Assembly (NCBI RefSeq): GCF_000317515.1
Contig: NC_019738.1
Span: 6,660,001 to 6,724,000 of the forward strand
Direction of reading: 5' to 3'
Origin: Allocoleopsis franciscana PCC 7113
Lineage (GTDB): Bacteria > Cyanobacteriota > Cyanobacteriia > Cyanobacteriales > Coleofasciculaceae
Length of the DNA: 64,000 bases
This document shows, one piece after another, positions 1 to 64,000 of the stretch; position 1 is the stretch's first letter; every line of letters starts with the position of its first letter. The notes beneath the pieces are model-generated. The model made no database searches. It had not been told where the DNA came from and saw only the letters and a list, made by a program, of their open reading frames with translations. Made by a program: the position numbers and the translations under genes.

Positions 1-1493
1 TTCCCGCCATGTAAGTCCACAAACCGTTTGACAATAGATAATCCTAATCCTGTACCAGGAATCTTACCGACATTTCGCCCTCGATGAAACGATTCAAACA
101 GTTGTTGTTGATCGTCCATCGGAATGCCAATCCCTTGATCTTGAACCTGGAAAACGGCTTGATCATTTTGACAAGAAAGTTCAAACCAGATATTGCCCCC
201 TTCGGGTGAATATTTAATCGCATTCGATAACAAATTGACCAGGATATGTTTAAGTAGATTTTCATCCAAACAAGCCGGATTGCATTCTCCTTGAATGGTC
301 AATAATAATCTATATTTGCCCCCTGCATCAATTTGCATTTCTTCTACTAAATTAGAGCAGAAGTCTGCTAAATTACAATTATTTAAATTCAAGTTTAATT
401 TCCCGACTTCTGCTCTGGTAATGATTAATATATCTTCTAATAGCTGTGTCATTTCTCTAGCAGCAGACTCTAGGTTATTAAGACAACGTTCTTGTTGAGT
501 CTCAGTCGTTTTGTCTTTGAAATTTTTGAGTAATTCGCTTGACACTCTGATGCGGGTGAGTGGATTTCGGAACTCGTGGGACATCATAGAAACAAAGTTA
601 AATCTAGCTTCGCTCAGCTCTCTTTCTCTTAAAAGCGTATTGCGAATTTCTTCGGCTCGCTTACGCTCTGTGATGTCGCGGGAGTTGAGTACAATACTCG
701 ATTTTCGGGTAGGAATATTGCTACTCTCAAGCTCCACTTTATTATAGTTTATAAAGGGGCTACCGCTATCACGTTCTAGAAGATGTTTGCCGACTGCCTC
801 AAGAATCCGCCAAGAGCCATCTTGATGTTGAAAACGAAACTCGATAGATAGGGTAAGGTTTGAACTTTGGATGACTTGATTTAGGGTATGGGCGAGGTTT
901 ACTCTATCCTCAGTGTGAATGTAATCAAAAATATTTTTACCCGTTAATTCTTCTGGTTTATAACCCAAAACTCTCTCAACGGAAGGGCTTTCATAGTCAA
1001 TAATTCCATCAGCATTAACAACTGTGATAATGTCTAAGGCATTTTCGATTAAGGCTCGAAAACGTTCTTCATTTTGGCGCACGGCTTGCTCAGCTTCACG
1101 TCGTTTGCGTCGCTCACTCGCCTCGCGGAGTTCCCGCTCAATGGTGGGTGCAAGTCGAGCCAATTTGCCTTTCATTAAGTAATCATGGGCACCTGCTTTC
1201 ATTGCCGCAACGGCAATATCTTCACCAATCGTGCCGGACACAATAATGAAGGGCAAATCTAGCTGTCTTTCCTGCAAAAGAGTCAACGCCGCTGGGGCGC
1301 TAAAACTGGGCAAGGTATAATCAGCGATAATAATATCCCATGTTTGTTGATCGAGTGCGGCATTCATGGTCGAGGCTGTATCCACTCGTTCATAGATTAA
1401 TTCATAACCACTGCACTCTAGTTCATACGCTAACAGCTCGGCATCGTCTTCCGAGTCTTCCACGAGCAAAACACGCAGTGGTCTATGCATCAT
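1..1493 (-). CDS. Hybrid response regulator/PAS/sensor histidine kinase, 3' end outside window
   Basis: The frame stays open from an ATG at 1493 to the window edge, giving 497 residues. An N-terminal receiver (about 1-120) has E12-D13, phosphoacceptor D58 and K108. A PAS domain follows at about 140-280, ending in the usual DITERKRAE linker. The HisKA H-box is SHEFRNPLT with H306, and the ATPase has an N-box NLLSNAIKYSP (about 420-430), DQGIGIP and GTGLGLSIV. The protein is cytoplasmic and has no membrane segment. It starts 11 bases after the stop of the upstream receiver gene, so the two are probably co-transcribed and may form one phosphorelay with the large kinase further upstream. Two ATG codons are adjacent (1493 and 1490). 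The input signal is unknown. The C-terminal end of the ATPase domain, and anything beyond it, is not visible. Confidence 0.85.
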   Translation of the reverse strand, partial: MMHRPLRVLLVEDSEDDAELLAYELECSGYELIYERVDTASTMNAALDQQTWDIIIADYTLPSFSAPAALTLLQERQLDLPFIIVSGTIGEDIAVAAMKAGAHDYLMKGKLARLAPTIERELREASERRKRREAEQAVRQNEERFRALIENALDIITVVNADGIIDYESPSVERVLGYKPEELTGKNIFDYIHTEDRVNLAHTLNQVIQSSNLTLSIEFRFQHQDGSWRILEAVGKHLLERDSGSPFINYNKVELESSNIPTRKSSIVLNSRDITERKRAEEIRNTLLRERELSEARFNFVSMMSHEFRNPLTRIRVSSELLKNFKDKTTETQQERCLNNLESAAREMTQLLEDILIITRAEVGKLNLNLNNCNLADFCSNLVEEMQIDAGGKYRLLLTIQGECNPACLDENLLKHILVNLLSNAIKYSPEGGNIWFELSCQNDQAVFQVQDQGIGIPMDDQQQLFESFHRGRNVGKIPGTGLGLSIVKRFVDLHGG

Positions 1494-1504
1494 GAGCAAA
1501 GTCC

Positions 1505-1945
1505 TTAGATGGGTGGTAGTTCGTTTAAAATTAGCCAATACACTCCCAATTGCTGTACTGCTGTCATAAATTGTTGAAAATCTACAGGTTTACGAATGTA
1601 GCTGTTGCATCCAAGACTGTAGCTATTAATCAAGTCTTGCTGCTCATTAGATGTTGTCAGAATAACGACAGGAAGCAATTTTGTCCGCTTATCAGCACGT
1701 AGTCGCTGCAAGACTTCCAATCCATTGATTCGAGGTAATTGTAAATCGAGGAGAATTAGAGCTGGCATGACGCTTAGGTCACGGTCTGCGTACATTCCTG
1801 TCCCGAATAAATAGTCTAGCGCTTCTACTCCGTCATGAGCTACCACAACCTCATTGGTAATCCTGCTTTGCTCGAAAGCCAGCAAAGTTAATTCTTGATC
1901 GTCAGGATTATCTTCCACAAGGAGTAGAGCGTTTCTGTGAGTCAC
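1505..1945 (-). CDS. Single-domain response regulator, Rcp1-like
   Basis: This 146-residue stand-alone receiver has no output domain. Acidic residues lie at 11-12, the phosphoacceptor is D67 in LILLDLQLPR, the switch T97/T98 lies in ILTTSN, and the lysine is K119 in IRKPVD. The long loop after helix 2 (YLFGTGMYADRD) is typical of the Rcp1 family, which takes phosphate from Cph1-type kinases. The gene lies about 100 bases downstream of a kinase whose catalytic region is Cph1-like, so it is the natural partner of that kinase. This is inferred from family and position. The start is GTG at 1945. It probably passes phosphate on to a target or to the hybrid kinase that follows 11 bases downstream. 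Confidence 0.85.
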   Translation of the reverse strand: MTHRNALLLVEDNPDDQELTLLAFEQSRITNEVVVAHDGVEALDYLFGTGMYADRDLSVMPALILLDLQLPRINGLEVLQRLRADKRTKLLPVVILTTSNEQQDLINSYSLGCNSYIRKPVDFQQFMTAVQQLGVYWLILNELPPI

Positions 1946-2046
1946 CTGTTTAGTGCTTTGAGAACAAGTAAAGAGTCTTCTTTCAGCTTACAGCCTCAAG
2001 AATGTCACCGCCTATTTATAATAAGAGGGCAAGAATTGTCTTGAGG

Positions 2047-4995
2047 TTACAACGTGAAATAGAATGTAGCCCCTTGTTCAACGGCAGCTTCAGCCCACAC
2101 ACGGCCCCCATGTCGGTGAATAATGCGTTGGACGGTGGCCAGTCCAATCCCAGTCCCGGGAAACTGAGCTTGGGTGTGTAAGCGCTGGAACGCTCCGAAT
2201 AGTTTATTCGCGTAAGCCATCTCGAAGCCTGCACCGTTGTCATGAACAAAATAGACAGGTTTAGCATCTTCGTGAAGTTTGGTATCAAATTCAATCCGTG
2301 CCAGCATACGCGCTGACGTAAATTTCCAAGAATTGTTAAGCAGATTCTCTAACACAATTCGCAAAAGCCTCGCATCTCCATAGGCAACCCGTCCCGGTGC
2401 GATCGCCCACTCAACTTGCCGTTCAGGTTGTGTACGTTGGAGTTCTGCGGCAATCTCCCTTGCCAATGCACTCAAATCGACTTGTGTGCGATGCATCTCA
2501 CTACGGGTGACTCGCGACAACTTGAGCAAATCATCAATCAGTTCCCCCATCCGCTGCGTACCTGTACGAATTCGTTGGAGGTAGTGTTTCCCTTTCTCAT
2601 CGAATCGGTCGGCGTAGCGGTCTAAAAGGGCTTGACTAAAGCCATCAATCCCCCGTAAAGGTGCTCGTAGATCGTGAGAAACTGAATAAGAGAAAGATTC
2701 AAGTTCCTGATTGATCGCTTCAAGTTCGGCTGTCCGTTCAGCAACACGGCGTTCTAAGTTGTGATTCAGTTCTCTAATTTCTTGCTCGGCTCGTTTGCGC
2801 TCCGTAATATCGCGAGTTACTGTTGCGATCGCGATCGCCTCATTCGTTCGCGAGTCTGCGATCAGAAAACAGTTATGATGCACTACAATTGGCTGATTGG
2901 TTTTGAAGTTCCTAAAGCGATATTCGCCTTCCCAACGTCCGTTTTTCATCAAGGCTGGCACAATTTGATCTAGGTACTCGACCCGATCTTCTTCCATCAG
3001 GTAGTCGAGTATGAATGTGGTCTTAACTTCCTCATTATTATCGAGTCCAATGAGCTGTTTACCCGCCTCACTCACGTAGAGGACTTCTCCAGTCATTGAA
3101 GCTAAGGAAATGAAATCAGAACTGTTTTCAATCAGTGAAACTAATTTTTGACGTTCTTCTTCGGTTGTTTTGCGTTCGCTAATATCTTCAACGATAACAA
3201 TAAAATAATGCGATTTGCCGGACAAATCTCGGACCACTGAAGCGGTCAGATTGATCCAAATAGAAAGAGAATTTTTACCAACGTAACGCTTTTCCAAGGA
3301 GTAATCTTGAATTTCACCTGCACTCATTTGTTGAAGGTATTTGAGGCTAATACTTAAATCATCAGGGTGAGTAATATCTTGAAACGTTTGCTGTAAAAGT
3401 TCCTGACTCGTGTAACCAACAATGTCACACAACTTTTGATTAACTAGTAACCATTTTCCATCCAGTCCCACCTGTGCAATACCAACAGCGGCTTGATTAA
3501 AAATAGCCGCTAACCTTTGTTCGCTCTCGCGTAAAGCCTTTTCTGCCTGTTGGCGCTCAACGAGCATTTGGGCGTTTTCAAGTGCTACGGCTGCACTGGC
3601 AGCCAAACCTTGTAGCATCGTAATATCATTGTCGCTAAACGGACGTTGCTTGGCTTTATTATGAAGTTCAAAACAGCCAATTAATTCCCCTTTACGATTA
3701 AAAATAGGAATGTTGATCAGGTTATAAAAAGTAAAGGCTTTTTGCAGATAGGGTAGGACGTTAGGGTCGGATTCAGCCTGATTAGAAACATAAGGTTTCC
3801 GTGTTTCCATAACCCATCCAGAAACCCCCATTCCTCGCTCATAGGTTATATCAACAGAGTAAATTTTGCCATTTTGGTTATATTCACTAAAAACCATCTG
3901 CCCTTGCTTGTTTAATCCATAAGTTCCAGCCGATGCTCCTGCTAACTCGATCGCTGAAGCCATCATTGTTCTCATTACCGTTGGAATTTCCAGGACAGTG
4001 TTAATCTCATGACTAGCGCGGGAAAGAATTTCCAACTGACGACTGCGCCTTAACAAAGCTTCCTCTACCTGCTTGTGTTCACTGATATCACGCGCAATGG
4101 AAAGTGTCGATTTAATTGCTCCATCATTCCCTAATTCCGGCACAAGACGAACTTGATAATATTTCAGCCCATTGGGAGTGGGAAACTGAAATTCTAGGGA
4201 CTTTTCTTGACCCGTTTCAAACACTTGATATACAGAGTTTTCCCACGAAACAATTAGGTCTTCTGGCATCCCTAAGTCTCGATTCGTTTTGCCGATAAAT
4301 GTCTCAGGTAATAATCCTGTTGCTCGTGTTATGGCTGGGTTGATGTAAAGATGACGCAAGTCGCGATCGAAGCGTGTAATGATATCTGGAGCATTTTCAA
4401 CAAGCGCTTTAAATTCTTGTTCGCGTCGGTTTAGCACCTCTTCTTGACGCTTACGCCATTCTATTTCTGCTTGTAGAGATTCGTTGGTTGTGGCTAACTC
4501 TGCGGTACGTTCCTGAACTCTGATTTCTAGCTGTTCATTCACTCTTTGCAACGCTTTTTCAGCTTCTTGGCGTTGAGTAATTTCATTTCTCAGTTCAAGA
4601 TTGATCACTTCTAATTGGGCTGGGCTGGGGAGAGCCAGTGCTTGAGGAATCAAGGGCACTAGTAGCACTGCCGTACCCACTGATACCCAAGCAGTAATTG
4701 CTTTGATTAATCCCGACAGCCAGTAAGTCGGGTGCCAGAGTGTCCATACCTCGAAGAAATGAGTCGTACCACAGGCGACGATAAAGCTGCCAAAGATGAG
4801 AAAGATCCAATTAAAGGGCAGATCTCGCCTTTTATGAACAAAATAAACTAGCAGAAAAGAAATTGAGTAATAGGCAATCCCTGTCACCACATCTGCTACA
4901 ACATGGAGCCAGACTAACTCAGGTTTCCAAAGATAGCAGTGTCCGTGAGGAATAAACTCTCTTGCATCTACAAGGGTTCGTACAAATTCCAGCAT
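2047..4995 (-). CDS. etr1: Ethylene-receptor-like membrane histidine kinase (EBD-PAS-GAF-PAS-PAS-HisKA-HATPase)
   Basis: This is a 982-residue kinase. Residues 28-120 form three hydrophobic segments that align with the ethylene-binding domain of plant ETR1 and Synechocystis Etr1: D35, Y42, C75 and H79 match ETR1 D25, Y32, C65 and H69, the last two being the copper ligands. The N-terminal FIPHGHCYLW is shared with cyanobacterial homologues. A coiled coil follows (about 125-190), then PAS (190-310), GAF (325-480), PAS (485-610) and PAS (615-735). The phosphoacceptor is H774 in SVSHDLRAPL, with N-box NLLNNSWKF and GTGIGLATV, as in Cph1-type kinases. The GAF domain lacks the bilin cysteine (no CH motif), so unlike Synechocystis Etr1 it is probably not a photoreceptor here. 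ETR1 P36 is replaced by S46. The Rcp1-like receiver follows on the same strand. The ligand (ethylene or another small molecule) is inferred, not shown. Confidence 0.85.
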   Translation of the reverse strand: MLEFVRTLVDAREFIPHGHCYLWKPELVWLHVVADVVTGIAYYSISFLLVYFVHKRRDLPFNWIFLIFGSFIVACGTTHFFEVWTLWHPTYWLSGLIKAITAWVSVGTAVLLVPLIPQALALPSPAQLEVINLELRNEITQRQEAEKALQRVNEQLEIRVQERTAELATTNESLQAEIEWRKRQEEVLNRREQEFKALVENAPDIITRFDRDLRHLYINPAITRATGLLPETFIGKTNRDLGMPEDLIVSWENSVYQVFETGQEKSLEFQFPTPNGLKYYQVRLVPELGNDGAIKSTLSIARDISEHKQVEEALLRRSRQLEILSRASHEINTVLEIPTVMRTMMASAIELAGASAGTYGLNKQGQMVFSEYNQNGKIYSVDITYERGMGVSGWVMETRKPYVSNQAESDPNVLPYLQKAFTFYNLINIPIFNRKGELIGCFELHNKAKQRPFSDNDITMLQGLAASAAVALENAQMLVERQQAEKALRESEQRLAAIFNQAAVGIAQVGLDGKWLLVNQKLCDIVGYTSQELLQQTFQDITHPDDLSISLKYLQQMSAGEIQDYSLEKRYVGKNSLSIWINLTASVVRDLSGKSHYFIVIVEDISERKTTEEERQKLVSLIENSSDFISLASMTGEVLYVSEAGKQLIGLDNNEEVKTTFILDYLMEEDRVEYLDQIVPALMKNGRWEGEYRFRNFKTNQPIVVHHNCFLIADSRTNEAIAIATVTRDITERKRAEQEIRELNHNLERRVAERTAELEAINQELESFSYSVSHDLRAPLRGIDGFSQALLDRYADRFDEKGKHYLQRIRTGTQRMGELIDDLLKLSRVTRSEMHRTQVDLSALAREIAAELQRTQPERQVEWAIAPGRVAYGDARLLRIVLENLLNNSWKFTSARMLARIEFDTKLHEDAKPVYFVHDNGAGFEMAYANKLFGAFQRLHTQAQFPGTGIGLATVQRIIHRHGGRVWAEAAVEQGATFYFTL

Positions 4996-5128
4996 GAACT
5001 TTCTCTTATCAAGCTTTGTATGATTAATGTTCCCTAGAACTTCGGTCTAGTCTTCATGTTTAGCAAAAGTCTCAAACGATTGTTTGATTCGTGAACCGAT
5101 GTTCTAGGCGAAAGCCATGTGTAACTCA

Positions 5129-5157
5129 TTGTCAAGACATGCTACAACAGGGAGAAT
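5129..5157 (+). promoter_or_regulatory. Candidate sigma-70 type promoter for the nblR-like gene
   Basis: TTGTCA (5129-5134) and GAGAAT (5152-5157) are separated by 17 bases and lie about 45 bases upstream of the ATG at 5201. The spacing fits a vegetative promoter, but both hexamers deviate from consensus. Confidence 0.3.
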
Positions 5158-5200
5158 AACTCAGGTACAGTACCCCAAGCCTGTGAATTAAGCTCTGCCT

Positions 5201-5896
5201 ATGCACTCTGCTACCCTTGACCCTAATCCCTGTGTCTTAGTTGTAGAAACAGACGAAGCTTTTGCTGAACGACTGAGCCTGGATTTGAAAGAAGCAGGAT
5301 ATTGTACGGTCGTGGCTCATGATGCTACCAGTGGTTGGCATCAAGCCTGTGAACTCCAACCGGCAATGGTTGTTGTGGATCGAGCGCTGGCTGGCGAGTC
5401 AGGACTGAGATTGTGTACTCAAATTAGAAGTTCCGGCTCTCGCGTACCGATAGTTCTGCTGATGGCTCGTGACACGGTAGATGATCGGGTGGCTTGTCTG
5501 GAGTCTGGCGCTGATGATTATTTCCTCAAACCTTATCGTACCGAACCTTTTTTACAGATGGTGCGTCTGTATCTAGAGCCGAAAACTAGTGCTACAGAAC
5601 AGCTAAGATTTGGGGAACTGGTTTTAGACTTAACAACACGCCGTGCGATGCGCGGAGGGCGGGCGATTGACTTAACGATGAAGGAGTTTGAACTTCTTAA
5701 ATATTTAATGATGCATCCCCGTGAGGTCTTAACCCGCGAACAAATTCTCGAAAATGTTTGGGGTTACGATTTTATGGGAGAGTCGAATGTGATTGAGGTC
5801 TACATTCGTTATTTACGTCTGAAAATTGAAGATGAAGGTGAAAAGCGCTTGATTCAGACGGTGCGGGGCGTCGGGTACGTATTGCGGGAGTCGTAG
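5201..5896 (+). CDS. nblR: NblR-like OmpR-family response regulator with an atypical receiver
   Basis: A 231-residue DNA-binding response regulator with an N-terminal receiver (about 10-120) and a C-terminal winged helix of the OmpR/PhoB type (about 132-230, ending in TVRGVGYVLRES). The receiver keeps D60 and K110, but the acidic pair is broken (VETDE, with T17 where an acidic residue is usual) and the switch threonine is replaced by M88 in LLMARDT. NblR controls phycobilisome degradation and survival under nutrient and light stress, and is known as an atypical, phosphorylation-independent regulator, which fits these changes. The phrase DRVACLESGADDYFLKPYR also recalls NblR. Other OmpR-type cyanobacterial regulators (RpaA, RpaB) keep the canonical residues. 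The gene stands alone, divergent from the ethylene-receptor-like kinase. Confidence 0.7.
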   Translation: MHSATLDPNPCVLVVETDEAFAERLSLDLKEAGYCTVVAHDATSGWHQACELQPAMVVVDRALAGESGLRLCTQIRSSGSRVPIVLLMARDTVDDRVACLESGADDYFLKPYRTEPFLQMVRLYLEPKTSATEQLRFGELVLDLTTRRAMRGGRAIDLTMKEFELLKYLMMHPREVLTREQILENVWGYDFMGESNVIEVYIRYLRLKIEDEGEKRLIQTVRGVGYVLRES

Positions 5897-6076
5897 AGTG
5901 TTGGGAATGGACAGTGGCAATGATTTTTCCTAGGCTCTCACGGTTGAGCATCAACCTCTGTGTGCCGGGAACATGACTAGCCTGTCAGCGCTCACTTAGT
6001 AATTAACGGTATTCCTTACCAGAGACGGATGGGTAGGTGAACATCCTTTGAGAACAAATGGCATATTGAGCGGAAA

Positions 6077-6655
6077 ATGTTGATGAAGTGTCAGATGGGT
6101 TTATCAGGAATAGTATTGAGTCTTTTGTTAATGAGCTGTGCTTCATCCGTGCCAGCCGAACCAGGGCAGGAGAAGCTCTTAAGCCAACCGCCAACCCCTG
6201 CCCCAGTCGTCTCCTCGTCACCTACAAATGCCGGTCAAATGTTACCTATTTCTGCTCAAGCTGAGATTAAAGGTCAGCGGATTTCACTCGAAGTAGCACG
6301 GACGCGCCAGCAGCAGCAAATGGGGTTGATGTATCGAACGTCTCTAGCGGATAACCGGGGCATGTTGTTTCCTTTTGACCCGCCGCAACCGACCAGCTTT
6401 TGGATGAAGAATACTAAAATTCCCCTGGATATGATTTTTTTGCGAGATGGTCAAGTGAAAGACATTGTCGCCAATGTTCCCCCTTGTAAGGCCGACCCCT
6501 GCCCCTCTTATGGGCCTGAGAACATGATCCTGATTGACCAAGTGATTGAACTGCGTGCGGGACGTGCGGCAGAACTCGGTTTAAAGGTGGGCGATCGCGT
6601 CAGCATTAAATTCTTGGACAGCAATACCCCCCCTAGCACTCAACCCACTTCTTAA
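6077..6655 (+). CDS. DUF192 family lipoprotein
   Basis: A 192-residue protein whose N-terminus is a lipoprotein signal (hydrophobic stretch ending LLLMSC, lipobox cysteine about residue 21), followed by a proline/serine-rich linker and a DUF192 domain from about 65 to 180. Domain hallmarks are the early R-x4-Q-x-GLMYR, GMLFPFD, SFWMKNTKIPLDMIFL and a C-terminal LKVGDRVSI. DUF192 proteins are small, mostly exported beta-rich proteins of unknown biochemical role. The probable location is membrane-anchored, facing the periplasm. The gene has no close partner: the upstream gap is about 180 bases and the downstream gap about 630. The family call is firm; the function is unknown. Confidence 0.85.
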   Translation: MLMKCQMGLSGIVLSLLLMSCASSVPAEPGQEKLLSQPPTPAPVVSSSPTNAGQMLPISAQAEIKGQRISLEVARTRQQQQMGLMYRTSLADNRGMLFPFDPPQPTSFWMKNTKIPLDMIFLRDGQVKDIVANVPPCKADPCPSYGPENMILIDQVIELRAGRAAELGLKVGDRVSIKFLDSNTPPSTQPTS

Positions 6656-7286
6656 ATTTTTATTAAGAATATTAAAAAAACTAATGAACATTTTATACTT
6701 CTGTAGCAGTAATGAGCTACTCTTTCCATAGGCAGACTTCAGTGGTCAAAAATTTAGGTATTATTGACTACTAATGACCTAATCACGCTTGAGCTATCCA
6801 ACGGCTGAGCCAAGAGAGAGTGTGTACGAGTCGCCAATTGGGTTTCAGTTGGCAGGGTGGTGTGAGGAGAGTTCAGAAATAACGTACACCCCGTGGAAAA
6901 TCTGCCATTTTATAGATGGTAGATGGCTTGAATTCAATCGCTGGCGTCGAGCAGCATTCAGCAAACTTTGCTTAAGACTGCCGTGTTTTGGTTTGGAGTA
7001 TCCAGTTCAGCGAAGCGGGATTGACCGACTTACGAGCTTAATCCGTTCTAGGGGTATAACCTTTAGTACAGAAATTTCGTAGGTCGCTCCACGTAGAAGA
7101 CAAACTCGACTGATGAAAATCTCTGATAGCTGGTGATTTGGAACACAAGTCACAACCGTTCTTACCCTCAAGATAGAGAAAAAGAATCGGCAAACGGTGG
7201 ACAGATAGATGACTGGCTACTGAGGCTTTCAGGACATAGCCCTCTAATTCCAAAATAGAGCAGACAATGAGGAGGTGAAAGCAAAT
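6656..7286. other. Intergenic stretch, no supported gene
   Basis: 631 bases between the DUF192 and DUF2949 genes. The only frame of any length is a TTG-started frame of 97 codons at 6789-7082, with no recognisable domain and no ribosome binding site. The 5' part just after the DUF192 stop is very AT-rich without a clear terminator hairpin. The last 20 bases hold the ribosome binding site of the next gene. I see no RNA motif that I can name. Confidence 0.5.
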
Positions 7287-7478
7287 ATGACCCCTACAAC
7301 CTATACTCGATTTCTTCGCTTTCTTCAAGACGAGTTAGCCATTTCCACAGACTCGCTGGCGTTCGCGCAACGGTATCGTGAACAAGACCCAGGCCCTTTG
7401 CCGATGATTCTTTGGCAGTACGGTTTAGTGACTCTTGAGCAGCTAGACCGAATTTATGACTGGCTAGAAACAGTCTAA
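7287..7478 (+). CDS. DUF2949 family protein
   Basis: A 63-residue conserved cyanobacterial small protein. The hallmark pattern is RFLRFLQDELAIS near the start, then REQDPGPLPMILWQYGLV and a C-terminal LEQLDRIYDWLE. The family is almost confined to cyanobacteria and its role is unknown. I chose the ATG at 7287 because a strong ribosome binding site (GAGGAGGTG, 7269-7277) precedes it at normal spacing; an in-frame GTG at 7275 lies inside that site. The protein is soluble, with no signal peptide. The gene converges with the aminotransferase gene, and the two share a terminator hairpin. Confidence 0.85.
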   Translation: MTPTTYTRFLRFLQDELAISTDSLAFAQRYREQDPGPLPMILWQYGLVTLEQLDRIYDWLETV

Positions 7479-7596
7479 GACTGAACCAATCGGCGAGGAG
7501 AAAACGCATCATGTCCAAGCGCTTACGCCTTGGGGTTGACCTAACTCTCAGGCAAACTCCATTATTTTGTTTTCCTTCACAATTTATCCCATATAA

Positions 7597-7629
7597 AAAA
7601 GAGCGGGTCAATCAGCGACTCGCTCTTTT
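7597..7629. terminator. Bidirectional intrinsic terminator
   Basis: A 13-bp stem (AAAAGAGCGGGTC at 7597-7609 against GACTCGCTCTTTT at 7617-7629, one wobble pair) with a 7-base loop, and runs of A and T at the two feet. It lies between convergent genes and could stop transcription in both directions. Confidence 0.75.
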
Positions 7630-7664
7630 AGTGAGGAATCATGGGTTATAAATCATGAGAATTT

Positions 7665-8831
7665 CTAATGACTCATGACTCTGAGTGCGGCGGCTACACC
7701 AACTCCAGGCACGAGAGATTCATATCCCAACTCTTGAAGAGTGGCTTCGAGAGCGGCAATTAGGCAAAGAATGTCGCGATCGCTCACAAAGCCAAGGTGA
7801 CCAATGCGGAAGATTTTTCCTTTTAGGTGGTCTTGTCCTCCTGCCAGAGCAATATTAAAGCGCTGTTGCATCACAGATCTAATTTGTTCAGACTCAACCG
7901 ATATAGGTGCCACAGCCGTAATCGCCGGACTTGCCACTTCATCCGCCGCAAACAAGGGTAGCGAGAGGGCTTTCAGGGCTTCCCGTGTTGCCTTCATCAG
8001 ACGCTGATGACGAGCGAAAATAGAATCTAACCCTTCTGCTTGCATCATCCGTAGCGCCACTTGTAACGCCACAACCACGTTGACGGGTGGAGTAAAGGGA
8101 TTAATATTATTCGCCGCCGCTTTTTTGTACACCCCTAAATCCAGGTAAAAACGGGGCAACTTCGCGGTTTGATAAGCTTCCCAGGCTTTGGGGCTAACGG
8201 AAACAAACCCCAGTCCGGGGGGAGTCATATAGCCCTTTTGAGAACCCGAAACCACGACATCCAGCCCCCAACGATCAATGGGTAGATGAACCGAACCTAA
8301 ACTCGTAACCGCGTCAACAATGATCAGCGCTTTGCCGTGTTCTTTGACGTGACGGTTAAGGGTTTCTAGGTCGTTGAGGACACCTGTAGATGTCTCAGAA
8401 TGGGTGATGATGACCGCTTTGATTGTTTTGTCCGTGTCGGCGGCTAGTTTTGCTCTAAACTGCTCTGTATCTATGGATTTACCCCATTGAGCCGTAATTT
8501 TCTCGACTTCAAGGCCAAAGGCGGCACATAGATCCGCCCAGCGCTCGCCAAATTTCCCGTTACATCCTACCAAAACGCGATCGCCCGGACTTAAAAAGTT
8601 AATAATTCCTGCTTCCATCGCCCCGGTACCACTCGCCGTCAACACCAAGACATCATTCTCAGTCTGGTGCAGCCATTTGAGGTTGTGGTTCACCTCTCCC
8701 ATAATGGCGCTATATTCGTCGCTCCGGTGGCTGATTGGGTGCCTAGCCAAGGCCAATAACACTGGTTCTGGTACCGGTGTCGGCCCAGGAATCATCAGCA
8801 TCTGCTTGTTGTCCATGAGGTAGTTCTCCAT
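7665..8831 (-). CDS. Class V aminotransferase (alanine/serine-glyoxylate aminotransferase family)
   Basis: A 388-residue PLP enzyme of fold type I. The N-terminal MIPGPTPVPEPVL, SHRSDEY, TASGTGAMEA (phosphate-binding turn), D173 in IIVDAVTSLG and the Schiff-base lysine K199 in SGSQKGYMTPPGLG are all present. The family transaminates glyoxylate with alanine or serine, which in cyanobacteria serves 2-phosphoglycolate (photorespiratory) recycling. Close cyanobacterial relatives were historically labelled the small subunit of a soluble hydrogenase, a name that the sequence does not support. The likely location is the cytoplasm. Two starts are possible: ATG at 8831 (after GGAG, very close) or the in-frame ATG at residue 6. 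The gene is flanked on its 3' side by a bidirectional terminator. Confidence 0.9.
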   Translation of the reverse strand: MENYLMDNKQMLMIPGPTPVPEPVLLALARHPISHRSDEYSAIMGEVNHNLKWLHQTENDVLVLTASGTGAMEAGIINFLSPGDRVLVGCNGKFGERWADLCAAFGLEVEKITAQWGKSIDTEQFRAKLAADTDKTIKAVIITHSETSTGVLNDLETLNRHVKEHGKALIIVDAVTSLGSVHLPIDRWGLDVVVSGSQKGYMTPPGLGFVSVSPKAWEAYQTAKLPRFYLDLGVYKKAAANNINPFTPPVNVVVALQVALRMMQAEGLDSIFARHQRLMKATREALKALSLPLFAADEVASPAITAVAPISVESEQIRSVMQQRFNIALAGGQDHLKGKIFRIGHLGFVSDRDILCLIAALEATLQELGYESLVPGVGVAAALRVMSH

Positions 8832-8991
8832 CGCTCCGTATGATCCAGGATCTCACAACCGATTTGCCTGTGCTGGAAGCGAGGGAAGGGAATTTCTGGG
8901 CTTTGTTTAACCTCTCAATGGTGGGATGGGCAATCCCGCCCATCCTCTGATTTTTCTCGGCTTTAAAATGCAGATGCAACTGGTTAGGAGT

Positions 8992-9279
8992 TCACTTGCT
9001 AACTTCAGGCTTCTGATCTAAGGGAAAAACGTCAGGAGAAGGGTTTGGCTCCGAGTTAACGCTATTGAGAGACCAGCGATACTCAACCGGTAAGTTGGCT
9101 CGCTGGCAGCTTTGTTCAAGTTGCTTCTGCTGAGCCAAGGCTTTGCGGAGGGTGCTGATTAGTTGATGAACTTGCTCTCGAACGGCTGGTTTTTGACTCA
9201 CCGCAAACGAAGTTTGACGTTCTAGAAGTTGGAGAAGCAGTTCGTAATGAATATAAGACGGAAGGGGGATTGGCTCCAT
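8992..9279 (-). CDS. Small cyanobacterial protein, DUF5340-like
   Basis: A 95-residue protein if started at the ATG at 9279 (MEPIPLPSY...); an in-frame TTG at 9321 would add 14 residues that look non-conserved. The core (about residues 1-70) is helical, with the pattern PLPSYIHYELLLQLLERQT, then a helical segment rich in K, Q and A, and a conserved-looking LPVEYRWSLN. The last 20 residues are polar and probably disordered. I recognise it as a short protein widespread in cyanobacteria (DUF5340-like) with no known role. It is soluble, with no signal peptide. It follows trpC on the same strand after a 150-base gap that contains a foldable RNA segment. Confidence 0.6.
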   Translation of the reverse strand: MEPIPLPSYIHYELLLQLLERQTSFAVSQKPAVREQVHQLISTLRKALAQQKQLEQSCQRANLPVEYRWSLNSVNSEPNPSPDVFPLDQKPEVSK

Positions 9280-9332
9280 GAAAGCTGGTTTACCTCGAAA
9301 TGAACGAATCTGCGATAGCAAAACATCCTGTT

Positions 9333-9390
9333 AGGGGCGCTAAGCGCTTTAAGTGAGCCGGAAACTCACTTGTGCATCTTAAAAGCCCCT
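9333..9390 (-). ncRNA. Candidate structured leader RNA between trpC and the DUF5340-like gene
   Basis: An outer stem AGGGG/CCCCT (9333-9337 with 9386-9390) encloses a small CGC-TAA-GCG hairpin and a 7-bp hairpin AAGTGAG/CTCACTT (9351-9357 with 9365-9371), a possible three-way junction. It is not followed by a T-run on either strand, so it does not look like a terminator. I match it to no named family. Confidence 0.25.
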
Positions 9391-9427
9391 GAGAGTTCTC
9401 GCCATTGAATGAACTATTCCTAGGAAG

Positions 9428-10315
9428 TCATGCCTTGGCAAACAAATCGGCGATCGCAATAGCTGGATCAGGCTGTTTCACCAATGACTCACCGATGAGA
9501 ACGGCAGTTGCCCCTGCACAGGCCACTTGTTCCAAATCAGCAGTTGTGTGAAGTCCCGATTCGCTGACAACCGCTATATTCCGCTCTTGGAGCTGATGAC
9601 TCCGCACCTCTAGCAGATCACAGGTTGTTTGCAGATCAATCGAAAAGTCTTCCAAGTTGCGATTATTAATACCCACTAGGGTAACCCCATCTAGAGATAA
9701 CACGCGGTCTAACTCTTCAAGAGTATGAACCTCAATCAAGGGGGTCATGGACAAAGATTTCGTAATTTTGACAAAGTACTGGAGGTCTTGATCGGACAGA
9801 ATAGCGGCAATCAATAAAACCGCATCAGCTCCATAAGCGCGGGCGAGATAGATTTGATAAGGATAGATAATGAACTCTTTACATAAGACTGGCAAGTCAA
9901 TGGCAGCACGAACCTGACTCAGATTTTCCCAACTGCCCTGAAAGAATTTTTGATCCGTCAGTACAGAGATAGCTGTCGCCCCGCCTTTTTGGTAAGCTTG
10001 AGCGATCGCAACTGGCTCAAAATCCTCACGGATCACACCCTTACTGGGTGATGCCTTTTTGACTTCAGCAATCAGGGCAGGCCGGGTTTTACCACAGAGC
10101 AAGGCGGCTTGAAAGTCACGGGGAGTCGGTGCGGTTTGCACCCGCTTACGCAATTCCACCAAAGGCAAGCGTTCTCGCATCTGGTCAATTTCTGCCTCTT
10201 TGTGCCAGACAATTTCTTCCAGGATATGGCGTGGTTCAGCGTCTGGGACTTTAACTTGATAACGAACGATGCTGATATCAACAGGGGGACTCGGTGGGCG
10301 TCGGCGAATTTGCAT
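9428..10315 (-). CDS. trpC: Indole-3-glycerol phosphate synthase
   Basis: This enzyme converts 1-(2-carboxyphenylamino)-1-deoxyribulose 5-phosphate to indole-3-glycerol phosphate in tryptophan synthesis. It is a 295-residue cytoplasmic TIM barrel. Visible motifs are [15 protein letters not shown] (catalytic lysine), [27 protein letters not shown] (second catalytic lysine), [18 protein letters not shown] and VVSESGL, in family order. I took the ATG at 10315 ([10 protein letters not shown]) because cyanobacterial TrpC proteins begin this way; an ATG at 10333 adds six residues. As is usual in cyanobacteria, it stands apart from the other trp genes. The upstream region holds short TCATTGG-type repeats. 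lpdA lies upstream on the same strand about 65 bases away. Confidence 0.95.
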
Positions 10316-10379
10316 GAGTGGGTTATGGGTCATTGGTCATAGGTCATTGGTTTTAGGTCAACTGACAATGTTGAACTGA
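10316..10379. repeat. Short heptamer-type repeats (GGTCATT) upstream of trpC
   Basis: GGTCATT, GGTCATA, GGTCATT and GGTTTTA follow each other at 7-base spacing near 10330-10360, resembling the short tandemly repeated repetitive sequences of filamentous cyanobacteria. The lpdA-proximal end has TGACTAATGACTCA. Confidence 0.45.
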
Positions 10380-11819
10380 CTAATGACTCAGCACAGCTCG
10401 TTTGTAGGCTTCATCCAACACTTCCGAGAGGGTGGGGTGAGCATGGACTAAGTAGGCGAGAGTGTTAACAGACTGGCGCTGTGCGATCGCATTGGATGCC
10501 TCATGAATCAAATCTGAGGCGTGGAGTCCCAAAATATGAACACCGAGGACTTCGCCTGTATCTTGGCGGTAGATCACTTTAGCAAGACCATCGGCTTCTC
10601 CTTCTGCGATCGCTTTAGAATTCCCCTTAAAGTATGACCGAACCGAGGCGACCTCAAATCCCTCTTTCTCTCCCAGTTCTTTAGCGGCGGGTTCTGTCAG
10701 TCCCACATAGCTAATTTCTGGATGAGTAAAGGCGGCGGCGGGGATGCTGCGATAGTCTACAGTACGGTGACGACCACACATATTTTCGACTGCCGCAATT
10801 CCTTGAGCTGAGGCGGCATGAGCCAGCATCATTTGACCTGTTGCATCGCCAATCGCCCACAAATGTGGTACTGGTTCACCTCCTGACAGAACTGCCATCG
10901 TCTCATTGACCGGAATAAAGCCCCTGCGATCCGTTTGGGCCCCCACCGCGTCTAGCCCTAGATTTTTGGTGGCTGGAATCCGACCGGTTGCCACCAAGCA
11001 GGCATCCACTTCCAGAACATCCACGACTTCTTTGGTTTTGGGGTTCGTCAGTTCAATCACCACGGGTGAACCCGGAATCACTTTTGTGGCAAACACACCC
11101 ACATGGGTTTCAATATCACGGGGTGTGATCAGAATGCGTGTTGCCAATTTAGCAATATCTGGGTCAAAGGTCGGCATCAATTGATCGAGGGCTTCGATCA
11201 TCGTAATTTCAGACCCTAGAGCCGTGTAAACATCAGCAAACTCCAGACCAATGTAACCACTGCCAATAATGGCGACCCAGTCTGGTAACCAGTCGAGCTT
11301 TACGGCATCGTCACTAGTAAACACCGTTTTGCCATCAATCTCTATCCCCGGAGGGACGAAAGGAATGGAACCTGTGGATAAAATAATATCTTTTGCCGTA
11401 ATGGTTTTTTCGCCGCTGTCTGTAGCCACAGTAACTTTTTGCGGCCCAGCTACCTTACCCCAGCCCTGAATAATATCAACACCTAGACGTTTGAGGCTGT
11501 TGGTGAGATCGCCGCGAATTTTACTCACCAGATTGGTTGCGTGGCTGGCGATCGCTGGGCGATCGAACTCCACACTTCCCACCTGAATCCCTAAGGACTT
11601 GAGGTGGTGGGCGTTCCGTAACTCCCGCACCCGCCCTGATGCTGCCAATAAGGCTTTTGATGGGATACAGCCTCGGTTAACACAGGTACCCCCCATCTGT
11701 GCCGCTTCAATAATCGCGGTTTTCAATCCACAGCTAACGGCGTGTAAAGCCGCGCCATGCCCGCCCACACCAGCTCCAATAATCACCAAATCGTAATCAA
11801 ATTCTTGACTAACATTCAT
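10380..11819 (-). CDS. lpdA: Dihydrolipoyl dehydrogenase
   Basis: The E3 subunit of the pyruvate dehydrogenase complex (and of glycine decarboxylase), reoxidising dihydrolipoamide with NAD+. It has 479 residues from the ATG at 11819. Domains in order: FAD-binding [15 protein letters not shown]; redox disulfide in [18 protein letters not shown]-binding [16 protein letters not shown]; second FAD motif LWAIGDATG; dimer interface with the catalytic His-Glu pair in [13 protein letters not shown]. The sequence resembles the cyanobacterial/plastid form. An in-frame TTG at 11861 would add 14 residues, but the ATG directly precedes the family-like start. The location is cytoplasmic. It lies upstream of trpC on the same strand, and co-transcription is possible. 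Confidence 0.95.
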
Positions 11820-12117
11820 CTGTGTAATGCCTATCGCCCTCCCTATTCTTAACTTGTGCAATCTATGAACACAAGTATTTAGTTTAATTCACTCGTTCCT
11901 CTGGGTGCCATAGCGGGAACCCTAGCTACAGTTGTGGTTTGAGTTTCTCCGCCCAACTAAAATCTCAAGTGTTATGACGAGTTTGGTTGTTGTCCAAATT
12001 GGAGGATGAGCCAATTGAGCTGATTATGGACTTCAAACTTCCCCAAGCATCTTGATGTATCTTAGAAGTTTTCATCGGCTGTTCTGCAATTAAAAGGCGT
12101 TTTGGGAGTCAATCATT

Positions 12118-12375
12118 ATGCAAGAGCATCAGCCAAATCTACGGAGTGCTGCGGACAGAGCTTTTCGGGAATCGCTGGAGCAATTAGACAATATCTTGCC
12201 TCCAGCTCCTCAAACCGCTGAATCTGATTTTCCCGTAGAAGGTGACTTTCCTTCAAGAAGTCAACCAAACTCCAATTTGTGGGAAGAAGCAGCGGCTGAT
12301 CTGGATGCGTTTTTGGAGGACAAACATCTGCCACCACCGGGGATATTCGATGGGGAGGGTGAACAGACGAGTTGA
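12118..12375 (+). CDS. Small conserved hypothetical protein
   Basis: An 85-residue acidic, soluble protein. Its first 25 residues (QPNLRSAADRAFRESLEQL) look conserved among short cyanobacterial proteins; the middle is proline/serine-rich and probably disordered, and the C-terminus has an amphipathic acidic helix (LWEEAAADLDAFLED). There is no signal peptide or membrane segment. I chose this strand over an overlapping minus-strand frame because of the conserved-looking N-terminus and the clean ATG. The pattern of an N-terminal and a C-terminal short helix joined by a variable linker suggests an adaptor-like protein, but no function is known. Confidence 0.6.
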   Translation: MQEHQPNLRSAADRAFRESLEQLDNILPPAPQTAESDFPVEGDFPSRSQPNSNLWEEAAADLDAFLEDKHLPPPGIFDGEGEQTS

Positions 12376-13169
12376 TGGTGAGCCAGTTTTCAATTCACTC
12401 ATTAACCGATCATAAAAATAGCTTGAGCTTTTCAATTTTCGCCGCCAGCCGTTACAGGGGTTACGCAGAACAACCTTCAACCCTTCTTGTGGCGTTGACG
12501 TTGGGCTTCGTATAGCATCAAAGCGGCAGCGATCGCCACATTTAAGGACTCGACTCCTGGCATTAGAGGAATTTTGACCTGTCGATCCGCTTGGATAGCT
12601 AAGTCCGTTCTCAGTCCAGCCGCCTCATTGCCTAGCAGAATTAGGGTAGGACTACATAAATCAATGTCCCAGTAATTCAATGTGGCATCTGGGAGGGTGG
12701 CGACGACTTGTATTCCTTGAGCCTGACATTGGCTAACAACTTGTTGCAAATCAGGACTGACTGTCACAGGCAGCCGGAACCACTGACCCGATGAAGAACG
12801 TAACACCTTTGGGTTATCAATGTCCACACTATCCGTACTCAACCACAAGCACTCGGCACCTGCGGCTGCGGCTGTGCGAATAATGGTACCCAGATTACCT
12901 GGATCTTGTATCGTCTCTAGAGCCAGACCGATACCCGTTAGGGTCGGCATTCCGGGAGAGACTACGGTGTCAGGCACAAGGCGACGCTGTGCCGTTGCCA
13001 CAACCCCATCGGGTTGAACTGTTGTGGCGATCGCCTTCAGGACTTCAGGACTCACCAATTCGGCTCGTTGACAGCGCGAAGCCGCATCTTCCCAAAGCGG
13101 CTGATGACGTTCTTGCCATTCGGGCGTACAGCAAACCGTGACCAATGGGTAACCTACCGCACAAGCTTC

Positions 13170-13177
13170 CTCTAATA
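13170..13177. repeat. Target-site duplication, left copy
   Basis: CTCTAATA immediately left of the terminal inverted repeat. The identical octamer is at 14951-14958. An extra C on both sides makes 9 bases possible. Confidence 0.85.
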
Positions 13178-13216
13178 GGGAGCATCCCAATTGTGCAAAA
13201 ATAAAGGGACAGCCAT

Positions 13217-13241
13217 TATTCGCGAGTAATAATCGCGAATA
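13217..13241. repeat. Internal IS palindrome, left
   Basis: TATTCGCGA and TCGCGAATA, perfect 9-base arms around the loop GTAATAA. It lies just downstream of the passenger gene stop. Confidence 0.75.
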
Positions 13242-13252
13242 CTTCGGGAGAT

Positions 13253-13663
13253 TCAATCCTGCGGTTTTTCTTCCTCCTGCTCGGCTCCAGAAGTAATATC
13301 CAGCAAGCAATCATCTAGGGAACGGATGAGCTTCTGTATCTCATCGATAACAGAACGCCTAAAAACAGACATGACAGCATCTATATGGTCAGTAGTACCA
13401 GCTTTCCCCAGATGCTTGTATTTACTCAACTCTTCGGAGGTCGCGCATGGGAAGTATGGAGTCGGCACTTGTAATTTGTAGTACCAATATTTCTTATTAT
13501 TTTGCCGAACTTGATAACGCGCTACCCAAGCCCCGGATGGAGCCAGCTCACCCTGTTTTAATATTTGTCTTTGTTGTTTTTCTAACGCTGCTATCGCCTT
13601 TTTAATACGCTCAAATCGAGCGAGTTTATCTCGCTCAATATCCTTGGAAGTCTTTCGAGGCAT
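13253..13663 (-). CDS. IS passenger protein of unknown function
   Basis: A 136-residue basic protein encoded inside the insertion sequence, downstream of the transposase. Residues 1-40 are a charged helix (PRKTSKDIERDKLARFERIKK pattern, cut here), the middle has an aromatic/basic strand region (ARYQVRQNNKKYWYYKLQ), and the C-terminus is a second helical region followed by an acidic tail. The layout recalls small transposase-associated DUF6788-like proteins, in which a short beta region sits between helices, but the cysteines of that family are missing, so I do not assign it. It is probably a nucleic-acid-binding accessory factor or an inhibitor, judged from its charge and context only. It is bracketed by two of the three TTCGCGA palindromes. 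An AGGA lies a few bases upstream of the ATG. Confidence 0.65.
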   Translation of the reverse strand: MPRKTSKDIERDKLARFERIKKAIAALEKQQRQILKQGELAPSGAWVARYQVRQNNKKYWYYKLQVPTPYFPCATSEELSKYKHLGKAGTTDHIDAVMSVFRRSVIDEIQKLIRSLDDCLLDITSGAEQEEEKPQD

Positions 13664-13681
13664 AAAGATAAATCCTAATTA

Positions 13682-13702
13682 TTCGCGATTGTAACTCGCG
13701 AA
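13682..13702. repeat. Internal IS palindrome, middle
   Basis: TTCGCGA and TCGCGAA around the loop TTGTAAC, in the gap between the transposase stop and the passenger start. Its loop is inverted relative to the other two copies. Confidence 0.7.
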
Positions 13703-13742
13703 AAAAAGCAGCGTGCTTCTTTTCATACTGTTTTTGGGTTTT

Positions 13743-14597
13743 TTAAGCGCTTGGAGCAAGCTGTCGATTCAGATAAGCGCACCGCAGTTGCAGCATTTGC
13801 GGTAAATTTTGGGACTTCCATTGAGCGCCGACTATTTGTAGCCGCTTGTCTATCTGTTTGACCGCAGACTCTACAGCTCCCGAAGCAATCGAACTTAATT
13901 GTTCGGCTTGAAAGTACATATAATTGACTAAGCGATGCCTATGTTTACGTAGATAACTTATAAAGTTAGTAGCCCCGACATAGTTAGTTTTCCGGAGTTT
14001 ACTAATCGCTTCTTCGACCACTCCTTGCCACAAATCTGCTTCGATTTGTTCTAAAAACTTTTTCGATGCCTGAATTTTATAGAGGTTCTCTTTCAAATGA
14101 TACCAGTCAAGAATTTCTTGTCGGGTCTGGTCGTCGGCTATTTGTGCAAATAGGTTCCACACCCCATCGTGTCCATCACCCAAGCAATAAATGGTTCGAG
14201 CCAGGTTTTGGCTGTTCACCCAATTAATTAGAGAAAAATTATCTTGAAAGAAGGCTCCGTAATATATTCCTTGTAGTCGTCCGGTTTTATACTCCTTCCA
14301 GTAGGCGGGTTTACCTTTTTCCTGTGAGCGTAAACGCACTTTCCCACCATCGAGACAAACTTCTGTCAGTTTTTGTTTAATATTAGGTGGCGATAGCTCT
14401 ACTTTCTGGGCTTGGCGATGATGAGTGCTGTGACCTACTTCTACCCCGGTCAAGACTTTCAGGTCATTCTCTGCATCTTGAAATGATTCATTTGCTGCAA
14501 GTAATAAACAGCATTTTTCCAGAAGAGGACTTAACCGTCGATACGGCTCAATTCCTAAACGTGACGCTTGTTTTTGAGTGATTTTTATCCGACCCAC
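13743..14597 (-). CDS. tnpA: ISKra4-like transposase, frame B (catalytic part)
   Basis: 284 codons from a GTG at 14597, but the real coding frame continues upstream without a stop to the T8 run at 14652-14659. A -1 shift there joins it to frame A and yields the expected protein reading ITFFFIGEKTG across the slip. It has a DDE-type fold region with D84 (LDGGKV), D142/D144 (LGDGHDGVW) and, after DWYHLKENLY, the late E242 in GAVESAVKQIDKRL. It mobilises the element by cutting at its terminal repeats. About 350 residues for the fused product is within the range of the family. Whether a functional product is made depends on frameshifting or transcript slippage. Confidence 0.8.
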   Translation of the reverse strand: MGRIKITQKQASRLGIEPYRRLSPLLEKCCLLLAANESFQDAENDLKVLTGVEVGHSTHHRQAQKVELSPPNIKQKLTEVCLDGGKVRLRSQEKGKPAYWKEYKTGRLQGIYYGAFFQDNFSLINWVNSQNLARTIYCLGDGHDGVWNLFAQIADDQTRQEILDWYHLKENLYKIQASKKFLEQIEADLWQGVVEEAISKLRKTNYVGATNFISYLRKHRHRLVNYMYFQAEQLSSIASGAVESAVKQIDKRLQIVGAQWKSQNLPQMLQLRCAYLNRQLAPSA

Positions 14598-14605
14598 ACA
14601 ACTTC

Positions 14606-14821
14606 TTATCGTTCGGATGCGTCCCGATTCTGTTCCCGTCTTTTCTCCGATAAAAAAAAGGTTATTTGGGGGCTGACATGTTCTAGCACTTGGTCGCGCA
14701 CCGCTGTTTCAATACCCTCTAACGTCTCAATTTTCTCTTGTGGAGTATTTTTATAGAGAATTTTAGCTATCGCCTTGATATGGTCGGCTAAAAGTTTTTT
14801 GTCTTCTGGTGTCATTGTCAT
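14606..14821 (-). CDS. ISKra4-like transposase, frame A (N-terminal part)
   Basis: 71 residues starting MTMTPEDKKLLADHIKAIA, the helical N-terminal region typical of this transposase family (the in-frame ATG at residue 3 could also serve). It ends prematurely after HVSPQITFFL because eight T residues on the coding strand put the ribosome out of frame with the catalytic part. Reading one T twice continues into frame B. The conserved heptad-like run TTTTTTTTA fits a programmed -1 slip, but a simple one-base loss from an original T9 is equally consistent. Confidence 0.75.
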   Translation of the reverse strand: MTMTPEDKKLLADHIKAIAKILYKNTPQEKIETLEGIETAVRDQVLEHVSPQITFFLSEKRREQNRDASER

Positions 14822-14881
14822 AAAGAGGCTCCCTAACTAATTAAATTGTCGCAGTTAGGGCAACATCCGCCTAGTCGGCCT

Positions 14882-14908
14882 TTATTCGCGAGTAAAAATC
14901 GCGAATAA
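14882..14908. repeat. Internal IS palindrome, right
   Basis: TTATTCGCGA and TCGCGAATAA, 10-base arms around the loop GTAAAAA, upstream of the transposase start. Confidence 0.75.
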
Positions 14909-14950
14909 ACTTCCCGTTCTCTTGCCTTCTTGCAAAATTGGGATGCTCCC

Positions 14951-15061
14951 CTCTAATAGATGAGTTCCCTCTAGCAAAAAAAGTTGCTGCTCTCGCCGCC
15001 CCTTGGCATGGTGTAGCTTTTTAATTTGCTTGACAAGAGAATTCTGAATACTGGTCAGCAT
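14951..15061 (-). pseudogene. TrmH/SpoU-family methyltransferase, 5' fragment
   Basis: The first 37 codons of the split methyltransferase: ATG at 15061, then LTSIQNSLVKQIKKLHHAKG and an acceptor-like REQQLFLLEGTHLLE, the typical N-terminal SpoU substrate-binding start. It runs straight into the insertion sequence at 14950 and meets a stop shortly inside it. The first 8 bases of this fragment (14951-14958) are the right copy of the target duplication. Confidence 0.85.
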
Positions 15062-15065
15062 CGTA

Positions 15066-15137
15066 ATTTTAAGATTTTAGACTTGGATTTTAGATGGGTG
15101 ATCAATCCAAAATCTAAAATTTTGGCATCCAAAATTG
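15066..15137. repeat. GATTTTAG/CTAAAATC heptamer-type repeat hairpin
   Basis: GATTTTAGACTTGGATT (15070-15086) and AATCCAAAATCTAAAAT (15105-15121) form an imperfect inverted repeat. This is the ATTTTAGATTTTGG type of short repeat common in cyanobacteria. Lying just 3' of the tRNA gene, it may also help to end its transcript. Confidence 0.55.
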
Positions 15138-15142
15138 GAGGA

Positions 15143-15226
15143 TGCGGAACCCGGGACTTGAACCCGGAAGTCTTTGCAGACACTAGAACCTGAATCTAGC
15201 GCGTCTACCAATTCCGCCAGTTCCGC
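15143..15226 (-). tRNA. tRNA-Leu (anticodon CAG)
   Basis: An 84-nt class II tRNA. Acceptor arms GCGGAAC and GTTCCGC pair fully, followed by discriminator A. The D-arm contains GGCGGAATTGGTAGACGC, the anticodon stem CTAGA/TCTAG encloses TTCAGGT (anticodon CAG), a long variable arm follows, and the T-arm reads GGGTTCAAGTCCC. CCA is not encoded. It decodes CUG leucine codons. Confidence 0.96.
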
Positions 15227-15250
15227 TTGCGTTTTTTCCACGCAGTTTAT

Positions 15251-15280
15251 TATCCTGCCGTAATTTTGAGAGTTTGTCAA
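15251..15280 (-). promoter_or_regulatory. Candidate promoter of tRNA-Leu
   Basis: On the minus strand TTGACA (15275-15280) is a perfect -35. AGGATA (15251-15256, 18-base spacer) or the overlapping GATAAT (15249-15254, 20-base spacer) would be the -10. It lies about 25 bases upstream of the mature tRNA. Confidence 0.5.
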
Positions 15281-15351
15281 CTAATTTTTTTCCCAGGTCT
15301 TGAAAACAGGGTTAAAGGCAAAACTCGTGGACGATTAAGCTGGCTTTTATG

Positions 15352-15379
15352 TAGACATTTAAAATCTTTCAGGTAGAAT
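15352..15379 (+). promoter_or_regulatory. Candidate promoter of murA
   Basis: TAGACA (15352-15357) and TAGAAT (15374-15379) with a 16-base spacer lie 20 bases upstream of the murA ATG, which implies a very short leader. Confidence 0.4.
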
Positions 15380-15398
15380 CAGAACCAAATTTTAAAAA

Positions 15399-16829
15399 AT
15401 GCAAAGGAATTCCCTGATTCTGGAGGATAGACCCATCAATCACTCTCTCAGCCTGACAGATAGCCACTCTTTACCCGAAGAAGACAAATCCGTGTTACAG
15501 ATTTGGGGCGGAAATCCCCTACACGGTCATGTCAAAATTAGTGGAGCCAAAAACTCGGCCTTAGCCATCATGGCGGGGGCTATACTTTGTCCTGATGATT
15601 GCCGACTGCGTAATGTGCCCTCTCTGGTAGACGTGGCACGAATGAGCCAGATTTTAGCGGCTCTAGGTCTGAAGATAGAACGTAACGGTGACACCCTAGA
15701 CATTGATGCTCGTCACCTCCAACAGTCCCAAGCGCCTTACGAATTGGTCAGCCAGCTACGAGCTAGTTTCTTTGTGATTGGTCCGGTGCTGGCGCGATTG
15801 GGAGCGGCGCGTGTCCCTTTACCAGGGGGTTGTGCCATTGGTGCTAGACCCGTAGACCTCCATGTCCGGGGTTTACAAGCGATGGGAGCAGAGGTACACA
15901 TCGATCATGGCATGGTTCATGCCTATGTTCCTGGACGAAACCCCAAATTAAAAGGGGCAAAAATTTACCTGGACTACCCCAGTGTGGGAGCCACGGAAAC
16001 CCTGATGATGGCGGCAACATTAGCCGAAGGCGAAACAACGCTGGAAAACGCCGCCCAGGAGCCAGAAGTTGTAGATTTGGCGAATTTCTGTCGAGCCATG
16101 GGAGCCAGGATTCGCGGTGCTGGCACAAACACCATTGTCATTTCCGGTGTTCCCAACTTACACTCGGTGGACTACCCGATTATTCCTGACCGCATTGAGG
16201 CAGGAACCTTTTTAGTGGCTGGAGCCATTACCCACTCTGAAATCACCATCTCTCCTGTTGTGCCCGATCATCTTACGGCTGTCATTGCTAAGCTACAAGA
16301 CATTGGAGCTAAGGTGATTGCCGAGGAACCCAATTGCCTGCGGCTTGTGCCAGGACGACTCCGGGCAACGGATATTGAAACCTTGCCTTATCCAGGCTTT
16401 CCGACAGATATGCAAGCGCCGTTTATGGCACTCTTAACCAAGAGTGAAGGAGACAGCGTGATTACCGAAACGGTTTTTGAGAATCGTCTGGGTCATGTTG
16501 CTGAGTTAAATCGCATGGGCGCAGATATTCGTGTGAAAGGGAAACATGCCCTAATCCGAGGGGTATCGATGTTATCCGGTGCTCCTGTTGTTGCCACAGA
16601 CTTACGAGCCTCAGCTGCGTTGGTGATAGCTGCGCTAGCGGCTGATGGAAAAACAACGATTCAGCGCCTGCACCATTTAGATCGGGGTTACTATGACTTG
16701 GAAGGGAAATTGCGGCAATTGGGAGCGAAAATTGAGCGCGTGCAGGATAAGACCGATGCAGGGGTTGAAGCCGATCAGACGTTGACGGCTCCAAGCCAGA
16801 TTCTTACGCCACCGCAGATGCAGTCATAA
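15399..16829 (+). CDS. murA: UDP-N-acetylglucosamine 1-carboxyvinyltransferase
   Basis: The first committed step of peptidoglycan synthesis: enolpyruvyl transfer from PEP to UDP-GlcNAc in the cytoplasm. The protein has 476 residues. After a non-conserved 32-residue N-terminal extension and a tail of about 20 residues, the EPT fold is complete: [13 protein letters not shown] (K-N pair at the PEP site), [11 protein letters not shown], the catalytic C145 in [36 protein letters not shown] and [13 protein letters not shown]. The cysteine indicates the fosfomycin-sensitive type. The extension means the true start could be further in, but no ATG with a better ribosome binding site is present. It reads away from tRNA-Leu. 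Confidence 0.95.
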
Positions 16830-17077
16830 ACTGAGTTCGACTTAAAGAGCAAACGGCTATTGACTCAACGTCAGTCCTCAACTCCAAGTCCTGTCTTTGA
16901 TTGGCTCTAATCGGCCAGCCACTTTCAGCACTAAAGACTTAGCACTGCATCGATGAAGCGATCGCCGTTTTTTCACTCTCGCGCTCATCACCTCTGGCCT
17001 CCAAAAGTGAAAGAGGGGATGAGATAGTGATTCCCTCCCCCAAACTCCAACAAGGGCTAAAATTAATTCAGTCTGTT

Positions 17078-17989
17078 CTAGCTAGAACTCAAAATTTCTG
17101 CCAAAGCTTCCTTGACGATGGGATATTGATATTTAAAACCATAGCTAATGGTTCTTTTGGGAAGTACCTGTTGACCTTCTAAAACAACTTTAGCCCCTTC
17201 GCCCAGCAGCGCTTCTAGGGCGAAACTAGGCACTGGCAACCAGGAAGGACGATGGAGAACATCCCCCAGCTTCTCAGAGAGTTCTGACATCCGGACGGGA
17301 TTGGGTGCAGTGGCATTGAAAACACCCTCCATGTCAGATCGGTTTAAAGCTTCCATAATCAAGTTGACAAGGTCTTCCCGGTGAATCCAAGCAAACCACT
17401 GCTGACCTGTACCAATGGGGCCACCCGCAAAGAATTGGAATGGGGGTATCATTTTGGCAAGTGCGCCACCATCTCCTAGGACAATCCCAAACCGGAGAAT
17501 CACCAGTCGGACACCGGCCTCTTTCACCTTCTGGGCTTCGGCTTCCCAAGCTTGACAGACTTCGGCGAGAAAATCGTTACCCGCAGGACTGGTTTCGTCA
17601 AAGGTAGCGGTTTCGCTTGTTCCGTAGTAGCCGATCGCAGAAGCGTTCACTAAGACTTGTGGCTTGGGATTCGCTTGAGCAATGGCTTCTACTATTTTTT
17701 GCGTGCCCAACTTGCGGCTGTTGAGAATCTCCTGTTTGTGCTGCGGTGTCCACCGACTCTCTGCGATCGGTTCTCCAGCGAGATGTACTACAGCATCACA
17801 ACCTGCGATCGCTTTTTGCCAGTCACCGGATTCAGTCGGCGTATAGGCTACAACTTCCAAATTGGGGAACTTGCGTAACGCCGCTTCCCGATTGCGGGTG
17901 AATATAAGCGGCTGATGTCCTTGTGCCTGGAGTTGCTCCACAAGGCGACTGCCCACAAATCCAGTTGCTCCAGTAATTGCTACTTTCAT
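17078..17989 (-). CDS. TIGR01777 family NAD(P)-dependent epimerase (SulA/GC1-like)
   Basis: A 303-residue SDR-type protein: Rossmann motif [12 protein letters not shown] at residues 4-15, [18 protein letters not shown], the YYG of [12 protein letters not shown] near the catalytic position, [24 protein letters not shown], and a C-terminal DUF1731-like segment ([33 protein letters not shown] pattern, residues 245-280). In cyanobacteria and plants this family includes the SulA/GIANT CHLOROPLAST 1 proteins linked to cell or plastid division; the substrate is unknown. It is probably soluble or peripherally membrane-bound. It is monocistronic, between murA and cruP. Confidence 0.85.
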
Positions 17990-18109
17990 GGTTTAGTGAT
18001 TGCTACTCTGTGTCGATTTCCCGGTTTCGCTGTAAGCCAGTATACAAAACTTAAAACCTCTACAGGAAATATTCTGTTCCGCCTATTTTTTAATGTTTAA
18101 GTTTCTCAC

Positions 18110-19651
18110 TCAATGGTCATTCCCAGACCCATAGCGCCATGATTCAATCCAACGGCGGCAGTAATATTGAGGAATTGGTGGTAGTGTTTTTACAGAGCCA
18201 CTGATGAGCGGCCCTAACGGATATAAGCCGGTATAGATGGCTAGATTAATGTAATGAATCAGCCAATCTAAAAGTGTTATCAGGCCGACTTGAGGAATCA
18301 CAGGCAATACAAGTCCCGGTTTAGTGAGTGACGTGACTAATAATGTTTTGGATAGTCCTGAAAATTGGACAACGTCTTGTAAGAAGGGGCGCAGTACATC
18401 GTCTCCTAGCTGTTCCATTGCCTGAAAGACGCCGGTGAGAAGTTGGTTAATTTGATTGGGAGGTAACTGTTGGTTGATCCCAACGCTCATCGCTCGTTGA
18501 AATAACCAGGTGACGGCGATATTCGGTTGATAAGGCTGTAACTGTTTTAAGGCATTTTGGGTTAAAGCATCATATTCCAGGGCTTCATGGATTCCTTCCG
18601 TCAGGCGCTTGAGATGTCTCACCATGGAGCCAAACCCACCAAAACTTACAGGAGATTGACCCCCACTGCTATCACCCACGGGTAAAATTCGGCTCCATGG
18701 CAGACGAATCGGCGAGTCACGGTAGGCAGGAAAGAAGCCAAACAGCACCCGTTTAAAATCAAGTTGGGATAATTCGACAGCTTGGTATTCTGGCAACAGG
18801 CGCAGGTATTCCTCGAATAAAAACTCCAAACTGGGGCGTTCTGGGTGAGCATCCAGATAGGTGAATAAATAAGTGGTTCTACCATCCCGTGCCGGAAATG
18901 CTTCCCAAAAATATTGGCATTGATTTTGGATGGGTGTAAAAGAAACGATTAAATCGCCTGTTTCATTTTGAGGAAAGCCTTGAGCGCAACTACCAACAAC
19001 TAAGCAGACGCCTTCTGGTTTTTCGCCTTGTCGTGCTTGTTTGATAATGGGCGAAAAATGTCCCATCGCGTCGATGAGCAACCGTGTTTTTAATCCACCT
19101 GCGGCATCAACAAAAACCCCATCGGGATGAACGACAGCACCCTCGAACGATGTCTTTTCAAACAGTTGTCCCCCTGCTTCTATAAATTTTGACTTGAGGG
19201 TATCGAGGAGAAAAATTGGGTCAACTCCTATGTTGAGAACATCCCGTATCCAGAAATCGGGGCCTTGGTGAAAGCTGATGCGAGCCGGGTTATATTCGGT
19301 TGCGATCGCTTGTTCTAATTCCGCTTGAGAAAGTAGCTCAAGTTCTAAAAATATTTCTAATTCTTTGCGAGAAATATTCCACTCCTGTTCCCTACCCCGC
19401 AAAATTCCTCGTTCAATTAAAGCCACTCTCCAACCTCGTTTTTGCAGGGCTGCGCCGATTAAAATGCCTAATGTGCCACCACAGATAACCACATCCCAAT
19501 CCACGGTTCCTAAAGCCTCTTGGCTTTCTTTGACCACAAAGGGAATGGGGGCTGTGTCGTCCCGCAACGCTTGCCAAGCTTGATCTGCACTCCGAAGGCG
19601 TTCTAGAAGATTGCCGGGTAGCTGAGAGAGAATTTGTTCGGTTTGGCTCAT
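18110..19651 (-). CDS. cruP: CruP, lycopene cyclase-like FAD-dependent oxidoreductase
   Basis: A 513-residue flavoprotein. The dinucleotide-binding motif is VVICGGTLGILIGAAL (residues about 54-70), followed by ERGILRGREQEWNISRKEL, the signature stretch of the CruA/CruP family, NIGVDPIFLLDTL, LLIDAMGHFSPI and the late FAD contact LPVGDSSGGQSPVSFGGFG. The helical C-terminal 150 residues end with a hydrophobic segment, suggesting membrane association. CruP is a paralogue of lycopene cyclase CruA found in cyanobacteria and plants; the plant protein is connected with limiting carotenoid oxidation under stress. I prefer CruP to CruA because of the N-terminal extension and the GTVDWDVVICGG start. 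It has no operon partner. Confidence 0.82.
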   Translation of the reverse strand: MSQTEQILSQLPGNLLERLRSADQAWQALRDDTAPIPFVVKESQEALGTVDWDVVICGGTLGILIGAALQKRGWRVALIERGILRGREQEWNISRKELEIFLELELLSQAELEQAIATEYNPARISFHQGPDFWIRDVLNIGVDPIFLLDTLKSKFIEAGGQLFEKTSFEGAVVHPDGVFVDAAGGLKTRLLIDAMGHFSPIIKQARQGEKPEGVCLVVGSCAQGFPQNETGDLIVSFTPIQNQCQYFWEAFPARDGRTTYLFTYLDAHPERPSLEFLFEEYLRLLPEYQAVELSQLDFKRVLFGFFPAYRDSPIRLPWSRILPVGDSSGGQSPVSFGGFGSMVRHLKRLTEGIHEALEYDALTQNALKQLQPYQPNIAVTWLFQRAMSVGINQQLPPNQINQLLTGVFQAMEQLGDDVLRPFLQDVVQFSGLSKTLLVTSLTKPGLVLPVIPQVGLITLLDWLIHYINLAIYTGLYPLGPLISGSVKTLPPIPQYYCRRWIESWRYGSGNDH

Positions 19652-19727
19652 GGCTGTCTCTTTTGGCGGGGATGCTCCCTTTTCATCCTAATGGGCTGGA
19701 GCCTGGGGGAGGAAGCCGAACGAGTGA

Positions 19728-19765
19728 ACTCGCGGCTATACAAACAAAGCCTGCCTACGCAGGCT
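19728..19765 (+). repeat. Dispersed palindromic repeat, copy 1
   Basis: GAACGAGTGAACTCGC followed by GGCTATACAAACAAAG and a perfect hairpin AGCCTGC-CTAC-GCAGGCT (19748-19765). Nearly the same block occurs at 21741-21792, in reverse at 22352-22392, and in a diverged form at 34273-34317. Confidence 0.75.
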
Positions 19766-19789
19766 GGAGAGCTCAACAGCAGAGTTGAA

Positions 19790-19837
19790 TCACCTCAGTA
19801 TTAATGCTGAGACAATTCAGTATTAATACTGAGGTGA
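19790..19837. repeat. Long near-perfect hairpin upstream of exported-protein operon
   Basis: TCACCTCAGTATTAAT (19790-19805) pairs perfectly with ATTAATACTGAGGTGA (19822-19837), and CTGA/TCAG extends the stem inward past one G-T wobble to 21 bp, with the 6-base loop GACAAT. TTGACA follows at 19852. It could be an operator, a miniature mobile element or a transcript hairpin. Confidence 0.7.
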
Positions 19838-19939
19838 GTACTCAAAAAACATTGACATACTCTTAAGAATGGGCTTGCAGTTTTGGGTGTCTACACAAGG
19901 AAGGTTATCAGCAAGCCGATTTAAGCTTTGAGAGGTGAA

Positions 19940-20506
19940 ATGAATATAGGTAGAGTTATCTCTAGTTTAGTTGTAGCAGCAGTCTTAATCGCTACAGCAA
20001 TTGACGCACAGGCTCAAAAGGCTCCAAACCGCCGTTCATCTGGAGTTGCTTCTCTAGGTGAGATGGGATGTCGGAGGATAGGAGGTATGGGTGGGTACAG
20101 AACTATAAATGAAGATATCCCTATAGGCCGTGAAATCTTTAGAGCTGTTGCTTATCTAGGCGACGGGAGTTTTTTGGGAACAGGAATTGATAGGGATCAT
20201 CCTACCAAAGTTGCTTGTCGGCTTGCACCCGTGAACGCAGCTCCTCAATTTAAAACCTTAACCCTTTCGTTTGGACTTAGGGAAGATAGTTCCGCTCTTG
20301 ATGGTTCTGTAATCGTTCGCCTATCAGTCTACAAAGACGGTAACTTTTACGGCGAGCAAACTGTCAGTAGAGGCGATAAAATTCGCTGGCCTATAGATGT
20401 TAGAAATACTCGTAGTCTCGCTTTAGAAACTGAATGTGTCCGACCACGAAAAAACTCTGATAGTTGTCCCCTTATTTGGGTTGTTGAAGATATTTTAAGG
20501 AAATAA
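19940..20506 (+). CDS. Exported protein of unknown function, NPCBM-like fold suspected
   Basis: 188 residues from the ATG at 19940, which has GAGAGGTGA upstream (an in-frame TTG at 19928 would overlap that site). Residues 1-25 form a Sec signal peptide ending AQAQ. The mature protein has four cysteines (GCRR, ACRL, ECVR, SCPL), consistent with an oxidised extracytoplasmic domain. The second half reads like a carbohydrate-binding jelly roll of the NPCBM type: a strand pattern LTLSFGLRED, IVRLSVYKDGNFYGEQTVSRG, then RSLALETEC and IWVVEDIL. This is a pattern impression, not an assignment. It is the first gene of a three-gene unit; the next starts 4 bases after its stop. Confidence 0.7.
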   Translation: MNIGRVISSLVVAAVLIATAIDAQAQKAPNRRSSGVASLGEMGCRRIGGMGGYRTINEDIPIGREIFRAVAYLGDGSFLGTGIDRDHPTKVACRLAPVNAAPQFKTLTLSFGLREDSSALDGSVIVRLSVYKDGNFYGEQTVSRGDKIRWPIDVRNTRSLALETECVRPRKNSDSCPLIWVVEDILRK

Positions 20507-20510
20507 ATCG

Positions 20511-21206
20511 ATGAAGCGCAGAGACTTTATTCAGTATGGTGCCTTGGGTAGTGCTTCCTTTGTTGTTAATCTCGGTCTACACAATCCTAAGCCAGCAGAT
20601 GCTTTTTTGTTTCTCCTGCTGAGGGGCGCACTCATGGATGCAGCCTTTGGGGCTTTACTTCAAGGTGCTTTTGCTCTAGCCCGTCATGCTTGGGGAAGGC
20701 GCAGCCAAGAATGGTATGACAGAAGGTTAGAGGCTCAATTGGCTCAAAGTAAATTTATCGGCAATAGTTTTACTAATGTTGCTGTAGCAGAAGTTAATAG
20801 CTTTCAGTATTCTGTTGTTTTGGCGGCTGAACGTAGTGAGCAACTGGGTAAAAATATTGCTTTCGGCTTTCCCCAAATGCGGGACAGTGAACCGAGTGTT
20901 GCATCCTTTGCTGGGCCTTCCGCTATTGGTATGGCTATTGCAGCCCAATATATGCGGGAAAATCAAAGGATGAGTCATCAAGAAGTACAAGCAGCAATTC
21001 TGCCAACCTATCAAGACTATAACGATTTTACGTCTTGGTCGAAGCCCACAAGCTATACAGCTTATTCCAATATTGCTGGACAAGATGGCGTTTTGATTGA
21101 ATATCGCCTTGTCAAACCAGGTAAGGGAGGTCATGGAATTATTGATGTTGTTGTTAACGCCAATCGTCGGATTGAGATTCCATCAATTCAGGTTAAATAC
21201 GCTTAA
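20511..21206 (+). CDS. Tat-exported protein of unknown function
   Basis: 231 residues beginning MKRRDFIQYGALGSASFVV, a twin-arginine signal with a hydrophobic core and a cleavage-like PADA near residue 31. The mature N-terminus is hydrophobic/helical (LLLRGALMDAAFGALLQGAFALARHAW), and the C-terminal 60 residues look like beta strands (YTAYSNIAGQDGVLIEYRLV, GIIDVVVNANRRIEIP). I recognise no family. Export in folded form by Tat implies cytoplasmic folding or a cofactor. It is tightly coupled to the gene before it (4 bases) and followed after about 27 bases by the third exported protein, so the three are likely one operon. Confidence 0.7.
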   Translation: MKRRDFIQYGALGSASFVVNLGLHNPKPADAFLFLLLRGALMDAAFGALLQGAFALARHAWGRRSQEWYDRRLEAQLAQSKFIGNSFTNVAVAEVNSFQYSVVLAAERSEQLGKNIAFGFPQMRDSEPSVASFAGPSAIGMAIAAQYMRENQRMSHQEVQAAILPTYQDYNDFTSWSKPTSYTAYSNIAGQDGVLIEYRLVKPGKGGHGIIDVVVNANRRIEIPSIQVKYA

Positions 21207-21233
21207 TTTTTTCATATATTGATAGGATTTTAT

Positions 21234-21719
21234 ATGTTTAATCGATGGTTAACTCTATCAATTGCATTAATAATTGTACTCTCAGTTTTTGGAGAATCTA
21301 GTGAGGCTTATACGCAGCAAGGACAACGAGATATTTTGCCTTTGCCGCTAAATTCACAGATAGCCAAAAGACCACGCATTCGATTACCGCGAAGAAGAGG
21401 GTCGCAAATCCGTAACCCACGCAATGTTATTAACCTTAATTTGAATGGCAGAAGGTATAATCCAATACCCAAGCATCAAGGTGGTGGTGCGGGAACACTT
21501 ATGGATCTCGATGAGCAAACAGCTCAGAGAGTTCTAAAGCGGGGCTTTCCTTTGGGTACCAGAGTGTACAGTTATCACAACAGACGGTTCTATAGATTTG
21601 ACTACGAGAATCGCACAGATAACGCCAACAATGGTTTTTTTCATGGATATCCTGTCGAGATGAATCAAGTTCCCGCAAACATTAGGAAATTGATGAAAAA
21701 ATCAGGAATACTCGATTGA
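21234..21719 (+). CDS. Exported protein with polymorphic-toxin-like C-terminal domain
   Basis: 161 residues from the ATG at 21234 (AGGA 7 bases upstream; a TTG at 21219 is less likely). Residues 1-25 are a signal peptide ending in SSEA. A basic proline/arginine-rich linker (about 30-75) leads to a C-terminal domain: RRYNPIPKHQGGGAGTLMDL, then TAQRVLKRG, RVYSYHNRRFYRFDYE, FHGYPV and VPANIRKL. This order (PHPKH-G-G-MDL, AQ-VL, Y-Y-GK-Y-F, GWHGYP, EVP) is one I recall from C-terminal domains of Rhs/CDI-type polymorphic toxins and related secreted proteins, where the histidines are thought catalytic. Here the domain stands alone behind its own signal peptide, and no immunity gene is recognisable. 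The assignment is an inference. Confidence 0.65.
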   Translation: MFNRWLTLSIALIIVLSVFGESSEAYTQQGQRDILPLPLNSQIAKRPRIRLPRRRGSQIRNPRNVINLNLNGRRYNPIPKHQGGGAGTLMDLDEQTAQRVLKRGFPLGTRVYSYHNRRFYRFDYENRTDNANNGFFHGYPVEMNQVPANIRKLMKKSGILD

Positions 21720-21740
21720 GCTATCATCTTGTACCAGACA

Positions 21741-21877
21741 AGCCGAACGAGTGAACTCGCGACTATACAAACGAAGCCTGCCTACGCAGGCTGAATAATT
21801 GTAGCCCGCGTAGAGCCGGAGCTTTAGTGAGGACTTTGCTCGTATAGCCCCACTCTTCAGGGTGCGGGTTTTCTTTA
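21741..21877 (+). repeat. Dispersed palindromic repeats, copy 2, upstream of Y1 transposase
   Basis: A first block matches copy 1 (GAACGAGTGAACTCGC, then a hairpin AGCCTGC-CTAC-GCAGGCT at 21775-21792). A second block ends in a hairpin with a bulged C, CCCCACTCTTCAGGGTGCGG (21848-21867), in a 40-base segment repeated directly at 22372-22411. Confidence 0.75.
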
Positions 21878-21887
21878 CAAGAGGGAC

Positions 21888-22295
21888 ATGCATCGAAATT
21901 TTACACAGTTGTACCTTCACCTAGTTTGGGGAACTTGGGATAGATTACCCTTAGTAACACCAGACATTCAGGAAGTCATTTATGCCGCAATTGTTAAGCA
22001 ATGTAGCCAATTAGAATGCACAGTAATTACCATTAGCGGTATGACAGAACACGTTCACCTATTAACTGGTTTTCCGCCCAAGTTGACTATATCCGAACTC
22101 GTCGGCAAAGTTAAAGGCAACTCTTCCCATCTAGTCAGCTCTGAAATCAAACCAGGAGAATTTTTCAAATGGCAAGGTGGCTATGGCGCATTTACAGTCA
22201 GTGGCAATCAAATTGATCAAATCGCTGATTACATTCGTAACCAAGCGCAGCACCATCGCCAAAAATCCCTCATCTCCGACTGGGAACTCAGCTAA
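21888..22295 (+). CDS. tnpA: IS200/REP-type Y1 (HUH) transposase
   Basis: A 135-residue single-domain transposase. The HUH motif is HVHLL (EHVHLLTGF, residues about 49-57) and the nucleophilic tyrosine is in IADYIRNQAQHH (about residue 114). The opening LYLHLVWGTWDRLPLVT is the classic first strand of the family. It cuts and joins single-stranded DNA at hairpins. It is flanked on both sides by direct copies of a bulged hairpin rather than by distinct left and right ends, which recalls REP-associated transposases (RAYTs) more than a canonical IS200, although the protein is as short as IS200 TnpA. The frame is intact and probably functional. Confidence 0.85.
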   Translation: MHRNFTQLYLHLVWGTWDRLPLVTPDIQEVIYAAIVKQCSQLECTVITISGMTEHVHLLTGFPPKLTISELVGKVKGNSSHLVSSEIKPGEFFKWQGGYGAFTVSGNQIDQIADYIRNQAQHHRQKSLISDWELS

Positions 22296-22351
22296 GGAGC
22301 GCCCTTTTAACGTCAAGCTTTCTCCCCCTGGCTGATAAACTTGCTAATTCT

Positions 22352-22411
22352 AGCCTGCGTAGGCAGGCTTCGTTCGTATAGCCCCACCCTTCAGGGTGCG
22401 GGCATTCTTTA
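22352..22411 (-). repeat. Dispersed palindromic repeats, copy 3, downstream of Y1 transposase
   Basis: A hairpin AGCCTGC-GTAG-GCAGGCT (22352-22369) plus CTTCGTTCGTATAGCC is the reverse of the copy 1 block. It overlaps a direct copy of the 40-base bulged-hairpin segment (22372-22411) found upstream of the transposase. Confidence 0.75.
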
Positions 22412-22417
22412 TCCCCT

Positions 22418-23503
22418 TCACAACGGCAGATTGATGTAAAAAGTCGTTCCTTCCTGGCAACTGGACTCAAAAGAAATCTGCCCCCCATGAGCATCAATAA
22501 TCGATTTGGCGATCGCGGTTCCCAATCCCGTGCCACTATGTTTCCCATAGGTGACAAATGCCTCAAATAAGCGGTCTTTAATCGCTTCTGGAATGCCTGG
22601 GCCGTTATCGCGAATCTTGATATTTACGCCTGACTCGTTCACCCAAGCGGTCAGTTCCACACGCCCCCCACAGCCCTTAAACGCCTCAACCGCATTCCCC
22701 ACCAAATTTTGTACAACACGCAAGAGTTTGTTTTCATCAACATTCACGACTACGTCTGCTGCTTGAATCACAAACTCAACCTGTGCCTCGTGGAAGTAAA
22801 CACGATTGAGTTTTTCAAAAAGCTGCAATACCACAGCAAGGTTAATTGGCTGTTTATTTAATACGGAATTGCCCCGCACAAATTCCAAGAATTCTTCTGC
22901 CATGGCTGACATTCGATGAGCCTGGGCTTGAATCAAATAGCACCATTCAACGGTCTCTTCATCTGAGTGAAGCTCTTGAATCATGCCACTAGCTAGATTA
23001 ATCCCACTCAAAGGACTTTTAAAATCATGGATAACCGTGTTCAGCATCTCCCCAAGCAGAACCATTTTTTCTTTGTGAACCACTTGTTTCACATATTCGT
23101 CTGTGGAGTCCCTGAGACGTTGAATCATGTAACTAAATAACTTAATGGCTACACTGCCTTTTGTGTTTTCCAAGATTTGCATCAGACCATTACCTGGAAT
23201 CTTGGCTAAAGTGGCCTCTTGACAAGCAATGGCTTGAGTGCTTCGGGGTTGTCCATCCAAAATTCCAAGTTCCCCGAAAAAACCATTCGGCAGAGCTTTG
23301 GTTAGGGTTTGATAGTGATTAGGGCTGATTCGTTTTCTAAACTCCACTTGACCGGCTAAAACCAGGTACAAGAAATCGGCGGGATCGCCTTCATCAAAAA
23401 TCAGGGTCTGATCAGGTAAGTCTTCGACAATCGCTATGCGGCATAGTTCTGAAGCTTGTTCAGGCTCAAAAAAGGATATAAATTTATGCGATTTCAGTTC
23501 CAT
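22418..23503 (-). CDS. Cyclic-nucleotide-binding-domain sensor histidine kinase
   Basis: A 361-residue soluble kinase. Residues 10-130 form a cNMP-binding fold with a phosphate-binding cassette (FGELGILDGQPRSTQA, residues 76-91, with the ligand arginine R87). A short coiled linker (DEYVKQVVHKEKMVLLGEM) leads to the phosphoacceptor H159 in VIHDFKSPLSG. The ATPase has NLVGNAVEAFKG, RDNGPGIP and GTGLGTAIA. The family phosphorylates a partner response regulator, possibly gated by cAMP or cGMP; whether the pocket binds a nucleotide is untested. No response regulator gene is adjacent, so its partner is elsewhere. The upstream neighbour is the ketoacyl synthase on the same strand. Confidence 0.87.
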   Translation of the reverse strand: MELKSHKFISFFEPEQASELCRIAIVEDLPDQTLIFDEGDPADFLYLVLAGQVEFRKRISPNHYQTLTKALPNGFFGELGILDGQPRSTQAIACQEATLAKIPGNGLMQILENTKGSVAIKLFSYMIQRLRDSTDEYVKQVVHKEKMVLLGEMLNTVIHDFKSPLSGINLASGMIQELHSDEETVEWCYLIQAQAHRMSAMAEEFLEFVRGNSVLNKQPINLAVVLQLFEKLNRVYFHEAQVEFVIQAADVVVNVDENKLLRVVQNLVGNAVEAFKGCGGRVELTAWVNESGVNIKIRDNGPGIPEAIKDRLFEAFVTYGKHSGTGLGTAIAKSIIDAHGGQISFESSCQEGTTFYINLPL

Positions 23504-23585
23504 AGGAGAGAAAACTGCATCGTTAGTCTCACAAATTGCTTGATTTTAGCTTGACATCTGTCGCTCGTCTAAAGATTGCGATGGC

Positions 23586-24839
23586 TCACGTTGATGCCTG
23601 AGCCAAAGCTAGCACCGCATTCTGACCGCCAAATCCAAAACTTAAACATAGCACCTGCCGAATCTGGCTTGGGCGAGGTGTGTTTACGAAATCTAACTCA
23701 AAATCGGGTTCCGTCAACCCCACACAAGGGGGTAAAAGTTGATGCTCTAAGGCTTTCAAACAAAAAGCCACGCCTAAGGCTCCAGATGCCCCCAGAGTAT
23801 GACCTGTTGCTCCTTTGGTCGAACTAACCGGAACCTGCCTTGTAAACACCCTCTGAATCAACTCAGCTTCGTTGTAGTCGTTGAGTTGGGTAGCGGTACC
23901 ATGAGCGTGAATGTAGTCAATATCCGATGAGGAAAGATGACTCCGTTCTAGACATTGCTGGACAGCGGCGATCGCACTGCGTCGATCTGGATTTGGGGCA
24001 CTGACATGATAAGCATCACTCGTCAAACCAAACCCCAATAACTTTCCATAAACTCGAGCACCTCGATGGATGACCAAGTCGGCTGACTCTAAGACTAAGA
24101 CAGCCGCTCCTTCTCCTAAGACTAAACCTTCCCGCCGCTGATCAAAAGGGTAAGCCCCTGTTTGAGCCAGAGCACCCATTTTATCGAATCCGGTCAGAGT
24201 GAGTGGAGTGATGGGAGCTTCAACTGCACCCGCAATAACTCGTTGACATTGACCGGTCTGGATCAGTTCCATGCCTTGAGCGATCGCCCAGATTCCTGTC
24301 GCACAAGCCGCCATCGGTGCAAGCACCGGCCCTAGTGACCCAACTTGACGAGCGGCTGTAATCGCGGCGCTGTGCGGTAGCGTATCCAACCAATTGTCTA
24401 AGTTTAGGATTGGGGATGGGGAAGAAGACGTTGAAAGGGGAACACCCAGGAATGGGGAGAGTTCTTCAAACTCGCCATATCCCTTTGTTTCCCCAGTCAA
24501 TCTTTGAGTGTCCCCATCTTGTCTTCTCCCCAGTCTTTTGGCGAGTTGCTCCCATGATGCCTGACAGCTACGACTTGAGCCAATCACCACGCCACAGTCG
24601 GGCAATGGCAGAGGTAAATCAGCATCCTGAAGGGCATCTGCCACAACCTGCTGCGTGAGCGTTTTGAGGGACGTTACAGTTTGACCGATCAGCGCTAGGG
24701 GACGGGAGGGAAACTCTGGAAATAGTTGATGCTGCTGGATGCCAGATTTTCCATGGGTCAGATGCTGCCAGCTAGATTCCAGACTACCTAAAGCTGAGAG
24801 CAAACCGATGCCAGTAACGACTACCTCCACCGCAGCCAA
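23586..24839 (-). CDS. Beta-ketoacyl-ACP synthase (FabF-like) with in-frame insertion
   Basis: A 417-residue thiolase-fold condensing enzyme. The catalytic triad is complete: C179 in PMAACATGIWA, H313 in HAHGTATQLND and H347 in KGATGHTLGASG, with the C-terminal SFGFGGQNAVL. It elongates acyl-ACP with malonyl-ACP. It is probably a second KAS of cyanobacteria rather than the main FabF, being shorter around the N-terminal motifs. Residues about 104-146 are extra, low in complexity (SSSPSPI, EFEELS) and encoded by a G-rich/C-rich inverted-repeat segment, so they look like a repeat that inserted in frame on a surface loop. The start codon is TTG at 24839 or an in-frame GTG three codons on; there is no suitable ATG. 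Confidence 0.82.
   Translation of the reverse strand: MAAVEVVVTGIGLLSALGSLESSWQHLTHGKSGIQQHQLFPEFPSRPLALIGQTVTSLKTLTQQVVADALQDADLPLPLPDCGVVIGSSRSCQASWEQLAKRLGRRQDGDTQRLTGETKGYGEFEELSPFLGVPLSTSSSPSPILNLDNWLDTLPHSAAITAARQVGSLGPVLAPMAACATGIWAIAQGMELIQTGQCQRVIAGAVEAPITPLTLTGFDKMGALAQTGAYPFDQRREGLVLGEGAAVLVLESADLVIHRGARVYGKLLGFGLTSDAYHVSAPNPDRRSAIAAVQQCLERSHLSSSDIDYIHAHGTATQLNDYNEAELIQRVFTRQVPVSSTKGATGHTLGASGALGVAFCLKALEHQLLPPCVGLTEPDFELDFVNTPRPSQIRQVLCLSFGFGGQNAVLALAQAST
24402..24530. repeat. Repeat insertion inside ketoacyl synthase gene
   Basis: GGGGATGGGGAAGAAGAC near 24413-24430 and GTCTTCTCCCCAGTC near 24521-24535 form the ends of an imperfect inverted repeat, with GGGGA and TCCCC blocks in between. 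The length is a multiple of three and keeps the frame. Confidence 0.5.
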
Positions 24840-24953
24840 AGCTAATTGCTCCCAAGTGTTCCAGCAAACCTCATCAAGTCTAAACTATCGAGGGGATTTT
24901 CAGCCAACAGCTTTGAAGGGGTAGAGCGTAGAGTGTGGAGATGGGCGAACCCA

Positions 24954-25709
24954 CTATTTCTTGAGATTTTCGATTCCTTTGGTCACCTTAGCTGACTCAA
25001 TGCGATCGCCCTGCTGAATCTTGTCCACCACGTTCATTCCATCGGTGACATACCCAAAAACCGCATAGTTCCCATCCAAAAATTGTAGTTCGGCTAGGGA
25101 AATATAAAACTGTGACGAAGCCGAGTCCGGGGGAGTTGAGCGAGCCATCGCCACCGCACCACGAGTATGTTTGAGTTGAGGGGGAACAGTAATACCGGCT
25201 TTCTCGAACGTTTGGCTATAGATCGGCTCTTGTGCGTCTTTGGGCTTAATCTCCAGAGGGACATAGCGTTCTTGCTTGGTTTGGGGATCGATAAAACCAC
25301 CTGTTCCCAAGCGTTCTACAGGAAATTTTTCATCTTTCCCTTGAGGATCACCGCCTTGAACAACAAAGGGTTCCGGGTTTCGCACAACCCGGTGAAAAAC
25401 TAGCCCATTGTAGACGCCTCGCTGGACAAGGTCTACAAAATTTCCTGCTGTAATAGGGGCATTGGTTCCATCAACTTCGATGGTGATCGGTGAGCCTTTT
25501 ACCTTGAGTACCACTGTGGCCTTTCCGTCCAGTCTTGGCAAATTACTCTGCTGAGAACTGGGTCGCTCAGCCGCTGGAGCAGAGGCTGTTTCAGCGGCTT
25601 TTGGGTTACTGGATTTGAGGGGAGTCGCTTCTTGCGTACTACATCCCCCCATCACCAAACCTACAACAATCAAAAGTATCGATAACCAACGCTGGATTTT
25701 TATCTGCAT
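24954..25709 (-). CDS. Cyclophilin-type peptidyl-prolyl isomerase lipoprotein
   Basis: 251 residues. The N-terminus is a lipoprotein signal (IVVGLVMGGC, lipidated C23), followed by a disordered A/S/P-rich tether of about 40 residues and a cyclophilin domain (about 65-250): ITAGNFVDLVQRGVYNGLVFHRVV, FVVQGGDPQGKD, the loop RGAVAMARS, SQFYI, FLDGNYAVFGYVTDGMNVV. It isomerises Xaa-Pro bonds and assists folding on the periplasmic or thylakoid-lumen side of a membrane. The catalytic arginine (FHRV) and the F/Q of SQFYI are present. It is in the same orientation as ycf4 upstream (gap of 87 bases). Confidence 0.9.
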   Translation of the reverse strand: MQIKIQRWLSILLIVVGLVMGGCSTQEATPLKSSNPKAAETASAPAAERPSSQQSNLPRLDGKATVVLKVKGSPITIEVDGTNAPITAGNFVDLVQRGVYNGLVFHRVVRNPEPFVVQGGDPQGKDEKFPVERLGTGGFIDPQTKQERYVPLEIKPKDAQEPIYSQTFEKAGITVPPQLKHTRGAVAMARSTPPDSASSQFYISLAELQFLDGNYAVFGYVTDGMNVVDKIQQGDRIESAKVTKGIENLKK

Positions 25710-25796
25710 GTTTAATTCACCGTTCTTGTAGCCTTAGCTACTGAATCATAGTAAGCAGATCTGTTCCCACTCAACAGCATGAATTACAAAATTGAT

Positions 25797-26363
25797 TTAC
25801 AAGCCCTCTAGGGGAACTGCCAGAAAACGAGCGATTTCTGCGCCCTGATTTTCCAGTTCAGACAAGGATAGGGGCTGCCCAACGCGAGTCAGAGGAATTT
25901 CTCGGCGATCTTTAGCCCGCAGATAAAGCGCTCTCTTTGGGTTAAGACCTTCTTTGATCTCTACTCGAATCGACTGGACATCTTGTAGGCGACAGCTAAA
26001 CTCGATACGACGGTTCTTCCCAGGAAATCCCCAGCGAAAAATTTTCACCATACCAGTTTCTTTGCTGAATTCATTGTAACCGCCCCCAACGTCCAACAAA
26101 ATAACCAGCCACAGGTAAAGGGCTAAGAGCAGACCTGCAAGGCCATAGAACCCCATCGCCGCCCCCTGAGGGATAAATATTAACTGAGTCGCATCTCCAA
26201 CGGGAAGCAGATTCACCTTGGTGTAACTTGAGAGCGCTGCCAAGAAAAAGCCTGTTGCTCCCACAGAAACAATGATTGCCCACCAGTAGTTACTGAATCG
26301 GCGAGATCCTAAAATCGGCTGACTAATGACGCGATTCTCGCGCTGGGTTGTTTGTGCTGTCAT
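25797..26363 (-). CDS. ycf4: Photosystem I assembly protein Ycf4
   Basis: A 188-residue thylakoid membrane protein with two hydrophobic segments (about 27-47 and 68-90), then a soluble domain: GGGYNEFSKETGMVKIFRWGFPGKNRRI is the family signature (residues about 92-119), followed by DVQSIRVEIKEG and a C-terminal AEIARFLAVPLEGL. Ycf4 scaffolds assembly of photosystem I. The usual length is about 185 residues. It is divergent from psbD, with a 416-base shared upstream region, as in many cyanobacteria where ycf4 and psbDC are neighbours. Confidence 0.95.
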   Translation of the reverse strand: MTAQTTQRENRVISQPILGSRRFSNYWWAIIVSVGATGFFLAALSSYTKVNLLPVGDATQLIFIPQGAAMGFYGLAGLLLALYLWLVILLDVGGGYNEFSKETGMVKIFRWGFPGKNRRIEFSCRLQDVQSIRVEIKEGLNPKRALYLRAKDRREIPLTRVGQPLSLSELENQGAEIARFLAVPLEGL

Positions 26364-26779
26364 GGAACAATCCGGCCCCCTCTATCTCACGATTTGCATA
26401 ACACACTCTGCCATTACTATGGCATTTTTAGCAAAGACAGAGCGGACTTCCAGAAATTCTGAGGACGTATGTGTCAATTTGTAAAAAATTTGATATCCAT
26501 TATGATTAGAAAGTAAACGCTACAAGCCTTACCTCCTTTACAGGAGATCGGGGTAGCGGCGTAAAAATGTGATAAGTTAAGAAACATTAAACAGCCACGA
26601 GCTAATAGTCTAGTGAGTGGTAGTGGGTACCTGACACATCCTTTCTGAGAGAAGTTAGCCTGACAGGCTAGCCTCGCAGGAACTTCACGCTGATCTAGCG
26701 GTGGAGATGTCAACAACCCTACGCGAAAGCGTCAAACTGGAATCCTTGCTTTCTCATTAATGTCAGAGGATTTGAAACT
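26364..26779. other. Divergent ycf4/psbD upstream region
   Basis: 416 bases without a gene. The region should hold the psbD and ycf4 promoters and the psbD leader. The psbD ribosome binding site AGAGGA is at 26765-26770, 9 bases before the ATG. An AT-rich patch lies at 26477-26515. I looked for paired HLR1 and NtcA boxes and found no convincing match. Confidence 0.5.
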
Positions 26780-27838
26780 ATGACAATAGCAGTCGGACGC
26801 GCGGCAAGTACGAGAGGATGGTTTGACGTCCTCGACGACTGGCTAAAGCGCGATCGCTTCGTTTTCGTCGGCTGGTCCGGCCTGCTGCTGTTCCCCTGCG
26901 CTTACCTAGCGCTAGGCGGCTGGCTGACCGGCACCACCTTTGTCACCTCGTGGTACACCCACGGATTGGCCTCTTCTTACCTAGAAGGCTGTAACTTCCT
27001 GACCGCCGCCGTATCAACGCCTGCCGACAGCATGGGACACTCCCTGCTGTTGTTGTGGGGACCCGAAGCCCAAGGCAACTTCATCCGTTGGTGCCAAATC
27101 GGCGGGTTGTGGCCCTTTGTCGCCCTGCACGGAGCCTTCGGTTTAATCGGGTTCATGCTCCGGCAATTTGAAATCTCACGGTTGGTGGGGATTCGTCCTT
27201 ACAACGCCATTGCGTTCTCTGCACCGATTGCCGTATTCGTCAGCGTGTTTTTGATGTACCCCTTGGGACAGTCAAGCTGGTTCTTTGCTCCCAGCTTTGG
27301 AGTGGCGGGAATTTTCCGCTTCATCCTGTTCGTACAAGGGTTCCACAACTTCACCCTCAACCCCTTCCACATGATGGGAGTGGCGGGTGTATTAGGTGGA
27401 GCGCTGCTGTGCGCCATCCACGGGGCAACCGTAGAGAACACCCTGTTTGAAGACGGGGACAAAGCCAACACCTTCCGGGCGTTCAACCCCACCCAAGCGG
27501 AAGAGACCTATTCCATGGTCACCGCTAACCGCTTCTGGTCGCAAATCTTCGGAATTGCCTTCTCCAACAAGCGCTGGTTGCACTTCTTCATGCTGTTCGT
27601 GCCCGTGACGGGATTGTGGATGGCCTCGATTGGGATTATTGGCTTAGCGCTGAACCTTCGGGCTTATGACTTCGTCTCTCAAGAGTTACGAGCCGCCGAA
27701 GACCCAGAGTTTGAAACGTTCTACACCAAAAACATTCTGTTGAACGAAGGTCTACGGGCTTGGATGGCTCCTCAAGACCAACCCCACGAGCACTTTGAGT
27801 TCCCTGAGGAAGTTCTTCCTCGCGGTAATGCTCTGTAA
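26780..27838 (+). CDS. psbD: Photosystem II reaction centre protein D2
   Basis: 352 residues, the canonical length, with the D2 landmarks: [72 protein letters not shown] (cut forms), [17 protein letters not shown] and the C-terminal [14 protein letters not shown]. With D1 it forms the thylakoid heterodimer that binds P680, the pheophytins and QA. Codon use is highly biased, as expected for a very highly expressed gene. It is cotranscribed with psbC in all cyanobacteria I know. Here it ends cleanly 90 bases before psbC instead of overlapping it, which is unusual (see the relic feature). Confidence 0.97.
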
Positions 27839-27850
27839 AACAATATTAAG

Positions 27851-27885
27851 GATGAGTGCTGAATTCTCACTCTTCAGCATTCATC
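27851..27885 (+). repeat. Hairpin in psbD-psbC intercistronic spacer
   Basis: GATGAGTGCTGAA (27851-27863) pairs with TTCAGCATTCATC (27873-27885), a 13-bp stem with one G-T wobble and a 9-base loop. There is no T-run after it, so it is probably not a terminator; it may be an RNA processing or stabilising element, or a GTGCTGA-type repeat. Confidence 0.55.
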
Positions 27886-27915
27886 ACTCCTGGTTTATCA
27901 TCCATCATTTTGAAA

Positions 27916-27945
27916 GAGGTACTACCCAGTGGTAACACTCTCTAG
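27916..27945 (+). pseudogene. Relic of a second psbD 3' end overlapping psbC
   Basis: In the frame that starts GAG at 27916 the sequence reads EVLPSGNTL and then TAG. The genuine psbD ends EVLPRGNAL and stop, so 7 of 9 residues and the stop match. The relic overlaps the psbC GTG by 17 bases, the same psbD/psbC overlap that is normal in cyanobacteria. The AGAGG of psbC's ribosome binding site lies inside it. Confidence 0.75.
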
Positions 27946-29314
27946 TAATTCAATCGTTGCGGGAAATCGTGACCAAGAATCATCAGGTTTTGCCTGGTGG
28001 GCTGGTAATGCCCGTCTGATCAACCTCTCCGGTAAATTGTTGGGTGCTCACGTTGCCCACTCTGGACTCATTGTCTTCTGGGCTGGAGCTATGACCTTGT
28101 TTGAGGTCGCTCACTTTGTACCCGAAAAGCCCATGTACGAACAGGGCTTAATCTTACTGCCTCACCTAGCCACTCTGGGCTGGGGTGTTGGCCCTGGTGG
28201 TGAAGTTATCGATACCTTCCCCTACTTTGTGGTCGGTGTGCTGCACCTCATCTCCTCTGCCGTTTTAGGCTTAGGCGGTATCTATCACGCTGTTCGTGGC
28301 CCAGAAACCTTAGAAGAGTACTCCTCCTTCTTTGGTTATGACTGGAAAGACAAGAACAAGATGACCACCATCTTGGGCTTCCACCTGATCATGTTGGGAT
28401 TGGGTGCCCTGCTGTTGGTCGCCAAGGCGATGTTCTTTGGTGGTGTGTATGACACTTGGGCACCCGGTGGTGGTGACGTGCGTGTCATTACTAACCCGAC
28501 TCTGAACCCAGCCATTATCTTCGGTTACCTGCTGAAGGCTCCCTTCGGTGGCGAAGGCTGGATTATCAGCGTCAACAACATGGAAGACATCATCGGCGGT
28601 CATATTTGGGTCGGCTTGGTCTGTATCGCTGGTGGCATTTGGCACATCCTGACTAAGCCGTTTGCTTGGTCTCGTCGCGCCTCCATCTGGTCTGGAGAAG
28701 CTTACCTCTCCTACAGCTTGGGCGCTTTGTCCATGATGGGTTTCATTGCCGCTTGCTTTGTCTGGTTTAACAATACCGCTTACCCCAGCGAATTCTACGG
28801 CCCCACTGGTCCTGAGGCTTCTCAAGCTCAAGCCTTAACTTTCTTGATTCGTGACCAACGCTTAGGTGCTAACGTCGGTTCTGCTCAAGGCCCCACGGGT
28901 CTGGGTAAATATCTGATGCGCTCTCCCACTGGCGAAATCATCTTCGGTGGTGAAACAATGCGCTTCTGGGATTTCCAAGGCCCCTGGTTAGAGCCTTTGC
29001 GTGGACCCAACGGTCTTGACCTGAACAAGATCAACAATGATATTCAGCCTTGGCAAGCTCGCCGTGCGGCTGAGTACATGACACATGCTCCTCTGGGTTC
29101 TTTGAACTCCGTGGGTGGTGTGGCTACGGAGATCAACTCCTTTAACTATGTGTCTCCGCGTTCTTGGTTGGCTTGTTTCCACTTTGTCATGGGCTTCTTC
29201 TTCCTTGTCGGTCACCTGTGGCACGCGGGTCGCGCCCGTGCGGCAGTGGCTGGATTTGAGAAAGGAATCGACCGTGCTACTGAGCCGGTGATGTCCATGC
29301 CCGACCTTGACTAG
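27929..29314 (+). CDS. psbC: Photosystem II CP43 chlorophyll-binding protein
   Basis: 461 residues from a GTG at 27929 ([10 protein letters not shown]...), the standard psbC start, with AGAGG 8 bases upstream. This inner antenna protein has six transmembrane helices with chlorophyll-ligating histidines ([45 protein letters not shown]), and its large lumenal loop contains the Mn-cluster region around [11 protein letters not shown] and GGETMRFWD (the GGETMRFWD arginine lies near the Mn4CaO5 cluster). It is the last gene of the psbDC operon, followed 40 bases later by a strong terminator. It is normal in length and sequence. Confidence 0.97.
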
Positions 29315-29353
29315 GTTGCTGGATTTTCTTAAAAGCTAAAGCTGAGATATTGG

Positions 29354-29384
29354 AAAAGCTCCTGTTTATGCAGGAGCTTTTTTT
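29354..29384 (+). terminator. Intrinsic terminator of the psbDC operon
   Basis: AAAAGCTCCTG (29354-29364), loop TTTATG, CAGGAGCTTTT and seven T residues in total: an 11-bp stem with a strong U-tail 40 bases after the psbC stop. Confidence 0.9.
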
Positions 29385-29449
29385 GTTAAACTGAACCCCT
29401 CTTAGCCCAAGCAGAACTGATACGAAGTTGCAGTCAAAGATAGTAGATA

Positions 29450-29491
29450 GGGGGACAAGGAGGACAAGGGGGACAAGGGGGACAAGGGGGA
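29450..29491. repeat. Four tandem GGGGGACAAG-type units
   Basis: GGGGGACAAG, GAGGACAAG, GGGGACAAG and GGGGACAAG follow in tandem. This is a small minisatellite of the GGGGGACAAGG kind frequent between cyanobacterial genes. Confidence 0.7.
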
Positions 29492-29665
29492 GAGAAAGTA
29501 CATCGTCTGAACGCAACTCGGTATGAAAAGAAATTGCTCCCCTTGTAAAGGTGAAACCCTAAAAAATTTACAAAAATTATTTTTATTCTTAAATCCTAAA
29601 ATATATCATCAAGAATCATTATCTTGAAGTTAACTAAAATACTAATTTAATAACAAAAAATAGAA

Positions 29666-31705
29666 ATGAGTCCTCCGAAAAAAACCAAGAGCATGTCGGA
29701 CTTTCTGGCTTATGGGGGATTGTTACATGGCATAACGAGTCGCATTCGTCAGTCACTGGAATTGCAGGAAATCTTGACAGCGACGGTTACAGAAGTACGT
29801 TCTTTTTTGCAAACAGACCGGGTCAAAGTCTATCGGTTTCATCCGGATGAAAGTGGTCAGGTTGTTGCGGAGTCGATCGCGATTGATCGATTACCGTCTC
29901 TACTGGGACTGAACTTTCCCGCAGGAGATATTCCCCCCCAGGCGCGTGAAATGTTTGTGAAAGCACATCAACGGTCTATTGTCGATGTGGCAGCTCAGCA
30001 AATCATTTTAAGTAGCAATGCAGCTCCTCGATCAATTGTGGATCTTTCGTTGGAGGACATCCGCCTACAACCGATCGGTGATATTCTTCAGCGTCCGGTA
30101 GACTCCTGCCATCTGGATTATCTGACCGCCATGGGGGTACTCTCTTCCCTGGTAGTGCCCATCCTCCATCAAGAGCATCTCTGGGGCTTGTTAGTCTCTC
30201 ATCACTCCCAGCCACGAGCTTTTAAGGAAGAAGAACTTCAGCTTGTTCAGCTCATCGCCGATCAACTGTCAATTGCGATCGCTCAATCCGAACTCCTCAC
30301 TCAAGCCCGAAAGCAAGTCCGTCGGGAAACCCTAATCAATCAGATCACCCATCTGCTGCACTCACCCCGTAACATGCCAGAAATCCTGCAACTTGTCTTA
30401 GAACAAATTGTCAGGGCGGCTTCGGGTTCCGGTGGCAGACTTTACCTGAGCGAAACCGATAAAAACGTCAGAACTCTCTATACCTGCGGTACGCAGCCTG
30501 CACTCTCAACACAAGAGCAACCAGCCTTGCTCGAAGAAAACTCCTTCTGGCAACCACTGATGCAGCCGGAAACTCAACCGTCCCAAGGTGGTGATTCCCT
30601 CCATCTACAGATTATCCCCGACCTCTACGAAGACCCTCAACTGGAATCTTTAACCCAGGCATTTCGACCGACCCCGATCCGAGGGCTGCTGGTGATGCCT
30701 CTCTATCATGGTTCAGAGTCCCTAGGTTGCCTCACAATCTTCCGGAATGCCATCGAAATCGAAACCTTGTGGGCAGGATATTGGGATAAAGATCAGCGCC
30801 AGCAGCGACCTCGCGCATCCTTTGAAGTTTGGCGAGAATATCAAAAGAGCCAACCTCCCCAATGGACTCGTGAAGACATTGAGTTGATTGAGTCGCTCTC
30901 GCTTCACCTCGCCATGGCAATCATGCAAAATCGCCTATATCAACTTGAACGGCATAATCTAGAACTAAATATCGCTCGTGTTGTTGCGGAGGAATCAAGT
31001 CGTTTAAAATCCAGCTTTCTCGCCTCAACCAGTCACGAATTGCGAACTCCTCTAGCCTCTACACTCAACTGTTTACAAATCCTGAGAAAAGGGTTTTATA
31101 AGAATACGGAAGAGTTAAATAAATACATCCAATTGGCAGAGAAATCTGTTAGAAACATCATCGATATGATTAACGATGTTTTGGACATTACTAAGATTGA
31201 GGCAGGTAGTATGGCGGTTGAATTGGAACCTGTCAATCTTGGGTCTCTGTTGGAAGAATTACGCGACCTCTTCAGCCTGGAAAGTCAACGCAAGGCTGTA
31301 ACCTTGATGATTGAGTGTGAAGTGAATCGCGTTTATACGGATAAATGTAAACTTAGGCAGGTTTTGACCAACCTCCTTTCTAATGCTTTCAAATTCACTG
31401 AAACGGGTTCAGTCCGCATTAAGATTATCAAACAAGAGGAGCCGCCCAACATTGAAATTACGGTGGTGGATACTGGAATCGGGATCGAAATCAGTCAAAG
31501 GGAACTGTTACTAGAACCATTCGTTCAGGAAGATGGTTCTATCAAACGACGTTATGGCGGTACGGGTCTGGGTCTTGCAATTTGCAAAAGATTGGTAGAA
31601 CTAATGGGTGGCAAAATTCACTTGGATAGCCCCGGCAAAAATCAGGGCACAACAGTAACCGTTACACTGCCTGACTCGACCCACTCCCTAAAAGATCAGA
31701 CTTAA
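29666..31705 (+). CDS. Bilin-type GAF sensor histidine kinase (phytochrome-like photoreceptor)
   Basis: A 679-residue soluble kinase. GAF1 (about 20-205) has the bilin-binding motif C148-H149 in RPVDSCHLDYL, followed by VLSSLVVPIL and LLVSHHS; it also has PAGDIPPQAR (residues 85-94), a version of the phytochrome PASDIP motif whose aspartate contacts the chromophore. GAF2 (about 225-425) has no such cysteine and an inserted WAGYWDKD loop. HisKA has H457 in STSHELRTPLAS; the ATPase has NLLSNAFKF, DTGIGIE and YGGTGLGLAICKRL. I infer covalent attachment of a phycobilin and light-regulated phosphorylation. No PAS or PHY domain is visible, so it is not a canonical phytochrome. Two stand-alone receivers follow downstream, the probable partners. 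Confidence 0.85.
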   Translation: MSPPKKTKSMSDFLAYGGLLHGITSRIRQSLELQEILTATVTEVRSFLQTDRVKVYRFHPDESGQVVAESIAIDRLPSLLGLNFPAGDIPPQAREMFVKAHQRSIVDVAAQQIILSSNAAPRSIVDLSLEDIRLQPIGDILQRPVDSCHLDYLTAMGVLSSLVVPILHQEHLWGLLVSHHSQPRAFKEEELQLVQLIADQLSIAIAQSELLTQARKQVRRETLINQITHLLHSPRNMPEILQLVLEQIVRAASGSGGRLYLSETDKNVRTLYTCGTQPALSTQEQPALLEENSFWQPLMQPETQPSQGGDSLHLQIIPDLYEDPQLESLTQAFRPTPIRGLLVMPLYHGSESLGCLTIFRNAIEIETLWAGYWDKDQRQQRPRASFEVWREYQKSQPPQWTREDIELIESLSLHLAMAIMQNRLYQLERHNLELNIARVVAEESSRLKSSFLASTSHELRTPLASTLNCLQILRKGFYKNTEELNKYIQLAEKSVRNIIDMINDVLDITKIEAGSMAVELEPVNLGSLLEELRDLFSLESQRKAVTLMIECEVNRVYTDKCKLRQVLTNLLSNAFKFTETGSVRIKIIKQEEPPNIEITVVDTGIGIEISQRELLLEPFVQEDGSIKRRYGGTGLGLAICKRLVELMGGKIHLDSPGKNQGTTVTVTLPDSTHSLKDQT

Positions 31706-31920
31706 GGATAACAATGGGAAATTAACACGATGAAGCAGCGATAGTTCATCATTCATCCGAAATTATTGCCTCCCAAAATAATACGAAGTTACGTTCAAAC
31801 AGGATAGATCAGAAACATCAGGGGAGCAGCGACAGAACTCATACGAGGACGGGGAATCAGGACAAAAGTCTGCTCTCTTTGAGAGCAATTTGATCTAAAC
31901 CCGTTTCCCTAATGATTTAG

Positions 31921-31928
31921 AAGGAGGT
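31921..31928 (+). promoter_or_regulatory. Ribosome binding site that fixes a TTG start
   Basis: AAGGAGGT ends 5 bases before TTG at 31934, supporting a TTG start for the receiver gene; no in-frame ATG is available near the conserved start. Confidence 0.75.
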
Positions 31929-31933
31929 GTGGC

Positions 31934-32335
31934 TTGAATATTCTTCTTGTCGATGACGATACTCTGCTTGCCGAGACTACCGCTACACTGATTCAATGTA
32001 CCGGCGATTATCACGTCTACATTACAGATGAACCCACGGAAGTTTTCCGGCAGTGCCAATCCGGAAATGTAGACGTAGTGATTATGGATGTTAATTTGCC
32101 TGGGGCAAAGTGGGAAGGTCAATCCGTCAGTGGAGCTGACTTGTCACGCTTGCTTAAAACTCAACCGCAAACGAATCACATTCCCATCATTTTGGTGACA
32201 GCCTATGCTTTGGTGAATGAACAGCAGTACCTACTAAAAACATCACAAGCGGATAGTTTTTATGCTAAACCCATTTTGGATTTTGATTCCTTTTTAGAAG
32301 AACTGAATCACATTGTAAAACAATATAAAATATAG
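31934..32335 (+). CDS. Single-domain response regulator
   Basis: 133 residues, a receiver without an output domain. D7-D8-D9 (LLVDDD), phosphoacceptor D52 in VVIMDVNLPG, T93 in ILVTAYAL and K112 in YAKPI are all canonical. An insertion after strand 3 (AKWEGQSVSGADL) resembles the Rcp1-type loop. The TTG start is supported by AAGGAGG upstream. It lies 228 bases downstream of the bilin-GAF kinase and 66 bases upstream of a second receiver, so the three genes probably form one light-signalling unit. Confidence 0.85.
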   Translation: MNILLVDDDTLLAETTATLIQCTGDYHVYITDEPTEVFRQCQSGNVDVVIMDVNLPGAKWEGQSVSGADLSRLLKTQPQTNHIPIILVTAYALVNEQQYLLKTSQADSFYAKPILDFDSFLEELNHIVKQYKI

Positions 32336-32401
32336 GGAATCTATAAGGTTGCAATTCTTGGACACTCAAGAATTTCTGTAACTTATTAAAAGGATAGATA
32401 A

Positions 32402-32806
32402 ATGTATAATTTGGCTATATTAGATGACAATAGCGGCTTTTGCCAAGTTATGGAATGCTTCTTAAGCAACTATTTTCAAGTCTCTACTTTTACGGATACG
32501 CAAATTTTCTTAGAAGGGATAAAATCTCAGGTATATGATTTAGTTCTGATCGATCTCAGTATTATCCCTGATCCGGAGATGAAAATTCACAATGGTTGTG
32601 AATTAATTAGATATTTAAAAACAACTATGAATCAACCTCCTGTACTTGTTTTATTTACAGGATGGATTTCTAGAAACCCGTTGGAAGAAGGTAGACAAAT
32701 CTGTCCTTTAGCGGATGGGTTTTTAGCCAAAGATTCTGACATCGAAGAAATGTTGCAGGAAATTAATCGGCTTCTGGCTTCTAAACAACTTAACAAAACC
32801 GACTGA
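32402..32806 (+). CDS. Single-domain response regulator, second of pair
   Basis: 134 residues. Acidic D8-D9 (AILDDNS), phosphoacceptor D51 in LVLIDLSI, T85 in VLFTGWIS, and K109 in LAKDSD: a receiver with the necessary residues but with a weak strand 3 and KD instead of KP after strand 5, so more diverged than its neighbour. It is shorter in the loop after strand 3 but carries an insertion (IPDPEMKIHNGCEL). No output domain. It is AT-richer than the preceding gene. Having two receivers next to one kinase allows a branched phosphorelay or a phosphate sink. Confidence 0.8.
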   Translation: MYNLAILDDNSGFCQVMECFLSNYFQVSTFTDTQIFLEGIKSQVYDLVLIDLSIIPDPEMKIHNGCELIRYLKTTMNQPPVLVLFTGWISRNPLEEGRQICPLADGFLAKDSDIEEMLQEINRLLASKQLNKTD

Positions 32807-32869
32807 GTTTTGCTATCAACACATACATTTTATTGTAAGAGTTTTTTGATTAAGCTCCTTCTCATATTC

Positions 32870-33685
32870 TTAAGGGGTTGGGACTGGCAGCAAATCGGTT
32901 AACACATTCTCTTCATCCAGATTTTTCATCGCCATTTCCAAGTCATGGGTTAATTTTTCGGCGCTTTTTTTAGTGGATTGAGTGCAATAATTCGCCACCT
33001 TTAAAGGCTTTCCAATCGTCACGGTGGCATCACAGCGCCAGTGGGGGATGGGATTGCTATAACGAATGCTAATCGGTACGATGACCAAATTCTCACCCAA
33101 TTTACTCGCCTCCGCTTGTAGGGCAATACGAGCCATACCGGGTTTAAGGGGTTGAACGTGACCATCCCTAAAGATATTCCCTTCCGGAAAGATGACCAAG
33201 GGTTCACCCTGGCGCAGGAGTTCAATGCTGTGACGGAAACTGCCCACTCCTGGATGCCGAGTATTTACAGGAAATCCCCCCATACGCCGGATAAACCAAC
33301 CTTGTATCCCTTTGATTTCATCTTCTGAAACCATGTAGCGTAAATCTCGTCCAGTGACATGTTTTCCTGCTGCATAGGGGATGAGCAATGCATCCCAACG
33401 AGAGCGATGGGTAGGAGCTAATATAACCGGGCCTGTGGTAGGGAGGTTTTCTTGTCCCGTCACTTTCAGATGACGGAAGTAAAGCGGCATGAGAATCCGA
33501 CGAGCCAAGGGGTAGAGGATCAGGGTTAACCAGTGGCAAACGCGGGAATTAACAGGAGAAGTTACAGGAGTTGCTTTTGCCGGAGTCAACTTCTCGCCAG
33601 TGTATTCTACCGGTTGGGTCATGACTGGAGTGCGTTCGCAGGAGTGGAGTTGAATCATCAGGTTTAATGCATCCTTAATCTTCAT
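32870..33685 (-). CDS. plsC: 1-acyl-sn-glycerol-3-phosphate acyltransferase
   Basis: This enzyme acylates lysophosphatidic acid to phosphatidic acid for glycerolipid synthesis at the membrane. 271 residues from the ATG at 33685 (MKIKDALNL..., with AAGG upstream); an in-frame TTG at 33709 is the alternative. In the longer numbering the HX4D catalytic motif is H101-D106 (HRSRWD), the glycerophosphate motif is FPEGN (174-178), and block III reads PGMARIALQAE. Residues 56-78 are hydrophobic and amphipathic, likely a membrane anchor. The N-terminal 50 residues are variable. Convergent with the receiver genes. Confidence 0.88.
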   Translation of the reverse strand: MKIKDALNLMIQLHSCERTPVMTQPVEYTGEKLTPAKATPVTSPVNSRVCHWLTLILYPLARRILMPLYFRHLKVTGQENLPTTGPVILAPTHRSRWDALLIPYAAGKHVTGRDLRYMVSEDEIKGIQGWFIRRMGGFPVNTRHPGVGSFRHSIELLRQGEPLVIFPEGNIFRDGHVQPLKPGMARIALQAEASKLGENLVIVPISIRYSNPIPHWRCDATVTIGKPLKVANYCTQSTKKSAEKLTHDLEMAMKNLDEENVLTDLLPVPTP

Positions 33686-33773
33686 TCTTACCTTAGAGTT
33701 TGCAGCCAACTCCTGTCTCCTACTTAGGGGACACTTCTGTTGCTGTCATGAGTAAGATTGTGTGATGCGATAT

Positions 33774-34253
33774 TTATCGGTGACGCCGATGAGCAAACCA
33801 AGATTGCAACTGCTGACGACAGGCTGATTCCATAATTCCAGCAATGACAGGCAATCGATGATTTGAGCAGGAACTGTCAGGAATATTAGCCACTGTACGG
33901 ATTGTGCCAGTTTTGGGATCGTCCACTCCATAGACCAGCAAACCCAGCCGCGCTAAAACAATCGCACCGGCACACATGGGACAAGGTTCTAGAGTAACGT
34001 AGAGAGTGCAACTATTGAGGTGCCAGGTTTGTAGGGCTTGCCCCGCCGCCCTCAGTGCGAGAATTTCAGCATGAGCGGTTGGGTCTTTATCACGCTCCCG
34101 GCGATTTTCGGCTGCCGCAATTAGGTGATGATTGGCGTCAACAATCACGGCACCAACTGGCACTTCTCCTGCATCCCCGGCTGACTGGGCGAGTGCGATC
34201 GCACGGCTCATCCAGTGGCGATGAGCGAGATATACTGGGTCTTCAATTGTCAT
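33774..34253 (-). CDS. tadA: tRNA-specific adenosine deaminase
   Basis: Deaminates A34 to inosine in tRNA-Arg(ACG), allowing one tRNA to read CGU, CGC and CGA. A 159-residue cytoplasmic enzyme of the cytidine deaminase fold with zinc ligands H61 (HAEI; catalytic E63), C91 and C94 (PCPMC). Residues AENRRERDKDPTAHAE are typical of TadA. The last 25 residues (ESACRQQLQSWFAHRR) form the C-terminal helix involved in RNA binding. Normal length. It lies in the same orientation as the adjacent grxC and plsC genes. Confidence 0.93.
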   Translation of the reverse strand: MTIEDPVYLAHRHWMSRAIALAQSAGDAGEVPVGAVIVDANHHLIAAAENRRERDKDPTAHAEILALRAAGQALQTWHLNSCTLYVTLEPCPMCAGAIVLARLGLLVYGVDDPKTGTIRTVANIPDSSCSNHRLPVIAGIMESACRQQLQSWFAHRRHR

Positions 34254-34272
34254 AAATCCTCGTTACTCTCAG

Positions 34273-34317
34273 ACTGGAAGTCTGGAGCTATATAAACGAA
34301 GTCCGCCTGCGCGGACT
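34273..34317 (+). repeat. Dispersed palindromic repeat, diverged copy
   Basis: GGAGCTATATAAACGAAG followed by a perfect hairpin AGTCCGC-CTGC-GCGGACT (34300-34317). It has the same layout as the copies at 19,728 and 21,741 with compensating changes in the stem. Confidence 0.65.
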
Positions 34318-34328
34318 AACTACTCGCT

Positions 34329-34643
34329 CTATACAGCAGGCTGTACTAGGAGGGGGTCTAATTGACCCTTTGAGTCTAAGGCATGGAGGTCATCACAGCC
34401 ACCAACGTGCTGGTCGTTGATGAAAATTTGTGGCACACTTCGCCGTCCATTAGCGCGTTCAGCCATTTTGCTTCTAGCCGCTTCGTCACCGTCGATTTTG
34501 TACTCTGTGTAGTTGACACCTTTCCACCACAACAGCATCTTGGCGCGGATACAAAACGGGCAGGTTTGCCAGGTATAGATTTCAACATTGGCTTTGATTC
34601 GTTCTGGGTGTCGTCCTAAAAGAGGATTGAGAAAGTCAAGCAT
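34329..34643 (-). CDS. grxC: Glutaredoxin (GrxC type)
   Basis: A 104-residue dithiol glutaredoxin. The active site is C28-P-F-C31 (WQTCPFCIRAK), with the cis-proline SVPQIF and the GSH-contact GGCDDLHAL, all in standard register. The first 18 residues are an extension over the core fold. It reduces protein disulfides and glutathione mixed disulfides in the cytoplasm with glutathione. It is monocistronic or grouped with tadA (same strand), with a repeat between them. Confidence 0.92.
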   Translation of the reverse strand: MLDFLNPLLGRHPERIKANVEIYTWQTCPFCIRAKMLLWWKGVNYTEYKIDGDEAARSKMAERANGRRSVPQIFINDQHVGGCDDLHALDSKGQLDPLLVQPAV

Positions 34644-34774
34644 TTTCTAAAATTGGGGATTTTATTGACTGTCTTTAGCCTAAAACAATTACTTTATCCC
34701 TAATGTATTATTAATGTAGTATCTTGGGTCTGGCAGAATCACTGATACCAGGCATTTATAAGCTTGTAGAGAAA

Positions 34775-36169
34775 ATGCTGCTGACGATTACAACCACTTA
34801 TTCACCAGCAACCGCTCTGGGCTATCTGCTGCACAAACACCCGGAGCGTTTCCAATCGTTTGACTTATCCTTTGGCAAAGCTAGTGTTTTCTATCCAGAA
34901 GCTAGTCTAGAGCGTTGCACAGCCGCCCTGTTGTTAGATGTTGACCCAGTGGGGTTGGTGCGAAAGCAACGAGGGCCAGGGTATCAGTTAGAGCAATACG
35001 TTAATGACCGTCCCTATGTTGCTTCATCGTTTTTAAGTGTAGCGATCGCCCAAGTCTTTGGCAGTGCCCTCGCTGGACGCTGCAAAGACCAACCCGAACT
35101 GGCACAAACCCCCCTCCCTCTCATCGCCAAACTTTCTGTTTTGTCCTGCAAAAGCGGTGAAGCCTTTTTAGGACGGCTGTTTGAACCACTGGGTTACACC
35201 GTCACCGCTGAGGTTCAAGCCTTGGATGAACAATTTCCTGAGTGGGGAAACAGTCCTTACTTTACTGTCGAACTCCAAGGCACAGTCCGCTTGCAGGACT
35301 TGTTGTCCCATCTCTACGTCCTCATCCCAGTCTTGGATGACGAAAAACACTACTGGGTAGGAGATGACGAAGTCGATAAACTCCTGCGCCACGGCGAAGG
35401 TTGGTTAGCAACCCATCCAGAACAGCAACAGATTGCCAAGCGTTACCTCAAACGGCAAGGACGTTTAGTACGAACTGCAATAGCACAATTAGTTGAAGAA
35501 GACAACCCAAACCCCGATGATACTCAAGCTGATCATGAGCTTGAAGAAGCAGCCGTTGAGAAACCGATTAGCCTCAATCAACAGCGCTTAGAAGCAGTTC
35601 TGGCAGTACTCAAAACTTGTGGGGCGAGACGAGTTCTCGACTTGGGTTGTGGTGAGGGGCGTCTTTTGAAAGAACTGCTGCAAGACAAGACATTTGAGGA
35701 AATCGTGGGAGTGGATGTATCTTACCGTGCCTTGGAAATTGCCCAAGAACGACTGCACTTAGACTGGTTGACCGAACAGCAGCGACAGCGCATTAAGTTA
35801 ATCCAAGGCTCGCTAACCTACCGAGACCAGCGCCTGAGTGGATATGATGCGGCTACGGTTGTAGAGGTGATCGAGCATTTAGATCCGCCACGTTTAGCTG
35901 GATTTGAGCGAGTACTATTCGAGTTTGCTAGACCCACCACTGTTGTCGTGACGACGCCAAATGTCGAGTACAACGTCAAGTTTGAAAATCTCCCGGCTGG
36001 GAAACTTCGACATAAAGACCATCGCTTCGAGTGGACACGCAAAGAGTTTCAGGCATGGGCGAACCGAGTAGCAGAACGCTTTGGTTATTCGGTGCAGTTT
36101 CTATCAGTGGGTTCAGCAGATGTAGATGTAGGCACACCAACGCAGATGGGGGTGTTTACCCTTGCCTAA
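34775..36169 (+). CDS. hen1: Bacterial Hen1, 3'-terminal RNA ribose 2'-O-methyltransferase
   Basis: 464 residues from the ATG at 34775 (MLLTITTTYSPATALGYLLH, the family start; an in-frame TTG at 34724 is ignored). The N-terminal half is the Hen1-L domain that activates the Pnkp ligase; the C-terminal half is the methyltransferase, with SAM motif DLGCGEG at D289 and the Mn2+-binding E364, E367 and H368 (EVIEHLD), plus the later RHKDHRFEWTRKEF, whose histidine completes the metal site. It 2'-O-methylates the 3' end of a cleaved RNA before ligation, blocking recutting by the same ribonuclease. The linker near residue 235 is acidic. It is followed after 109 bases by pnkp on the same strand, the standard operon. 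Confidence 0.95.
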   Translation: MLLTITTTYSPATALGYLLHKHPERFQSFDLSFGKASVFYPEASLERCTAALLLDVDPVGLVRKQRGPGYQLEQYVNDRPYVASSFLSVAIAQVFGSALAGRCKDQPELAQTPLPLIAKLSVLSCKSGEAFLGRLFEPLGYTVTAEVQALDEQFPEWGNSPYFTVELQGTVRLQDLLSHLYVLIPVLDDEKHYWVGDDEVDKLLRHGEGWLATHPEQQQIAKRYLKRQGRLVRTAIAQLVEEDNPNPDDTQADHELEEAAVEKPISLNQQRLEAVLAVLKTCGARRVLDLGCGEGRLLKELLQDKTFEEIVGVDVSYRALEIAQERLHLDWLTEQQRQRIKLIQGSLTYRDQRLSGYDAATVVEVIEHLDPPRLAGFERVLFEFARPTTVVVTTPNVEYNVKFENLPAGKLRHKDHRFEWTRKEFQAWANRVAERFGYSVQFLSVGSADVDVGTPTQMGVFTLA

Positions 36170-36177
36170 GAACTCTT

Positions 36178-36272
36178 ATTCCTTACTTTGCCAAAAATCG
36201 TGCCAACAAAGGTAAAGCGATAGAAGTCAAGCCAACTAGCAGCCAGAACGCAGCGTTTATTCCCTTCGTAAA
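36178..36272 (-). pseudogene. C-terminal fragment of a membrane protein gene (remnant)
   Basis: On the minus strand the hen1-pnkp spacer reads a strikingly protein-like 31-residue stretch, LAFTKGINAAFWLLVGLTS followed by IALPLLARFLAK and a TAA stop, with the amphipathic then hydrophobic pattern of a transporter C-terminal helix. No start exists on its 5' side, which lies inside pnkp. I take it as a truncated relic; chance hydrophobicity is possible. Confidence 0.4.
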
Positions 36273-36278
36273 AGCCAG

Positions 36279-39029
36279 ATGAACATCCTTGAAATCCCAG
36301 AACTATCCCTAGTCGTCCTAATCGGCGCATCCGGTTCCGGTAAGTCTAGCTTTGCTCGTAAACACTTCAAGGTGACTGAGGTTTTGTCATCAGATTTTTG
36401 CCGAGGCATCGTGTCTGATGACGAAAACGATCAATCCGCAACTAAAGATGCTTTTGAGGTACTGCACTATATCGCTGCTAAACGGTTAGCGGCTGGGAAA
36501 CTGACGGTGATTGATGCCACGAATGTACAGCCAGAAGACCGGAAACCGCTGGTGAAATTAGCGCGTGAGTATCATTGTCTACCTGTTGCAATTGTTCTCA
36601 ACTTACCAGAGCAACTGTGTCACGACCGCAATTGTGCTCGTCCTGATCGCAATTTTGGTTCTCACGTCGTCCGCAGGCAAAGCCAGAATCTCAAGCGATC
36701 GCTTCGCAGTCTGCAACGCGAAGGTTTCCGGCATATTCACATTCTCAATTCATTAGAAGACGTTGAAGCCGCCGTCATCAAGCGTCAGCCACTTTGGAAT
36801 AACCGCAAGCACGAACATGGCCCCTTCGACATCATCGGAGATATTCACGGCTGTTGCGATGAACTCGAAGCACTCTTACAACAGCTAGGGTACGAAAGAA
36901 ACCTAACTTCCCACCCCTCTCGTTCTCCCCTAAAACGGGAGAGGACAGAGGACGAAGCCTTTTTTTCACGGAAGGGGGAGAATGACTCCCCTCTCCTTGT
37001 AGGAGAGGAGTCGGGGGAAAGGTCAAAACCAGGGGCAATCAGGGCACCTTCCCTTTGGGGTAACACTATTTACAGCCATCCCCAAGGTAGAAAAGCAATT
37101 TTCCTGGGCGATTTGGTAGATCGTGGACCTCGCATTCTCGATACCCTCAAGCTTGTACACAACATGGTTGAGGCAGGCACAGCTTTGTGCGTTCCCGGCA
37201 ACCACGACATCAAGCTAATGCGTAAGCTGTGGGGTAAGAATATAAAAATTACCCACGGGCTAGATAAAAGTCTCGCAGAAATCGATGCCTTGCCAGAGGA
37301 TGTGCGAGAACTGTTCTCAAAAGAAATCGCTAATTTCCTAGATTCTCTCGTCAGTCACTACGTTCTCGACGATGGTAATCTCGTTGTCTCCCATGCAGGC
37401 ATGAAAGAGGCACTGCAAGGACGAGGTTCTGGCAAGGTTAGGGATTTTGCCTTGTATGGTGAAACGACGGGTGAAACCGATGAGTTTGGTTTACCCGTCC
37501 GCTATAACTGGGCGGCGGAATATCGGGGTAAGGCAATGGTAGCTTATGGACATACACCAGTCCCTGAACCCGAATGGCTCAATGGCACAATCGACATTGA
37601 CACGGGTTGCGTTTATGGAGGTAAGCTGACGGCACTGCGCTACCCAGAAAAGGAATTCCTGTCAGTTCTTGCTGCCAAGGTTTACTGTGAATCAGCAAAG
37701 CCTTTTGTGCCCGATGTCGGGGCAATCACGGGGGACGGGGCAACCACGGGCGGTTTGCCCCTACTGAGTGTGCAGCAACAACTGGATGATGTTCTAGATA
37801 TAGCTGATGTCTTAGGTAAGCGCCTGATTACGACTCAGTTGCACCATAATGTGACGATTCGGGAAGAAAATGCTATCGCGGCTTTGGAAGTCATGAGTCG
37901 TTTTGCCGCTAATCCGAAATGGCTGATCTACCTACCCCCCACGATGTCCCCTTGTGAAACTTCAATGCTGCCGGAATTATTGGAACATCCAGCAGAAGCT
38001 TTTTCCTATTACCGCAATCAAGGTGTTACCCAAGTAATTTGTGAAGAAAAGCACATGGGTTCGCGGGCAGTGGTTATTGTTTGCCGTAATGAGGATGTTG
38101 CAAGGAGTCGCTTTGGTGTGGTTGATGAGGGAATTGGCATCTGCTACACCCGCACCGGACGGCGTTTCTTTGAAAACTCAAGCTTGGAAATCCAACTATT
38201 AGAAAGACTGCAAGCGGCGTTGACAACAACTAGCTTTTGGGATGAATTTAATACGGATTGGGTATGTTTAGATTGTGAATTAATGCCTTGGTCAGCTAAA
38301 GCCCAAGAATTGCTGCGACGACAATATGCGGCGGTTGGTGCTAGTTCTAATGCGGCATTACCGGAAGCTGTAACAATGTTGGAACAAGCGGCAGGGCGAG
38401 GAATTGATGTCGGTTCTATGTTGTCTCGCTACAAAAAGCGATCGCACTCTTGCGTGGAATACGTCAATGCCTACCGACGTTATTGCTGGCAAGTTGACTC
38501 GGTGAATGACCTCAAGCTTGCTCCATTCCACATCCTGGCGACAGAAGGAGCTATTCATATTGACAAAAATCACCTTTGGCACATGGATGCGATCGCCAAG
38601 ATCTGCCAGTCAGACACCGCCTTGTTCCAAGTGACAGCCTACCAAGGGGTAAATGTCAACGAAAAAGCTAGTCAGGAAGCTGGCATTCAGTGGTGGGAGG
38701 AACTCACCCGTCGTGGTGGCGAAGGAATGGTAGTCAAGCCGTTAGATTTTGTGGTGAAAGGGCAGCGGGGGTTAGTGCAGCCAGCAGTGAAGTGTCGCGG
38801 ACGAGAATATCTGCGGATTATTTACGGACCCGAATACACAGCGCCAGAGAATTTGGAACGGCTGCGACAGCGCGGGTTGTCTAGAAAGCGTTCTCTCGCC
38901 CTCAGGGAGTTTGCTCTTGGCATTGAGGCATTGGAACGTTTTGTTGCTAAAGAACCACTTCGCCGTGTTCATGAATGTGTCTTCGGCATTTTGGCGCTAG
39001 AAAGCGAACCCATCGACCCGCGTTTGTAA
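36279..39029 (+). CDS. pnkp: Polynucleotide kinase-phosphatase-ligase of the bacterial RNA repair system
   Basis: A 916-residue three-domain enzyme. Kinase (about 10-170): P-loop GASGSGKSS with K22. Phosphatase (about 180-470): DIIGDIHG (D188, H190), FLGDLVDRGP, GNHD (N308, H309), SHAG (H372) and YGHTP (H424). Ligase/adenylyltransferase (about 495-916): nucleophile K591 in CEEKHMGSRA, then VCLDCELMPW and GGEGMVVKP. It heals the 2',3'-cyclic phosphate and 5'-OH ends left by ribotoxins and seals them together with Hen1. It is about 65 residues longer than usual: residues 207-255 and 480-494 are low-complexity insertions encoded by palindromic repeats, the first inside the phosphatase domain between the metal-binding motifs, the second in the phosphatase-ligase linker. 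All catalytic residues remain. Confidence 0.95.
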   Translation: MNILEIPELSLVVLIGASGSGKSSFARKHFKVTEVLSSDFCRGIVSDDENDQSATKDAFEVLHYIAAKRLAAGKLTVIDATNVQPEDRKPLVKLAREYHCLPVAIVLNLPEQLCHDRNCARPDRNFGSHVVRRQSQNLKRSLRSLQREGFRHIHILNSLEDVEAAVIKRQPLWNNRKHEHGPFDIIGDIHGCCDELEALLQQLGYERNLTSHPSRSPLKRERTEDEAFFSRKGENDSPLLVGEESGERSKPGAIRAPSLWGNTIYSHPQGRKAIFLGDLVDRGPRILDTLKLVHNMVEAGTALCVPGNHDIKLMRKLWGKNIKITHGLDKSLAEIDALPEDVRELFSKEIANFLDSLVSHYVLDDGNLVVSHAGMKEALQGRGSGKVRDFALYGETTGETDEFGLPVRYNWAAEYRGKAMVAYGHTPVPEPEWLNGTIDIDTGCVYGGKLTALRYPEKEFLSVLAAKVYCESAKPFVPDVGAITGDGATTGGLPLLSVQQQLDDVLDIADVLGKRLITTQLHHNVTIREENAIAALEVMSRFAANPKWLIYLPPTMSPCETSMLPELLEHPAEAFSYYRNQGVTQVICEEKHMGSRAVVIVCRNEDVARSRFGVVDEGIGICYTRTGRRFFENSSLEIQLLERLQAALTTTSFWDEFNTDWVCLDCELMPWSAKAQELLRRQYAAVGASSNAALPEAVTMLEQAAGRGIDVGSMLSRYKKRSHSCVEYVNAYRRYCWQVDSVNDLKLAPFHILATEGAIHIDKNHLWHMDAIAKICQSDTALFQVTAYQGVNVNEKASQEAGIQWWEELTRRGGEGMVVKPLDFVVKGQRGLVQPAVKCRGREYLRIIYGPEYTAPENLERLRQRGLSRKRSLALREFALGIEALERFVAKEPLRRVHECVFGILALESEPIDPRL
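36897..37043. repeat. Repeat element inserted in frame in pnkp (site 1)
   Basis: CTCTCGTTCTCCCC...GGGAGAGGACAGAG and GACTCCCCTCTCCT-TGT-AGGAGAGGAGTC are two hairpins typical of a widespread G/C-rich dispersed repeat. The length of 147 bases keeps the frame and codes for about 49 residues rich in S, E, R and G. Confidence 0.75.
37716..37760. repeat. Repeat element inserted in frame in pnkp (site 2)
   Basis: GGGGCAACC, a short loop and GGTTTGCCCC form a hairpin (37737-37761) preceded by a partial copy GGGGCAATCACGGGG (37719-37733). Together they code for about 15 G/A/T-rich residues at a domain linker. Confidence 0.65.
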
Positions 39030-39373
39030 GCCTAACCGGAAGATATACGATTTGATCAAATCCCGCCCGACTTGAATTAAGTACCTTCGTACATTTATCC
39101 ACTTACAATCCCTATTGTCATGGTCATACACGTCTTACATAAGAACGCTCGTCGATTGGCTAAAACTTAGAAAATCTTAAGAATTCTCAGGATTTCAACC
39201 CTAGAGTCACCCTTTCGTTGTCATACACCAGAAGTAGAGTGCTGAGATTGCAGCAAAACTTAACATGACTCTCAGAGTTCGCTGAACTCTAGGGGTACCC
39301 CCTCTGATAGACTTTAAAACTGGAATAGCCAGACAAAACGTCGCAAAATCAAGCAGTTGGGAGAACGGGTGTC
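39030..39373. other. Upstream region of glpX
   Basis: 344 bases without a gene. The distal part has AGAGTTC-GCT-GAACTCT (39274-39290), a perfect 7-bp hairpin, immediately followed by the palindrome GGGGTACCCC (39292-39301), either of which could be an operator or an mRNA leader element. I see no convincing NtcA site, and no clear -10/-35 pair. Confidence 0.5.
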
Positions 39374-40411
39374 GTGGAAAACACATTAGGTTTAGAAATT
39401 ATTGAAGTTGTCGAACAAGCCGCGATCGCATCTGCCCGATGGATGGGTAAAGGCGACAAAAACACCGCTGACCATGTTGCAGTGGAAGCCATGCGGGAGC
39501 GGATGAACAAGATTTACATGCGCGGTCGCATTGTGATTGGAGAAGGGGAGCGAGACGACGCCCCCATGCTCTACATTGGCGAAGAGGTCGGCATTTGTAC
39601 CCGCGAGGATGCCCACACCGTCTGCAATCCAGACGAACTGGTTGAGATTGACATTGCCGTTGACCCCTGCGAAGGCACCAACCTAGTCGCTTACGGGCAA
39701 CCCGGTTCAATGGCTGTGTTGGCAATTGCTGAGAAAGGGGGTTTGTTTGCTGCCCCTGACTTTTACATGAAAAAGCTGGCAGCGCCACCCCAGGCCGCAG
39801 GACATGTCGATATTAACAAGTCAGCCACTGAAAACCTAAAAATCCTCTCCGAGTGCTTGAATCGCTCGATTGAAGAACTGGTTGTTGTGGTGATGAAGCG
39901 CGATCGCCATAACGAACTGATTAAGGAAATCCGCGAAGCGGGTGCCAGAGTGCGCCTAATTAGCGATGGGGATGTCTCTGCTGCCATCTCCTGTGCCTTT
40001 GCGGGTACCAATATTCATGCTCTGATGGGAATTGGTGCCGCACCCGAAGGCGTCATCTCAGCCGCCGCCATGCGCTGCTTGGGTGGACACTTCCAAGGTC
40101 AACTGATCTATGACCCAGCCGTCGTCAAAACCGGTCTGATTGGGGAAAGCAAAGAGAGCAACCTAGAGCGGCTCAAATCCATGAATATTAACGATCCCGA
40201 CAAGGTCTACAACTCCGACGAACTCGCCTCTGGTCAAACCGTATTGTTTGCGGCGAGTGGAATTACCCCAGGCACACTGATGGAAGGCGTCCGCTTCTTC
40301 CATGGTGGGGCACGCACCCAAAGCCTGGTCATTTCCAGCCAGTCACGGACGGCGCGGTTTGTGGACACCATCCACATGTGGGATGAACCGAAGTACATCC
40401 AACTGAGGTAG
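39374..40411 (+). CDS. glpX: Class II fructose-1,6-bisphosphatase/sedoheptulose-1,7-bisphosphatase
   Basis: This bifunctional Calvin-cycle phosphatase, essential in cyanobacteria, hydrolyses both bisphosphates in the cytoplasm. 345 residues from a GTG at 39374 ([12 protein letters not shown]). GlpX-fold motifs are [32 protein letters not shown] (metal-binding aspartate/glutamate), [37 protein letters not shown] and [11 protein letters not shown]. Length and sequence are normal. A hairpin and a T-run follow, so it is probably monocistronic. Confidence 0.96.
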
Positions 40412-40435
40412 GAGTACTGGGTTACCGCAACTTAT

Positions 40436-40473
40436 GAAGGATGAAGTAAGAAAGAGTTCAAACTTCATCCTTC
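40436..40473. repeat. Inverted repeat after glpX
   Basis: GAAGGATGAAG (40436-40446) and CTTCATCCTTC (40463-40473) are perfect 11-base arms with a 16-base loop, 25 bases after the glpX stop, with no T-run. It may protect the transcript's 3' end. Confidence 0.6.
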
Positions 40474-40494
40474 TGCGTTCAGAGTTTACTCTCT

Positions 40495-40514
40495 GGTTTA
40501 AATAAACCTTTTTT
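40495..40514 (+). terminator. Candidate terminator of glpX
   Basis: GGTTT-AAAT-AAACC followed by TTTTTT: a short 5-bp stem with a U-tail. Weak alone, but it follows the larger hairpin at 40436-40473. Confidence 0.4.
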
Positions 40515-40674
40515 CCAACACTTCACACACCCTTTAACTTCACAAATACATCATTGGATGGTTAGATAAGTCTACATTGTAGAGATTAGACGGGTTGAAC
40601 CATCCCTCATATATTGACAAATTGACAAACCTCGTGACATCCGACCGCAAAGACGACAAATAGTTGGAGAGAAC

Positions 40675-41961
40675 ATGAATATCGCAGTCGTAGGTCTAAG
40701 CCACAAGACAGCGCCAGTTGAAGTTCGGGAAAAACTGAGCATTCAAGAAGCGAAAGTGGAAAGCGTGACGCAACAGCTCTGTAGTTACCCACACATTGAA
40801 GAAGTCGCCATCCTCAGCACTTGCAATCGGCTGGAAATTTACATTGTTGCCACAGAAACGGCACAGGGCGTGCAAGAATTGACTCAGTTTCTTTCCGAAT
40901 TAGGTCAAATTCCCCTACACCAGCTCCGACATCACCTGTTTATCTTGTTGCATCAAGATGCCGTTATGCATCTGATGCGGGTGGCAGCCGGTCTTGACAG
41001 CTTAGTATTGGGAGAAGGGCAAATCTTAGCCCAGGTTAAAAATACTCATAAACTCGGTCAACAGTATAAGGGGATCGGACGCCTGCTCAACCGACTCTTT
41101 AAACAAGCGCTGACGGCGGGTAAGCGCGTCCGCACAGAAACCAGCATTGGCACAGGTGCCGTTTCCATTAGTTCTGCGGCGGTAGAATTGGCTCAGATGA
41201 AAGTGCAGAACTTAGCCGCCTGCCGCGTCGCGATTATTGGTGCGGGTAAGATGTCCCGCTTGCTGGTGCAACACCTTTTGGCAAAAGGGGCGGCAACTAT
41301 CTCGATTGTCAATCGCTCTCAGGCGCGATCAAAAGAATTAGCCAATCAGTTTCCAGACGCCAATCTAGAACTCTATCCGCTTTCGGATATGATGAGGACG
41401 ATCGCATCTTCGGATTTGGTGTTTACAAGTACTGCCTCTACTGAGCCGTTGCTTGATCGGACAAAGCTGGAAGCCACGCTGGAGCCGCATCAGCCATTGA
41501 TGTTGTTTGATATCTCTGTACCTCGCAATGTGGCAGCCGATGTCAATGAGCTAGAAAACGTCCAAGCCTTTAATGTGGATGACTTAAAAGCCGTGGTGGC
41601 GCAGAACCAAGAAAGCCGCCGCAAGATGGCGATGGAAGCCGAAGTGCTTTTAGACGAAGAAGTAGAAGCCTTTGAAGTGTGGTGGCGATCGCTCGACACG
41701 GTGAGTACCATTAGCTGCCTGCGCGACAAAATAGAAACCATCCGTGAACAAGAGTTAGAAAAAGCCTTATCACGCCTAGGGTCAGAATTCGCAGAGAAAC
41801 ATCAAGAAATTATCGAAGCGTTAACGCGGGGGATTGTGAATAAAATCCTTCATGACCCGATGGTACAGTTACGGGCAGAGCAAGACATTGAAGCCAGACG
41901 CCGAGCCATGCAATCGTTACAAATACTCTTCAACTTGGATACAGGAGAGCAATTTAGCTAA
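40675..41961 (+). CDS. hemA: Glutamyl-tRNA reductase
   Basis: Reduces glutamyl-tRNA(Glu) to glutamate-1-semialdehyde with NADPH, the committed step of tetrapyrrole (heme, chlorophyll, bilin) synthesis. 428 residues. N-terminal catalytic domain: [15 protein letters not shown] and the active C50 in [22 protein letters not shown] and [23 protein letters not shown] domain [12 protein letters not shown] (about residues 184-195); then DISVPRNV and the C-terminal dimerisation helices to residue 428. ATG start at 40675, GGAGAG upstream. Normal length. glpX lies upstream (264 bases), a UPF0182 gene downstream on the same strand. Confidence 0.96.
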
Positions 41962-41964
41962 TTA

Positions 41965-42068
41965 ATGATGGGTCATGAGTCATTCGTCCTGAGTTATTAG
42001 GTATTAGTGTAAGTAGGGGAAAGTCTGTCCCTGCCTTTCATCCCGGCAACGTCAATCATTCATGACCC
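41965..42068. repeat. GGTCATGAGTCAT-type repeats between hemA and UPF0182 gene
   Basis: GATGGGTCATGAGTCATTCG at 41967 and TCATGACCCATGAC at 42059 are near-reverse copies of the short TGAC/GTCA repeats seen near trpC. The second one overlaps the UPF0182 start. Confidence 0.35.
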
Positions 42069-45000
42069 ATGACTCGTGACCAACGCAGACCGTTCAGGAA
42101 CCCAATCAGGAACCCAATTTTTCGATTTGTTACTGTGCTACTGGGCGTCTGGTTGGCCTGGGATTTGCTGTCTCACTTAGTAGCAGAGGTTTTATGGTTC
42201 AGCGAACTGGGTTACTTATCCGTGCTCCTCAAACGCTTAGCCTATCAGATTGGCGTTGGGGTTTTGGTGTGCGTTACATCGGCTGGATTTCTCTTAGGAA
42301 ACTTGTTTCTTGCCAATCAGTTTAAGTATTCCGACACCAGCTTAATATCTAGACTTGCGCCTGAGGAAGTCAGGGTCAGTAGCCAGCGCCTTGCCAGGAT
42401 TAATTTAAGGCTCGATCCGTTACCTCAGACAGCCCCCCGCTCCATTAGAGAGGGGACAGGAACTGCATTTAGGGTAGATGCTCCAAAGTCTTCCCTCCCT
42501 CTGAACTTGCGATCGCTCCTCGTGGTGGTGTTCTTCCTCAGCTTACTGGTGGGGATGATGCTGCTGCACTACGGTAAAATTGGCCTCTCCCTGTGGCATC
42601 GGGATATGAGCCTGCTCAATGTCACACCGCCCCTACCCACAGCCTTTGATTGGACATCCGTACAAACGTTGGTTCAACAAGCGTGGAACAATGAAATTTG
42701 GCAAATTGGGGTACTTGTGGTTGTTGTAGTAGCCCTGATTGTGAATCCCCAATTTTGGTTAATCGCGATCGCTTCAGCCTTTTCGTTGTTCTTTGCCCTA
42801 GTTCTATCCGCTCAATGGAGTCGGATTTTACTGTACTTCTACCCCACCCTCTTTGAAGCTAATGATCCACTTTTCGGTCGTGACATCAGCTTCTACATCT
42901 TTAATTTTCCCGTCTGGCAACTATTTGACTTTTGGTTAGGGGGGCTTTTCATCTTTGGTTTAGCGGCAGTATTGCTGATCTATTTGCTAGCAGGAGAGAG
43001 TTTTTCCGATGGGAAATTTCCTGGATTTTCTCAAAGTCAACTGCGTCACTTGTACGCCTTAGGAGCAGGAACGGTGGCGATAGTCGCTGTCCGCTATTGG
43101 CTCTCACGCTACGAATTACTGTATTTCACCCGTGGCGTTACCTACGGTGCTAGTTATACCGATGTCACTGCTCAATTACCCGTCAATACAGCACTGAGCC
43201 TGTTAACGGTTGCGATCGCCCTTTGGCTGTTCGTACAGACAATTTTTTGGTTTCGGCATTTCCAAACCAGTGGACGCAGGGAACTGATCGCCTTGGGAGT
43301 GTACCTAGGGGTGAGTGTGGTTGCAGGTGTGGCTTTACCTGCCGCTGTGCAACGCTTCCGGGTTGAACCCAATGAAATAGCCGTCGAACGACCTTATATT
43401 GCCCGCAGTATTGCCCTAACCAGAGCCGCATTTGACTTAGAGGATATTGAAGTTGAAACGTTTAATCCCCAAGGCACACTGACTAATAACATTCTGGAAA
43501 ACAATGAGCTGACGATTCGTAATATCCGACTCTGGGATACGCGCCCTATCCTACAAACTAATCGCCAGTTGCAACAAATCCGCCCTTACTACCGATTTCC
43601 CAATGCGGATATTGACCGTTACACCCTGAAAGTAGCGGCAACGGGTGATTCCCCGATTGCGCCCAGAACGGAAGACGAAGGGCAAGAGATCGAAAAAACG
43701 AATATTGCTCCGACGAAACCACTCGTGACGGAACGGCAACAAGTGGTCATTTCCGCGAGGGAATTAGACTATCAAGGTGTCCCCCAGCAAGCAAAAACCT
43801 GGGTTAATCAACACTTAATTTATACTCACGGCTATGGTTTTACTCTCAGCCCTGTCAATACGGTTGCCGAAGGGGGACTCCCAGCTTATTTCGTGAAGGA
43901 TATTGGCACGGGTGCAGATGGAGGGGTTGAGGGAGCGTTAACCACATCCAGTCCTCTGATTCGAGACAGTATTCCTATTGGTGCGCCTCGAATTTACTAC
44001 GGAGAAATTACCAATACTTATGTGATGACTTCGACGAGAGTCAGAGAATTTGACTATCCCAGTGGGGATGAAAATGCTTATAACAGCTACGACGGCACTG
44101 GCGGTATTGCGATTGGTTCGCTGTGGCGTAGGGTATTGTTTGCTCAGTATCTCAAAGACTGGCAAATGCTGCTGACACGGGACTTTACACCTCAGACGCA
44201 GCTACTGTTCCGCCGCAACATTAATCAACGGATTCGAGCGATCGCTCCGTTTCTTCAGTATGACCGCGAACCTTACTTGGTGGCTGCCGATGCAGGTCAA
44301 GGGAATAACGTCCAGAACCAGAATTATCTCTATTGGATTGTGGATGCTTATACGACGAGCGATCGCTATCCTTACTCTGACCCAGGTAAATATGGTTTTA
44401 ATTACATCCGTAATTCGGTCAAAATCGTGATCGATGCTTACAACGGTTCCACTGACTTTTACGTTGCCGACCCTCAAGACCCGATTATTAGAAGCTGGAG
44501 CGCGGTTTTTCCGGGACTGTTGAAACCCCTAAGCACCATGCCCGTTACCTTACACAGCCATATCCGATATCCCCTGGACTTTTTCAGCGCTCAATCGGAA
44601 CGGTTGCTGACCTATCACATGACCGACCCGCAGGTCTTTTACAATCGGGAAGACTTGTGGCGGATTCCCCAAGAGATTTACGCGGCTAAATCGCAACCCG
44701 TGGAACCCTACTACCTGATCATGAGACTGCCAACCGCCACCTCAGAAGAGTTTATTTTGCTCAATCTTTATACTCCGGTGACGCGCAACAACTTAATTGG
44801 ATGGTTGGCGGCTCGCTCTGATGGTGACCAATATGGCAATCTACTCTTATATCAGTTTCCAAAGCAGGAGCTTGTCTACGGGCCAGAGCAAATTGAAGCT
44901 TTAATTAATCAAGACCCGGTGATTTCTCAGCAAATTTCTTTGTGGAATCGTCAGGGGTCACGGGCGGTTCAGGGTAATCTATTGGTGATTCCGATTGAGC

Positions 45001-45200
45001 GATCGCTGCTTTATGTGGAACCGCTTTATCTGGAAGCGGAGCAAAATAGTTTGCCGACACTCGTCAGGGTGATTGTGGTTTACGAGAACCGCATTGTCAT
45101 GGCTCAAACCTTGGAACAAGCACTCCAATCCATCTTTGAGCCTCCGCAGCAGGAAACTCCAGCTATTATTCGTCCGGTAGAGGAACCTGCCTTGCCTTAA
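42069..45200 (+). CDS. UPF0182 family large membrane protein
   Basis: 1,043 residues. The N-terminal third has about seven hydrophobic segments (roughly residues 17-37, 57-78, 140-165, 215-260, 280-310, 330-345, 368-390, 405-425), and the C-terminal two thirds is a soluble domain outside the membrane, with the characteristic [44 protein letters not shown]-type and [17 protein letters not shown] patterns, and a C-terminal [15 protein letters not shown]0182 proteins are widespread in cyanobacteria and actinobacteria; the function is unknown. The start overlaps a short repeat. A 20-base gap separates it from the convergent DUF218 gene, so transcription may read through both. Confidence 0.9.
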
Positions 45201-45219
45201 GAGCGATGCTCCCCAATGT

Positions 45220-45840
45220 TCATACTGATGAAAGCTTAGTAATTATTGGATTAGTTCTGAGGGCGGCACCTGTGCGGCCTGTAACTAGCCACAGGAGGGC
45301 GCGACCGACATCACGCAGAACGTGGAACTCAGATTCAAGGGGTTTGTCGGATGGGATGGAAACAGGTGTGAAGGCAATACCTTGGCTACCGAGAACGATA
45401 GTCGCGATCGCTTTTGCCCTAGGCATGTGAAAGTCGGAGGTAATCAGGAAGAGGTGCTGGATGCCTTGATGTTTGAAGTTAGCGACTAGAGAAGTAAAGT
45501 TAGTGACAGTATCGACAGCGCGGTAGTCGAGGTGAACCCTACTATCTGGGATATCGGCGGCGCGAAAGATGGGACGCGCTAGATTGGGAGGTAGGCCAGA
45601 AGATACACAGATTTCTAGGGAGGGGTAGTACTGAGCGAATTGAGCCGTGAATTCTTCTCGATCTCGACCTCCGCCGAGGGTAAGGATGGCTTGGGGGTGA
45701 GGGGCTTGGTAGGATGCGATCGCTAGTCGCACGGGAATGATGCTGAGTAGCAATAAGAAGGCACAACTGACCAAAGAGAAAAAGCGGGATTTCCAGCGCT
45801 TGGGACGAAAAGGCTTCATTGGCTGCTCTGGTAGAGGCAC
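45220..45840 (-). CDS. YdcF-like DUF218 protein
   Basis: 206 residues, GTG start at 45840 or an in-frame ATG at residue 8. Residues 22-42 form one membrane anchor. The DUF218 core (about 50-190) reads AILTLGGGRDRE, SSGLPPNL, VHLDYRAVDTVTNF, FLITSDFHMPRA (the conserved S-D-x-H-x-x-R-A motif, about residues 135-142) and LRDVGRALLWL. The family includes ElyC and SanA of E. coli, linked to envelope integrity; the biochemical activity is unresolved. It is convergent with the UPF0182 gene and about 90 bases from the polysaccharide cluster. Confidence 0.8.
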   Translation of the reverse strand: MPLPEQPMKPFRPKRWKSRFFSLVSCAFLLLLSIIPVRLAIASYQAPHPQAILTLGGGRDREEFTAQFAQYYPSLEICVSSGLPPNLARPIFRAADIPDSRVHLDYRAVDTVTNFTSLVANFKHQGIQHLFLITSDFHMPRAKAIATIVLGSQGIAFTPVSIPSDKPLESEFHVLRDVGRALLWLVTGRTGAALRTNPIITKLSSV

Positions 45841-45932
45841 TAGGCGTTGAGGAATAGCTTTACTTTGCCGCCAACATTATGCCAAAAATTAGAGGGGTGT
45901 CAGTTATTACCTCTTGAGAGAATTTTAAGGAT

Positions 45933-46847
45933 TCAAGCCTCGGTTAATTCCTGTTTACCACTCTTGGGTAAGGAAGATGGGATAATCTCTGAGAAAGTCT
46001 TGTGCTGGTTACTGCCTTGGTGCAATTTCTCTGTTTCTATTAAACGAATCGAGAGCAAGATTTCTGCAAGCATTCGCTGGAAGGCGTAATACCAGCCAGC
46101 CCAACCATCTAGGATGCCTTTGTTCAGGATTAGGCAGTAGAACAGGATGACAAAGGGAGCGAGAATTTTTTGCCGCCGAATGCAATCGCCAAAACTCAGT
46201 TCACTATCCGGTGTTTTTAATAATTTCTCGGTTTCAATAATCATGTATCGATCTTGCGCCCATAACCATCGGCTCAGAGGCTTGCGATCATCGTGGTGAA
46301 TATAGGATGAAAGTTTAGCCGACTTTCCGTTTACATGCAGCTTTTGTGTATGTCCATCATCAAAATAAATGGCTTTTTCTTTTCTAAATAGGACTTCGCG
46401 AGGTGGTAGTAAGGTACCCCGAAGCGGTTTGCCAAAAACACAATATTTAAACGGAGCAAAGTAACCATCGACTAGCGAGTCTTTTTGTAAAGAATCAATT
46501 TCTGCAATCAATTCATCAGTGATGATGTAGTCTGCATCTAGTGAGATCACCCACTCTGTTTTTACTTTATTTAAACCGTAGTTCCATTGATTCCCATGGG
46601 TATCGAATTGACGCTGAAATATCTGAACTTGGGGATAGGATTGCAAAATCTCTAGTGTTGCGTCTGTGCTGTAGCTGTCAACAACAATGATTCTTTTTGC
46701 CCAAGTAAGATGCTGAAGTGTACGGTCTATATTAGGAGATTCATTAAAGGTGAGGATAAGGGGAGTAATTTTTTCTAGTAAAGATGGATGTTGATTTGAG
46801 AAATGTTCAGATAAATTGTAGACTTTATTTTTATTGGAAATAGTCAT
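45933..46847 (-). CDS. Family 2 glycosyltransferase, polysaccharide cluster
   Basis: 304 residues from the ATG at 46847 (SD-like AGGA a few bases upstream; a TTG-type start at 46874 adds 9). The GT-A fold shows LILTFNESPNIDRTL, VDSYSTDATLEI (nucleotide-binding aspartates) and DADY (the DXD metal motif region, about residues 105-110), then a hydrophobic amphipathic C-terminal segment. This is the WaaE/KdtX-like subgroup, adding a sugar to a lipid-linked or core oligosaccharide. It is the last gene of the leftward polysaccharide cluster, separated from the next by 222 bases with a repeat hairpin. The donor and acceptor are unknown. Confidence 0.85.
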   Translation of the reverse strand: MTISNKNKVYNLSEHFSNQHPSLLEKITPLILTFNESPNIDRTLQHLTWAKRIIVVDSYSTDATLEILQSYPQVQIFQRQFDTHGNQWNYGLNKVKTEWVISLDADYIITDELIAEIDSLQKDSLVDGYFAPFKYCVFGKPLRGTLLPPREVLFRKEKAIYFDDGHTQKLHVNGKSAKLSSYIHHDDRKPLSRWLWAQDRYMIIETEKLLKTPDSELSFGDCIRRQKILAPFVILFYCLILNKGILDGWAGWYYAFQRMLAEILLSIRLIETEKLHQGSNQHKTFSEIIPSSLPKSGKQELTEA

Positions 46848-46982
46848 ACTAATCCTGCTAGTAGCTAAGAACATTGATGAGAGAATTTCTCATGGTCTAG
46901 TTGTTAGATACTTATACAAAGCCTAGAAATACTAACAGGACAAAATTACTAAATATATGCGATATAGCACTTCAAACCTGTA

Positions 46983-47012
46983 GGTTGGGCATAACAACTG
47001 CGAAACCCAACC
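46983..47012. repeat. GGTTGGG hairpin repeat
   Basis: GGTTGGG (46983-46989) pairs with CCCAACC (47006-47012). The wider GTAGGTTGGG...GAAACCCAACC is a repeat common in cyanobacterial spacers. Confidence 0.6.
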
Positions 47013-47096
47013 GACTATGATTGAACGTAACTTGATATTACGCTGAACTCAGATTTATTCAAGATGAATGTTAGGGCTTCTAGCCGGAAATTACCG

Positions 47097-48029
47097 TTAT
47101 TTCTTGCGAGCTACGGCATAAAGCCCACCCCCAGCTCCTAAAAATTTTGAAGCTAGAGGCTCGAAGAATCCAATCAGAGACTTAGAAATTCCGTAAAAGT
47201 TCCAAGCACTTCTATTTTGCAGTAAGTTCTGAAATGAAGGATACCAAAGGAGAGTTTCTACCTGATGTAGACCATCAGCATAGAAGTAATCGCTAATTTC
47301 AAGAGGCATATATCCAGCTTTTTCAAGGAGTACCTGCATAGAGTGTCTATTAAAGCCGTATAAATGCTGCGGTGGATTCAGGCTATCAAAAAAGTCTCCT
47401 CGATTGACTTGTTCCCTAATCGCGTTCTTGACCTTTAGATAAAGTGCATCATTGTTTGGACATTCAATGTAGAGAATACCTCCTGAGTTTTGAAGCGATG
47501 ATAGAGAAGATAGCAGCTCTAAGGGATTTATAATATGCTCGATTACCTGGAATAGAGTTATACAATCGAAGTTTTTACCTGATAAACTTTCCAAAGGAGT
47601 ATCAGATAATTGGATTGTATGAATTTGCGTGTTATTCTGTCGAGAAAAATTTTCGAGTTGTTCGCAATTTTGTTTGCTAAACTCTGCTCCGTATGCATGA
47701 AATCCTTTTTGAGCAACTTGCTTAAGAAATGCACCAACACCAAATCCGTAATCTAGGAAAGATAAATTTTCTCGATGTCCAATTTTTGCAACTAAGTATT
47801 CTAGTATGCCTTCATGGAGTTCAACTAATGTAGAAAGCCTCTCAGGAGTTTCTTGTGTAGGTTGATAGCTACTGTAATATTCATTGAGTTCATCTAAAGA
47901 AGGTATTGGATAGGCTGATACTACCTGGCATTCTCTACATTTTATCGCCACATATTTCTCTGCCATTGAGGCGAGTGGCTTACAATATTGATCAAAATCA
48001 CAAATTGGACACTGATATTTGATATCCAT
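47097..48029 (-). CDS. SAM-dependent methyltransferase with zinc-ribbon-like N-terminus
   Basis: 310 residues. The N-terminus has CPIC (8-11) and CREC (31-34), a zinc-ribbon-like pair, as in a class of sugar methyltransferases. The methyltransferase domain (about 75-205) has FLDYGFGVGAFL (SAM motif I with an unusual GFGVG), TLFQVIEHIINPLELL and ILYIECPNNDALY, then a C-terminal region with RHSMQVLLEKAGY. It probably methylates a nucleotide sugar or polysaccharide unit. A second gene of this domain layout lies at 53,142 in the same cluster. It is 23 bases from the next gene upstream on the strand. Confidence 0.85.
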   Translation of the reverse strand: MDIKYQCPICDFDQYCKPLASMAEKYVAIKCRECQVVSAYPIPSLDELNEYYSSYQPTQETPERLSTLVELHEGILEYLVAKIGHRENLSFLDYGFGVGAFLKQVAQKGFHAYGAEFSKQNCEQLENFSRQNNTQIHTIQLSDTPLESLSGKNFDCITLFQVIEHIINPLELLSSLSSLQNSGGILYIECPNNDALYLKVKNAIREQVNRGDFFDSLNPPQHLYGFNRHSMQVLLEKAGYMPLEISDYFYADGLHQVETLLWYPSFQNLLQNRSAWNFYGISKSLIGFFEPLASKFLGAGGGLYAVARKK

Positions 48030-48052
48030 ATTTTCCAGTCTACTTTATAGGT

Positions 48053-49231
48053 TCAATTTTCAATTAAAGAAGCAGAAGTGTAAGCATTAATCATTTGGGT
48101 GGCTATACGCTCCCAAGTGTAATGCTCAAGAATGATTTGACGCGCATAATTGCCCATTTGTTTAGCCGCTTGTGGATGGTCTAGGTAGTTTTGAATAGCA
48201 GATGTTATCGCAGCAACATCAAGTTCTGCTACATAGCCCAGTTGATACTGTTCCACCACCGAAGCCAAAGCAACACCAGGAGTAACAACAACTGGTAGAC
48301 CCACTGCCATCGCCTCTAGGACAGCAACGCCAAAGTTTTCGGAGTAAGATGTTAGAGCAAAGATATCGGCACCTTGCATTAATAAATCTTTCATTTCTCC
48401 TTCGACAAATCCGGAACGATAAGTGCGTTCGTCAATGCCAACAGAAACTAAAAGATTGTTAATTTCAGCCTCATAATCAGAAGAACCACTCCCGGCTAGA
48501 ACGAAGGTAAAGCGCCGATCGCGTAGTTTTCCCAACGCCGATATGAGATAGTCCAAGCCTTTTTTAGGGTGCAGGCGAGACATGAACAAAATCACAGGCT
48601 CATCTTCCGGAACGTTCAGTAATTGCCGCAGTCGGTGACGAGCATCTGGTATAGGAGAAGGTAGATCGAGACCAAGCGGGAGGATGAAACTGGGAGGCTT
48701 CAAACCAAGCTGGGATACTTGTTGCTGTTCTTGCTGGGAAGTGAAGACAAGTGCTTGGCTGTGATTGAGGTTGGCGTATTCGGTTAGGGTGAGGTAAATC
48801 TGCTTTTTGCTAGCAGCTTGTTGTAAAGACCAATTGCAGAGTAGACCATGAGGTTGAACAACATAAGGCAGGCGTCTGAGGCGGGCAATCGCCATTGTCA
48901 CTGTAGATGCATAGGAAAAAATGGCATGGACGTGCAATAGATCGTAATCAGTAATGTGCTGCCAAAGCCAGGTAGTCAGTTGTCTGGAAAAGGCGAATTC
49001 CCTTAGAGATTTAATAGAGGGAGAGAAACGAGGGAAAAACCAGACCGGCACTTGTTCGTACTCAATCCGTTGCTGCAAGGGCACCTCTAGCAAATCAGAA
49101 CCATTATCGTTAGTCGTAGCAATCTCAGCGTCTACACCCTGTGAGCGCAGTGCCTTAACCATTTCTAGGGTTGCTTGACTAGTACCACCTCGAACCTGAG
49201 CAATCGAGGGAATAACATGAAGCACTTTCAT
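48053..49231 (-). CDS. Family 4 glycosyltransferase
   Basis: 392 residues, GT-B fold. N-terminal IPSIAQVRGGTSQATLEMVKAL (acceptor-side glycine loop), then the donor-side domain: LFMSRLHPKKGLDYLI (the R and K bind the phosphates), VLAGSGSSDYE and SENFGVAVLEAMAVGLPVV, the E-x7-E motif. A retaining enzyme that adds a sugar from an NDP donor. It overlaps the next upstream gene by 4 bases (ATGA), implying translational coupling. Soluble, probably peripheral to the membrane. The sugar specificity cannot be read. Confidence 0.88.
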   Translation of the reverse strand: MKVLHVIPSIAQVRGGTSQATLEMVKALRSQGVDAEIATTNDNGSDLLEVPLQQRIEYEQVPVWFFPRFSPSIKSLREFAFSRQLTTWLWQHITDYDLLHVHAIFSYASTVTMAIARLRRLPYVVQPHGLLCNWSLQQAASKKQIYLTLTEYANLNHSQALVFTSQQEQQQVSQLGLKPPSFILPLGLDLPSPIPDARHRLRQLLNVPEDEPVILFMSRLHPKKGLDYLISALGKLRDRRFTFVLAGSGSSDYEAEINNLLVSVGIDERTYRSGFVEGEMKDLLMQGADIFALTSYSENFGVAVLEAMAVGLPVVVTPGVALASVVEQYQLGYVAELDVAAITSAIQNYLDHPQAAKQMGNYARQIILEHYTWERIATQMINAYTSASLIEN

Positions 49232-50385
49232 GATTTAGAGTCAATTGGAAAAGTTTGCATTAACTCCGCAAGAGTTTGTTTAAAACGCTCAAATCCGAAC
49301 GTATCAATAACTTTTTGGCGTAAAGCTTCAGGTTGATAAATCAGTGGATTGGGATAAGTACCTTGCAAGATTTGAACAATCGTCTGGGCGATCGCTCCTA
49401 CATTATCTGGCTCAACTAAAGCTCCCAATGCACCGTTACAAAGTGCATCAATGGCACCATCCTGATTTCCCCCTAAGGTAGGTTTGCCACAAGCTAAGGC
49501 TTCCAGGTAAACAATCCCAAACCCCTCACCTTTGCTGGGCATGGCAAAGACATCGCACAGATTGTAATGATCGCCAATTTCGTTATCAGGAATAAAGCCA
49601 GCCAATGTCACGCAGTCTTGCAGATGAAGTTGAGCGATTAATTGTTCAATGCGGGGGCGATCGTCACCTTTGCCAACTAGCATATAGTGAACATCTGGAA
49701 GCTGACGCCGAATTTCAGGTAAAGCTTGCAGGATTTGGTCATACCCTTTGTAGCGATCTTCACTTGCTAATCGTGTAACCGTTAGGATGACTGGTTGCTC
49801 AGGTTTTAAGCCGTAGCGCTTCAGTAAATAATCGGGCTTATGACCAATCTCGAATCGGCTAGCATCAAAGGTGACTGGCAGAAGGGGAATTTTATCGAAA
49901 GGCAAGCTTTGCTCTTTAATTAAGCGGTCGCGTGTGTAGCTACTAATCGAAACAATCTTTTCTGCTGCATGTAATGCTTCTATTTTCCATTTATCTTGAA
50001 CCATCCAGGCATCCACACCGTAGACAAGTATCCAGTAGGGAATGCCTGTCAAGCGATGAAGCCAAAAAGCGACGGGCGCGAAGTTGAGATGACCACAGAT
50101 AATTAGGTTTGGTTGCTTTGTGAGTGTTCCTACAATGAGATTTGTAGCAAAGTGGGGTATCCGCAATAAATCAGGAACACCGCCACTGAATGCAAATGAT
50201 ATATTTCCTGAATTAAATTTGGTTTTGGGTTTACTCCTATCAAGTTGATCAAAAATAGCTAGAGATAAATTAGGAAATTCATCGACTAATCCTTCCAGTA
50301 AATCCTGGAGATAAACTTGAATTCCTCCCTTAAACTCAAAAAGGTTGGGTAGCCATAAATGAATACACTTTTCTTCCAGCTTCAT
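49228..50385 (-). CDS. Family 4 glycosyltransferase
   Basis: 385 residues, GT-B fold. LPNLFEFKGGIQVYLQDLLEGL at the N-terminus, LTVTRLASEDRYKGYDQIL (phosphate contacts), YMLVGKGDDRPR and SKGEGFGIVYLEALACGKPTLG (E-x7-E). Its last four bases are shared with the start of the next gene (ATGA), the sign of an operon. The N-terminal half also has an EFKGGIQVYL loop, typical of enzymes acting on prenyl-linked oligosaccharides. Donor and acceptor unknown. Confidence 0.88.
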   Translation of the reverse strand: MKLEEKCIHLWLPNLFEFKGGIQVYLQDLLEGLVDEFPNLSLAIFDQLDRSKPKTKFNSGNISFAFSGGVPDLLRIPHFATNLIVGTLTKQPNLIICGHLNFAPVAFWLHRLTGIPYWILVYGVDAWMVQDKWKIEALHAAEKIVSISSYTRDRLIKEQSLPFDKIPLLPVTFDASRFEIGHKPDYLLKRYGLKPEQPVILTVTRLASEDRYKGYDQILQALPEIRRQLPDVHYMLVGKGDDRPRIEQLIAQLHLQDCVTLAGFIPDNEIGDHYNLCDVFAMPSKGEGFGIVYLEALACGKPTLGGNQDGAIDALCNGALGALVEPDNVGAIAQTIVQILQGTYPNPLIYQPEALRQKVIDTFGFERFKQTLAELMQTFPIDSKS

Positions 50386-50404
50386 TTCTTAATTTTTACT
50401 CCGG

Positions 50405-51919
50405 TTAATCATGAATTAAGGAAACAGGCTTTTTTTGCCCACTTAAAAACAATCTAAACAAAACATATAAAGCTACACCAAAAGGAATTAAGCCTCCAAT
50501 CATTAGAGAAAAATTTGATTCTTGGTAAATTAATCGAAACAAAATTGTAGTGCCTATTACAAATTCCAGCGAACTCATTCCTGAATGATTGAACTTTTGA
50601 TCAAGGAAAGCCAGAAGCGCTCCAACTAAAGACATTCCTATCAATACACCCCAAGTTCCAAAATTGGCATACATTTCTACAATCCAAGGCAAGTTAAATG
50701 ACGTAGTAAAATCATTACGAGCTAAATAGTTATAGCGACGACCAAAAGTATTACCAGTATTGTCTATAGGTTTATTAGGCAATAAAGCGCGGGGAATAAA
50801 ACTTGTTAGTAATGGTAAGTAGGTTTCACCCCCCCAGTAAGGAACTTTTGCTGGCGTATCCTCTACCACTGCGGAAAAGACAATAATGTGTGCTGTTCGG
50901 CTTATAACCCCATCAGTAGAATCAACAGAGCTATCATCATTTGATGTAAGACCCTGATTCTGATAGTGTTTTAGGGCAAGATCTATAAATAATTGAGCTT
51001 TTTCTACAGGGCTTAAGTAAGAAGCTGAACCCCCAAACCAAACTAAATTACGATACTCTCCTTTTACAGAATTGAATGCCATAAAAAATACAAGAGTAAT
51101 ACTTATGAAAATAATAGGGATACGCTTACGTTCGTAAAAAATAACAATAATTGTAAACAGCCCTAATAGCATTAATTGAGCCAAAGAACCACTAGTAAAC
51201 CGTTGAACAATTTCAAGGGGAACACATAGACCCACTAGTATCCAAGTTTGAATTGATGGTAATAAACCGCGTGAGTAAAGAATAAAAAACATTCCATAAG
51301 CTAAATATCCTACAGGCTCTAGAAAATGTCCTATAGACGGAATTTGTCGAATCGCTGGTATATAAATAAAAGCTATATGTGACCAAAGCAACACCCATAG
51401 TAAGGTGAGGAGTCTTCCTACTGTATAGGACTCAGATAAACGAATAGGAGAAACTTTTTTCCACAGCGATGATTTAGATGTAAAAAAGGCAAGATTCATC
51501 CCAGCTACACCCAATAACACCACGGTTAGGGCTGTAACACTGATATTTGTTATAGACCAACGCTCTTCGACTGCTTTAGCGCTAGAAAACATCGGTAAAC
51601 CAAAGCTAGTAGCATAAAAAATTCCCACCAGTGGGAAAAAAGGCATGGGTGGTCGATTGCGATCTAGTAAATACTGGAGACTGGGTAGAAACCCCATCCA
51701 GGTTATGCCTAATGCCAAGAGTCCCTTGTCAAGTGAAAGTGATGCTGGACGCTTATCCAATAAGTAACCACTGCCTGCTACTAAAGCAAATAGCAAAACC
51801 CAACGTAGTCTTTTAAGGTAACGTCGATTTGCTAATTGTTTTTTTTGTTCTTTAAGGATACTTTTCCATTGTTTTTGTAATTGTTCGGGTGAAGGCTGAG
51901 TCGGGTCATAATCATACAT
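50405..51919 (-). CDS. Wzy-like polysaccharide polymerase (O-antigen/oligosaccharide repeat polymerase)
   Basis: 504 residues with about twelve hydrophobic segments, spread from about 40 to 490, separated by one large hydrophilic loop (about residues 290-400). That is the topology of Wzy enzymes, which polymerise undecaprenyl-linked repeat units in the periplasm. A cytoplasmic basic N-terminus (PTQPSPEQLQKQWKSILKEQ) precedes the first helix. No sharp sequence motif is available for the family, so the call rests on topology and on its place among glycosyltransferases and the flippase. The large loop has VEDTPAKVPYWGGETY, which resembles motifs in some polymerase families. Confidence 0.72.
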   Translation of the reverse strand: MYDYDPTQPSPEQLQKQWKSILKEQKKQLANRRYLKRLRWVLLFALVAGSGYLLDKRPASLSLDKGLLALGITWMGFLPSLQYLLDRNRPPMPFFPLVGIFYATSFGLPMFSSAKAVEERWSITNISVTALTVVLLGVAGMNLAFFTSKSSLWKKVSPIRLSESYTVGRLLTLLWVLLWSHIAFIYIPAIRQIPSIGHFLEPVGYLAYGMFFILYSRGLLPSIQTWILVGLCVPLEIVQRFTSGSLAQLMLLGLFTIIVIFYERKRIPIIFISITLVFFMAFNSVKGEYRNLVWFGGSASYLSPVEKAQLFIDLALKHYQNQGLTSNDDSSVDSTDGVISRTAHIIVFSAVVEDTPAKVPYWGGETYLPLLTSFIPRALLPNKPIDNTGNTFGRRYNYLARNDFTTSFNLPWIVEMYANFGTWGVLIGMSLVGALLAFLDQKFNHSGMSSLEFVIGTTILFRLIYQESNFSLMIGGLIPFGVALYVLFRLFLSGQKKPVSLIHD

Positions 51920-51951
51920 AGCTCTTACCTAGCCTTATCATGAGCAATGAT

Positions 51952-53139
51952 TTAAACACATAAAAATTTTTGAGAATCTACGAGATTTTTTATATGAGAT
52001 ACTATCGGTGAAAAGGCAGATTCGTAATTAAATTTTTGTTCAAAGGCAGCTCTTGCTGCTAAACACATCTTTCTATAATTCTCAAAATCACTCAGGATAT
52101 CTTGAATAGCAGATACAAGTGATTGAGGGTCGTCAGGGTTGGCAAAACGCACCCAAGGCTCGCCAGAGAGATATTCTCGATAATTGGGAAAATCGCTGAC
52201 AATTACAGGAACGCCACAGGCAGCATATTCATATATTTTGTTGGATGCAGTAACGCAAGCCACACGATCGAAGCTTGTATTTTTATAAAGAGCAAATCCT
52301 ACTGTTGCCATCAATGTCTTATGTGTTAAATCGTTATAAGGTAGTGTGCCTAAATAAGAAAAGTTAGGTGACATATTAAGATGATTGACCCAGCTCTCAA
52401 GTTCTTGAGCATCAGTCTCATTAAGGAATCCGACAAACTTGATGCAGACATTATTCTTTAAAATAGAAGCAGAGGTTACAATCTCTCTCATTGCACTTGT
52501 ATCTGAAATCGTACCTCTATAAAATAAAGTGATAGATTCCCAACGCTTTTGGAGTACTGAAGTCCAATCATTGGGAAGGCAGAAGAAGGACTTTAAGGGA
52601 AAATTAGGAACAATTACTGGCTGCTCTTTGAGATTAGTTGCTTTTTGAAAAAAGGTAGCTCTATCTTTATCCGGAAATATAATAACTTTTGCTTGGTGTA
52701 TCCAAGCTTGCTCTGCTCTTTGAACCCATCCAGATAACGAGGACAGAGAAGATAAGCGATCGCCAATTTCATGACTTTGGTAAATGAGCGGAATTGGCTG
52801 GAGCTGCGCTAGACGGCAAAGGTAAGCAGCCGTATAGGCATAAGCATCATAGGCATAAATTAGAGATACACCTTTGAGAAGGCGACGTGATTGGGCAACA
52901 AAATTTATATATTCCAAAAACTTAGCCCGAGGCGAAGCTTGCTTTCGTTCTCTAACTGATGTATATCGCCCCAAGCGATGAACTGTAACATTAGAAGGGT
53001 ATTCAACATCAGGGGGGTCTTGATTGCGACCCATTAAAATGACATCAAAATGCTCTGATAGAAGATGAACAGCGTTTACTGTTGGCGGATAGTAATCTGG
53101 ATTTGAATAAACCAGCATTCCAATGGTTTGTTTGCTCAT
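51952..53139 (-). CDS. Family 4-type glycosyltransferase
   Basis: 395 residues. GT-B fold with IGMLVYSNPDYYPPTVNAVHLL at the N-terminus, IYAYDAYAYTAAYLCRL, and the donor side FYRGTISDTSAMREIV (a degenerate phosphate-binding loop), VKFVGFL-type, and ASNKIYEYAACGVPVIVSDFPNYREYL. The E-x7-E motif is only half present (EYAACGVPV), so it is more diverged than the other GT4 enzymes of the cluster. It is 32 bases from the polymerase gene and 2 bases from the methyltransferase upstream, all on one strand. The substrate is unknown. Confidence 0.8.
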   Translation of the reverse strand: MSKQTIGMLVYSNPDYYPPTVNAVHLLSEHFDVILMGRNQDPPDVEYPSNVTVHRLGRYTSVRERKQASPRAKFLEYINFVAQSRRLLKGVSLIYAYDAYAYTAAYLCRLAQLQPIPLIYQSHEIGDRLSSLSSLSGWVQRAEQAWIHQAKVIIFPDKDRATFFQKATNLKEQPVIVPNFPLKSFFCLPNDWTSVLQKRWESITLFYRGTISDTSAMREIVTSASILKNNVCIKFVGFLNETDAQELESWVNHLNMSPNFSYLGTLPYNDLTHKTLMATVGFALYKNTSFDRVACVTASNKIYEYAACGVPVIVSDFPNYREYLSGEPWVRFANPDDPQSLVSAIQDILSDFENYRKMCLAARAAFEQKFNYESAFSPIVSHIKNLVDSQKFLCV

Positions 53140-53141
53140 AC

Positions 53142-54086
53142 CTACACCTTTTGAAGAACAAATAATAATTCATGTCGATGCAAAGGATTTTTAACTTTAA
53201 CTTTTAACTTTTGCCAGGTGTTATAAATCCAAATATTAGGCTGTATGCCTTTGCTTATCAGTGAGTAAGATTTTACGGCATGAAAATCTTTATATTGTTT
53301 AAGCCCTAGGGGAAACCCTCTATATTCCAGTAGGATGACTTGAAAGCCGGCTTGTTCTGCCAGTTTCGAGAGAGTGCGATCATCAAAATAGCTGAGATGT
53401 TCCATGTTTCTGCGTACACCACTCCACTCGCCACCCCAATCGTCAAAGCAGCCCATATCCGGACAACCTCCTACAAATATCCCTCCAACCTGAAGAACTC
53501 GGTGGATTTCCCTGAAAAGTTGGGCTGGATGACGAACATGCTCAATCAGGTCAAAAGCTGTCACAACATCGAAACTTTGCTCGGTAAGAGGAAGACTATC
53601 AGCCGAGGCTTCTAGAATCTCCAATTCGTATTGCTTGCGTCCATAGGCAGCAGCATCAGCGCTAACTTCTACACCAACGACTTGACTAACCCCATACTGC
53701 CGCGCCAAAACTAGCAAGGCACCATCAGCACACCCTAAATCGAGTAGTCTTTTTTGTGACAAATCGGCATGACTCTTGAGAAAACGCCATCCAGTTACTT
53801 CTTCTTGTGCGATCGCTCTTTTTCGGGAATTAAAATAATCCTCGCCCTGATGAAAATCATGACCCCCTGAAAAGTACCCTTCTTGATAAAATCGATTTAA
53901 TTCGCGTTGTGACGGCTGCGGTTGAACAAAGCGAAACGAGCAAGATTGGCAGCTAACAATATCAAGGCTGTCAGCACGAGAATAAATCGCTTTATAGTTC
54001 TCAGCGTTACAGATAGGACAAGGAATTGCGGTTAGCTCAGTTGCTTGCCAAACCCAGGAATTTTGTTGATTGACTGATAATTTCAT
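53142..54086 (-). CDS. SAM-dependent methyltransferase with zinc-ribbon-like N-terminus
   Basis: 314 residues. Cysteine pairs CPIC (19-22) and CQSC (43-46) at the N-terminus, then LLDLGCADGALL (motif I, about 113-124), VVGVEVS, DVVTAFDLIEHVRHPAQLF and GGIFVGGCPDMGCF. The C-terminal EHLSYFDDRTLSKLAEQAGF is typical of the Methyltransf_13/23-like sugar methyltransferases. Compared with the gene at 47,097 the order of domains is the same but the sequence is quite different, so they are not a recent duplication. The next gene on the strand lies 2 bases away. Function in the cluster: methylation of a sugar or lipid-linked unit. Confidence 0.85.
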   Translation of the reverse strand: MKLSVNQQNSWVWQATELTAIPCPICNAENYKAIYSRADSLDIVSCQSCSFRFVQPQPSQRELNRFYQEGYFSGGHDFHQGEDYFNSRKRAIAQEEVTGWRFLKSHADLSQKRLLDLGCADGALLVLARQYGVSQVVGVEVSADAAAYGRKQYELEILEASADSLPLTEQSFDVVTAFDLIEHVRHPAQLFREIHRVLQVGGIFVGGCPDMGCFDDWGGEWSGVRRNMEHLSYFDDRTLSKLAEQAGFQVILLEYRGFPLGLKQYKDFHAVKSYSLISKGIQPNIWIYNTWQKLKVKVKNPLHRHELLFVLQKV

Positions 54087-54091
54087 CTAAA

Positions 54092-55048
54092 TTAATTACA
54101 GGGGGAGAGAAACACGATTAACCCCTTTATTAATAAATCCTCTTCCAATAGTTCATTTTGTTTCAGGATTTTTTGCCATTTTTGAGGATAAGCAGCACGA
54201 AACGCTAAACTTTCGGGAGAGATGATTGCAATGGTACATAAGCGAGTAAAGCTTTTCTCAACTTTTTGTATATACTCTCTAGGTTTGAGATAACTAAACA
54301 GCCCTTCACGAATATGTCGGCGGATTTCAAAATAACTCTCCTCTGAAATTGCCCAACTATCTTGTCGTTGGAAAGAATCAATCCACTCGAAATAGTCTTT
54401 TTGACTTAGTAGGAGATGATTAAATCCATGTTCTAGACCTCCAGCCGCTGAGAAATGGTCACCACTAAACGTATACCAAAGGGGCCCAAAGGCAGACATA
54501 ACTACTCCTTTAGGCTTAATTAACCGTCTACTCTCTTCTATAAGAGCATCAAAATCCTTGACATGTTCCCAGACCGCAAATGAAGAGATGATGTCAAAAC
54601 TTTGGCTGGAAAGTTGTGTTTGGCATATATCATCTCTAACAAAGCTAATCGGTGTCCCATTGGTTGTTTGAGCAATTTGCTCCCAAGCTTTTTTAAAGTT
54701 AAATTGGTCTACTCCTACACAAGAAGAGACGCCAACTTTTGACCATGCCAGTGCTTCTTGACCGAGTCCACACCCTTGTATGAGGACATCAGAAGTCGGT
54801 AAAGATACAAAGCTTCTTAAAAATCTCATGAGAGAAATAAATCCCGCGCCCCGATCGCCAAATAAAATATGGTCGGTGCTAAACGAAAGGTTGGAGAGTT
54901 CTGGATAGGCAAGTACCTTAATCCAACTCGTGAGGCGGGTTGAAAATGGGTAAACGATTTGGTCTAAAATTTTACGCTTAACTGTACTCTGGTTGCGATA
55001 TTGAGTAGGGTTAAAGTCTAAGGGAGTATGGTCAGTTATTTGGCTCAT
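54092..55048 (-). CDS. SAM-dependent methyltransferase
   Basis: 318 residues from the ATG at 55048 (GAGCGAGAAG upstream); an in-frame TTG at 55108 adds 20. SAM motif I is VLIQGCGLGQEAL, then VGVDQFN, DDICQTQLSSQSFDIISSFAVWEHVKDFDALI (cut in two segments) and a post-motif KPKGVVMSAFGPLW. The C-terminal region has a GGLEHGFNHLLLSQKDYFEW element seen in sugar-modifying methyltransferases. It has no zinc-ribbon. It lies 5 bases from the next gene downstream. Substrate unknown. Confidence 0.8.
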   Translation of the reverse strand: MSQITDHTPLDFNPTQYRNQSTVKRKILDQIVYPFSTRLTSWIKVLAYPELSNLSFSTDHILFGDRGAGFISLMRFLRSFVSLPTSDVLIQGCGLGQEALAWSKVGVSSCVGVDQFNFKKAWEQIAQTTNGTPISFVRDDICQTQLSSQSFDIISSFAVWEHVKDFDALIEESRRLIKPKGVVMSAFGPLWYTFSGDHFSAAGGLEHGFNHLLLSQKDYFEWIDSFQRQDSWAISEESYFEIRRHIREGLFSYLKPREYIQKVEKSFTRLCTIAIISPESLAFRAAYPQKWQKILKQNELLEEDLLIKGLIVFLSPCN

Positions 55049-55146
55049 CTTCTCGCTCTTTTTCAGAAGTTTTAAAACTAAAATTTGGTGTAACCTTAGA
55101 TTTTCCAAAAAACTGGAATTAATTTTGTATGCTTAGAATTGACTCA

Positions 55147-56616
55147 TTATTTTTTGTAGCTTATTTTTTTAATTCTTAACTTTTCAAAATTATAAAGACC
55201 ATGCTTAAATAAAAGAAAAGAAAAAGTTAATATTGTCAATATAACCATGATATAATTGGTGAAATAATCAATTTTCAGCCAGAGTGATATTAACGTACAA
55301 AAAAACAAATTAACTGTCAAAAATATTAAATTTTTTAAGACGATACTGTCTTTTTTGATGTCAACAATTGCCGGACGAAAAACAACCAATAATCCAGCCA
55401 TTTGACCAAGGGCTTGAGCTAGTAGAAAACCTAAAGCACTATACTGAGGTACTAAGACAAAAGCAGGAATAATCCAGCAGATCACTCCTAACAAACTTGC
55501 CCAGGCAACCCTAACCGTTTTGCCAGCTACCACTAAGTACTGCACTAATACAGATGTAACGCCAGCCAGGGCTGATATCCATAGAGATAACCAAGCCAGA
55601 ACCGTAGTTTGTTGATAAGCGCTTCCGAATAACCCGTTAATGAGATCTGGTAGAAGGAGGCAAACTGCACCTGTGGGCACTAAAAGTAAAGCCCATATAC
55701 CTCTCAGGTGTACAGATTTAAGATAGTTATAGGATTGATCGTTATCTGCTGAACTAGCAGATAGGTATGAAATTGCCGCTGGAGCAATGGCTGAGGGGAT
55801 AAAGCCAATCAAAGCAGCCATGCTTTGAGCAACTCGTAAATATCCTAATTGTTCCAAGCCTCCGTACTGACTCACTAATCCCATTAAGGGCAAGCCCACT
55901 AAACTGCCCAGCAGCGTATTCCCCAAATAGTAAGGAAAGCCAAATTTGAGAATAGAGCGCGACTCCTGCCAAAATCGATCAAGTCGCAGACGAATTCCCC
56001 TACCCCTAAGTACAGGTTTAATAATGAGATAGCTCCAGACAATTTGGGCAATTGCGGCTAAAAGTAGTCCCTGAACAGCCCCAGCCAGCCCAAATTTCCA
56101 AGCAAATACAACCGTAGCCGTACTGCTAACAATCATACCAAGGGATGAGCGTAAAGCATAGGCACGGAAGTCTTGCAAACTGGACAAAAAAAGCAAAGGA
56201 ACATTGCCCCAGGGTTGCAGCGCGATTAAGATACCCGTTGTCCCTAGCCAGGGTATGGCATCAGGTTGCCCTAGCCAATGCTTAGCTAAGGGTTCGCGGA
56301 AAAACCAAATCCCTAAGCCTGTCACAGCACTAACCAGGCAGATTAGAGATAGTCCAACACCGAACAGCCGTCCAACTGCATCTGTCCCAAGTGTCTTATG
56401 TTGAGCACCATTGCGTTCCATCGCAACGTCTACACCCAGGGTACTGAATGCTTGAGCCGACTGAGCGAGTGAGAACACCACACTGTAAATCCCCAAGGAT
56501 TCAGGCCCTAAAAGCCTCGCCAATAATGGTAGTGCTAGAGCACTTGCTAACTTGGAAACAACATTAGCAAGTGTTAGCCAAGCACCACCTTTAATTAATT
56601 TAGCGATCGCACTCAT
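55147..56616 (-). CDS. wzx: Polysaccharide flippase, Wzx/MATE-like
   Basis: 489 residues with about twelve to fourteen transmembrane segments. The N-terminus (IKGGAWLTLANVVSKLASALALPLLARLLGPESLGIYSVV cut in two) and the second half (PYYLGNTLLGSLVGLPLMGLVS) are typical of the PST family of flippases that move undecaprenyl-linked repeat units across the inner membrane. It is paired in the cluster with a Wzy-like polymerase, which indicates the Wzx/Wzy route. ATG at 56616, overlapping the FkbM gene's stop (56613) by 4 bases. Confidence 0.88.
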   Translation of the reverse strand: MSAIAKLIKGGAWLTLANVVSKLASALALPLLARLLGPESLGIYSVVFSLAQSAQAFSTLGVDVAMERNGAQHKTLGTDAVGRLFGVGLSLICLVSAVTGLGIWFFREPLAKHWLGQPDAIPWLGTTGILIALQPWGNVPLLFLSSLQDFRAYALRSSLGMIVSSTATVVFAWKFGLAGAVQGLLLAAIAQIVWSYLIIKPVLRGRGIRLRLDRFWQESRSILKFGFPYYLGNTLLGSLVGLPLMGLVSQYGGLEQLGYLRVAQSMAALIGFIPSAIAPAAISYLSASSADNDQSYNYLKSVHLRGIWALLLVPTGAVCLLLPDLINGLFGSAYQQTTVLAWLSLWISALAGVTSVLVQYLVVAGKTVRVAWASLLGVICWIIPAFVLVPQYSALGFLLAQALGQMAGLLVVFRPAIVDIKKDSIVLKNLIFLTVNLFFCTLISLWLKIDYFTNYIMVILTILTFSFLLFKHGLYNFEKLRIKKISYKK

Positions 56617-57464
56617 GAATTAGAAGGTAGACACAGATATTCGTCATACTCTAAAGCTTCTACACGAGAACCCTGACGGTTGAGTATTTGATACCCTGCA
56701 CCCTTCAATAGGTTGACCATTTCTTGACAATCGTCTGGTGTAGCTTGCCAGAAGGGATGGACAGCCAGCACTAAGATAGGAGCTGAATCGCTGTTGAGAA
56801 GTTTAGTGGCTCCCTTGAGAACCTTAAATTCAGCTCCTTCTACATCTATCTTGACTACTTTAGGCGAGCGGCCCTGTTCAGCCAAAAGGCTATCTAAACT
56901 GATTGCTGGTACGTTAATTTGCTGACTGACTTCAGGAGATTCTCCATTGACAGAGCTAGAAAACATCAGAGAGTTACTAGGAGAGCGACCATCATTAAGC
57001 AAGCTAAAGCTAACTGACCCCCCATGCTGCTCACAGACTGCGGCTTCTAGCACAGTCACAATAGTTTCACACTGGTTCAATGCAATATGTCGTTTGAGCC
57101 AAGCGAGATTAGACGGGCTGGGTTCAACGGCAATTACTCGACCACTGGTACCAACTATTGTGGCGGCTGGTAGTGAAATTAAACCCCAATTGGCTCCAAT
57201 ATCCCAGAAGCTATCTCCTGGTTTCAGCCATTGCTTTAGCCAAGCTACAATATGAGGCTCATAAGTATCCTTAGATAAGGCTAAATCTGGAACCAACTTG
57301 TAGATTTCGCCGTTCAAACGTTTGCGAACAAAATTACTGCCAGTATCCCTTAAACATACGGAATAATAGAAAGACCGACCAACCGTAATCAAACTATCAG
57401 CTTGCAGTCTTTCTAGCAAGGATTTTACGGAACGAGCAGTTGTGACTATTGGTGTATCGAACAT
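56613..57464 (-). CDS. FkbM family methyltransferase
   Basis: 283 residues from the ATG at 57464, just past the end of the upstream gene; an in-frame TTG at 57497 would overlap that gene by 26 bases. The FkbM signature is present: FWDIGANWGLISLPAATIVG, VIAVEPSPSNLAWLKRHIALN, VPAISLDSLL and VVKIDVEGAEFKVLKG. FkbM enzymes O-methylate sugars and polyketides. It belongs to the polysaccharide cluster and is translationally coupled to the flippase through the 4-base overlap. The start choice is uncertain because no ribosome binding site precedes either codon. Confidence 0.85.
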   Translation of the reverse strand: MFDTPIVTTARSVKSLLERLQADSLITVGRSFYYSVCLRDTGSNFVRKRLNGEIYKLVPDLALSKDTYEPHIVAWLKQWLKPGDSFWDIGANWGLISLPAATIVGTSGRVIAVEPSPSNLAWLKRHIALNQCETIVTVLEAAVCEQHGGSVSFSLLNDGRSPSNSLMFSSSVNGESPEVSQQINVPAISLDSLLAEQGRSPKVVKIDVEGAEFKVLKGATKLLNSDSAPILVLAVHPFWQATPDDCQEMVNLLKGAGYQILNRQGSRVEALEYDEYLCLPSNS

Positions 57465-57471
57465 AAAAAAG

Positions 57472-58389
57472 CTAAAATGCTGCTCTAATGTTATCAATCA
57501 GTAAATCTGGAACTGTCATTAATTCAGGGTCGAACCCCCCCTCAAAAACAGTTCGGCTGATGTTATGAGAAAAAACACCAGCATGAAAATGTGCCGGATG
57601 CCATATAGTAGGGCACTGTCCCAAATAGGAAGCCCAACCGCTAAATGTACTTCCTGAAGAAGTAATCAACAACTTACTTTTAGACAAGGTAAGCATATCG
57701 GCGAGAGCTGAATCAGAGGGCGATCGAGAAACTTGTGGAAGGTTTAATAGTTCGCAAAGCTCGCGATCTTGACCATCTGAAAATAGAGTTACAGGCACCT
57801 CATACCCAGCAATTTCGCGGATGGCATCAATCACCCTGACATACCAAGTCATAGGAGTGCGGACATTACCTAGTTTGGTAAAGTCATCCCCTGGTTTAAG
57901 CACCTTAAAATCGCCCATTCTAATATGAATACCAATTTGTGGCGCTGGGCGATTATCAATAGTTTTCAGTACAGAATTACGAATACTTGATAGTAATTTC
58001 TGCTTGATAAACGGTTGATACTCTTTTAAATCTATGAAGTAGTCACTCCAATGAGGTACGCTATCAAAAATAAATAAATGAGTACCTATCTCTTTTAATT
58101 CTAAATTAGATAAATCCAGTTTAGATATAGCAGGGTTATGAGAAACATTTTTTTTAGTGGCAATATCGAATAAATAATTGATTTTAGAGAGGTAAGTTTT
58201 ATTGCAGAATAAATTTCCATAATATCTTTTATCTCGTTCACCTCTTAAATAGGTTCCAATCCGAATTTGGCCCCAACTTGGGGCAACAACAGGAATAGAA
58301 TTGATATCGGCAAATAAAACTGCCCTAGCCCAAACTAAGAGCATATTTCCTAAACCGGCTCTGGGTAATTGAGGATAAACTAAAAACAT
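57472..58389 (-). CDS. Fucosyltransferase-like glycosyltransferase (GT11 type)
   Basis: 305 residues. The N-terminus has RAGLGNMLLVWARAVLFA and the conserved IGIHIRMGDF (H-x-R-x-G-D, about residues 152-161), the GDP-fucose-binding motif I of alpha-1,2-fucosyltransferases; LFSDGQDRELCELL and SKLLITSSGSTFSGWASYLG follow. These match the GT11/GT74-like fold. It transfers fucose (or a similar deoxysugar) to a galactose-type acceptor in the cluster. The closest alternative is a POFUT-type enzyme, which shares motif I. The stop precedes the FkbM ATG by 7 bases. Confidence 0.72.
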   Translation of the reverse strand: MFLVYPQLPRAGLGNMLLVWARAVLFADINSIPVVAPSWGQIRIGTYLRGERDKRYYGNLFCNKTYLSKINYLFDIATKKNVSHNPAISKLDLSNLELKEIGTHLFIFDSVPHWSDYFIDLKEYQPFIKQKLLSSIRNSVLKTIDNRPAPQIGIHIRMGDFKVLKPGDDFTKLGNVRTPMTWYVRVIDAIREIAGYEVPVTLFSDGQDRELCELLNLPQVSRSPSDSALADMLTLSKSKLLITSSGSTFSGWASYLGQCPTIWHPAHFHAGVFSHNISRTVFEGGFDPELMTVPDLLIDNIRAAF

Positions 58390-58395
58390 ACGCTC

Positions 58396-59214
58396 TTACT
58401 CCTTTAATGGCGTAGCAGGTTTTTCAAAAATAAATAGCCCACAAGCTGAGCGTACAGAGCGAAAATCCTCTGGTTTTGCCGAGTCAATTAAATCGCCCTG
58501 TTCATTGACAACTGCAAACTCAACCAGTGCAAGGGATGAAAACGTTTCAGTGACTGTGAACGGGTCAAAGACTCGGTGAGCATTAAACTCAAGCCTTTCT
58601 TTACCAATCGGGACAGAGAAGTAAAGTTTTCCACCAGGAGCCAGAACTCGCTGAAGTTCTTGCATCCCTTTAAAACATCCCGAAGGATCGATGGGGTCTC
58701 CATAACGCCCCAAACCTACATGTTCCATAGCGTGTAAGCAGGAAAGGGATTCAATGGAGTTATCGGGTGTTTGAAGGGCTGTCACATCTCCTTGGTGGAA
58801 GATTAGCCCAGAAATTTTTGATTCTAACTGTCTAATATCAATCACATTGACAGTACGAAAGGTTAAAAGATGTGCAATAAAGCCATCAATCCGCGAGCCA
58901 ATATCCCAGTGTTCGCCAGGGTTAGCAGCAAATATCTTTCGAGCCACCCAAAGGTCTTGATGGAAATAGTCACCACTCGCAGTCCCTGCACTATCGTAGC
59001 GATCGCTAAGACGAGGGTGAAGATCTGCTAGTCTAATGCTGAAAGACTCTTTGGGAGCAGTAGCCTGGTTATAAGCAACCCAGTCACGAATGTAAGGAGC
59101 TAGTCCTGAAAGATTTCTCCCCATCCCTAGAAGGTTAATTCCTGTAAGACTTAGAATCATTCTGTAGGGGACAGCGGCTAAAGGTCGAATTTTACTTTCT
59201 ATGGCTGGATTCAT
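58396..59214 (-). CDS. DUF268 family protein, methyltransferase-like
   Basis: 272 residues from the ATG at 59214, preceded by GGAG (59221-59224); an in-frame TTG at 59274 would be preceded by no good site. The signature is HWDIGSRIDGFIAHLLTFRTV and VNVIDIRQLE, then GDVTALQTPDNSIESLSCLHAMEHVGLGRYGDPIDP (cut) and LYFSVPIGKERLEFNAHRVF, as in DUF268, a SAM-methyltransferase-fold family in polysaccharide clusters. DIGSRxDG occupies the SAM-binding position. No biochemical role is known. It lies 6 bases upstream of the fucosyltransferase-like gene. Confidence 0.75.
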   Translation of the reverse strand: MNPAIESKIRPLAAVPYRMILSLTGINLLGMGRNLSGLAPYIRDWVAYNQATAPKESFSIRLADLHPRLSDRYDSAGTASGDYFHQDLWVARKIFAANPGEHWDIGSRIDGFIAHLLTFRTVNVIDIRQLESKISGLIFHQGDVTALQTPDNSIESLSCLHAMEHVGLGRYGDPIDPSGCFKGMQELQRVLAPGGKLYFSVPIGKERLEFNAHRVFDPFTVTETFSSLALVEFAVVNEQGDLIDSAKPEDFRSVRSACGLFIFEKPATPLKE

Positions 59215-59274
59215 TTTCATCTCCAAACAAGTTCTCTGTATAGCGTTTCTCTTCAAAGAAAAAACTAGGTGCAA

Positions 59275-59883
59275 TTATTTAGACTTAGCAATGATTAATT
59301 GATCTAAATGAACAATGATTTCATAGCCATCAAAATAGCTCTCTGCGGCTTTTATTAACTCAGACTTTGTTGGAAAGCCATGCTCTGTGCCAAACAATCG
59401 AAAGTCATCAATAACAATACCCTTGACTTTCTTGCTATATTTAGAGATTATTTTTAACTCTTCAATAGCTGGTTCTGGTAAATTACTACAAGCCGTTTCA
59501 CCGCCGGAAAAATGACCGTCTAAAAATATTAGTACGTTATTAACACTGTCATCTTCTAAGATTTTGGGTAATGCTTCTAATGCATCACCCTGAATAACTT
59601 TTACATGTTTCTCGTCAGCTAAATAAGCAGCAGCTTCTAGGGCAAGGTTCTCATCAAGCTCTACAGTATAAATTTTCTCAAAGAGAGAAGAACACCGCTT
59701 AGTTGTCACACCTCGATAGGTTCCCGTCTCAATGAATACAGTCGATCTAGTTTTTTCCTTGATGCTTTTAATTTGGCGAAACTTTGTGTAGCTGTGAGGG
59801 TTTATGAAATTGAATGATGCAATTTTATACAAATCCAAAAAATGCCCTATAAAGGCTTGAATGTGGCGTTCGGGTTTGTTCAT
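59275..59883 (-). CDS. Class I SAM-dependent methyltransferase-like protein
   Basis: 202 residues. A short N-terminal helical region (residues 1-45) precedes FIETGTYRGVTTKRCSSLF (SAM loop position), IYTVELDENLALEAA, VIQGDALEAL and VLIFLDGHFSGGETA (an acidic loop, LDGH, typical of TylF/FkbM-neighbour methyltransferases). It ends GYEIIVHLDQLIIAKSK. AGGAG precedes the ATG. It is 60 bases from the next gene downstream. The role is probably methylation of a sugar in the cluster; this is the weakest methyltransferase call of the set because motif I is GTYRG instead of GxGxG. Confidence 0.68.
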   Translation of the reverse strand: MNKPERHIQAFIGHFLDLYKIASFNFINPHSYTKFRQIKSIKEKTRSTVFIETGTYRGVTTKRCSSLFEKIYTVELDENLALEAAAYLADEKHVKVIQGDALEALPKILEDDSVNNVLIFLDGHFSGGETACSNLPEPAIEELKIISKYSKKVKGIVIDDFRLFGTEHGFPTKSELIKAAESYFDGYEIIVHLDQLIIAKSK

Positions 59884-59948
59884 ATCTAACTCCTAAGTTC
59901 GGTTTCTATAAACCAAGTAAATTTAACGAAACAAGCATAACAATCAAC

Positions 59949-61109
59949 TCAAGTACACCCTTGCTCTACAATCGTTGAGTAAGCATTGACTATCTTTTGT
60001 CCGTAGTCATCCCAAGACAGAGATTTCCGAGCTTGCTCTAATGCATTATTTCCCATTTCAGCCTGCCGATCCGGATTTTTGTAGAAAAAGAGAATCTTCT
60101 CTTTGAGTGCTTCCACATCTCGAATTGGTACGCAAAAACCATCTACACCATTTCGGACGATATCTTCACCGCCTGTATTAGTCGTATGGATAATGGGTAA
60201 ACCACAAGCCATTGCTTGAAGCTGTACCATTGCCAAACCTTCTTCAATAGATGCCAAACAAAATACAGAACATTGAGAATAGAAATATCGCAATTGATTT
60301 TGAGGTTGTTTACCTTTGAGAATAATGCGATCGCTCTGATACTTCGCTAAAAAAGGCTCTACTTCTGGATCGAGCGAACCCACTAACCACAACTCAGCAT
60401 CAGGCAAGTTCAACTCATAAAAAGCTTGCAACAAATACTGCACGCCTTTTCGCAGCGTGATACTACCACAGTGGATCACCCGAAAAGTCTTATCTACCTT
60501 TTGGACTGGATAGAATTCTGCCAGAGACGTTCCATAAGGAACATGAATCAGCTTGCTTTCTGGTATGCCCCTTTCTAAAAAGGTACGCTTAACGAATAGG
60601 CTAGGAATAGCAATGCGATCGGCTTCAGCATAAGATTGCACTTCTCTCTCATACACGCCAGGATGAGTCGCTGTAAAATTCATTCCCCAGCGTTCGTACT
60701 CTTCTTGCAGAATCTGGGTTTGGTACTCCATGTGACTGCTACCGCGTTCAATCACCGTCCTCGCCCCCATTTGTTTGGCGTGATGCAGCGACCAGAAGCA
60801 AGCACCCGACCATCCCACAAACACATCAAATCCAGGCGATAAGCAACGTACAACTGATCGATCAAAATTCTCTAAAAACCACAGTTGCAGGTTGCGATCG
60901 CCTTTGATGCAACTAGGTAGTTTCTGCCAAGCACGAGAGAGAAATTCTACATGCCATATAGAATCGACAAAAGTAGGCTCAATCCCATACTTTTTAATTT
61001 CAAACTCCGGATATGTAGAGATTAGCTTGTGTAAACAACCTCTTTGTTGTAATTGTTGGGCTAAGTTAAAGGCATGAAAACGCCCAAATACGGAGACAAC
61101 AAGTTTCAC
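59949..61109 (-). CDS. Family 4 glycosyltransferase
   Basis: 386 residues, GT-B fold with a two-domain layout: the N-terminus MKLVVSVFGRFHAFNLAQQL is unusually short for the acceptor side, then FVGWSGACFWSLHHAKQMG, VIHCGSITLRKGVQYLLQAF (phosphate contacts), LWLVGSLDPEVEPFL and SIEEGLAMVQLQAMACGLPI (E-x7-E with Q in the middle). A retaining glycosyltransferase acting on a lipid-linked or sugar acceptor. It overlaps the next upstream gene by 4 bases (ATGA), so the two are translationally coupled. Confidence 0.87.
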   Translation of the reverse strand: MKLVVSVFGRFHAFNLAQQLQQRGCLHKLISTYPEFEIKKYGIEPTFVDSIWHVEFLSRAWQKLPSCIKGDRNLQLWFLENFDRSVVRCLSPGFDVFVGWSGACFWSLHHAKQMGARTVIERGSSHMEYQTQILQEEYERWGMNFTATHPGVYEREVQSYAEADRIAIPSLFVKRTFLERGIPESKLIHVPYGTSLAEFYPVQKVDKTFRVIHCGSITLRKGVQYLLQAFYELNLPDAELWLVGSLDPEVEPFLAKYQSDRIILKGKQPQNQLRYFYSQCSVFCLASIEEGLAMVQLQAMACGLPIIHTTNTGGEDIVRNGVDGFCVPIRDVEALKEKILFFYKNPDRQAEMGNNALEQARKSLSWDDYGQKIVNAYSTIVEQGCT

Positions 61110-61822
61110 TGCTTAAAGCCACAAAGTAGTACATGCGGAGCAAATAACAAGGGAGATATAGCTGCTTTTCGAGCTGCCTTCGTAGGAATAGCAAACACTT
61201 TTGATAATGAATTTTCTAAAATGTTCAAATTATCAAATACGCTGTAGGAGTAGTAAATCCCATCTCCTTCAGAATAATTCCATCGTTTACCTCCATTGAC
61301 CATCCTCCGAAGAGGCCACCAAAGTCCAGTTTTATAGAGCAGTAACTTAACTAAGCTAGATGGCAAGCTACCTTGTCCAAATCGATTGCTATCACTGATG
61401 AAAATAGCTTTACGAGCTACTCGCACCATCTCAGTTACTACTCGCTCTGGCTCAGCAACGTGATGCAAAATGCCAAACTCTGTCACAATATCAAATGAGT
61501 TATCGGCAAAAGGCAATTCGTAACTACTACAGCAGATGAGATTATCTTGTGGGATTAGGTATTGCTCAGTCGCTACTTTCAATAAGTCTGCTGATATATC
61601 ATTGCCTACTACTCGACATTGCGGAAAATAAGTTCTGAAATAACTAACACCCCGCCCGGTACCGCACCCGGTATCAAGAATACTAGTGACATCCATTCCA
61701 GAACATAGAGACCGAATTAACTGGCAAGCAATTAGATGATCGTCATTCTCATGAACGTGTTTTTCCGCATAATTTCCAGCATCTTGGCTATAGTACTGAA
61801 GCTGTAGTTCTTGAGCATTCAT
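61106..61822 (-). CDS. SAM-dependent methyltransferase
   Basis: 238 residues. Motif I ILDTGCGTGRGV, GNDIS, NSFDIVTEFGILHHVAEPE (the classic motif IV with H-H pair) and VARKAIFISDSNRF. A Methyltransf_11-type enzyme. It probably methylates a nucleotide sugar or the growing repeat unit. The ATG at 61822 is preceded by a weak site. The 4-base overlap with the following glycosyltransferase suggests that they work on the same sugar, which is inference from coupling only. Confidence 0.85.
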   Translation of the reverse strand: MNAQELQLQYYSQDAGNYAEKHVHENDDHLIACQLIRSLCSGMDVTSILDTGCGTGRGVSYFRTYFPQCRVVGNDISADLLKVATEQYLIPQDNLICCSSYELPFADNSFDIVTEFGILHHVAEPERVVTEMVRVARKAIFISDSNRFGQGSLPSSLVKLLLYKTGLWWPLRRMVNGGKRWNYSEGDGIYYSYSVFDNLNILENSLSKVFAIPTKAARKAAISPLLFAPHVLLCGFKQ

Positions 61823-61879
61823 TCGGTATCCCTCAATTTTCTACATCCATCTCAATGGATAAAAATCTAATCCGTATTA

Positions 61880-62596
61880 TTAGGATTTAATGGTTTTCTG
61901 ACATAGCAGTTGAAGGTCACTGCAAAGTAAACCCGGAACCGAACGTTTGAATGATCCTAATTTACCGCTACTCTGTACCTGCAATATTTGATAACCACCA
62001 AACTTTTGTAGCAACCAAGTTAGCCGCTCTAACGTGAAATAATGAATGTGTCCCCCATCCCACTCTCGCATGTCCCAACAGTTCACTGAAGATGTGACTG
62101 GCAATCGACCCACCAGAAGCCCAAGACGATGCTTAATGTAGGCAATATTGGGAACATTGATAACCAGATATCCTTTTGGTTTGGTGACTCTGGCAATTTC
62201 CTCAACCACTGTAAAGGGGTCGAAAACATGCTCCAAAACCATTAAGATAGTTACAGCATCAAACATCTCATCAGGAAATGGGAGCGCGCCAGTATCGAGA
62301 TTATGCTCGCAGGTCTTAAATCGAGGCGCTAAAGGTTCCCAGCTTGGATAAGCAGCTATGTCTACTCCAAACCCTTTCTCAAATAGATTTTCTAGTGTGA
62401 TGAGATTGCTAAGACCTCCACATCCTAAATCTAGAAAGTTACCAAAAGGCGCATAGGGAGAAAGCATTTCGTAAGTAATTTGAATTCGCGATTTGCTACC
62501 CCATTTCCCGACAAAAGAAGTAGCCTGGGGGATTATGTCGCTACTATTACTACTGTTTCGGATAGCTGTCGTTTCATAGAAAGTCTTGGCGTCCAT
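61880..62596 (-). CDS. SAM-dependent methyltransferase
   Basis: 238 residues. Motif I FLDLGCGGLSNL (GCGG), GVDIAAYP, DEMFDAVTILMVLEHVFDPF, and TKPKGYLVINVPNIAYIKHRLGLLVG. The C-terminal part has DMREWDGGHIHYFTLERLTWLLQKFG, a region seen in methyltransferases of polysaccharide and glycopeptide clusters. It shares its first base (TAATG) with the stop of the next upstream gene, so it is coupled to it. Substrate unknown. Confidence 0.85.
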   Translation of the reverse strand: MDAKTFYETTAIRNSSNSSDIIPQATSFVGKWGSKSRIQITYEMLSPYAPFGNFLDLGCGGLSNLITLENLFEKGFGVDIAAYPSWEPLAPRFKTCEHNLDTGALPFPDEMFDAVTILMVLEHVFDPFTVVEEIARVTKPKGYLVINVPNIAYIKHRLGLLVGRLPVTSSVNCWDMREWDGGHIHYFTLERLTWLLQKFGGYQILQVQSSGKLGSFKRSVPGLLCSDLQLLCQKTIKS

Positions 62597-63636
62597 TAAG
62601 AGTAAGCCTCCATGTGGGTAGATTTCAGTTGTTCATACAGGCTGGCTATTTCTGCAACTCGTTCAGTGATGGTGTGTGTGAGAGCCTTCTTATAACCAGC
62701 ATCAGCGATGAATTGAATTAAATTAGGATTTTGCAGAAGATACTCGACTTTTTGCTTCAACTCATCAGGACTTGAAAAGTAAACAGCTTCTCGATCTTCC
62801 TCAAATAAATTAAGTAAATCTTGAGAGCGTTCACTGAGCATTAGCGTCCCTGAAACTGGAATCTCAAACGTTCTAATATTGTGTCCCGTTTCATTTTGGG
62901 GGCGCAGAATATTTAAACCGATTTTGGCAGAGCCTAAAATTTCAGGTATCTCTTCATAAGTACACATTCCCTTACAACAATTCTTAAGAGAGGTTTCCCG
63001 ACAATGCGTTATCCAGTAGTCAGAACCCCAAATTCCTAATTGGTAATGACTGATTGCTTTTAGATACTGTTCCCGTTTGCGGCTAGCATCCCAATTCCCG
63101 ATAAAAGCAACGTCATAAATCGGGTTAGCCTGTCTTTTAGGGAAGTGATACTGCATATCACTACAAAAAGAATGGAATAAAACCTTTTTGACACCCTGAT
63201 AAATCAGTTTTTCAGCTAATTTTTGACTCCAGATGAAAACAGCATCCCACAGCGGTAATCCCCGCCGTACCCAAACATTACTATGAGTATGATGATGATC
63301 TAAAGGATTATCTGTAAAAAAGACAAAAACTAAACTGTGCTGCTGTAGAGCCTGAATAGTACTAGGTTGCACTAAATTAGGTCCAATGACAAAAGTCAAG
63401 TCAGGCTTAAACTGATTCGTAATTTCAATCATTTTCTGATTTGCCGACCTTGCCAGTAGTTGCCACGCGACGCGCCAAGCTACTCTATACCCCAAAGAAC
63501 GAGAGAATAAAGTGGGTTCAGCCTCTTTCCAAATAAAGTGCTTGACCTCACAGCCAGCAGCCGAAAATCCTCGTCCGTAGACTTCTTCCGTGCGACCCAA
63601 TTCTAATGTTTGTCCAACAATCAAAACTTTTTTCAT
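62596..63636 (-). CDS. CgeB-like glycosyltransferase
   Basis: 346 residues. The N-terminus MKKVLIVGQTLELGRTEEVYG and the central DVAFIGNWDASRKREQYL, GIWGSDYW and the late RTFEIPVSGTLMLSERSQDL (the ExP-type motif with PxxGTLML) are typical of the CgeB/Glyco_trans_1_2 family, GT-B-fold enzymes found in spore-coat and exopolysaccharide clusters. A stretch HHHTH (about residues 114-118) lies in the inter-domain region. It starts directly after the stop of the next gene (TAA then ATG). The donor sugar is unknown. Confidence 0.82.
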   Translation of the reverse strand: MKKVLIVGQTLELGRTEEVYGRGFSAAGCEVKHFIWKEAEPTLFSRSLGYRVAWRVAWQLLARSANQKMIEITNQFKPDLTFVIGPNLVQPSTIQALQQHSLVFVFFTDNPLDHHHTHSNVWVRRGLPLWDAVFIWSQKLAEKLIYQGVKKVLFHSFCSDMQYHFPKRQANPIYDVAFIGNWDASRKREQYLKAISHYQLGIWGSDYWITHCRETSLKNCCKGMCTYEEIPEILGSAKIGLNILRPQNETGHNIRTFEIPVSGTLMLSERSQDLLNLFEEDREAVYFSSPDELKQKVEYLLQNPNLIQFIADAGYKKALTHTITERVAEIASLYEQLKSTHMEAYS

Positions 63637-64000
63637 TTATGCTGACTCAATCATCAAGTAATCTAAGGCTTGTTTAAGACCCTGTATATTTTCCTGGAAA
63701 CTCCAACTTTGAATTCGCTTTAAGCTAATATTCTCTGCCGATTTGGAATGCTGAATTCCCCAATGAAGTGCCTCGGCTAAGGCAGCGATATCTCCTACAG
63801 GAAAAGTTCGACCATTCTCACCTTCTAGTACCAAGTCAAGAGCACAGCCAACTTTGTCGCTTACCACTACCGCTTTGCCTGCATTCATCACCTCATTTAC
63901 TGCCAAGCCCCAAGGCTCAAAGCCAGAGGGCAGAACAAACACATCACACAAATCATATATAGCGGGTAGTTCTGACTGATTCCGGAAACCTAAAAAGCGA
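63637..64000 (-). CDS. Family 4 glycosyltransferase, C-terminal part (gene runs off the window)
   Basis: The frame is open to the right window edge, giving at least 121 codons. The visible part is the donor-side end of a GT-B enzyme: YDLCDVFVLPSGFEPWGLAVNEVMNAGKAVVV with the E-x7-E (E in FEPWG and E in VNEVM) and a C-terminal ALHWGIQHSK and LKQALDYLMIESA. The start, the acceptor domain and most of the sequence are outside the window. Confidence 0.85.
   Translation of the reverse strand, partial: RFLGFRNQSELPAIYDLCDVFVLPSGFEPWGLAVNEVMNAGKAVVVSDKVGCALDLVLEGENGRTFPVGDIAALAEALHWGIQHSKSAENISLKRIQSWSFQENIQGLKQALDYLMIESA

Follow-up and report, generated by a model that had tools for sequence, protein, structure and literature searches.

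psbC starts inside a relic psbD tail in a split psbD–psbC pair

In the window (the whole 64,000-nt stretch of DNA that was analysed), psbD and psbC have lost their overlap, and psbC starts inside a detached fragment of a psbD tail. The favoured reading, given a probability of roughly 0.7, is that this split pair descends from an ancestral overlapping pair: the tail of the psbC-linked copy (psbD1) has become the psbC leader, the working psbD has received the end of the second copy (psbD2) by conversion, and a stem-loop spacer lies between the two. The features are as follows.

26780 to 27838, + strand: psbD (D2), psbC-linked copy, with a psbD2-type 3′ end (GAAGTT...CGC...CTG TAA); from the open reading frame, identity with psbD2 and the end signature.
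27839 to 27915, + strand: intercistronic spacer, unique in the genome by own-genome search and also present in G001 and relatives.
27851 to 27885, + strand: stem-loop with arms at 27851–27863 and 27873–27885 and no T-run after it; from folding and covariation.
27916 to 27945, + strand: relic psbD1 tail (EVLPSGNTL-stop); 27/30 against the consensus of 65 overlapped psbD ends.
27916 to 27919, + strand: GAGG within the relic, presumed ribosome-binding site of psbC; from the sequence and the GAGG in relatives' tails.
27929 to 29314, + strand: psbC (CP43), with its GTG start inside the relic; from the open reading frame and alignment with relatives.

The psbD product has 352 amino acids, and 90 nt lie between the psbD stop and the psbC GTG, in agreement with the first-pass annotation, which had reported an overlap lost through a psbD ending 90 bases early. 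The usual overlap that it cited does exist, but measures 17 nt and not "a few bases". In a pair of the overlapping type the psbD frame extends beyond the psbC start; here it stops at 27838, ahead of the start at 27929. The start and ribosome-binding site of psbC do lie inside psbD-tail sequence, but that tail is detached from the working psbD. Compared with the overlapping pairs of cyanobacteria and chloroplasts, the genes, their order, the GTG start and the register are the same, and the relic is the overlap itself. The differences are the working psbD, which ends 90 nt upstream, and the structured spacer in between.

The relic (GAGGTACTACCCAGTGGTAACACTCTCTAG) translates as E V L P S G N T L stop, and the psbC GTG falls at position 14 of its 30 nt, in the register of the relatives' 17-nt overlap. 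It agrees with the consensus tail of the overlapped genes at 27 of 30 bases, and the string occurred once in the window when up to 3 mismatches were allowed (0.00 expected from shuffles). The psbD ends of two overlapped genomes of the window's own family (G005 and G010) read GAGGTACTACCCCGTGGTAACGCTCTCTAG. Relics in the closest split relatives match at 24–30 of 30 positions and those in most split lineages at 20–30, while the remaining lineages have eroded further, at the lowest to chance level. GAGG is present in all 65 overlapped tails and in most split relics.

This resemblance might instead reflect functional convergence, as GAGG and GTG with 9 nt between them are required of any psbC leader, and what follows is psbC coding sequence. 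Indeed, psbC coding accounts for 17 of the 30 relic bases and the ribosome-binding site for 4, which leaves the 9-nt linker as the sole independent evidence, and several lineages (in f5, f9 and f31) lack nearly all of the extra similarity. Nevertheless, the linker matches the overlapped consensus at 8 of 9 positions (permutation p = 0.004 in the window), and in the closest split lineages the match likewise exceeds chance (permutation p 0.0004–0.006). Moreover, the split pair of Symplocastrum torsivum (L042) carries a relic identical over all 30 nt, and Microcoleus-type genomes carry one matching at 28 of 30. The relics of these relatives are decisive for the relic reading, and convergence is judged very improbable. 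Judged from its sequence, 27916–27945 is a fossil of the tail of the psbC-linked psbD (psbD1), now the leader of psbC. It would have been retained because the GAGG ribosome-binding site, the GTG start and the first codons of psbC lie inside it. The first-pass annotation had recognized EVLPSGNTL-stop as a near-D2 C-terminus in the overlapping register and proposed that the old tail stays at the psbC start; both points hold, the fragment found there being of psbD1 type. Relatives with the same spacing but a spacer unlike any psbD end, which it had named as grounds for abandoning the idea, were not what was observed, given similarities of up to 30/30.

psbC loci were gathered from relatives and named genomes, and 120 of them were scored for a tree: 65 overlapped and 55 split, a ratio that is no frequency because the sampling was non-random. 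In five of the 55 split loci, psbC lacks a psbD end within 500 nt. The split state was seen in parts of the window's family and also in families f2, f5, f9, f10, f12, f13, f15, f20, f21, f22, f26, f31 and f32, and several families include split and overlapped loci alike. The eight genomes taken from other orders of the class all have the overlap, which is therefore most simply ancestral. The first-pass annotation viewed the split as something local, but the arrangement recurs across the window's order.

A single origin of all split loci was rejected on the psbC tree (p-AU 7e-9, 16 changes). The tree thus supports recurrence of the split, as far as psbC sequences can tell, although a count of origins is beyond such a poorly resolved, single-gene tree. 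Motifs just upstream of the ribosome site that are common to several families suggest fewer origins. On the same tree the window's family falls into separate groups (L009, L010, L013 and L011 versus L025, L026, L032, L027, L031, L033, L037 and L150) despite several homologous-looking spacers within it, which may reflect transfer or uneven rates. Three loci of f5 (L160, L161 and L226) have psbC without a psbD within 500 nt and without a recognizable relic.

The second psbD of the window's genome lies at G000:C1:6421645-6422700. Its protein is 100% and its DNA 98.7% identical to the psbC-linked copy (14 differences in 1059 nt). Identity extends from 2 bp before the ATG to the TAA; the leaders and downstream sequences are dissimilar, and psbD2 is followed by a terminator-like hairpin. 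Near-identical coding sequences within unlike flanks are a feature that the two genes share with concertedly evolving psbD pairs. By identities alone, the proteins are 100% identical within this genome versus 91–95% to those of other genomes of the family.

The presence of two near-identical psbD genes raises the matter of an assembly artefact, in which their collapse would have produced the split. Many draft contigs do break at psbD, and a series of them (L044–L118) start a short way upstream of psbC, probably because the psbD copies are near-identical. One assembly (L041, L122; G006) joins psbC and its psbD to the promoter and the ABC-transporter gene found upstream of psbD2 in the window's genome; this may be a real crossover or a metagenome-assembly chimera across the 1-kb repeat. 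Nevertheless, the window's assembly consists of 9 contigs and places the two psbD copies separately, each in surroundings of its own, and single-contig genomes of other families also have split pairs. With the two copies resolved and the same spacer present in a genome of the same genus (G001), the arrangement in the window is safe. An artefact is considered negligible as an explanation.

The ends of the psbD genes carry codon signatures. Overlapped psbD1 genes invariably use GAG for the last glutamate and CGT for the arginine (65/65 each); these choices matter, as GAG makes the GAGG ribosome site and CGT makes the psbC GTG. psbD2 genes use GAA (21/21) and mostly CGC (17/21). The split psbD1 genes likewise have GAA in 45 of 50 and CGC in 33 of 50, GAG being kept in 5 of 50. 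GAA and CGC would destroy the psbC signals if psbC were still read from that end. The end of the working psbD is therefore of psbD2 type, and the fragment represents a psbD1 tail.

psbD1 was also compared with psbD2 within genomes. In 10 overlapped genomes, the last 45 nt differ at 62 of 450 positions versus 223 of 10131 elsewhere (p 1e-27), while in 11 split genomes 9 of 495 positions differ in that tail and 236 of 11151 outside it (p 0.87). As read from these substitution patterns, conversion between the copies spares the last 45 nt in overlapped genomes and extends to the stop in split ones. In our own reading, the overlapped tail escapes homogenization because the psbC start lies in it, and conversion reaches the stop in split genomes because the tail has been freed from encoding that start. 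The psbC start signal is thus indicated as a limit on the homogenization of psbD copies by conversion. PMC6053082 describes concerted evolution of cyanobacterial psbD over the long term; there, as here, two syntenic copies, psbD1 and psbD2, are homogenized by recurrent conversion. It differs in that psbC goes unmentioned in its text, and the excerpt describes neither a conversion-resistant tail nor its release in split genomes nor a relic. No description of split psbD–psbC pairs was found in the limited library of literature searched.

As to how the split arose, ectopic recombination with psbD2 would have duplicated or replaced the psbD tail. About 30 nt of the original psbD1 3′ end survive as the psbC leader, with the Shine–Dalgarno GAGG, the GTG and the first codons. 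The working psbD closes with a full 3′ end and stop codon of its own, and conversion up to that codon keeps it nearly identical to psbD2. Replacement or duplication of psbD, for instance by way of the second psbD, had been suggested in the first-pass annotation. The psbD2-type end and a second copy with an identical coding end support this in part; as the cause of the split, psbD2 recombination is what we infer, because conversion is continuous and the psbD2-type end may post-date the split. The conversion-tract boundary that had been sought was located, and simply coincides with the stop codon.

Copy-through of psbD2 plus its flank predicts similarity between the spacer and the psbD2 3′ flank. 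None was found in the window's genome or in relatives, so that the comparison with the sequence after the psbD2 stop proposed at the outset came out negative, the spacer was rejected as a copy of that flank, and the mode of the split is unproven. This mismatch also favours a different order of events, in which the psbD1 tail was first duplicated locally in tandem (or brought in by an insertion), splitting the pair, and psbD2 conversion later overwrote the unconstrained upstream end. Continuous conversion would then give a psbD2-type end either way, and psbD2 would have polished the working psbD without causing the split. Nevertheless, none of the split loci combined a relic with an upstream end wholly of psbD1 type, and the spacer has no trace of a longer tandem duplication. 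This sequence of events is a serious contender at somewhat below even odds. Both ectopic psbD2 recombination and tail duplication followed by conversion fit the data.

The window's spacer has a single match in its own genome, with all other matches at E > 0.5. As a dispersed repeat of that genome it was rejected, since similarity and pattern searches both found a single copy. Spacers are homologous within the window's family, and short motifs before the ribosome site are common to some other families; most spacers are unrelated. No known RNA family was found in the window's spacer, no promoter or intrinsic terminator was called in it, and its hairpin was absent from the terminator-like sites.

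Shortly 3′ of the psbD stop, the spacer forms a predicted 13-bp stem-loop (folding z −3.46). Pairing is kept in 99.1% of stem cells across nine members of the window's family, versus 27–51% in a slid control, and 3 pairs are altered on both sides in a compensatory manner. Among split loci with short spacers, 45 of 47 are matched in folding by at most 10 of 200 shuffles, with a median z of −4.15. Control regions (58 codirectional intergenic regions near psbDC loci) gave a median z of −0.9, with 12 of 58 at z ≤ −3. In the same run only 10 psbDC spacers qualified, of which 2 are unstructured, and they differed from the 58 controls with p 0.002. The excess of structure looks real, though the sequences behind it are related and the spacers short.

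Near-perfect palindromes are common among the spacers, several being made of AATCTAAAATC-type motifs, and strong inverted repeats also occur in those 12 of 58 control regions. The spacer could accordingly be an inserted small palindromic repeat element, and the hairpin that element itself, not a selected regulatory structure. This is doubtful, as the window's spacer is single-copy in its genome, stem pairing survives two-sided changes in the window's family, and insertion alone leaves the psbD tail unduplicated. In one genome (L224; G120) a second spacer hairpin is a perfect 19-bp stem with GCGATCGC on both arms, unlike close relatives.

In the puf operon of purple bacteria, an intercistronic stem-loop of co-transcribed photosynthesis genes sets differing message stability. 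The window likewise has a stable stem-loop between neighbouring genes, predicted from sequence and without a T-run. It is not homologous to the puf hairpin, and its function is putative. A single message is proposed to start from the psbD promoter; ribosomes would end D2 at 27838, and translation of psbC would begin separately, at the ribosome site within the relic. The stem-loop might protect the psbD message or separate psbD from psbC, so that expression would no longer be strictly joint.

We infer that the split frees the end of D2 from the psbC start signal, and it may change the relative expression of psbD and psbC. No difference in predicted ribosome-site accessibility was seen between overlapped and split pairs (p 0.90), so there is no direct sign of altered coupling. 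For tobacco, a 17-nt psbD–psbC overlap with suggested partial translational coupling is given in PMC8133689. The split pair shows how a doubly constrained overlap has been undone with a readable fossil left behind. Overlapped and split relatives together offer a natural experiment on whether overlap matters for the D2:CP43 balance and photosystem II repair. A bolder proposal is that this highly conserved photosynthesis overlap was broken repeatedly in one order through psbD2 recombination, with a fossil leader and a non-homologous stem-loop each time, as convergent uncoupling of CP43 and D2; in that full form it is unlikely.

Two further observations were made. Within psbC, the Rfam model IsrR (antisense RNA to isiA) scored 167.8 bits at 28343–28529 on the minus strand, antisense to psbC, probably because isiA and psbC are homologous; an antisense RNA to psbC is possible there. 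In addition, a D1-like gene (G000:C7:5453-6352; L007) lies on a separate 93-kb contig, and the plasmid genes that it matches most closely are psbA copies from Nostoc, Microcystis and Calothrix.
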